Shown one piece after another: positions 1-31,742 of a stretch of 31,742 nucleotides of DNA. The DNA lies in the IMG/VR virus record IMGVR_UViG_3300025449_000031, positions 1-31,742 of that record. One strand, given 5' to 3'. This DNA is from a virus. Both the position numbers and the translations under genes were made by a program. Position 1 is the stretch's first letter; each line of letters opens with the position of its first letter. A model generated the notes under the pieces. That model did no database searches, was not told the DNA's origin, and saw nothing but the letters and a program-made list of their open reading frames with translations.

Positions 1-821
1 GCATTAGCAACACCAAATACAGAACCAAATTGTGTTAATGTGGAATATGTTGCTGATGTATAAGCATTGACTGAGTTAGCCATTGCTCCAGCATAGTTAT
101 TAGCGGCACCAGTGGAGTTATTTACATAAACATAATCCATGGATCCGGCACCAATAGGTGAACCATTGACATAGATTGCAGAAGCATTAACAGTACCGGC
201 AACATCTAGTGTATATCCTGGGTCTGTTCTATTGACACCCATTCTGACATATGCGGTTCCACCAAGAGCATGGAAGAAATTGACGTTAGAAATAGTTGAA
301 CCGGTTCTGGCAAATACTCTATAGTTGTTTTGATAAGAATCAATAGACCAACTTGTATTACCACCAGTTGCTTGTAATTGAATCTCACCTCCTTCTTGGC
401 CACCATTAGGAGTAATATAAACATAAGAATTTGCGGTTATTGTTCCGGTTGTTGTTAGATCACCAGCAAAAGTTCCTGTGGCGTTTGCTAGTTTAGTATT
501 TGCCCAGTTATTTGCTGCCGATAGGTCGGCCGAGATTGTAATAATATCATTAATGATATCAGATGTGATACCAATATTATTACCAGCATTTATGGTAAGA
601 GTAGAAGTATTACTTAATGCGGTGATAAAAGAACCGTTGGCAATAACGGTGGAAAAACTTTTAAGATTTCCAGTAGCAACAAAACTTACAATCTGTCCTG
701 TTGTATTCTTGTAATAGAAACGACCATCAGCATAGTTAAGAGCAATCTCACCATTAGCAAGGTCTGAAGGTATATTTCCTGGTGTAGCAGAATATTTAAG
801 CTGGATTACTGTGTTGGACAT
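1..821 (-). CDS. Tail fibre protein, paralogue of the 514-aa fibre (3' part cut by window edge)
   Basis: The frame is open from ATG at 821 to the left edge, giving 273 visible codons, so the C-terminus is missing. The protein begins MSNTVIQLKYSATPGNIPSD and continues with GEIALNYADGRFYYKN. This is the same kind of N-terminal module that starts the 514-residue fibre nearby (MSNTLIQIKRS). Further on there is a fibre-type segment, VNRTDPGYTLDVAGTVNAS, then Asn/Ala/Tyr-rich sequence that looks like the start of the heptad region seen in its paralogues. The start codon overlaps the stop of the upstream coiled-coil gene (TAATG), and no clear Shine-Dalgarno is visible, so translation is probably coupled. 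Inference: a baseplate-attached receptor-binding fibre. The receptor and total length are unknown. Confidence 0.75.
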   Translation of the reverse strand, partial: MSNTVIQLKYSATPGNIPSDLANGEIALNYADGRFYYKNTTGQIVSFVATGNLKSFSTVIANGSFITALSNTSTLTINAGNNIGITSDIINDIITISADLSAANNWANTKLANATGTFAGDLTTTGTITANSYVYITPNGGQEGGEIQLQATGGNTSWSIDSYQNNYRVFARTGSTISNVNFFHALGGTAYVRMGVNRTDPGYTLDVAGTVNASAIYVNGSPIGAGSMDYVYVNNSTGAANNYAGAMANSVNAYTSATYSTLTQFGSVFGVAN

Positions 822-1333
822 TAAAAGTCGTCATTCTTCTCTTCTGTCACCGGCGCAACTTGTTTAGTATCAACAGGCTTTACTGGTTTCTTATCCTTAG
901 TATTTATGGCAGTTTTCACCGGAGGATTCTTTATATTTTCTATTTCTTTTTGTAGAGAAGAAATTTCTTTATCTTTTTCCAAAACCATCTTTTTCATTTC
1001 ATTGATTTGATTGACTGCGGTGTTCATATGATCCACTTGGGCCTTCATATTATTATATTCAGATTCCCATCTTGAAGCATCAACTCTTAATTTGTTTATT
1101 TGTTCATTATCAGATGCGATGGTTTTATCAAGGTCAATTTTGGTGTTACTATAATCGGAACGAGTAGATTGGAGTTCGTTTTGTAGGTTTTTAATGATTT
1201 CATCTCTTTCGATAATACCATCATTTGCCAGTTTGGTCTGCGTTTTAAGTTGCAGAACCAAACTGATGTATTCGTGAATCATTCCTATGGAATGGTCAAG
1301 ATATGTATTGATATATTTGCTTTGATCACTCAT
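821..1333 (-). CDS. Coiled-coil protein between two fibre genes (170 aa)
   Basis: I do not recognise a family. Residues about 25-135 are charged and rich in Leu, Ile, Glu, Lys, Asp and Asn, with a heptad-like pattern (for example EISSLQKEIENIK), so a long coiled coil is likely. The tail after about 135 is Lys/Pro/Val-rich, probably disordered, and ends in acidic EEKNDDF. No signal peptide or membrane segment is seen. An AGAGAA-type ribosome-binding site precedes ATG at 1333. The gene lies between two paralogous fibre genes and is coupled by TAATG to the downstream one, which suggests a role in fibre assembly or attachment, such as a chaperone or a short rod. That role is inferred from position only. 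Confidence 0.7.
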   Translation of the reverse strand: MSDQSKYINTYLDHSIGMIHEYISLVLQLKTQTKLANDGIIERDEIIKNLQNELQSTRSDYSNTKIDLDKTIASDNEQINKLRVDASRWESEYNNMKAQVDHMNTAVNQINEMKKMVLEKDKEISSLQKEIENIKNPPVKTAINTKDKKPVKPVDTKQVAPVTEEKNDDF

Positions 1334-1355
1334 AATATATTCTCTAAGTTAGATG

Positions 1356-2900
1356 TTAGAAAGTGCCTCCACTAAGCATGGAGAATGTAGGAATACCTGT
1401 AGAAGATGCGGTTAGAACCTGACCTTCAGTACCAGCTGCGGTGACCTGTAGTGCAGCATTACCACCTGATCCAAATACAACACCGTTTAGTGTGGCAGAA
1501 ACGATACCTGTACCACCGTATGCAACGTTGACGGTTGAACCATTCCATGTACCGGTTGTAATGGTACCGACACCAGTAATACCTGTATAGGAACCAGATA
1601 AACGACCAGATGGTAGAATACCTGAGGTAATGTTCGCAGCATTAGTAAATGTGGCAATAGCGTAAGCATTGGCATTGTTGGCATAACCAAAGGCACCGTT
1701 AGCAGTATCAAATCCTGCTTTAGCAACTGTATATGCAGCATTAACGGTAGCATATGCCGAATTAACCACAACATAGGATGCATTAGAAGAAGTATAAGCA
1801 GCATTGATAACACCAAATGCACTATTAACAGATGCGTATGTTAGGTTTGTTAAATTATAACCGGCATTTGCAGTAGTATATGCCGCGTTGATTACACCAA
1901 ATGCGGAGTTTACAGCATTGTAGGTTAGGTTTGTTAGACCAAAATTACCGTTTGAGTTATCATAAGCAGACTTGATCCATACAGTGGCATTAGCGCCACT
2001 TAGCCACAAATTACCCGTGATCAAATCGGCACGTAATACCGCAAGAGACATGTTATTACTATAAGGAACAAATGTATTATTCGCCGGCTCTTGGTCGTAT
2101 CCATTAAATAGATAATAGGTCTTATCCGTAGCATCTCTAACTAAACCAGTATGGACGTTAGCACCAGTGGTATTACCGTAGTTGGCAATGAAACCAATAT
2201 CCAGGAAATCGGTACCAGAATAGTTATTGGCAGCAAGATAGATTAAGGAGTCACCAACGACCAACTGGTTTGATGAAATGACAGTAGAGTTACCTAAGAA
2301 TGTAAGGTTACCTGTAACGGCAAGGTCACCTGTGATTGTCTGTACCGGTGAATTTAATTTAACAAATGTTGTATTGGCCCAAGTATTAGAAGCATTAGCC
2401 TGATTATATGCGGCATTTGCTACAGTATAACCAGCATTTAATGATGTGTAAGCACCGGTTAATCTAACGTTATCTGTATTAGACTGTGTAAATGCTGCGT
2501 TGACTACACCAAAGACAACATTCTGCTGAGATCCGAGAGTATTGGCAGAACCAAAGGCTGCATTAATGACAGCAAATGCGGAATTTGTAGATAGATAAGC
2601 ATTATTAGAAGTAGCATAAGCAGAATTTGCTACTGTATATGCTGCGTTATGTGAAACATATGCACCGGTTAATCTAACGTTATCGGTGTTGGACTGTGTA
2701 AATGCGGAATTAACAATTTGATAAATGTTATTCTGGATATCAAGATATACTTTACCGCCTACTGCGATTGTACCGGTACCGTCTGGAGTACCAATAAAAA
2801 ATGTATTAGATGCATAAGAGTATGCTAATTCAGCAACATTCAGTGATGGTGGCTGAGAAGTGGTTAATGATCGTTTGATCTGAATGAGTGTATTTGACAT
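1356..2900 (-). CDS. Tail fibre protein with Asn-heptad repeats (514 aa)
   Basis: The N-terminal module (MSNTLIQIKRS, then a VAELAYSYAS segment) matches that of the left-edge fibre and probably anchors it to the baseplate. Two heptad tracts with Asn at every seventh residue follow: about N57-N176 and N317-N408. Between them lies a folded segment (about 185-300) containing a DLAVTGNLTFLGN strand pattern. The C-terminus (about 425-514) carries the Gly-rich fibre motif GGTGIVSATLNGVVFGSGG followed by AGTEGQVLTASSTGIPTF, which is common in phage fibres. A GGAGGGG ribosome-binding site lies inside the 3' end of the preceding 81-aa gene. Inference: a trimeric receptor-binding fibre. The receptor cannot be read from the sequence. 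Confidence 0.8.
   Translation of the reverse strand: MSNTLIQIKRSLTTSQPPSLNVAELAYSYASNTFFIGTPDGTGTIAVGGKVYLDIQNNIYQIVNSAFTQSNTDNVRLTGAYVSHNAAYTVANSAYATSNNAYLSTNSAFAVINAAFGSANTLGSQQNVVFGVVNAAFTQSNTDNVRLTGAYTSLNAGYTVANAAYNQANASNTWANTTFVKLNSPVQTITGDLAVTGNLTFLGNSTVISSNQLVVGDSLIYLAANNYSGTDFLDIGFIANYGNTTGANVHTGLVRDATDKTYYLFNGYDQEPANNTFVPYSNNMSLAVLRADLITGNLWLSGANATVWIKSAYDNSNGNFGLTNLTYNAVNSAFGVINAAYTTANAGYNLTNLTYASVNSAFGVINAAYTSSNASYVVVNSAYATVNAAYTVAKAGFDTANGAFGYANNANAYAIATFTNAANITSGILPSGRLSGSYTGITGVGTITTGTWNGSTVNVAYGGTGIVSATLNGVVFGSGGNAALQVTAAGTEGQVLTASSTGIPTFSMLSGGTF
1659..1952 (-). repeat. Second Asn/aromatic heptad tract of the 514-aa fibre
   Basis: Residues N317 to about 414 repeat the unit N-x-x-[FY]-x-x-x every seven residues (21 bp). 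Only one canonical Asn is replaced (K394). The units include NSAFGVI, NAAYTTA and NLTYASV, also found in the neighbouring 1034-aa fibre. Confidence 0.85.
2355..2732 (-). repeat. First Asn/aromatic heptad tract of the 514-aa fibre
   Basis: Asn occurs every seventh residue from N57 through N176, with Thr substituting at 78 and 148 immediately after the NTDNVRL unit. NTDNVRL starts at residues 71 and 141, exactly 70 residues (ten heptads) apart. Confidence 0.85.
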
Positions 2901-2903
2901 TTA

Positions 2904-3149
2904 TTAAAATTCCCCTCCGTCTAGATGCGGCAGTGTTTCTACTATGAATCTATCACTTGCCTCATCATAAACGATTGTTTCCTCATCAGTCAAATGGGTG
3001 GCATCAACGTCTTTTAACTGTCTAAGAGTTTGCACTCCTCCGCCTCCTCCTGCTCCACCACCTGTATTTATACTAATTCGGTTTTTAGGTGCCGAAGTCA
3101 CTATAATCTTTTGACTAAGTGGTGTTCCGATTGTTATCTTGGATACCAT
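2904..3149 (-). CDS. Small Gly-rich fibre/baseplate accessory protein (81 aa)
   Basis: The N-terminal half is beta-like (KITIGTPLSQKIIVTSAPK). A glycine-rich linker follows at about residues 30-39, and then the segment LRQLKDVDATHLTDEETIVY followed by DEASDRFIVETLP. That last segment resembles the short 'L-x-D-V-D...L-x-D-x-x...VYD...W/F-V-x-E' module that recurs in phage tail fibres and often precedes their shafts. AAGGA precedes the ATG with good spacing. The gene lies between the 113-aa protein and the 514-aa fibre, 3 bp from the latter's start, so the products probably act together. Function is not established. It could be a connector between baseplate and fibre. Confidence 0.65.
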   Translation of the reverse strand: MVSKITIGTPLSQKIIVTSAPKNRISINTGGGAGGGGGVQTLRQLKDVDATHLTDEETIVYDEASDRFIVETLPHLDGGEF

Positions 3150-3158
3150 TTTGTTTCC

Positions 3159-3500
3159 TTAATATGTTATTTGTGGTGTAACAAAAATAATACCTTCAAT
3201 CAATCTAGAAGTTGCGTTAGCATTATTAGTGTCAATTACCTTCATATCAAAGAAATAAGTTCCTGCTGGTATATTCGCAGTATTACCAGCATCTAAAGAT
3301 ACAATTATTTGACCTGTATTTCCTTCCGGTACACATTTCAAAGTGGCTGTAGCATTTTGAGAAAGAAGTGACCTTCTCATTTTACTGGATACATTTAGTC
3401 CAGTTAAATCTTGTGGTGTATTGTTACTCTCATTATTTATTTGTATAGTGGTGTTAAAATCAGCACCTTGATCCATAAAGAGTTCTACGTATGAAGACAT
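3159..3500 (-). CDS. Small baseplate-upper/fibre accessory protein (113 aa)
   Basis: A single beta-rich domain starts MSSYVELFMDQGADFNTTIQ and contains SSKMRRSL and an extended strand segment NIPAGTYFFDMKVIDT, ending EGIIFVTPQITY. I recognise this architecture as a small protein common next to fibres in marine T4-like phages, loosely similar to the N-terminal fold of baseplate-upper proteins. The identification is from memory of sequence patterns and is moderate. AAGGT lies upstream of ATG at 3500. No transmembrane segment or catalytic motif is seen. Placed between the large fibre gene and the 81-aa gene, it is probably a virion component of the fibre base. Confidence 0.65.
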   Translation of the reverse strand: MSSYVELFMDQGADFNTTIQINNESNNTPQDLTGLNVSSKMRRSLLSQNATATLKCVPEGNTGQIIVSLDAGNTANIPAGTYFFDMKVIDTNNANATSRLIEGIIFVTPQITY

Positions 3501-3507
3501 TTAATTT

Positions 3508-6500
3508 TTACCTTATGTCTGGAAGCCATGAACCATACATATTAATTCCATCACAAACAAAAGTAATGATGTCATGAGCGCCAGGGCCGGTATTGGCTCC
3601 TATCCAAGATGTGGCACCGGCCCATTTATATCCACTACCAAAAGATAAAGTTCTACCACCGGTACCATCTTGATAAACGTGTAGAATATAAGTTCCAATT
3701 TTTATGTTTGTAGGATTTGCTAATGTTCTATTACCTCCAAGTGTAATAGTAGCAACCATTCCTTGTGAAACGTCCCATGAAATTGTTGCACCATCGGTTA
3801 ATGTTTGTGATGATGCGTTAGCATTATTATTAATTGTTCCTGAAAATGTTGATGTTCCTGTAAATGATGGACTTGCTTTAGGTGCGTAAGTTGATGCAGC
3901 TGATGATGTGGTTAAATAACTTCCTAATGTGGATGTTAAAGATGTTGATGTAACATAAGAACCTTGAATAAATGTATTTACGTTATTGGCAACAACACCG
4001 GCAGTGTTAGCTGCACCAAATGCCGCAACACCATTGGCAAGAGTATAATAAGAAGCAGAACCAATAATACCTTGTAAATATGTATTTGCTTGATCTGTAT
4101 AACCATTAGCACCAACTGACACACCGTTGGCCTTTGCAAACGCTGCCTGAGCATTAGCATATGTTGCAATGACCTGTGTGCTATTATTATCAGTAAAGCT
4201 CCAGAATCCAGTTGTTTCGTTCCAAAATATGGATGTATTAGGATATGTACCACGGGCAATAACCATTCCAGAATTTACTGATAATGGAGGTGATGTGCTA
4301 GGTAACTCGGCATTATGGATAATATTATTTGTACCAACTAACAATGTCTGTGTATTGACATAAGTGGTATTACCTGTTACGGTAAGATTGCCAGATATTG
4401 TTACGTTACCTGTGATTGTACCACCAGCAAGTTTTAAGAATGTTGCGTTAGTCCAAGTATTAGCAGCAGTTGTTAGAGCAATAGCATAGTTAGCATTACC
4501 TACCGCAACGTTTGATGCAGATGTAATACGACCGTATTGGTCAACTACAAATGTTGGAACAAAGTTATCATTAGCTGTATATGTTCCTGATGTAACACCA
4601 CTGTTAACCAAGTTTAGTGTTGGATTGGATGTACCATTGGTTACAAAAATCTGTCCAGATGTGCCGGTAACAGAAGTTACCGCAGATGTTAGATATGTAG
4701 CGGTAGCAACGGCAGTAACACGACCAAAAGCGTCGAGTGTGACTGATGCAATACCAGATGATCCCTGTTGTCCTGCACCAGCACCACCTGTAGCAAGGAA
4801 GACACCATTGACATTCGCTACGATACCGCTATTTGCCTGGACACCAAGATTGATAAAGTTATTTGTTGCGTTTGATGTGACAACTATACCGTTACTGTTA
4901 CCAATGGTAAGTGATGTGTTTATCGAGTTGGCAAAGAATGTATTACCACTTGCTATTATTGTGGCGAATGAGTTAGTAGCGGCCACGTTAGAAGCAGAAG
5001 TTATTCTACCAAATTGATCAATTACAAATGTTGGAATTTGTGAAAGACCACCGTATGACTGTGCAGTAACACCTGATGGATTCTGTGTAATCTGAATACC
5101 ACTGTTAGTGGCATTAGCAATCAGGACGATGTTATTGCTTGATGTAATGGTTATTGTATTAGCATTTGTTGTCGGTGTTAAAGATGTACCACCAACAGAA
5201 TGAGTAACATATGCTGTCTGAACCACACCATTTGCTTTAGCATAGACATTGTTAGCAACCACACCTGCTTGGTTGGCAGCACCAAATGCCGCACTACCAT
5301 TTGATATGGTATAGAAAGATGAATTACAATATGCGGTGGCATTAGCAATATCTGTATTAGAAGCAATAAACAACATGCTTGTGCTGTTACCATTAAACAT
5401 CCAGGCTGTGCCAGGTTCATTCCAGAATAGTTGAGCATTTGCTCTAGAACCACGATTAACAATAATAGCAGCATTACTGGTTGAAGAAGGAGGCAAATTA
5501 CTGGCCAAATTACTATACATAACAATTGAACCAGAACCGACAGAAAGTGATTGAACACCTTGTTGTGTCGTAACACCTGCTACTGTTAAGTTACCTGTAA
5601 TGTAAATATCACTTGAAATTGTTTGAACAATAGCAGGTGTGTTAGCAGGTGGTGCCAACTTAACAAATGTAACGTTGGCCCAAGCATTTGCCGAATTGGC
5701 GTAACCAAATGCTGCGTTAGCAACTGTGAATCCAGAGTTGGAAGATGTGTATGATGCATTGATAACACCAAATGCTGAGTTTACCGCAGTATATGTAGCA
5801 TTAGTTAAAGCAAATCCAGAGTTGGATGAAGTATATGCCGCGTTGATAACACCAAAGGCACTATTAACTGCGGTGTAGGTAAGATTGGTTAAACCAAAAT
5901 TTGAGTTTGTTACTGTAAAGGCAGAATTTGTTAATACATAAGCCGCATTTAAAGAAACATAAGCACCCGATAAACGGACGTTATCTGTATTGGATTGGGT
6001 AAATGCTGAGTTAACCACACCAAAGGCGGAATTAGTCACTACATAGTTGGCATTGGCCATAACATATGCACCAGTCAATCTAACGTTATCGGTATTAGAT
6101 TGAGTAAATGCAGCATTAACCACACCAAATGCTGAGTTGGTTACGGTCCAGTTTGCATTTATTGAAACATAAGCGGATGATAATCTAACGTTATCTGTAT
6201 TGGACTGTGTGAAAACTGAATTGGTAAGCACATAGTTAGCATTACCGGATGTATATGATGAGTTAACCACACCAAATGCTGAGTTGGTCACAACATAGTT
6301 AGAATTTGCCATATCATAAGCAGCATTTAAAACGGTAAATGCTGAGTTCAGTTTATCAAATGCTGCATTAGAAACAGCATAGTTAGCATTACCTGTAGTA
6401 TATGCAACGTTAAGCATATTCCATGCAGCATTAACAGTTCCAAATGCTGAGTTGGTTGTCACATAGTTGGTATTTGCCATGTTATAGCAGGCATTAACTG

Positions 6501-6612
6501 TAGTGAACTCTAAGTTCTGTGTGTCATTTAACTGATTGGCAAAAAGGATAACCTGGTTAGTTTTTGTGAACCAGGTACTAAATGTGTCTGTGAGGTTAAC
6601 GTTTGCAATCAT
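3508..6612 (-). CDS. Long tail fibre with 41-heptad Asn-repeat shaft (1034 aa)
   Basis: Residues 1-32 form a short head. Residues 33-319 are an uninterrupted heptad array with Asn at position 1 and an aromatic residue at position 4. A duplicated module follows: copy 1 at about 336-457 and copy 2 at about 738-878, each with a NLTV strand, LFWNE or IFWNE, and an AAFGAAN tail. Between them are repeated fibre motifs PTFVIDQFGRITSASNVA (528-544 region) and PTFVVDQYGRITSASNVA (686-703 region). The C-terminus (about 930-1034; TISWDVSQGMVATITLGGNR, YGSWLPDIR) is a fibre tip domain I recognise from phage adhesins. The ATG lies 2 bp after the preceding stop, with AAGGA about 13 nt upstream. Inference: the main receptor-binding fibre, probably trimeric. 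There is no enzymatic motif. Confidence 0.82.
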   Translation of the reverse strand: MIANVNLTDTFSTWFTKTNQVILFANQLNDTQNLEFTTVNACYNMANTNYVTTNSAFGTVNAAWNMLNVAYTTGNANYAVSNAAFDKLNSAFTVLNAAYDMANSNYVVTNSAFGVVNSSYTSGNANYVLTNSVFTQSNTDNVRLSSAYVSINANWTVTNSAFGVVNAAFTQSNTDNVRLTGAYVMANANYVVTNSAFGVVNSAFTQSNTDNVRLSGAYVSLNAAYVLTNSAFTVTNSNFGLTNLTYTAVNSAFGVINAAYTSSNSGFALTNATYTAVNSAFGVINASYTSSNSGFTVANAAFGYANSANAWANVTFVKLAPPANTPAIVQTISSDIYITGNLTVAGVTTQQGVQSLSVGSGSIVMYSNLASNLPPSSTSNAAIIVNRGSRANAQLFWNEPGTAWMFNGNSTSMLFIASNTDIANATAYCNSSFYTISNGSAAFGAANQAGVVANNVYAKANGVVQTAYVTHSVGGTSLTPTTNANTITITSSNNIVLIANATNSGIQITQNPSGVTAQSYGGLSQIPTFVIDQFGRITSASNVAATNSFATIIASGNTFFANSINTSLTIGNSNGIVVTSNATNNFINLGVQANSGIVANVNGVFLATGGAGAGQQGSSGIASVTLDAFGRVTAVATATYLTSAVTSVTGTSGQIFVTNGTSNPTLNLVNSGVTSGTYTANDNFVPTFVVDQYGRITSASNVAVGNANYAIALTTAANTWTNATFLKLAGGTITGNVTISGNLTVTGNTTYVNTQTLLVGTNNIIHNAELPSTSPPLSVNSGMVIARGTYPNTSIFWNETTGFWSFTDNNSTQVIATYANAQAAFAKANGVSVGANGYTDQANTYLQGIIGSASYYTLANGVAAFGAANTAGVVANNVNTFIQGSYVTSTSLTSTLGSYLTTSSAASTYAPKASPSFTGTSTFSGTINNNANASSQTLTDGATISWDVSQGMVATITLGGNRTLANPTNIKIGTYILHVYQDGTGGRTLSFGSGYKWAGATSWIGANTGPGAHDIITFVCDGINMYGSWLPDIR
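5656..6516 (-). repeat. 41 consecutive Asn/aromatic heptads in the long fibre
   Basis: Asn recurs at residues 33, 40, 47 and so on to 313 with no insertion or deletion. The only exceptions are S145, T180 and S215, each immediately after an NTDNVRL unit. Position 4 is usually Phe or Tyr (Trp at 64). NTDNVRL starts at residues 138, 173 and 208, giving a 35-residue (105-bp) superperiod. At DNA level the tract is an imperfect 21-bp periodic repeat. Confidence 0.9.
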
Positions 6613-6613
6613 G

Positions 6614-6811
6614 TTACTTTATTAATCCTTTTAGCAAATCTTTGATTTCCTGAATGTCTTTTTTGAGTTCTGTTACTTCTTCTCTCAAAACAGCAGTTTC
6701 TCTGGCTTTTTCCATTCTTATTTTATAAGCCATAAGAGCATCATTATCTTTATTTATTAGAACTCCCTCACGCTCTTTATAAACACCAGGTATTTCAGTT
6801 CTTTGAGACAT
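6614..6811 (-). CDS. Small coiled-coil protein (65 aa)
   Basis: I do not recognise a characterised function. The N-terminal half (GVYKEREGVLINKDNDALMA) is followed by a helical segment, about residues 34-65, with a Leu/Ile heptad pattern (LREEVTELKKDIQEIKDLLK) that predicts a coiled coil. An AAGGTGA ribosome-binding site lies 4 nt before ATG at 6811. Similar tiny proteins with a 'GVxxNKDxDALxAYK' start occur beside baseplate genes of marine T4-like phages. The gene sits between the DUF4815 protein and the long fibre, so an oligomerising adaptor or assembly helper is plausible but unproven. Confidence 0.7.
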   Translation of the reverse strand: MSQRTEIPGVYKEREGVLINKDNDALMAYKIRMEKARETAVLREEVTELKKDIQEIKDLLKGLIK

Positions 6812-6819
6812 ATTTCACC

Positions 6820-9800
6820 TTAAATCTGTAATGCTATAGCACGAAGTTCTGATGCCTTAGGAACTGCTGCGGCACTAGAGGCCAACAATACAATCTTAAT
6901 AGCAAAGAACTGGAAGTTTGTATAAGTTGTTCCGTTGGATGTATATTGGAACTCACCGTTTGTTCCAGTCATAACAGAAGTTGGTAACAAATAAGCAAAA
7001 TCAATATAGTTTGATGTATCAGATGCGGAAGAATATGTCTGACCGCTGTTACCTTGGTATGCCATTTGTATCCATGGTTTATTATTAAAGTTATCTGGAT
7101 CGTATTGGTTCATTAACTTGCAGTAAACCAAAACATCTGTTCCTGGTGGACGATAGTTGGTCAAATACACGTTAAGGTCACTTGCGGCCTGGCCTTGTGC
7201 AAGTGTGATTGTTTCTGAAATGTATTTATTAAGTGCGGATCCACCCATCGGATTGGTTTCACCTGTAGCATCGTTATTAACAAGGCTATCAATAAGAACA
7301 CAATATGTTGTCGCCAAATCTAATAGAGGTGATGTATAGATTGAGTTGCTTTCAATCTGAACTTGTACCTTATTGGATCGGTTACCAGATAGTAATGAAG
7401 ATTCTAATGATTTAGAATAGATTTCCATTTCATTTGTAAAGAATGTTGAAGATGCTTCCGAAACTGGAACATATCCACTATCACTTACGGCACCTACTTT
7501 ATAAGTGTCCATAAAGTATTGTGAACCAGTTTTGGTGAAGTTAAGAACATCCGGATGGATACTAACACCAGAATAGGTGTAGTTTAGCATGTCTGTTATT
7601 TTAGCACGGAATGCATAACCACCGGATCTGGTATCTTGAATCCAATCACCTACTTTAAATCCACCTGTGGAAGCAGCCATCTCAACATAAACATTAGAAT
7701 AAGAATCATTATAGAAAGTTAGAACTGCTGAGTTATTAGCAATTGCTGCCACAATACCATGACCACCAGATGTGGCAGTAACCATTTCACCAATCTGATA
7801 ACGGGTATTTGACGTTTGATATTGTCCACCACTAACTGAAACAAGTTGTCCGGCGGCAGCTGCACCAGAAACATTACCTGTTAGAGTATCACCTACGGTA
7901 ATAGTTCCACTAACACCTGATAGTGTTAATGTATCACCAGAAACAAAGTGGTCATTAATAAGAGTTGAGAATGATGCACTCACATTTGAAAGATACCATT
8001 TCTCAATACCTTGCTGGCCAAGAGTGAATGTTGTTGTGCCGGTAGCAAAGTTGGCGATGTAAACGTTAATAGTAAGATCGGAATCTGAGATAAGGTTCCA
8101 TGTAATATTATCGTTTGTGAAATAGAAGTTTCCATATTGCTGTCTATTAGAATATGTAGCACCTTTGTTTGATCCATATTGTTGTGTCTGACTTAATGTC
8201 GCACACCAAAGGTATGTGTTAGGATCAACGATGCCGCCGGTACCTGCGGTCCCGTGGACTGTAAATGCATAAGATTGATTATTATGCAAGAATACAGGAT
8301 AAGGGAATCTGATTTGTAATGGATTTGTCACACCATCTGTAGATACTGGAATGTTTGCGTTCTTAACATAAACATAACTTCCTGGTACCTGTGTATTGGT
8401 AATCTGACCGGCACTATCTAGTGTTCTAATCTCAAACCAAAGGTCTCTGCTATCCGACTTTGTAGCAACGAACACATCGTAACCTAAACAGAATACACCT
8501 TCTTCGTCGGTTGGGACTTTGATGTTGACGTTATAAGCCATACAGCAGTTATGAACAACATAACCTTCGACGATGTATGTGGAGTCGCCGCTGAGTGTTA
8601 GATCGTAAACCGTGTAGTCTGGATCAAAGTCAACGATTTCTGTTCCTAGTTCATGGTAATCAACAAACTTAAAGTTGACCTTATCATCCGACTCCATGTC
8701 AACGATTTTTAGTTTGTCAAGTGGATCAATACCCTCTTCACGGTTTTCACCTTCGAGAATATGCTGGTTGGTACCATTCTTTCTAATGACACTCTTTGGA
8801 TCCCAAGTCTTCCATCCTTTGTCGGTGAGGAAGATGTGATCGTCTGTGGCATAGAATCCTTCTTGGAACTTAACCATCTTACGGTCACCGACATTGATTG
8901 TCCTTGACTTCATAACGGTATTAATATCACCATTCGCGCCGATTACCTTTTCACCAACATTAACGTCAGAGATTGGTTTCCAAGTCTTGTCGGCCATCAG
9001 CACCTTTGCTTCTGGATTGAAGCAGGAGTAAGGAGGAGGCGTTGTATTGACAAGAGTGGTGTTTGCGTATGACAAATAGCTTTGCTGAATAACTGGTGAG
9101 TTATAAGCAACGGACTGAGTTGAGTATACCGTTTCCTGTAATGTCTGTTGTGTTCCTTGTGCAAAGAACTGTGCTGATGCCCAAGTTGTAATGCCTGCTC
9201 CAGGAGCAGTTGAACCAGGTGCCAGGTTAATATTATCCTGAACAATCATAAGTCTTTGACCTACGTTAAACTTAGGACATCCAGCATTAAGAGGATTTGT
9301 TGTATCAAAAATCTTAAAGGCATAATAAAGTGAACCATCAGCATTAACAACTAATGGCGCACCCATTACTGCATAGGTAGAAGTGGCCAATAGTGCAGCA
9401 ACGTTAGGACTCTGAATACCGGATGCTGTGTATGTATTAACACGGCTAACGGCATTAAACTGATCCGCTGTAAGTGGTGTGCAGTAAGCATCAACATTCA
9501 CGGAGTCAAAGAAAGCATGAACCTTGGCATTTGGCATCAAACCTAAAACACTAACCAAGATTTCTTGTGGCTGAATGTATGGTATAATAGATGTGTTAAT
9601 GACGTTATAACCACCAACAGCCTGGCCGCTTTGTTGGGTAATAAAGTTATTGGTACCCATTCGATCATTTTCGGTGGTTTGAACGATTGTAGCACCACCT
9701 GTACCATAACTGTGAATCCAAGTGTCAACATAACCTACAGCCGCAGCATAGGTAGAGAATGTTTTAACAGGTTCATTTGTTGCTGCCCAACCAGTACCAT

Positions 9801-12800
9801 AAACGGTATAACCGGTGATAAACTGAGTCCATGCACCCCACGTCTGACCAATCCAGGTATTTGTCTGCACGGCAGTAGAAACAGGAACATTTGGACCTGT
9901 ACCAACACTTACGTTGATAAGTGAAGAACTTGATGTTATGTTAATGTATTGATCAGGAGCATAGATTGTATCAACCCAAACGTCATCTGATGGGCTTAGT
10001 GTCATTCTACCAACATAGAAGTAAGCATTTCTTTCCAAGTTTAGAGAAGTTGTTGCCCATGGTTGCTGGAAATATTGCTGAGTGGTATACGCAAAAGTAA
10101 TCATACCATTACTCATTACAGTATTAGTACCACTCAAATAATCATAGTAAATAGGTTTGGTAGAGTAAATAGGTCTGATACATAACTCTAGTGGATCAAA
10201 TGCAATCCTCATATCAGGGTTTAGATATATTGCTGATGAAGAGTTATCTTTAAATGTATCGATAAAGATACCGTTTTTGAACCTTGTCAAACCATCGGCA
10301 TTCATGATGTTCATGTTTAATGCGGAGGATTCCAACAGGGTCAAAGAAGCATAGTATTCTAGATTTTTAATACGATTATCAAGAATACCCAAGTCTCTCA
10401 TGGTATAGATTTTTGTAGAAACTGTCTGAACGGAACAGGCAAGGTCTTGACGGCCTATAAGATTACCATAAGCAGGTGACAAAGATGGATAAGGTGCTAA
10501 TGTGATAATAGCCATGGCCATTTGTGTATCAAGTGCTGAAGGAGGTACAGGAGTTGCTGCCGCAGTTCCTTTTATTACCGATAGAACACCATTCTTATTA
10601 CCAACAAGAACGTCTTGACGACCAAGATAGTATGAATAACTATATGTTATCTGTGATGATGGAACAGGCAAATACATTTCACCTGAATAATAGAATGTTG
10701 TAGACTTTGATGGATTTGTAGATGCTGATCCAACTACTGTGGCATCTGTTGCTGTGTTTGTTTTTACAGGTCTAAAATCCAAATAGTTTCTCAGATCAAA
10801 TCGGTAGTGAGATGATGGAGAAGTATAAAGTGGAACCTGTTCTGTTCTAATAGCATTTGATGGTGTTGGTACTGTAACGTCATCAATGTTATAAGAATCA
10901 ATGGTAAAGTATCCTGAATAGTTACCAAAATTTGGTAAGAAGTAATCAAAATAAACCAACAAATAGTCACCAGAACTTGGTGCAAAACCACCTACAGGAT
11001 ATATACTTGCGGTATCATACATGTTATCACGTTGGCCGTTATCTAACCTGAAATAACCTGTAACGTCTTGACCATCTGTTAAACTGGCTGGCGCTGAACC
11101 ATTTTTTCTGACAACTTTTCTGATTGCATAAACATCAGAGAATCCTAGAGGATATGGACCTGTTGTGCCATTAGGATGTGTAGATACGTTAATATTAACA
11201 TAACGTTGAGGTTCCAAAATCTTTTTAACTTCTTGAATACCAGCAGTAGCTACTTTATATGTAACAGTAACAGGAACGGTTGTAGAATAACCTTCCTGCA
11301 TAGAAATCTGTAGTGTTGTTGGTGTGGCAGAGACGGACCTTGGTGAACCATTCCTAACACCAACACCATTTAGATTGGCAATATCACCTGCTTTGTATGC
11401 TTTGAATACGTTGCTGGTTGTAACGGAAGCAGGAACAGGTGCAGACACAGTAATTTGTGTATCGCTTGTAATACCTGTAATATAATAGGTATTTGCCAGG
11501 CCTGTCAACTCAATCTTATCACCAACATTAAGTTTAGTAAACTGTGTGCTAACACCATAAAGGATGTTACCTCCGCCCATAGATGAAACGGTTGCTGAAC
11601 CCCACAAAGGACCAATATTGATTGATGCTTGGTATGTTACAGTAATGTCCTGTGCGAGTTCTGTTTGTGATAGTAATGTAGTACCATAAGGTAGTTCCTG
11701 TGTACCTGTGCCACTACCAGCGATTGTAAGAGAAACGTTACCTGCGGTTGATAAGTAAAGAGATGTTGCCGTTTGTTCATAGTTATAGGTTACAGAACCG
11801 TTACCATCAACGTTACGAACTGTTTTAGTTGATGGAGAACCAGCATAATACAACATAGGTTGTGGATATGTAGCCTGTAGAACTGTATTTGCGATTCCTG
11901 CTGTAGCACCAACAACGTCAGCACCTGATGCAGCAAAACTTCCTGTAAAGTATAAACTCAAAACTTGAGAGAATGTTTTACCTGCGTTCATAGTAATGTC
12001 TGCCAAATAGATATTATAAATGGCATCATAACCTTTTACACCGGAAACATACTCTACACCTAATAGTGATGCTGAACCGATCTGAGTACCTGATTCCGAA
12101 CCTGTTGACCATTTCTGTCCGTTTGGTATTCCACCATTTGTAATTCTCTGGTTAGGAGTGTCATAGAAATAAACTCTTGAACCTACGTCAGCAGTCCATG
12201 TACCAACAAACTCATTAACTGTTAAATACTGGCCCATAGTTGCTGATGATAACTGCACACCAACATTCTGTGAATCCATAGGTTTGGTGATTGTAATGTC
12301 GTATTTTCCAGGATTTGTTAGATTATAACCTTTAACGTATGCCTTACCAGCACTAACTGAGGTAATCAACAAGTCTGTATTACCACCTTGTGCAGGTGTG
12401 TAACGACCGTTATTGACACCGTTGTTTTCGTGTTCTTGTAGTGAAACGCTTAGACCACTAACAACAAAGTCACCGTCAACGTCATACATTCTGGTTGCCA
12501 TAGCATCATTAATACTATTAAACTGAGTGTCACTATTAAGGATTTGAATATTACCATTTGATATGGCGAAAAGTGTAATGAAATCAGCAGGTGGTGTTGT
12601 GCCGTATGGGAAAACTGTTAGCTGTGGATCTAATCTTAGACGATCAGCACCAGGAGCACCATAGTTTGATGATTGTTGTGCAGGATCTAATAGAGAAGAA
12701 TCCGCTGATGCTGTTACAATATCTTCATATACATAGAAACCTACGAGTGAAGATGGATTTGGATTATATCTTTCAAGGATTGCTGACTGAGTTGGAAAGT

Positions 12801-13449
12801 AAATAAAATGGTCTTTAGCAAAGAACACACCTTCTGAAATCTCAAACCAAGAACCATAACCTGTATTTGCAACAGGATCGGTATTTAATACTTTAGCAGT
12901 AAGAGTTGTGTTGGCAATACTAAGTGTTTCACCAGCCGCAAAAACACGGGCATTACTTGTATTGGAAGCAGTTAGATATTGAACGTATAGAGTTTTGGTA
13001 TTTGTGGTCGTACCATCTGTATCTGCTACTGTTATAACTTGTGCAGTAATGTTACTTGATGCACCTTTTACGGCATGACCAATAAAAGAGGCCACATTAA
13101 CTGTTCCACCGACCACATCTGTATTCTGAATTTTGACGAAAGGAATAGGATTACCTTTTACATCACCATAGTTGGAACGAATGTTAAAAGCACCAGGAAT
13201 AATGATAGAACCATCTTTGAAGATGTTTGTACCAAATCGTTTGATCTGGCTTTGTATCATAGTCTGTATTTGTGTTAGCTCGCGAGCCTGAACTGAATAA
13301 CCAGGTTTAAAAAGGATTCGATAGTATTCGCTTTCAGGCTTATAATCATCATAGTATGGTGTCACATTAAAATTGGTTGTCAAACTACTCTGAATTTGAT
13401 TGGCCGAATTAGATGAGGTATTTGCACCGTTAAAATCTGTGAATGACAT
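6820..13449 (-). CDS. Giant DUF4815 baseplate/tail protein precursor interrupted by a mini-intein (2209 aa)
   Basis: The N-terminus (about residues 41-86: YYRILFKPGYSVQARELTQI then GTNIFKDGSIIIPG) is the hallmark of DUF4815, a structural family of T4-like marine phages. The DUF4815-like region appears to run to about residue 1000. Residues 1476-1634 are an intein (separate entry). If spliced, a mature protein of 2050 residues results. The C-terminal extein (1635-2209) begins with a beta domain containing VFCLGYDVFVATKSDSRDLW and FPYPVFLHNNQSYAFTV, like the 'PVYL' domain of large baseplate/appendage proteins. A further Gly/Thr-rich beta segment lies at about 1840-1950. AAGGA precedes ATG at 13449, 11 bp after the gp8-like stop. 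It is probably the peripheral baseplate component joining wedges to fibres. The exact T4 equivalent (gp10 region) is uncertain. Confidence 0.85.
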   Translation of the reverse strand: MSFTDFNGANTSSNSANQIQSSLTTNFNVTPYYDDYKPESEYYRILFKPGYSVQARELTQIQTMIQSQIKRFGTNIFKDGSIIIPGAFNIRSNYGDVKGNPIPFVKIQNTDVVGGTVNVASFIGHAVKGASSNITAQVITVADTDGTTTNTKTLYVQYLTASNTSNARVFAAGETLSIANTTLTAKVLNTDPVANTGYGSWFEISEGVFFAKDHFIYFPTQSAILERYNPNPSSLVGFYVYEDIVTASADSSLLDPAQQSSNYGAPGADRLRLDPQLTVFPYGTTPPADFITLFAISNGNIQILNSDTQFNSINDAMATRMYDVDGDFVVSGLSVSLQEHENNGVNNGRYTPAQGGNTDLLITSVSAGKAYVKGYNLTNPGKYDITITKPMDSQNVGVQLSSATMGQYLTVNEFVGTWTADVGSRVYFYDTPNQRITNGGIPNGQKWSTGSESGTQIGSASLLGVEYVSGVKGYDAIYNIYLADITMNAGKTFSQVLSLYFTGSFAASGADVVGATAGIANTVLQATYPQPMLYYAGSPSTKTVRNVDGNGSVTYNYEQTATSLYLSTAGNVSLTIAGSGTGTQELPYGTTLLSQTELAQDITVTYQASINIGPLWGSATVSSMGGGNILYGVSTQFTKLNVGDKIELTGLANTYYITGITSDTQITVSAPVPASVTTSNVFKAYKAGDIANLNGVGVRNGSPRSVSATPTTLQISMQEGYSTTVPVTVTYKVATAGIQEVKKILEPQRYVNINVSTHPNGTTGPYPLGFSDVYAIRKVVRKNGSAPASLTDGQDVTGYFRLDNGQRDNMYDTASIYPVGGFAPSSGDYLLVYFDYFLPNFGNYSGYFTIDSYNIDDVTVPTPSNAIRTEQVPLYTSPSSHYRFDLRNYLDFRPVKTNTATDATVVGSASTNPSKSTTFYYSGEMYLPVPSSQITYSYSYYLGRQDVLVGNKNGVLSVIKGTAAATPVPPSALDTQMAMAIITLAPYPSLSPAYGNLIGRQDLACSVQTVSTKIYTMRDLGILDNRIKNLEYYASLTLLESSALNMNIMNADGLTRFKNGIFIDTFKDNSSSAIYLNPDMRIAFDPLELCIRPIYSTKPIYYDYLSGTNTVMSNGMITFAYTTQQYFQQPWATTSLNLERNAYFYVGRMTLSPSDDVWVDTIYAPDQYINITSSSSLINVSVGTGPNVPVSTAVQTNTWIGQTWGAWTQFITGYTVYGTGWAATNEPVKTFSTYAAAVGYVDTWIHSYGTGGATIVQTTENDRMGTNNFITQQSGQAVGGYNVINTSIIPYIQPQEILVSVLGLMPNAKVHAFFDSVNVDAYCTPLTADQFNAVSRVNTYTASGIQSPNVAALLATSTYAVMGAPLVVNADGSLYYAFKIFDTTNPLNAGCPKFNVGQRLMIVQDNINLAPGSTAPGAGITTWASAQFFAQGTQQTLQETVYSTQSVAYNSPVIQQSYLSYANTTLVNTTPPPYSCFNPEAKVLMADKTWKPISDVNVGEKVIGANGDINTVMKSRTINVGDRKMVKFQEGFYATDDHIFLTDKGWKTWDPKSVIRKNGTNQHILEGENREEGIDPLDKLKIVDMESDDKVNFKFVDYHELGTEIVDFDPDYTVYDLTLSGDSTYIVEGYVVHNCCMAYNVNIKVPTDEEGVFCLGYDVFVATKSDSRDLWFEIRTLDSAGQITNTQVPGSYVYVKNANIPVSTDGVTNPLQIRFPYPVFLHNNQSYAFTVHGTAGTGGIVDPNTYLWCATLSQTQQYGSNKGATYSNRQQYGNFYFTNDNITWNLISDSDLTINVYIANFATGTTTFTLGQQGIEKWYLSNVSASFSTLINDHFVSGDTLTLSGVSGTITVGDTLTGNVSGAAAAGQLVSVSGGQYQTSNTRYQIGEMVTATSGGHGIVAAIANNSAVLTFYNDSYSNVYVEMAASTGGFKVGDWIQDTRSGGYAFRAKITDMLNYTYSGVSIHPDVLNFTKTGSQYFMDTYKVGAVSDSGYVPVSEASSTFFTNEMEIYSKSLESSLLSGNRSNKVQVQIESNSIYTSPLLDLATTYCVLIDSLVNNDATGETNPMGGSALNKYISETITLAQGQAASDLNVYLTNYRPPGTDVLVYCKLMNQYDPDNFNNKPWIQMAYQGNSGQTYSSASDTSNYIDFAYLLPTSVMTGTNGEFQYTSNGTTYTNFQFFAIKIVLLASSAAAVPKASELRAIALQI
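8548..9024 (-). other. In-frame mini-intein (Hint domain, 159 aa) within the DUF4815 gene
   Basis: The element spans residues 1476-1634. Block A begins at Cys1 (CFNPEAKVLMADKTWKPI) and continues NVGEKVIG. Block B contains the TxxH motif in FYATDDHIFLTDKGW. Block F is TVYDLTLSGDSTYIVEGY. Block G is VVHN, followed by Cys+1 in the extein (CCMAYNVN). Cys1, the block-B Thr and His, the penultimate His, the terminal Asn and the +1 Cys are all present, so standard class-1 protein splicing is predicted. At 159 residues there is no room for a LAGLIDADG or HNH endonuclease, and none is seen. My hand count over 8581-9000 gives about 43% GC, slightly above the flanking coding sequence. The frame is intact on both sides. 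Confidence 0.93.
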
Positions 13450-13460
13450 TTTCTATCCTT

Positions 13461-14786
13461 TTAGAAACTTAAAACTATTTTAAAATCTTCGTTTTGGTCA
13501 TCTGCTCTTGAGATGGGAGTTATATTGTCCTTATATAGGATATGTCCTTTATAAGGTTGACAATCTGGATATTGAGGATTACCGCTAACATATCTCTGTG
13601 CCGATGATGTATAACCATAAATTAGATTGGAAACAGGTGTTCCGTTTGTATTATTTATTTTTAACAGTGAGTTGGCTGAATCCCATGCTACCACAACTCC
13701 TGTAAAATATGCATTAGATAAATTAGGTCCTTGATAAACGATTTCGTCGTTAATATAATCTGTGGTAGAACTACTCTGACTTAGAGTAAGTGTCATGGCT
13801 TGAGAAAACGCCAAGTTGGTCATATTGTTTGTAGTACCATAAACCACCGGATCAGCCAACAATGCAATTTGCCTGTAATCATTTTGTGTTACAAGAACAC
13901 CATTTTCGTTACCATCCAACTGTGGATTGATCATAATATATGAACCACCTAGTTCATAAAGTGGATCAGAACCATGACCTCCTGGAGGACTAATGATTGC
14001 TCTGGCAGTCGCATACTTACCTACGTTTGATGTGATGTAAACATTTGCATAAGTATATCCTGAACCATAGTTGTCAATAACGATACTTTGTACCGTATCA
14101 GTTTGTGTATTGACAACAGCATAAGCATTAGCAAACTGTCCGTCACCTGTTACCGTAACGGTAATAATTTGTTGATAAAGATATCCTTCTCCACCTGAGG
14201 TAACGACTATGCTATTGATAGCACCTGGAACGGCATCCTGCTGAACTTGCCACTGTAAAGAGTTGTCGTCTTGTGTTAGTGTTTTAACTGGAATGAAACT
14301 ATTGGTGGTAAATCTTTGCTGTTCATTACCATTTAAGGTATACATGTATTTCCAATAATATTGATCGGCAGCCTGAAACATGATACCAGGGTTGGTTGAT
14401 GTTGGTTTGTAAATTGAAGGTTGACCGTAGTTATTGGCAATACATTTATAAACGTTAAAGTCGTCTGTAATAACATAATATGCTGTATTGGCACCTTTTG
14501 TTAATGAATCCTGTGTGTGATCATAGGCCATATAAACGGTATTTGTGGTCCAGTTAAATCTTGGAATAACATGATAAACATCGCTACCAAATAACTGTTT
14601 TCCACCAATCATAGTTCTCCAGACTTCATTATAAGATTCCACAGAGGTATTAGCTTGATCAGGATTTTGATCATTAGTCCATGGAGATTGGTAACCAAAT
14701 GTTAAATAAACATTGGCGCCGTCTATGTTATTTTTAAACTGTTCTGCTGAATAAACTTCAAGGTCTTTGGAATATACTGATGCCAT
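13461..14786 (-). CDS. gp8: Baseplate wedge protein, gp8-like (441 aa)
   Basis: The N-terminal region (AEQFKNNIDGANVYLTFGYQ, then PWTNDQNPDQ, YNEVWRTMIGGK and YHVIPRFNW) matches the enlarged gp8 wedge subunits of marine T4-like phages as I remember them. T4 gp8 itself is 334 residues. The extra length includes a beta module with two GxGY-type motifs (TSGGEGYLYQQ, DNYGSGYTYAN) at about residues 190-270, also seen in the gp6 and gp7-like neighbours. The C-terminus (CQPYKGHILYKDNITPISRA, then DDQNEDFKIVLSF) closes the wedge-type domain. A TATAAATA late-promoter octamer lies 23 bp upstream of ATG, and an AAAGAG ribosome-binding site precedes the start. The protein acts in the wedge, connecting gp6/gp7 to the periphery. 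Confidence 0.75.
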   Translation of the reverse strand: MASVYSKDLEVYSAEQFKNNIDGANVYLTFGYQSPWTNDQNPDQANTSVESYNEVWRTMIGGKQLFGSDVYHVIPRFNWTTNTVYMAYDHTQDSLTKGANTAYYVITDDFNVYKCIANNYGQPSIYKPTSTNPGIMFQAADQYYWKYMYTLNGNEQQRFTTNSFIPVKTLTQDDNSLQWQVQQDAVPGAINSIVVTSGGEGYLYQQIITVTVTGDGQFANAYAVVNTQTDTVQSIVIDNYGSGYTYANVYITSNVGKYATARAIISPPGGHGSDPLYELGGSYIMINPQLDGNENGVLVTQNDYRQIALLADPVVYGTTNNMTNLAFSQAMTLTLSQSSSTTDYINDEIVYQGPNLSNAYFTGVVVAWDSANSLLKINNTNGTPVSNLIYGYTSSAQRYVSGNPQYPDCQPYKGHILYKDNITPISRADDQNEDFKIVLSF

Positions 14787-14808
14787 GGTCTTTCTCTTTT
14801 ATACCTTC

Positions 14809-14816
14809 TATTTATA
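14809..14816 (-). promoter_or_regulatory. T4-type late promoter octamer (TATAAATA) before the gp8-like gene
   Basis: The minus strand reads TATAAATA, an exact match to the T4 late promoter -10 element recognised by the gp55 sigma factor. It overlaps the stop codon of the gp7-like gene. A start site would be expected near 14802, leaving an AAAGAG ribosome-binding site before ATG at 14786, which is good geometry. No -35 element is needed in the T4 late system. Confidence 0.5.
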
Positions 14817-17775
14817 CGCCAAATCTACCACGATAGAGGCTGAAGCTATTGATTATTTCACTATTTGATAGAACTCTGTTATAAATCTGTACCAAACCAA
14901 TCTTACCGGCCATGACGTTGGCCACGTTAGCATTAGCAGCATAACGACCACCAATATAGATTGAACCGTTGGAGTCGGTTGCTGAGTTAGCAGTACCTAT
15001 GGAAATGTTTGTTACGTTACCATTTATATAACCTCGGATGGTTGAACCATCGTAGGTGAACGCACCCATAACCCATGTATTACTGTTTATATTATTAGCA
15101 ATCAAAAGTTTGTTGGTTGCGGTAGTAGGTCTTACAATAACCTCTAGGTTTTTGCCATAGTTGTATAAATCAAATCCTCTGGTGTATCCATTATCGGTCT
15201 TAGCAACTATACTTCTACCTGTATTGGCAGTGTTTGCAACATCAAACCAAGCAATGACTGTTATTAGGTTTGAAACATTTAATGATGATTGGTGAGGCAT
15301 AATAACAGTATCATTATTTCCGTCATAGAACATACCACTACCAGAAACATAAGCACCGTTGGCAATATTAGCCCATTGCTTTGTATTGGCAGTATTGAAC
15401 CAAATGTTATTATATGCCGTTGTGTTGGATGTAATAGTGAGATATTGTGCCGAATCCAACGAAACAATCAGGTTGCTAGTATGAACGCCTGCCTGTACCG
15501 CAGAATTGATAACATTAAGACCGTTTGCCATAGACTGGTTGTTATCTTCATATATATACTGACCATAAACTTTAAGACCAGCAGGGTGGACAAGATCATA
15601 AAGTGCTTTACGGTAGTTATTAATGGATTCACTAATCTGAATAACATAAGAATAGTTTTGGTAATAGTCTCTATCCTGTAACTTGTATGGAGAACTTGGT
15701 TGACCTGCTTGGTCAAGATATCTTCCTGGATAGGTGTAAATACCTGTGACGATGTTGGCATAAGCCTGTGCCGTTCCGTCGCCTTGTGTTGATAGGTCAA
15801 TAATTGGTGGATGATGATAACCAAGGCCGCCAGAGATGATTTTGAGTGAAGCAATAGAACCAATAACGTTTGACTGTGCGTTTAGTGAAGCACCGTCGGC
15901 AATACATGCCGAAACCTGAATGATAGCACCGTTACCGTGTACCGTATGAATATTAGCAGTTGGAAGAGCATCTTCTCGGTAACCTAAACCACCTGGTGGA
16001 TAACCAGGTAATGCAAAGAAGTTTACCTGAACTATGGTACCGTTGGAGTCAACAACAGAAACTTGAGCATTACCACCATAACCATAAGTTCCATATGGAT
16101 TATCAAATGTTATTATGTCACCGTTAGCATAACCTTGACCACCATTAATGATATCCATCCTTCCTAACATACCTAGAGAGCGAACTGAGGTGTTTGACAA
16201 TACAGAAACAGATGGTATGCTGGTATAACCAGAACCAGTATTGATAATGTCACAAGCAATAATAGGTCCGCAAGGTCCATACGTCCAATAGTTCATGGAG
16301 TTGGCCAATAGTGTATTGACGTTAGGTTTCTTATTGACCACGAAAGAAACGTTGGCTAAACTTCCAGGTAATCCTGGTGTTGTTGTTATTTGCCAATACT
16401 GTTTATTACTTAAAGTGATTGTCTGATTAGCATACGCTGTGCCTGGGAAAGAAAGAACATCACCAGTCTCAAAATAGACATTTGAGTTGGCCATATTTTT
16501 ACTCAACCATAATGTAGTGATTATACTTCCAGGTGGGGTGCTAATATCGAGGTTTGATGTGTTTGACCATTGAGTTGCTAGATTAGAATATGCCTGAGTT
16601 TCAACATAATCACCAACAGCATTTACTATTGGATATCCAGCAACGTCACTGATAGTAGAACCAACAATATTATAATATGCTGGATGATAAACATAAGTAT
16701 CCTGTACCGAAAACACATTACCAGCAGCATTAGCACCATCTCCACCTGTGAATAACAAAGGAGTGTTTGCAATATAACCAGCACCAGGTGCTAGAACGTT
16801 AACCTGTTTAATCTTTCCTTCAAGGTGACTTTTGGTAACTTTATTAATAACAACCTGACCACCGAATCCAAACTGAATGTTACCATTGGAAACAACATAT
16901 CCATTTTGATCGGTTGATCTAATAGTAACTGAAGCACCTTCAACGTATCCAGAACCAGGTGATGTTACAGTTGTGCTGGTAATAATACCAGAATAAATGC
17001 TTGCGGAAAGAGTTTTATAAACACCCTGATCTTCAATAGTGGTTGTAATGGTTTCACCATCATAAAAATCTTTAACAACATCAGATACAATCAATTCAGT
17101 TACTAGAATACCACTTTGATAATAAGGATTAACACTTTCTACGGTACAAGTTGAGTTTGATGTTCCGCCAGTAATTGATGTATTAACAAATCTAGAAAAT
17201 GCTATACTATTAGCAACGTTATCGACAGTAACATTCTGAATGTTAATAGATTTTTGAACGAACCATTTACCATCAGAAGGTTTTAGAATATTTGTCTGTG
17301 GATAATAAACAGTTGCTTCTTTATTAAAAAGAACTCTGGCCAAGAACCTAATAGATTTTTCAGAACCTCTAGAACGATAAAAGTCCTTAGAATGTTTAAG
17401 AACCGTTACTGGATCTGCCAACATGTTAGATGGAATAAACTTGGCGAAGTTAGTAAAAAACTGATTGTATAAAGGTTCATAATATGGTGGTATTTTTTCT
17501 AATGTCTGATCTACTGTTATAACTTCACTATCAACAGAGATAACCTCCATATCAGTAGTTACAGGAATCGTTAGATCAGCAATTCTTTGATTTAATGTAT
17601 CAATATCATAGAAATCTGGAAACCTCTTGGTGAGGTACATCAGATTATCACCTTGTTCTAGAAACTTATAATAACTTTCCAAAAACTGAACGAATAAAGG
17701 ATGATCCCTTCTAACGAACTCAGGAAGTTGTGAACTGACTAGATAAGATGTTTTATTATTTGAGGAGTCAATCAT
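14812..17775 (-). CDS. gp7: Baseplate wedge protein, gp7-like, with C-terminal LamG/lectin-like domain (987 aa)
   Basis: The N-terminus (SQLPEFVRRDHPLFVQFLES, then YYKFLEQ) and the following segment with DFYRSRGSEKSIRFLARVLF are typical of the gp7-position wedge protein of marine T4-like phages. T4 gp7 is 1032 residues. The middle (about 260-690) contains five GxGY beta modules: SPGSGYVEGA, APGAGYIANT, NTGSGYTSIP, NGGQGYANGD and SGGLGYHHPP. Residues about 772-987 form a concanavalin/LamG-like domain (AYVSGSGMFYDGNNDTVIMP, VIAWFDVAN, WVMGAFTYDGSTIRGYINGN, GSIYIGGR, GKIGLVQIYNRVLSNSEI). The start overlaps the gp6 stop (TAATG), so the two are translationally coupled. It forms the wedge core with gp6. 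The lectin-like tail probably projects outward and may bind glycans (inference). Confidence 0.75.
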   Translation of the reverse strand: MIDSSNNKTSYLVSSQLPEFVRRDHPLFVQFLESYYKFLEQGDNLMYLTKRFPDFYDIDTLNQRIADLTIPVTTDMEVISVDSEVITVDQTLEKIPPYYEPLYNQFFTNFAKFIPSNMLADPVTVLKHSKDFYRSRGSEKSIRFLARVLFNKEATVYYPQTNILKPSDGKWFVQKSINIQNVTVDNVANSIAFSRFVNTSITGGTSNSTCTVESVNPYYQSGILVTELIVSDVVKDFYDGETITTTIEDQGVYKTLSASIYSGIITSTTVTSPGSGYVEGASVTIRSTDQNGYVVSNGNIQFGFGGQVVINKVTKSHLEGKIKQVNVLAPGAGYIANTPLLFTGGDGANAAGNVFSVQDTYVYHPAYYNIVGSTISDVAGYPIVNAVGDYVETQAYSNLATQWSNTSNLDISTPPGSIITTLWLSKNMANSNVYFETGDVLSFPGTAYANQTITLSNKQYWQITTTPGLPGSLANVSFVVNKKPNVNTLLANSMNYWTYGPCGPIIACDIINTGSGYTSIPSVSVLSNTSVRSLGMLGRMDIINGGQGYANGDIITFDNPYGTYGYGGNAQVSVVDSNGTIVQVNFFALPGYPPGGLGYREDALPTANIHTVHGNGAIIQVSACIADGASLNAQSNVIGSIASLKIISGGLGYHHPPIIDLSTQGDGTAQAYANIVTGIYTYPGRYLDQAGQPSSPYKLQDRDYYQNYSYVIQISESINNYRKALYDLVHPAGLKVYGQYIYEDNNQSMANGLNVINSAVQAGVHTSNLIVSLDSAQYLTITSNTTAYNNIWFNTANTKQWANIANGAYVSGSGMFYDGNNDTVIMPHQSSLNVSNLITVIAWFDVANTANTGRSIVAKTDNGYTRGFDLYNYGKNLEVIVRPTTATNKLLIANNINSNTWVMGAFTYDGSTIRGYINGNVTNISIGTANSATDSNGSIYIGGRYAANANVANVMAGKIGLVQIYNRVLSNSEIINSFSLYRGRFGV

Positions 17776-19853
17776 TATACTTGTGGTACCATATTTAATT
17801 GGACTGTCTGTGAATTGTTAGTATCGATAGCCAACAATCTATTCCTTAATGGTGGTATAACTGTTAGTTCTGGAACCACGTTTACTGTTAAAACATTTTC
17901 ATCATAATATGGATTAAGATTAACCGACAATACATCCAAAGCAGTAAATGTAACAATGCCATTTAGATAATCGATAGTTCCTGCATTATTATTAACAAAA
18001 ACTTTTTGACCATTTGTTGAATAATAGTATGATCTTAGAGTACCACTATTAGATGCCAAAGTTACTTTGAGAGATGCTTCAACACCAGTTAGATCGGTAA
18101 TAGTAATTTGTGCAACTGTATAATTAATACCAGGATTTGTTAGTGTTACTGATGCTATTCTGCCATTAACAACCAATGCGGTTGCTGTAGCACCTGTACC
18201 GTCACCGGTGATGGTAATTGTTGGACTAGCACTGTAATTATAACCAGGATTGACAATACTTACAGAACCTATGCCGGTATATGATTGTGGAACTTCTTCA
18301 AAATAAATTGCTTGTGGAGTACCTGAAGCATCAGGAACTTTAACCTGTGGATAAGTATAAAGTTTTTGATACTGGTCACCTTTTCTAATAGGTGTATTAA
18401 AATTAACGGTGTATGAAAGCGTAGTTCCTGGATATAATACCAATCTATTTTGAAGATAGATTATTACATCAGATGCCGTAATTGCAGGATCCGCGTTTTC
18501 AATATAATTCTGTAATTTAGATAAAACGAATGTTGAAGAAAAGTTATACAAGTATTGTTGTGCATAGTTATAAATCGAATCTGATACTTCAGTTGCAAGA
18601 TACGCCGAGGTTTGTGTTGTTAATGTAGGATTATAATAAACATCGCCGCCAACTAGAATAAAAATATATTCCGGATCAATAATTTCAGGAACTACCGTCA
18701 ACATACTTCTGTTAGTGGTCAAATAATCTTTAATGTTTTGCTTTTCTAATTGTGTAAGAGTATAATAACCTCTAGTTTTAACTGATAGATAAACTTTACC
18801 ATATACTGGAGGAATATTTTCTTCTCCGCCCCAAACAGAAACGGCCTGAATGTCTGGAAAATCTTTAGTAACCAAGGATTCATAATCGTTTACTGTGACG
18901 CAACGATTTTGTGCGGTGTAATAATAAGGTGCACGGAAGCGGATGGCCTCAATGTCTTCTTTATCAGTACCGCCATATGAACCAAGGGCCGTAGTTATCT
19001 GAACATTATTCTTAAATAGTCCAGCGATAGCATCGGTAAAAATAAACTTCTGAATACCATTGGCAATGGCACCAACTGTATCGAGGTAAGTAACCTGTAT
19101 GATGTTACCATTTGAAGGTGGTTGTCCAAGAACACCATCACCAAAGTAAATTGTATAGTTTAGGTTCTGATCTTCTTCTAAGAAGTAAACAGTGGAGTTA
19201 GCCTGTATTTCTGTAAGGTCTTGTGCCTGGAAATACTGAACAGTATGTGTATTTGATGGTGATTCCTGAACTGTAACGACCAATGTAGAGGTATCAACAT
19301 TGGCGGATGGAATCTGATAACGACCTGTGGTGTTATTGGAATTAACCGAATATTGATGGGTTATTACCTCACCTTGCTTAATCACTACGTTAGCAAATGT
19401 GAATGAACCGTTGACCTTATTGGAAGTATTGGCATTAACTGTAGCAAATGGATAGTTAATGCCATTAATGTCCGAACCAATCAATCTTGTGTATTGGTTT
19501 AGAATAATATAATTGATAGTTTGATTTTCGTTTTGATTTGGTGTAACCTTGATATTAATTAAAGATTTAGCACCTTGTGCGGAATCTGGAACGTAGTTAA
19601 TCAACTTTGCATGTGAAAGGATATTCTTACGATCTTGTGCAGTATCAAGAAATGCTTCGTTAGCAACCATATTGAGATAGTAAGCATTATAGTAGGTGTT
19701 ATAAGCCAATAGATCCATTAGAACGGACATACCAGAACCAGCAAAGTTATAATCACTAAAAGTGTCTTGACTTTGTAGGAAGGTAATTAGGTTATTCTTG
19801 ATTCCATTAAAATCAAGTTCTGTTACTCTAAGGGATGTATTTGCGGCGGCCAT
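17775..19853 (-). CDS. gp6: Baseplate wedge protein gp6 (baseplate J-like, 692 aa)
   Basis: The N-terminus (LRVTELDFNGIKNNLITFLQ, then FSDYNFAGSGMSVLMDLLAY and NTYYNAYYLNMVANEAFLDT) is the signature of the T4 gp6/J-like wedge family. The segment EDIEAIRFRAPYYYTAQNRC, with VTVNDYESLV after it, is the conserved J-like core. T4 gp6 is 660 residues. The extra material is a GxGY-like beta module at about 527-605 (SIVNPGYNYSASPTITITGD, TNPGINYTVAQ). The start directly follows the gp25 stop. gp6 dimers form the ring that links six wedges around the hub and trigger the change from hexagon to star on contraction. Confidence 0.93.
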   Translation of the reverse strand: MAAANTSLRVTELDFNGIKNNLITFLQSQDTFSDYNFAGSGMSVLMDLLAYNTYYNAYYLNMVANEAFLDTAQDRKNILSHAKLINYVPDSAQGAKSLINIKVTPNQNENQTINYIILNQYTRLIGSDINGINYPFATVNANTSNKVNGSFTFANVVIKQGEVITHQYSVNSNNTTGRYQIPSANVDTSTLVVTVQESPSNTHTVQYFQAQDLTEIQANSTVYFLEEDQNLNYTIYFGDGVLGQPPSNGNIIQVTYLDTVGAIANGIQKFIFTDAIAGLFKNNVQITTALGSYGGTDKEDIEAIRFRAPYYYTAQNRCVTVNDYESLVTKDFPDIQAVSVWGGEENIPPVYGKVYLSVKTRGYYTLTQLEKQNIKDYLTTNRSMLTVVPEIIDPEYIFILVGGDVYYNPTLTTQTSAYLATEVSDSIYNYAQQYLYNFSSTFVLSKLQNYIENADPAITASDVIIYLQNRLVLYPGTTLSYTVNFNTPIRKGDQYQKLYTYPQVKVPDASGTPQAIYFEEVPQSYTGIGSVSIVNPGYNYSASPTITITGDGTGATATALVVNGRIASVTLTNPGINYTVAQITITDLTGVEASLKVTLASNSGTLRSYYYSTNGQKVFVNNNAGTIDYLNGIVTFTALDVLSVNLNPYYDENVLTVNVVPELTVIPPLRNRLLAIDTNNSQTVQLNMVPQV

Positions 19854-20261
19854 TTATCGGATTCTCTCTAAGAACATTGTTGATACAACTGGTAAATCTC
19901 TATTCAATATTGTATATTTTAATGTGACATTAAATGCATTATTATCTGGATCATCTTTTACAATAACATCTTGTAATTTAACTCTAGGTTCAAAGTTATT
20001 TATCACACCTGTAACGGCATCTTTAATCCAAATAGCAGTCATAGGAGTATTTAAATCAAATAGTAATGCATTAACGTCAGAACCAATATTTGATTGAAAT
20101 TTTCTTTCGTAAAAGTTAGTTAGGACAAGATTACGGACGGCCCTTTTGATATCCTGAACACCATTTAATACATTAACATCACCAGTGGATGGATTCATAA
20201 CGAAATCCAGGTCCAAATCTGAATAATCTGGATTTCTACTTACGAATGGATTAGTGGCCAT
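19854..20261 (-). CDS. gp25: Baseplate wedge protein gp25 (GPW/gp25 family, 135 aa)
   Basis: The length (135 residues; T4 gp25 is 132) and sequence fit the gp25 family throughout: DLDFVMNPSTGDVNVLNGVQ, DIKRAVRNLVLTNFYERKFQ, SNIGSDVNALLFD, and the family's conserved EPR triplet in NNFEPRVKLQDVIV. An AAGGGA ribosome-binding site lies about 6 nt before ATG at 20261. gp25 joins gp6 and gp53 in the inner wedge and is the site where the first sheath ring docks. The immediately downstream gp6 gene reproduces a conserved neighbourhood of contractile injection systems. Confidence 0.95.
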   Translation of the reverse strand: MATNPFVSRNPDYSDLDLDFVMNPSTGDVNVLNGVQDIKRAVRNLVLTNFYERKFQSNIGSDVNALLFDLNTPMTAIWIKDAVTGVINNFEPRVKLQDVIVKDDPDNNAFNVTLKYTILNRDLPVVSTMFLERIR

Positions 20262-20290
20262 TGGAGTCCCTTAATGTTTCCTTATTTAGC

Positions 20291-21583
20291 TTACTGCCAA
20301 CTATCTATCTCACTTGAGGCATCAGGTTCTTGTGTTGGTTGATTTGCCTGTGTGCCTTGTAATGTTGGTGGTGTGTCCGCCTCATTTGCTGTACCAAAAT
20401 TAAAATCTAAACCAAGTGCCGAAGCAATAGCGGCAATTCCACCATTAAGATTAAGAAGTGAACCTAATGAATCCAAACTAATACCAGCGGAACCAGCAAT
20501 ACCAAGCATACCGCTTAGGGCATTTATATTCATCATTCCACCAGCTACAGTTGTTGTACCAGCTGGCGCTCTAATATCAACACTACCTGCAACCGCTTTA
20601 TGAACGATATTTCCTGCGGTTGCTTGTGCTTGAATGTTTCCTGTTGTAGATTTAACAGAATGATTACCCATAACTTTTGTAGAGTGATTTCCCTGGTCAA
20701 CCGTATTTGTATAATCACCTTGTTTAACTTGTCTAATGACCGGACCATCGGTTATAACACTATAACCTGTGCTATCAATTTTAACTTTATGCATTATTTG
20801 AGTTGAAGCAGGATTAATAGCACCATATCTTGAGGCACCAACTACGGATGCTGAAGCATATGTTCCATGAAATTCATCACCAGAATGATGGTACATTTTT
20901 CCGGCAGAAGAAACAACTAAGTTTTTACTGGAATCTAAAGTCTGTAAAGATGCATGACCTTTGGCTGCCACAGCCTGGAATTTACCTTCAGTTGTGGCTA
21001 GTGACATATCACCTGTGGATGTCTGAATTAAAGCACCTAGAACGTTTGTTGTTTTAGTACCTTCAACCCTTTTATTATCAGTCTTAGTCTCGGTGTCCAT
21101 GGTCCCGCGTATCTGACGGTTTAGGTTCTTACAGGTCATATTCATATTACCTAAAACAGTAAGGTTATAATCTTTATGAACCGTGACGTTATAATCACCA
21201 TAGCAACGGAGAGAGGTATCACCTTTAACGGTAATGTCGGAAGCACCAGAGATTGTTACACGTTCTTCACCAAGTACCACCTCATATTTACCATTGTGTG
21301 TCGTTAATAGCATACCACCATCTGGACGCATTTGTATAGCAGTACCAGAACGATGCTGAATAGTTACCGATTCATTACCTTTGGAGTCATCCATAATAAA
21401 GCAATGGCCAGATCGGGTCTTATGTGACCAATAGTTTGGATACTGGCCGCCGCCTTCCATACCACGAGCATCTTCATCCACATTAAACTGGCGTGGTGTG
21501 GTTTTACCTTCGGTGTTATCGTTATAGTTAGCTCCAGAACCACCTGCTGTAGTTACACTTCCTGTTCCTGTTACATCAGTCAT
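20291..21583 (-). CDS. gp5: Central spike protein, gp5 C-terminal/VgrG-like beta-helix, no lysozyme domain (430 aa)
   Basis: Residues about 48-120 (YWSHKTRSGHCFIMDDSKGN, then GTAIQMRPDGGMLLTTHNGK) are the VgrG/gp5-type entry to the spike. They are followed by short VxG-type beta repeats at about 125-200 (ITVKGD, VTVHKD, LTVLGN, RVEGTKTTNVLG) and again at about 295-340 (IRQVKQGDYTNTVDQGNHST), as in the gp5 triple beta-helix. The C-terminus (after about 395) is Thr/Gln/Pro/Glu-rich and probably flexible. T4 gp5 (575 aa) carries an OB domain and a lysozyme before the helix. Neither is present here. AGAGGA precedes ATG at 21583. It acts as the membrane-piercing tip of the tail tube, probably as a trimer on the hub. 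Confidence 0.82.
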   Translation of the reverse strand: MTDVTGTGSVTTAGGSGANYNDNTEGKTTPRQFNVDEDARGMEGGGQYPNYWSHKTRSGHCFIMDDSKGNESVTIQHRSGTAIQMRPDGGMLLTTHNGKYEVVLGEERVTISGASDITVKGDTSLRCYGDYNVTVHKDYNLTVLGNMNMTCKNLNRQIRGTMDTETKTDNKRVEGTKTTNVLGALIQTSTGDMSLATTEGKFQAVAAKGHASLQTLDSSKNLVVSSAGKMYHHSGDEFHGTYASASVVGASRYGAINPASTQIMHKVKIDSTGYSVITDGPVIRQVKQGDYTNTVDQGNHSTKVMGNHSVKSTTGNIQAQATAGNIVHKAVAGSVDIRAPAGTTTVAGGMMNINALSGMLGIAGSAGISLDSLGSLLNLNGGIAAIASALGLDFNFGTANEADTPPTLQGTQANQPTQEPDASSEIDSWQ

Positions 21584-21595
21584 CTATTCATTCCT

Positions 21596-22957
21596 CTATG
21601 GTGATACTTGTGTTAGAGATGTGGTTATGTCTTGGCCTTGCTGAGTTGCCTGATTAACCTTATTTTGATTTTGTGCTTCTTGTTGCTGTGTTAGTTTTTG
21701 ATGCATTTGAGTTGCAGATTGCTCTTGTGTCATGGCAAGACGTTTCCACATATCTTGTATGGTCTGCTGTGCTGTTCCAAATATGTTACCCATACCTGAT
21801 GATGAACCACTACCAGAACCTGAACCGCTACCGCTTCCACTCCCTGAAGAAGCAGGCTGAGGTGCTGCCGCACCAGCATAAGCAACATTTGCCATACTAT
21901 TGGCAAAGTCACCTTGGATACTAGTGTTAGCATAGGTTACTGTGATTGTACCGTTATAATCTACCTCTTGTAATGCCACACCCCAGGCGTTTTGTATTTG
22001 TATTACTGTATTGTTGAGTTGGTCGAGTCCCATAAGAGATGTATCAAATTGTAATCTTTGTAATACATTCATAAGGTCATCTATAGATTGAACTTGTGCT
22101 AACAATTGTGCCGCATTTTCCAGATAGATGCCATAGTGAACAACACCGCCTGTAACATAACCAACACCATTATCGGTTTCATGACCTTGGATTAGATTAC
22201 TTAAACTGGTTAGTGCGGTAGACATATTAGGAGTTAATACACTATGAATGTCTTGCCAATAACTCTGACCGTTACCTAGACCACCTCCAGAGTTGGCAGA
22301 ACCACCACCTCCACCAGAACCATTCTGCATTAGTCCTTGTAACATTTGACCAATGGAAGTAATCTGACCTTCTAACTGACCAAATATATCACCTGTCATC
22401 ATCTGGTCATTGTGTTGCTTGGCAGTTGGAACATTTTTAACTGCTGGTAGTCTGAAACCGGACATGTTAAACAAAGCACCATGGTTAGGTAAACCATCTA
22501 AAGCACCTAAACTATGTTGTGTACCTTTTTCTTTAATGGTACGTACCTTGGCACCACGTTCTTCACTCTCTTGGATTTGTGGAGGAATATTAACATCAAT
22601 AGTTGTATTAATAAGTTCTTTCACGGCGCCGGCCATAAGATCAACACCACCGCCAGCACCTGCCGCACCATTACCATTTCTCATGGCATTAGCAAGACCT
22701 AGAATAACACCGCCGCTTTGACCTAATCCTTTAAGCACATAAACCATGGCACCAGGATCAAGACCACCTGGAAACTGTTGCTGACCTGATTGTGTTGGAT
22801 TGATTGCTGAACCCCAGAATCCAAGGTCTTCGTTATTAACATCTGGACCATGGTTCAATGACCTTGTGGACATGTTACTATTGTGTGAACTATCACTCTT
22901 TGGATCAACGACAAAGTGAGGTTGAATAGAAAATTGATCTAGATTTGGATTTGCCAT
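21596..22957 (-). CDS. Baseplate hub protein, probable gp5 OB-fold-like part (453 aa)
   Basis: Near the N-terminus, LGFWGSAINPT and DPGAMVYVLKGLGQSGGVIL (about residues 46-92) resemble the OB-fold of gp5/gpV-type hub proteins, in which a strand '..PGTxVxV..GxxxxGVVLG' seals the tube. The centre contains helical segments with many Gln and Leu (GQLEGQITSIGQMLQGLMQN; AQLLAQVQSIDDLMNVLQRL). A GSGSGS low-complexity linker lies at about 370-390, followed by a Gln-rich C-terminus (TQQQEAQNQNKVNQATQQ). AGGTTA precedes ATG at 22957, 2 bp after the gp27-like stop. Its position between gp27 and the spike supports a hub role. The OB assignment is by eye and uncertain. Confidence 0.6.
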   Translation of the reverse strand: MANPNLDQFSIQPHFVVDPKSDSSHNSNMSTRSLNHGPDVNNEDLGFWGSAINPTQSGQQQFPGGLDPGAMVYVLKGLGQSGGVILGLANAMRNGNGAAGAGGGVDLMAGAVKELINTTIDVNIPPQIQESEERGAKVRTIKEKGTQHSLGALDGLPNHGALFNMSGFRLPAVKNVPTAKQHNDQMMTGDIFGQLEGQITSIGQMLQGLMQNGSGGGGGSANSGGGLGNGQSYWQDIHSVLTPNMSTALTSLSNLIQGHETDNGVGYVTGGVVHYGIYLENAAQLLAQVQSIDDLMNVLQRLQFDTSLMGLDQLNNTVIQIQNAWGVALQEVDYNGTITVTYANTSIQGDFANSMANVAYAGAAAPQPASSGSGSGSGSGSGSGSSSGMGNIFGTAQQTIQDMWKRLAMTQEQSATQMHQKLTQQQEAQNQNKVNQATQQGQDITTSLTQVSP

Positions 22958-22959
22958 GA

Positions 22960-24138
22960 TTAACCTATATTTCCAGTAATACAGTCAACTGTTGTGGTTC
23001 CATAACCACCGAGTTGGATATTGTGTTTTAGTGCTACAATCAAATAAGAACCTGAACCATATATAGATGCACCGTCTGAGTTTGATTTTCCACCCCAATG
23101 AAAACCAATCATCTGGCCTACATGTAAATTTGGATTCCATGGAACTGTTAGACGCAAAGCAATCTTATCTTTCTCCAATAGTCCCATTCTGGCCTGTCTT
23201 AATAATAGATATTGTTCTACACTCATTTCACAACCATTTTGTTGGTGTGCGGAACCAGAGTTGGTTATAGCAGTCTTATGATTGCCTTTACCGATACCAC
23301 ATCCACCAATAGAACCACCATAAAGACTACCTGCTTGGTTAAATGGGTTAATGGTGCTTAGAGTATTCATGGGATTACCGCTAACATCAATACCATTAAG
23401 AAGGTCTGATAGATAATCAAAGTCACAAGGAAAACTAAATGATATGGCAGCGCCACCTGTAGCAAAATCAAGAGAGGTGCCTTGAGAAGCACTAAAAACC
23501 AAGGTTGGTGATTGTTTGATTAATTTACCTAATGCTCTAAAATAATGTGTGCCTAGGTCTTCATAAGTCATGTAATGTAAAAATGATGGATCATTACCTT
23601 CGTATAATGCCACGTTTGCTTGCTGTGCCACTACCTGAAATGGATGAATATTTTCTGCAATATAATCTCTAGCAGGTCCGGCGTTATCAACTACCGCGTT
23701 TTGAGCACCAGCACAGGACTGTAGGACATAATTAACAATATCAGAAGGCATGGTGCATTTCCAAGATTTGGAAACTAATGATTGTGCATCATTCAATAGT
23801 GACTGGTCACATGCATGTAAGGTTAGAGTTTCGGTTTGACCTATTGTAAAATCTAATTCTCTGTTATCAATTCTATAAAGTTGTTGAGAAACTTCCATAC
23901 TATAACCAGCATCAGGTTGGTTCATAGTAATGGTCATTGGTTTATTTTTATAATCACCCCATATTTTAGGTTGTGAACTATAAACAAATGATTGTAGGGT
24001 GACGGCAGTTTGTAGGCCAGGAGTTAATAGACTTTCACCCAACATTAATTCTTTTACCACAACGTCAGAAAATGTTTGACCTTCGATACCAACTAGCGTA
24101 TCAATCCTGAGTTTATCATAACTACCACCAGTTGACAT
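22960..24138 (-). CDS. gp27: Baseplate hub protein gp27-like (392 aa)
   Basis: The length (392; T4 gp27 is 391) and pattern fit the hub ring protein that sits between the tail tube and the spike. The early segment YDKLRIDTLVGIEGQTFSDV is followed by tube-like strands (LQTAVTLQSFVYSS, KPMTITMNQPDAGYSMEVSQ). A helical segment typical of gp27/phage-D proteins comes next (MPSDIVNYVLQSCAG, ENIHPFQVVAQQANVALYEG, SFLHYMTYEDLGTHYFRALG). The C-terminal part has DKIALRLTVPWNPNLHVGQM, the usual return beta-domain. An upstream in-frame TTG (24147) exists, but GAGAGGG is correctly spaced (10 nt) only for ATG at 24138. Its neighbours, gp53 and the spike genes, support the call. Confidence 0.85.
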   Translation of the reverse strand: MSTGGSYDKLRIDTLVGIEGQTFSDVVVKELMLGESLLTPGLQTAVTLQSFVYSSQPKIWGDYKNKPMTITMNQPDAGYSMEVSQQLYRIDNRELDFTIGQTETLTLHACDQSLLNDAQSLVSKSWKCTMPSDIVNYVLQSCAGAQNAVVDNAGPARDYIAENIHPFQVVAQQANVALYEGNDPSFLHYMTYEDLGTHYFRALGKLIKQSPTLVFSASQGTSLDFATGGAAISFSFPCDFDYLSDLLNGIDVSGNPMNTLSTINPFNQAGSLYGGSIGGCGIGKGNHKTAITNSGSAHQQNGCEMSVEQYLLLRQARMGLLEKDKIALRLTVPWNPNLHVGQMIGFHWGGKSNSDGASIYGSGSYLIVALKHNIQLGGYGTTTVDCITGNIG

Positions 24139-24139
24139 A

Positions 24140-25012
24140 TTATGCAAACCCTCTCAAATAATAAGGTTGAACTTTAGCACCAACCATTTTTTTAAACTCG
24201 GTCATTATTTCTGGATAGTATTCTGCCTTAACGATTTTAATAAGTCTTTTATCATCGTTAAGTTTAAGTTCATAGTCATACATAGAAATATTTTGTCCTG
24301 ATACACCGACGGAAACTGTTTTGCCATCAATTACGTATTCTTCATAACTTGTAACAGTAGGAATAGAACCCGATCTAGGTGGAGCATATTGGACTTTATC
24401 GTCGTAAGTGATATCGGCACTTAGATATCCAGGCTCCACATCATCGCCAGTAAATACGTTACTATCTGCTGTTCTATAAGTTACAGAAGTCCAAGGTGTA
24501 TAATAGGCATATGCCACACTAGGAAATTGTTCGGTCAGTCTGAATGTGTCTACTTGAAAATTGGTTACAGATGTAGTTCCAAAATATTCATTGGTTCTGG
24601 TAATAGTCATTTCGGAATGATGTATTGTTTCTTGTGCTATTTCAACAGAACCATATTTACCTATAATCATTTTCTGAAATGCGTCATAATCTAAAGGCCA
24701 TTCAAACTGAGGATCAAATATTCGGTTGGCATATAAAATCATCCAACCAGCACCTACGTCATTGTAGACATTTTCTGCCAATAGGTCGGGAGTATCTCCA
24801 TCCAAAACATTATAAACATAATAAGACGATGTATTATTGATAATGTTTCTCATAATACTAAAACGAAAGAAAATATCAGTTACGGTTTCATGAGGACCAT
24901 TGAGATAATTTACGATATTATTGATATCATAATCAATAGTTGGAAAATAACCAAAAAGTGGAGTATTAGCAGATATTCCTGGAATGCCTGTTGCTGTGTT
25001 AGCGAATGCCAT
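24140..25012 (-). CDS. gp53: Baseplate wedge protein gp53 (290 aa)
   Basis: The core (FFRFSIMRNIINNTSSYYVY, then DGDTPDLLAENVYNDVGAGW, MILYANRIFDPQFEWPLDYD and AFQKMIIGKYGS) is the conserved gp53 family block: small, aromatic and ending in the invariant 'FEWP' segment. T4 gp53 has 196 residues. The extra 90 residues are C-terminal and beta-rich, with a Lys-rich end (KIVKAEYYPEIMTEFKKMVG). AGAGGT precedes ATG at 25012. gp53 is the last wedge protein added, clamps neighbouring wedges around gp27 and binds gp25. The stop overlaps the region just upstream of the gp27-like start. Confidence 0.9.
   Translation of the reverse strand: MAFANTATGIPGISANTPLFGYFPTIDYDINNIVNYLNGPHETVTDIFFRFSIMRNIINNTSSYYVYNVLDGDTPDLLAENVYNDVGAGWMILYANRIFDPQFEWPLDYDAFQKMIIGKYGSVEIAQETIHHSEMTITRTNEYFGTTSVTNFQVDTFRLTEQFPSVAYAYYTPWTSVTYRTADSNVFTGDDVEPGYLSADITYDDKVQYAPPRSGSIPTVTSYEEYVIDGKTVSVGVSGQNISMYDYELKLNDDKRLIKIVKAEYYPEIMTEFKKMVGAKVQPYYLRGFA
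24149..24155 (-). promoter_or_regulatory. Ribosome-binding site that sets the gp27-like start
   Basis: The minus strand reads GAGAGGG. It is 10 nt from ATG (24138) but only 1 nt from the alternative TTG (24147), so the ATG is the likely start. Confidence 0.6.
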
Positions 25013-25014
25013 TT

Positions 25015-25524
25015 TTACCTCTTAAATACCCAATCTTCTACTGGGAGTTGGATTGCCTTGTCAAACTCATCCACATTAATTTCAATAAACTGCGACCTAA
25101 CCTGTGAATAAAGATATCTTTTAATACAAGGTCTGGATAAGGACTCTAATCGTCGGCTGCCTTGTAATAACTGATAACTCAATTTTAGTTTGGTCGTTTC
25201 ATCGTATAGTTTGTTATTCTGAAACTTCATTAACTGACCTAATAGTGCCTGACGTTCTCTTAGATTGAGATAATGTAAGTTCAAACCGAGAAAACCATCT
25301 TCATACATTTCAATAGGAAATGCCATCGGAAACTTGTCATACTTTGCTAATGTCAGTTTACCCTTCGGATCATATTTAAAAAAGAATAACTTTCCAATAA
25401 CAGTATCATCACGACCTCTCTGGTCTGATGCCAATAATAGTTTACGTGCCTTAGGTGCCGCGGCACTCAATGCCTTATCAAACAACCACTTTTGTAGGTC
25501 TTTGGATGTATATTTTTCTACCAT
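25015..25524 (-). CDS. Probable DNA end-protector-like (gp2-type) protein (169 aa)
   Basis: The central block (KLFFFKYDPKGKLTLAKYDK, then FPMAFPIEMYEDGFLGLNLH and YLNLRERQALLGQL) is a strongly conserved signature that I associate with a small T4-like phage protein often labelled DNA end protector (gp2-like) in cyanophage genomes. It is shorter than T4 gp2 (274 aa), and the functional label is not secure. The rest is basic and helical (RRLESLSRPCIKRYLYSQVR). No membrane or signal segment is seen. It lies between gp4 and gp53; in T4 the order 2-4-53 is similar. A TATAAATA octamer abuts the start codon. Expected role: a head-neck protein present at the packaged DNA end. Confidence 0.55.
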   Translation of the reverse strand: MVEKYTSKDLQKWLFDKALSAAAPKARKLLLASDQRGRDDTVIGKLFFFKYDPKGKLTLAKYDKFPMAFPIEMYEDGFLGLNLHYLNLRERQALLGQLMKFQNNKLYDETTKLKLSYQLLQGSRRLESLSRPCIKRYLYSQVRSQFIEINVDEFDKAIQLPVEDWVFKR

Positions 25525-25529
25525 GTAGG

Positions 25530-25537
25530 TATTTATA
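25530..25537 (-). promoter_or_regulatory. TATAAATA octamer (T4-type late promoter) directly before the gp2-like gene
   Basis: An exact TATAAATA on the minus strand fills the gap between the gp4-like stop and the gp2-like ATG at 25524. The predicted transcription start falls on or beside the ATG, so the mRNA would be nearly leaderless. The element may therefore mainly feed gp53 and later genes, or be a chance match. Confidence 0.35.
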
Positions 25538-25981
25538 CTACTTTTTAAAGAGTTCCGTTTCGGTTATTAATCTAAATTCCCATCCTTTATGACGGCAATA
25601 GTCCTCAGCGGCTTTCCATTTGGCCTGATTAACTCCGTAAGTCATCACCTCGGTAATATACCTTTTAGTAGTCCTTTGTGGTCTTTTTGGTTCTTGCGTC
25701 TGGGCCTTTGGTTTCACCTCTAAGATCATCTTACGTGTCTCACCGTCTCTCCCAACCGCCTCCACATAAAAGTCCGTAAAGTATCGGTGCACCTTATTGT
25801 CGATGGGTGAGACATAAGGAATGACTATCTCTTCCGATGCCCAACGGATGACATTGATGTTATTATCTAACCAATCCATAACCCGTTTTTCCCATCCAGA
25901 CCTATATACAATGTTGGTGGGGTCTCCAATATATTTTTTAGGATTCACAGGCTTAAATAAACCTTGCTTGTAGTGTGCCAT
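25538..25981 (-). CDS. gp4: Head completion protein gp4-like, PD-(D/E)XK nuclease-type (147 aa)
   Basis: The segments NPKKYIGDPTNIVYRSGWEK, WASEEIVIPYVSPIDNKVHR and YFTDFYVEAVG are the conserved sequence of the gp4 (50/65) head-completion family. T4 gp4 is 150 residues, close to the 147 here. Candidate catalytic residues for a TnsA/Vsr-type nuclease fold are E31, D70 and E88-x-K90 (ILEVKPKAQ). I chose ATG at 25981. A longer frame runs to 26059 but its first 26 residues (Cys/Leu/Trp-rich) overlap the divergent gene and look spurious. T4 gp4 is needed to finish DNA-filled heads before tail joining. The start lies 30 bp from the divergent gp48-like gene, and no strong ribosome-binding site is seen. 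Confidence 0.88.
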   Translation of the reverse strand: MAHYKQGLFKPVNPKKYIGDPTNIVYRSGWEKRVMDWLDNNINVIRWASEEIVIPYVSPIDNKVHRYFTDFYVEAVGRDGETRKMILEVKPKAQTQEPKRPQRTTKRYITEVMTYGVNQAKWKAAEDYCRHKGWEFRLITETELFKK

Positions 25982-25986
25982 AAATA
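25979..25986 (+). promoter_or_regulatory. Near-consensus late promoter (CATAAATA) for the plus-strand tail operon
   Basis: The octamer matches TATAAATA at seven of eight positions and overlaps the gp4-like start codon on the other strand. It would place a transcript start near 25993, ahead of the GGAGGA ribosome-binding site (26002-26007) and ATG at 26012. It is the only candidate I see in the 30-bp divergent gap. Confidence 0.35.
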
Positions 25987-26011
25987 GTATGTAGCATTTC
26001 CGGAGGAATAA

Positions 26012-26761
26012 ATGCCAGCAGCACGATATTATTTTCCATTGGTACAAGATCAGACACAAGGTAGCTGGATGAATATTAGTGCCTTTGCTCCCAGTTCTGC
26101 TACCGTGGCATTAACTGTTTCTTTGTTTATTCCAGGTGCTATCAGCGGCAGTAATCTAACATTTACATCAAGACATGAATATTCAGAAACCAAAGTGACC
26201 AAGGCGGCAGTAGATGCGGCCTCAGGAATAACAGGTGTTGGGTTCGGCGCCGCTCAAGCTGTAGGTCAAATGGCATTTGGTTCTACACTCAATCCAAAAG
26301 TCGAAGTTCTTTATCGTGATACCGATCTTAGAACATTTGAGTTTGTTTATATCATGTCACCCGCCAGTCGGCAAGAACAGACTATGATTCAGAATATTAT
26401 CCAGTCACTTAGAATGTATGCGGCACCAACTTTGTCTGGTAGTGCTTACAGTGATCCAAGACAGGGGTATATTGGAACAGATGCACAAGCACAATATCTA
26501 GGTATAAACTCAAGTTATCTTTTTGATTCACCAAACGAGTTTGTTATTGATTTCTATTATTATGATGAAAATGGTGCTTTAGCAGTTAATAAAAACATCC
26601 CATATATTGGTCGATGTGTTTTGGAAGGAATTGAGGTAATGTATAACCCCAACGGTGAGTGGAGTACCTTCTCTGATGGTAGTCCTATTGCAACTCAGTT
26701 ACATTTAGCATTTAGAGAAATGCGTGTCATCGACGGCAAAAACATAGCGAACGGTTACTAA
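26012..26761 (+). CDS. gp48: Baseplate tail-tube cap/initiator protein, gp48-like (249 aa)
   Basis: The block NPKVEVLYRDTDLRTFEFVY followed by IMSPASRQEQTMIQNIIQSL is characteristic of the gp48/gp54 tube-initiation proteins in T4-like phages of this type. The C-terminus is the matching tube-fold closing region (VLEGIEVMYNPNGEWSTFSD, then LHLAFREMRVID). T4 gp48 is 364 residues, so this is a shorter form. A Gly/Ala-rich segment (SGITGVGFGAAQAVGQMAFG, about residues 68-88) lies before the conserved block. GGAGGA precedes ATG. It starts the plus-strand operon and is followed 1 bp later by the gp54-like gene, reproducing the T4 48-54 order. Role: it sits on the hub and nucleates tail-tube polymerisation. 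gp54 is the alternative name. Confidence 0.68.
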   Translation: MPAARYYFPLVQDQTQGSWMNISAFAPSSATVALTVSLFIPGAISGSNLTFTSRHEYSETKVTKAAVDAASGITGVGFGAAQAVGQMAFGSTLNPKVEVLYRDTDLRTFEFVYIMSPASRQEQTMIQNIIQSLRMYAAPTLSGSAYSDPRQGYIGTDAQAQYLGINSSYLFDSPNEFVIDFYYYDENGALAVNKNIPYIGRCVLEGIEVMYNPNGEWSTFSDGSPIATQLHLAFREMRVIDGKNIANGY

Positions 26762-26762
26762 T

Positions 26763-27365
26763 ATGGGTAATAACTTTTCACAGTCAAATGTGCCACAATA
26801 CTTAGATATTCAATCTCTTAGAAGTGCTTTTACAAAAGCAGGAGATGTGGCAAAAGGATGCCGTTTTGCGGCTGTAATACGGCCAAATGGTGACAAGATT
26901 TTAAACCTTATTCCTAGAGATTTAATTTACATGTGCGAATCCGTAGAGTTTCCTGGCCGTGGATTCGATGTAACACAGATTAGATATTGGGGTGCTGGTC
27001 AGGTATTTCCAAATAATACTCTCTATGAAACCTCAAATATGTCTTTTATTTGTCGTCAAGATAGTGTCGAACGTGCTTTCTTCGATAACTGGATGGATAT
27101 TATTAACCCAACAACCAGTTTTACATTTGAGTATCCAGAAAATTATTACGCAACTATTCAGATATATCATCTATCTGAAGTAGGCGGACCGGTAGATCCT
27201 TCAACAAGACAACCATCATACCAAGGTATATATGGATGGTCTTTGTATAAAGCCTGGCCGACTTTGATAGCACCACAACAGGTCACATGGGCCGATCAAG
27301 ATATTCTTAGATTACAAGTTACATTAACATATAAGTATTGGGATAGACCAGATTACAACCCATAA
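26763..27365 (+). CDS. Tail-tube initiator or tube-fold protein, gp54/gp19-like (200 aa)
   Basis: The sequence has the tail-tube (gp19-type) fold pattern: an N-terminal helix-rich start (LRSAFTKAGDVAKGCRFAAV), DLIYMCESVEFPGRGFDVTQ (the 'tube gasket' segment common to tube proteins), YETSNMSFICRQDSVERAFF, DNWMDIINP, FEYPENYYATIQIYHLSEVG, and a closing strand QDILRLQVTLTYKYWDR. The length equals that of a tube monomer (T4 gp19 is 163, gp54 is 320). Position after the gp48-like gene argues for the gp54 tube initiator. A true tube gene would normally sit beside the sheath gene, which is not in the window. The two options cannot be separated by eye. Confidence 0.65.
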   Translation: MGNNFSQSNVPQYLDIQSLRSAFTKAGDVAKGCRFAAVIRPNGDKILNLIPRDLIYMCESVEFPGRGFDVTQIRYWGAGQVFPNNTLYETSNMSFICRQDSVERAFFDNWMDIINPTTSFTFEYPENYYATIQIYHLSEVGGPVDPSTRQPSYQGIYGWSLYKAWPTLIAPQQVTWADQDILRLQVTLTYKYWDRPDYNP

Positions 27366-27378
27366 TGGAGATTAGATT

Positions 27379-28098
27379 ATGTTACCTAAGATTGATGTGC
27401 CAACATATAATGTAGAGATACCATCAACCAAAGAAAAGATTACAGTTAGACCGTTTACTGTAAAAGAAGAAAAACTCCTATTAATGGTTATGGAGTCTCA
27501 AGATGTAAACGAGATTGTTAATACGGTTAAACAGGTTATTAATAACTGTATTGTCAAAGGTAAGGTTAATGTTGATAAACTACCATTCTTTGACATTGAC
27601 TTTCTGTTTATCTTTCTTAGGGCCAAATCTATTGGTGAATCCGTAGAGGTAAACCTAACTTGTAATAATGAGGTGGATGGTAAAACTTGTGGTAATGTTT
27701 TTCCTGCTATGATGGATATTGCCAAGTGTGAGATTGTTAGACCTGAAAAGATTAGTGAAGATATTAAACTAAATGAAAAACAGGGTGTTAAAATGAAATA
27801 TCCAAACTATGCTGAAATGAAAAGAGCAGAGTTTAATGAGGATATTGACGAAAAAACAAGTACCATCGTAAATGCTATTGACTACATATATGATGCTAAT
27901 GGAATGTATTCGCATAAAGATTATTCCAAAGAGGAACTAACCGAGTTTGTGGAAGGACTTACTGAAGCAAACTATAAACAAATGATGGAGTTTATAGATA
28001 ACTTTCCAACATTTGTAGTTAAAATGGAGGCCACTTGTACCAAATGCGGTTTCCACCATAATGTGAGGTATACAGACTTCTATGATTTTTTTATGTGA
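27379..28098 (+). CDS. gp26: Baseplate hub assembly protein gp26-like with zinc-ribbon cysteines (239 aa)
   Basis: The N-terminus (LPKIDVPTYNVEIPSTKEKI, then TVRPFTVKEEKLLLMVMESQ) and FDIDFLFIFLRAKSIGESVE match the T4 baseplate-assembly (gp26-type) family that is widespread in marine T4-like phages. Cysteines C95-x8-C104 and C220-x2-C223 (CTKCGFHHNV) could form a zinc-ribbon-like site. T4 gp26 has 208 residues. GGAG lies 8 nt before ATG at 27379. The stop overlaps the gp51-like start (TGATG), so the two are translationally coupled, and gp26/gp51 are both hub-assembly factors in T4. It probably acts as a chaperone or catalyst rather than a major virion part (knowledge of T4). Confidence 0.75.
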   Translation: MLPKIDVPTYNVEIPSTKEKITVRPFTVKEEKLLLMVMESQDVNEIVNTVKQVINNCIVKGKVNVDKLPFFDIDFLFIFLRAKSIGESVEVNLTCNNEVDGKTCGNVFPAMMDIAKCEIVRPEKISEDIKLNEKQGVKMKYPNYAEMKRAEFNEDIDEKTSTIVNAIDYIYDANGMYSHKDYSKEELTEFVEGLTEANYKQMMEFIDNFPTFVVKMEATCTKCGFHHNVRYTDFYDFFM

Positions 28099-28319
28099 TG
28101 ATGGGCCACGATAAACTGGCAAATCATTATAAGACCCAGTTTAGTTTGGTACAACATCATAAGTGGAGTTTGGATACATTAGAACAAATGTTGCCTTGGG
28201 AAAGATATATCTATGTTGACCTATTACAAGCCTTCCTCAAAGAAGAGGAACAAAAGGCCAAAGATCGTGAGAATGAACTAAAGAATAAAATAAATCACGC
28301 TAATCGGAAAAGAATGTAA
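28098..28319 (+). CDS. gp51: Baseplate hub assembly catalyst gp51-like (73 aa)
   Basis: The sequence QFSLVQHHKWSLDTLEQMLP followed by WERYIYVDLLQAFLKEEEQ contains the 'LPWER-x-IYV' core I associate with the short gp51-like proteins of marine T4-like phages, and it resembles the short cytoplasmic GpE/T-type tail-assembly proteins. The rest is a charged helix (KAKDRENELKNKINHANRKR). T4 gp51 is far longer, so homology rests on the core motif and on position after gp26. Starts at 28098 and 28101 are both possible (ATGATG). The first overlaps the gp26-like stop and is coupled to it. The stop overlaps the next gene's ATG (TAATG). Confidence 0.6.
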   Translation: MMGHDKLANHYKTQFSLVQHHKWSLDTLEQMLPWERYIYVDLLQAFLKEEEQKAKDRENELKNKINHANRKRM

Positions 28320-31276
28320 TGGTTAATAAGGTTAATAAAGACGCCTTCAAAAAACTGAAGAAACTAAAACCTGCCAAAAGAATGGAGATGGCTAGAAGTC
28401 CTGTTGGACAATCTATGCTATCTTTGCTCACACCTTCTCAGTTTGCCGATTTATTCCCAAGATACTACGAACAAGGTTTGCCTAATGTTGAGGGTTTTCG
28501 TAAGGCCATCTCCAAAAAATCACAAGAAAAGCAACAAGAATATTTTGACAGTCTGGATGAAAAACTAGGCACAACAAGTCCTGGTGCTGCCGAAAGAACT
28601 GGTAGACAAGGTGCTACTAGACGAGGCGGAGGTGGTGGAGGAAGTATTACATCATCTGGTAATCTCGCAACAAATCAAAGAGAAGCATATCAGGCAGCAT
28701 TAGCAGAAGGACTATCACCATCTGCCGCTAAGATTTTGGTTGCTAATATGTCTGGTGAATCCTTGCGTAACCCTGCGGATCACCATTGGGATCGTTCGCA
28801 TATGTCGCAAGGTATTGTCCAATGGGATCCTCGCCGTGCAGAAATAATCAAAAACCAGTTTGGTGCGTATCCAAAAGATATGTCTGTAGCACAGCAAACT
28901 AAAGCTGCTATCTGGGAAATGAAAAAATATTATCCTTCTGCTTGGAACGACCTAACAAATGAGAGTTTGGGTTCCCGTGAAAGAATGTATGGTGTTGTTA
29001 GTAAGTATGAAATACCCGCAGATAAGCAAGGTGCCACCGATCTAAGAATGAGGCATCTCTCTGGACTTAATGTAGAAGGTGGTGGTAGAGAAGGTGCTAC
29101 ACCATCTGCCGGTGCAGGTGTTACAACCGACATGGTTGGCAAGGCCTTTCCTAATGCCAAAGGTAATACAGAGTGTGTGGCATATGCTCAACAGGCAGGC
29201 GGTGTAGGTCATACAAGCGGATGGTCTCCTGGCGCCCACGCAGGCACAGGTAATCTAAAACCAGGTGCTTGGATTGCCACCTTCCAGGACGGCAAATACA
29301 CTAATACATACGGACAGTCCCACGTTGCTCGTTTTGAGAGTTACATTTACGATAATAGTGGTAAGATTATTGGTATGAATGTAACACACCAGTATAATAG
29401 ATCAGGTAAAGTTATTTCTGGCCAGATGATGTTTGGTTCCGGCGGTGAAATGGATGCCAGCAACTATTACCAGATCCATGATAATGGTCGACCAGCATCT
29501 ATGAAAGTTTCTGATGGTACCGATGTTAAGGTTCAGGAACGTAAGCAATATTTTAAAAATCATCCAGAAGCAGATGATAGCGACCAAGTTAAATCTACAA
29601 CAAAAGTTCAGACACAACCTGCGGTTGCTGCACCTCCACCTCCTATGCCACATCCTGCGGCATCTTCACCAACAACACCAACGGCGACGGTTAACAAACC
29701 AACCTCAGGATCATTTAATGTAAATAAAGATGCCTTTCTTGCTAAGATCAGAGAAATGGAACCACTCGCTAATATGGCAGGTGAGGAACGTATTAGATCG
29801 GGATTTAATGACGATCCTAGAGTTAAAAAGGCTGGTGTTCATATTGATGAAAACTGGCAGATGCACGCCAAAGATGTTAATAACTCCGATTTTAAAGAAG
29901 CAACAAAAGATTTTGGTGGCGGTATTATCAAGCCATTAGATAAACGATCAGAGGCACCATCCAATAAACAAACTGCTTCATTAGATGCTGACGCACATTT
30001 TATGAAAGCGGCATATTCACCAGGTGGTGATAATGTATCAACAACTTCCGTTGGTGCACAAATGCGTGGTAAGATTGAGGAATACTACGGTAAGAAAATG
30101 AGTGACCGTGAATATGAAATGCTAATACGTGCTACACATGCCGAGTCCACAGCAAGAGGACATTCACCAGAAGAACATGCTATGATTATGGGTTCTATTC
30201 TTAATCGTGCAAAGAAAAAAGGTGGTGTTGATAAGGCACTCATGGCTAGGAGTCAGTTTGAATCCGTTACAGGTAGAGCAGGTAGAGGATTCCATCCTAA
30301 TGCCGCCTATAAGGCTGGACCTAGTGTTGAGAGAATGGGAGCAATCAACGAAGGTGTAATGAACCACCTTCATAGAGTTCCATCAAATCAAGAATACTTT
30401 GCTAGTGCTACAGTTAAAACTAAGTTCCTTAAAAAGAGTATTTTACCTGGTAAGTTTGGTACTCCACAACGTCATGCTGATACTTGGTTTGGTAATACTC
30501 TATTACCAGAGACTAAGAATAAGGTTGCGGAAACACCTACAACTGGTGCTATTCCTATGGATTCAACTGTTAATCGTGGTGATAAAACACCTACAACTCC
30601 TAAGACAACGGTTGAACCACCAAAACCATCAACAACCGATAGAATAGCAAAAGAAATATTCCAAGGTGGTGGTAAAGGTGCCGAGGCAGCACCTGCAAAA
30701 CCAACGACAACGACTCCAACTACCACATCAGCAACAACACCGGTAGCACCACCGGCGCCGCCAACTAATGGTAGTATTAGAACAGAACCAGTTCTTAACG
30801 TTGATAACCCAGTTAGAGGTGCATCTGATGGTGGTTCATTTGATGCTAATGGCACCGTCTCTATTCGTCCTATGGATAGAAAAGACGATCACGCATTAAT
30901 CAGCAATAATGGTGGAAGAGACCAAGTTATAGGAACAGTCCAATCTGGTGAAAGAATAGATGTTACACCTCAGCAAAAAGTGAGTGGTAATATGGGACCA
31001 ACTGATAATGGACTTAGAGGTGAGTTTGAGGCACTCCGACAGGAGATAGGTAATAATCTATCAAATGCAGGTGAACCAGTTAAGCAACAACCAAAAACAA
31101 TACAACAAAAGCCTGATGCTAATGTGACCAAGTTTAATGCATCACTAAATGAACAAAATAAAAATAAACAATGGCATAATGATGCCTTTGCTAGAGCAAT
31201 GGCCAGAACCAGATTGCAAGAAACTGGTGATACATTAAACAACCACTTCTCAGGTGGTAATACAAACTACGGATAA
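28319..31276 (+). CDS. Multi-domain tail-associated peptidoglycan hydrolase (985 aa)
   Basis: Three lytic-type domains are visible. Domain 1 (about 118-212) is phage tail lysozyme-like: SAAKILVANMSGESLRNPAD with candidate catalytic E147, then SQGIVQWDPRR. Domain 2 (about 272-375) resembles the BPSL0067/CHAP-like cysteine hydrolases: C286 in NTECVAYAQQ, PGAWIATFQDGKY, H335 in GQSHVARF, and VTHQYN. Domain 3 (about 585-715) resembles SleB cell-wall hydrolase: LIRATHAESTARGHSPEEHA with E609, and IMGSILNRAK. They are joined by Pro/Thr/Ala-rich linkers (about 430-465, 735-780 and 800-825). No membrane segments or tape-measure-like repeats are seen. A VNKDAF motif occurs at residues 5 and 468. The gene overlaps the gp51-like stop. 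Inference: a hub-associated lysin that opens the cell wall during injection. Confidence 0.82.
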   Translation: MVNKVNKDAFKKLKKLKPAKRMEMARSPVGQSMLSLLTPSQFADLFPRYYEQGLPNVEGFRKAISKKSQEKQQEYFDSLDEKLGTTSPGAAERTGRQGATRRGGGGGGSITSSGNLATNQREAYQAALAEGLSPSAAKILVANMSGESLRNPADHHWDRSHMSQGIVQWDPRRAEIIKNQFGAYPKDMSVAQQTKAAIWEMKKYYPSAWNDLTNESLGSRERMYGVVSKYEIPADKQGATDLRMRHLSGLNVEGGGREGATPSAGAGVTTDMVGKAFPNAKGNTECVAYAQQAGGVGHTSGWSPGAHAGTGNLKPGAWIATFQDGKYTNTYGQSHVARFESYIYDNSGKIIGMNVTHQYNRSGKVISGQMMFGSGGEMDASNYYQIHDNGRPASMKVSDGTDVKVQERKQYFKNHPEADDSDQVKSTTKVQTQPAVAAPPPPMPHPAASSPTTPTATVNKPTSGSFNVNKDAFLAKIREMEPLANMAGEERIRSGFNDDPRVKKAGVHIDENWQMHAKDVNNSDFKEATKDFGGGIIKPLDKRSEAPSNKQTASLDADAHFMKAAYSPGGDNVSTTSVGAQMRGKIEEYYGKKMSDREYEMLIRATHAESTARGHSPEEHAMIMGSILNRAKKKGGVDKALMARSQFESVTGRAGRGFHPNAAYKAGPSVERMGAINEGVMNHLHRVPSNQEYFASATVKTKFLKKSILPGKFGTPQRHADTWFGNTLLPETKNKVAETPTTGAIPMDSTVNRGDKTPTTPKTTVEPPKPSTTDRIAKEIFQGGGKGAEAAPAKPTTTTPTTTSATTPVAPPAPPTNGSIRTEPVLNVDNPVRGASDGGSFDANGTVSIRPMDRKDDHALISNNGGRDQVIGTVQSGERIDVTPQQKVSGNMGPTDNGLRGEFEALRQEIGNNLSNAGEPVKQQPKTIQQKPDANVTKFNASLNEQNKNKQWHNDAFARAMARTRLQETGDTLNNHFSGGNTNYG

Positions 31277-31278
31277 AA

Positions 31279-31300
31279 AAAGGGGCCCGTAGGCCCCTTT
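31279..31300 (-). terminator. Hairpin terminator between convergent genes
   Basis: AAAGGGGCC, a CGTA loop, then GGCCCCTTT form a perfect 9-bp stem. On the minus strand the stem is followed by a run of seven Ts (from 31281 down to 31275), giving a strong intrinsic terminator for the gp32 gene. On the plus strand only TTTCAATAG follows, so termination of the lysin operon is probably weaker. Confidence 0.85.
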
Positions 31301-31321
31301 CAATAGTTATCTTGTAAAGTC

Positions 31322-31742
31322 TCAGTCCTCAGCCAACTTGCGAAACATTGCGAGGTCTTCATCCTCTTCATCTTCCACAACTGGTGCCTTAGCAACTGGC
31401 TTTGAGTCCTTAAAAGGAACCTCATCATCAACCGAGTATGTTGCTGATACCTTTTGACCGCCAGCAGGAGGATTATAGGTACCACCGCCGTTCTGGGTGT
31501 TTACTGAACCTGCATGACCATTCACATCATCAAGGCGGGCCTTGAGTTCAGCATAGGTCTTGAAGTTCTTGCGGTCAACAATCTCCTTGAGAGAATGTTC
31601 ACGCTTCCAGATTGCTTCCATCTCATCATCGTCCTTTGATAGCGGACCTGGTGCGAGGAACACGGACTCGTCATAGTTAGGGAATGATACGTTACGACCA
31701 CCCATATTAACATTCTGACGGGTTACCTTCAACTTGAAATGA
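31322..31742 (-). CDS. gp32: Single-stranded DNA-binding protein gp32, C-terminal part (cut by window edge)
   Basis: The frame is open to the right edge (visible start ...HFKLKVTRQNVN), so the N-terminal and most OB-fold residues are outside the window. The visible part aligns with the end of the T4 gp32 core and its tail: FKLKVTRQ (T4 VLKVKQV), FPNYDESVFLAPG (T4 FSNYDESKFLN), NFKTYAELKARLDDVNG (T4 FKSFEELNTKFGQVMG). A Gly/Asn-rich linker and an acidic C-terminus (VVEDEEDEDLAMFRKLAED) follow. In T4 the acidic tail recruits replication and recombination partners. The apparent TTG start at 31732 is a by-product of the cut. It is convergent with the lysin gene and separated by a terminator. It is the only DNA-metabolism gene in the window. 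Confidence 0.88.
   Translation of the reverse strand, partial: HFKLKVTRQNVNMGGRNVSFPNYDESVFLAPGPLSKDDDEMEAIWKREHSLKEIVDRKNFKTYAELKARLDDVNGHAGSVNTQNGGGTYNPPAGGQKVSATYSVDDEVPFKDSKPVAKAPVVEDEEDEDLAMFRKLAED

Follow-up and report, generated by a model that had tools for sequence, protein, structure and literature searches.

The 31,742 nucleotides of viral DNA analysed here (IMG/VR record IMGVR_UViG_3300025449_000031, from now on the window) encode, inside a baseplate protein of a T4-like phage, a Hint domain that is likely to be a class-1 mini-intein, a putative element that would leave a flexible linker and rejoin its two exteins. Its main interest lies in its company, since the window contributes the splicing-type representative of a Hint family that is bound to a single baseplate-protein linker and consists mostly of BIL-like domains, many of them in tandem.

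The Hint domain and its host protein

The domain, like all the features of the host gene described below, lies on the minus strand, where positions 8548–9024 form 159 stop-free codons (CFNPEAKV...VEGYVVHN; residues 1476–1634) within an ORF of 2209 amino acids (6820–13449), followed immediately by CCMAYNV. The first-pass annotation had placed a Hint domain of this length exactly here, in a host of 2050 residues once the domain is discounted, and had listed the residues needed for splicing, all of which are present: Cys1, whose codon adjoins that of Ser1475 at the N-terminal junction (9022–9027); the block B sequence Thr60-Asp-Asp-His63 (TDDH; 8836–8847); the Tyr140-Asp141 pair of block F (residues 138–152; 8569–8613); the His158-Asn159 end of block G (GYVVHN, residues 154–159; 8548–8565); and Cys+1, which faces Asn159 at the C-terminal junction (8545–8550). 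It had also suggested a comparison with Hint and intein profiles, and both PF05203 (Hom_end_hint; 34.5 bits for a curated cut-off of 32.1, E=2.7e-8) and the NCBIfam model TIGR01443 (intein_Cterm; 18.1 bits for a cut-off of 15.6) recognise the domain. AlphaFold2, supplied with 30 relatives, predicts a confident Hint fold (pLDDT 92.5, pTM 0.88), and a Foldseek comparison of this model with the PDB puts BIL2 from the BUBL1 locus of Tetrahymena first (6y75; E=3.6e-7) and the gp41-1 intein second (6qaz; E=4.3e-7), with matches to inteins at E about 1e-6. Every catalytic residue is kept in relatives at 47–99% identity, and judged by this conservation the Hint assignment is far beyond chance. No endonuclease family was found in the domain with Pfam, and its 159 residues leave no room for one, which agrees with the first-pass annotation and sets the element apart from homing (endonuclease-bearing) inteins.

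The host ORF matches PF16075 (DUF4815) with E=1.7e-51 and phrog_358 with 4.6e-284, and the N-terminal part of its product matches in sequence the DUF4815 chain (9euf) in baseplate structures of Staphylococcus phage phi812 (E=9e-21). It adjoins a gp8-like baseplate wedge gene (13461–14786; phrog_438, 5.9e-95), and the order of gp8-like, DUF4815 and tail-fibre-like genes is that of isolated T4-like phages. The Pfam match and the place after gp8 in the baseplate cluster identify the host as a baseplate protein of the DUF4815/VrlC type, as had been claimed, with an N-extein of 1475 residues (9025–13449) and a C-extein of 575 (6823–8547). In the surroundings of this gene, the two tail-fibre-like genes (1356–2900 and 3508–6612, minus strand) carry many short related repeats (NSAFGVVNAAYT..., SNTDNVRL...) that are common to both and to contigs L002 and L003, and positions 14812–17775 (minus strand) encode a baseplate-wedge-type protein of 987 residues (phrog matches), the last 200 of which resemble, on our own reading, a LamG/concanavalin-type module.

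Comparison with intein-free homologues puts the insert at the point where a variable linker, in many cases rich in Pro or Gly, meets a conserved motif that reads DPLAQTF in most of them and CxAYSF in the window's subfamily. The equivalents in the window are the Pro-containing linker end NTTPPPYS (9025–9048) and the motif CMAYNV (8527–8544), with which the C-terminal domain begins. The site is empty in L028, L031, L066 and L085. For L028, a near relative, AlphaFold confidence is about 34–42 over the 40 residues that precede the motif and about 70–85 from the motif onwards, in the beta-rich domain; the model of this region is moderate overall (pLDDT 61) and served only to locate the boundary between linker and domain, and the region gives a fold match to the same phi812 baseplate entries. 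A broad alignment of C-exteins is without conserved stretches, and no near-identical intein-free allele of the window gene was found. A Hint is present in 2 of 54 motif-containing loci (4%, indicative only, as the survey was drawn from the top 80 among at least 600 N-terminal DUF4815 matches).

Profile scores, fold, catalytic residues and empty-site relatives thus support the reading of the domain as a mini-intein, and a Hint fold with Cys1, TxxH, His-Asn and Cys+1, inserted in a continuous host protein that has intein-free homologues at the same position, is what distinguishes class-1 inteins. The element lies in the flexible linker that connects the large N-terminal portion of the DUF4815 protein to its beta-rich C-terminal portion, where Cys1 would form a thioester with Ser1475 and Cys+1 would attack it to give a branched intermediate. 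Cyclisation of Asn159 would then release the intein, and an S–N shift would link ...PPPYS to CCMAY... in a protein of 2050 residues.

Hint domains at the DUF4815 linker

The same element occupies the same site in L002, L003, L004/L005, L020 and L021 (99–50% identity), and in DUF4815 proteins the Hints of this clade are always followed by Cys-Cys-x-Ala-Tyr. Cys1, TDDH, block-F Asp, His-Asn and Cys+1 are kept in its six DUF4815 members, down to about 50% identity, and in L023, a 47% relative found in a different, virion-type protein. The clade forms one group with L023 (support 100/99) in which the separation of the six DUF4815 Hints from this other-host copy is not supported (40/22). L005, L021 and L023 have an extra Cys just before Cys1.

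Pattern searches with HN-K-DP(L/I)AQ(S/T)F and HN-K-CFxxGT added many members to a wider family. Counting the window, DUF4815 proteins with Hints are encoded on 25 contigs, and almost all of these Hints stand just before DPLAQTF or CxAYSF. In uncultured T4-like phages, Hints thus recur at the DUF4815 linker. Hints are single in L030, L056, L187, L189, L190, L193 and L194, double in L186, L188, L197 and L200, triple in L024 and fourfold in L185, L191 (the fourth with a broken frame) and L204; L192 holds an apparent broken copy of the L185 array, and copy number in L185, L191 and L192 is to be read with the possible mis-assembly of repeats in mind. The arrays of L199 and L203 stand at the end of the ORF, and in L203 the C-terminal part is encoded by the next one. 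Array copies are joined by one Lys (HN-K-C), the exceptions being Arg in L188, Lys-Ser-Ser-Ser in L186 and, once, a longer Gly/Cys linker in L199. The frequency of Lys is biased by the searches, as one pattern contains the final Lys and the other an internal one; independent of both patterns is the Lys+1 of L030 and L056 (N-terminal search) and of L024 (Hint search), and the internal junctions of arrays found with the first pattern, which does not cover them, are all Lys except for the Arg in L188. Later array copies from different phages mostly group together in the tree (96/96), which means that arrays predate the individual phages and did not arise separately in each of them. Head-to-tail Hint arrays with a one-residue linker were not found in the open literature covered by a non-exhaustive search. 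The tandem signature matched one genome and 15 viral contigs, the pattern used for genomes being slightly stricter, and 84,980 genomes contained no cellular relatives of the window intein.

The first-pass annotation considered a virion baseplate protein an unusual host. This stands for isolated phages, in that a tblastn search of 50,697 phage records with four Hint queries, which could miss kin at about 25–30% identity, gave no Hint annotated as DUF4815/VrlC; its matches lay in helicases and terminases, in one portal protein and in proteins without a known function. It does not stand for the uncultured T4-like phages, where this site recurrently holds Hints, and other virion-type proteins hold them too. 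Outside DUF4815, Hints were seen in an internal virion-type protein (L023:4036–8565, Cys+1), a portal-like protein (L027:5569–7818, Ser+1), a protein that an Achromobacter phage encodes close to its baseplate hub gene (L013:3083–4525) and small proteins of neighbouring genes (L149, L153). The longest array seen, seven consecutive Hint matches of which six are full-length, belongs to a tail-type protein that is rich in Gly and lies outside DUF4815 (L201:7328–12841, minus strand). In L199, L203, L201, L117, L136 and L155, the last Hint of some arrays and single Hints in small ORFs end in YxVNGYGTxS...DGG without His-Asn, and are perhaps of the Hog-like, N-cleaving type.

In an alignment of 47 Hints, for which full-length matches were selected, Cys1, the block-B His and the terminal His-Asn are invariant (47/47), and the +1 and block-F residues together define two chemical states. 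All seven Cys+1 Hints have Asp in block F, and all 37 DUF4815 Hints with Lys, Arg or Gln at +1, out of 43 aligned from this protein, have Asn (Fisher 1e-7, a value that is not to be taken as independent evidence, since the association may reflect one or few evolutionary changes). In class-1 inteins the block-F Asp acts in the Cys+1 step, and its change favours cleavage. The 37 Hints lack a +1 nucleophile, as A-type BILs do, and the window element, with Cys+1, does not belong with them. BIL domains of this kind yield mainly cleaved products (reviewed in PMC7664689; PMC7765530), and in Tetrahymena BIL2 a lysine yields an isopeptide bond instead (PMC8616854). The probable outcome for the Lys+1 forms is that the chain is cut, or else joined through attack by an amine. 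A Cys directly precedes Cys1 in 12 of 24 first Hints at the DUF4815 site (e.g., L189, L190, L194, L197 and L204), often as CC|C, and a redox role for it is possible.

Probable exchange of the intein and the alternatives to splicing

The intein is far less diverged than the exteins that surround it. Between the window and L002 its dS is 0.12, against 0.65 for the N-extein and 0.71 for the C-extein, and between the window and L003 it is 0.35, against 0.77 and 1.16; the lowest dS among equally long stretches in the rest of the gene (0.30 and 0.50) is above that of the intein in both comparisons. Identity falls at the ends of the intein, although with L003 about ten codons at the end of the N-extein are identical as well. 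With a dN of 0.005 at a dS of 0.12, and of 0.005–0.016 across comparisons, substitution rates indicate that the intein is under strong purifying selection. From the dS differences it was probably exchanged between phages, although it encodes no endonuclease. Within the region 6820–14786, dS between the window and L002 is about 0.007 in the gp8-like gene and about 0.65 in the adjacent DUF4815 gene: the two genomes are mosaic, and their DUF4815 gene has been exchanged or evolves fast, for which reason the low dS of the intein favours exchange and not homing as such. A free-standing endonuclease was considered as the mover and rejected: the four contigs examined contain no GIY-YIG gene, HNH_3 is on one of them only, the array-bearing L185, and neither is present on the L003 and L005 contigs, which may be incomplete.

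The low divergence of the intein relative to the rest of the gene fits an exchanged splicing element and favours the splicing reading. The serious rival, given that most Hints at the site lack a +1 nucleophile and stand in tandem arrays, is that a BIL-like Hint cuts the DUF4815 protein into parts of ~1475 and ~575 residues, with ligation as a side reaction or absent. The predominance of the Lys/Arg/Gln+1 state with block-F Asn and the cleaved products typical of such BILs speak for it, and so does the structure of the gene in some phages. In L042, L077, L094 and phage DLP6 (L011) it is divided in two at this site or close by, the second part starting at or close to the motif. The first of the two genes of L123 finishes with a complete Gln+1 Hint and a short tail, and the second begins MSNEPLAQSF. 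The two parts of the protein can thus work as separate chains, which, together with the scarcity of +1 nucleophiles, makes ligation dispensable for the protein family and keeps cleavage viable for it, less so for the Cys+1 clade, which retains without exception Cys+1 and the block-F Asp, residues that cleavage does not need. For the window we consider autocleavage rather improbable.

Other readings carry less weight. The proposal of the first-pass annotation that splicing sets the timing of baseplate protein maturation, with the intein as a switch, gained nothing from the analysis: conditional splicing has general precedent, and the Cys beside Cys1 in some relatives might permit redox control, but no regulatory feature was found, and close relatives have the same protein free of Hints, as do 52 of the 54 loci surveyed, so that we regard it as very improbable. 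The idea of an inactive Hint retained in the virion protein seems just as far-fetched, since the residues invariant in all 47 aligned Hints and the strong purifying selection on the intein argue against it, even if the low-confidence linker of 40 residues could tolerate an extra domain. There is also a slim chance that the linker is a dedicated Hint site where, by analogy with BIL2, the Lys+1 conserved in tandem forms would act as an amine nucleophile, arrays would build amide or isopeptide links from one part of the baseplate to another, and the Cys+1 element of the window would be a splicing variant of this machinery. Splicing of the window intein, as a member of a family that repeatedly occupies this linker in mostly BIL-like, Lys+1 and often tandem form, is the reading we prefer.

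Comparison with known systems

The window element has in common with class-1 mini-inteins such as gp41-1 (6qaz) and the Spirulina DnaX mini-intein (7cfv) the Hint fold, Cys1, TxxH, the block-F Asp and the HN-Cys end. It differs from them in its host, a virion baseplate protein, and in having relatives with Hints of a non-splicing type at the same site; its identity to solved inteins is only about 16–19% over the fold alignment. The Lys/Arg/Gln+1 relatives resemble A-type BILs in their Cys1, their terminal His-Asn and the lack of a +1 nucleophile (PMC7765530), unlike the window element with its Cys+1, and are set apart from them by one fixed site before the motif, a near-constant Lys+1 and head-to-tail arrays. 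The top structural match, BIL2 of BUBL1 (6y75), is a BIL whose gene is rich in repeats; the side chain of a Lys there takes the place of the +1 nucleophile, with an isopeptide bond as the product (PMC8616854). BUBL domains stand between ubiquitin-like domains, whereas the DUF4815 Hints succeed one another directly, and the likeness consists of the match in fold and of the Lys+1 that the relatives conserve.

Inteins of large phages have been described in terminase, NrdA and PhoH, and the parts of these papers that were searched report none in DUF4815 and none in tandem arrays (PMC3322345; PMC3556154; PMC5259590; PMC10448857). These too are phage-borne Hint domains inside ORFs, with the difference that their hosts are enzymes and that some include an endonuclease. 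In the usual view, inteins are parasites in conserved enzyme sites and BILs are processing domains in variable proteins. At the DUF4815 linker, a single position of one virion protein accommodates both states (Cys+1 with block-F Asp, and Lys+1 with block-F Asn), alone or in arrays. These natural sequences make it possible to test how forms that splice and forms that do not are interchanged, and whether Hint chemistry serves phages to cut or join their baseplate proteins.
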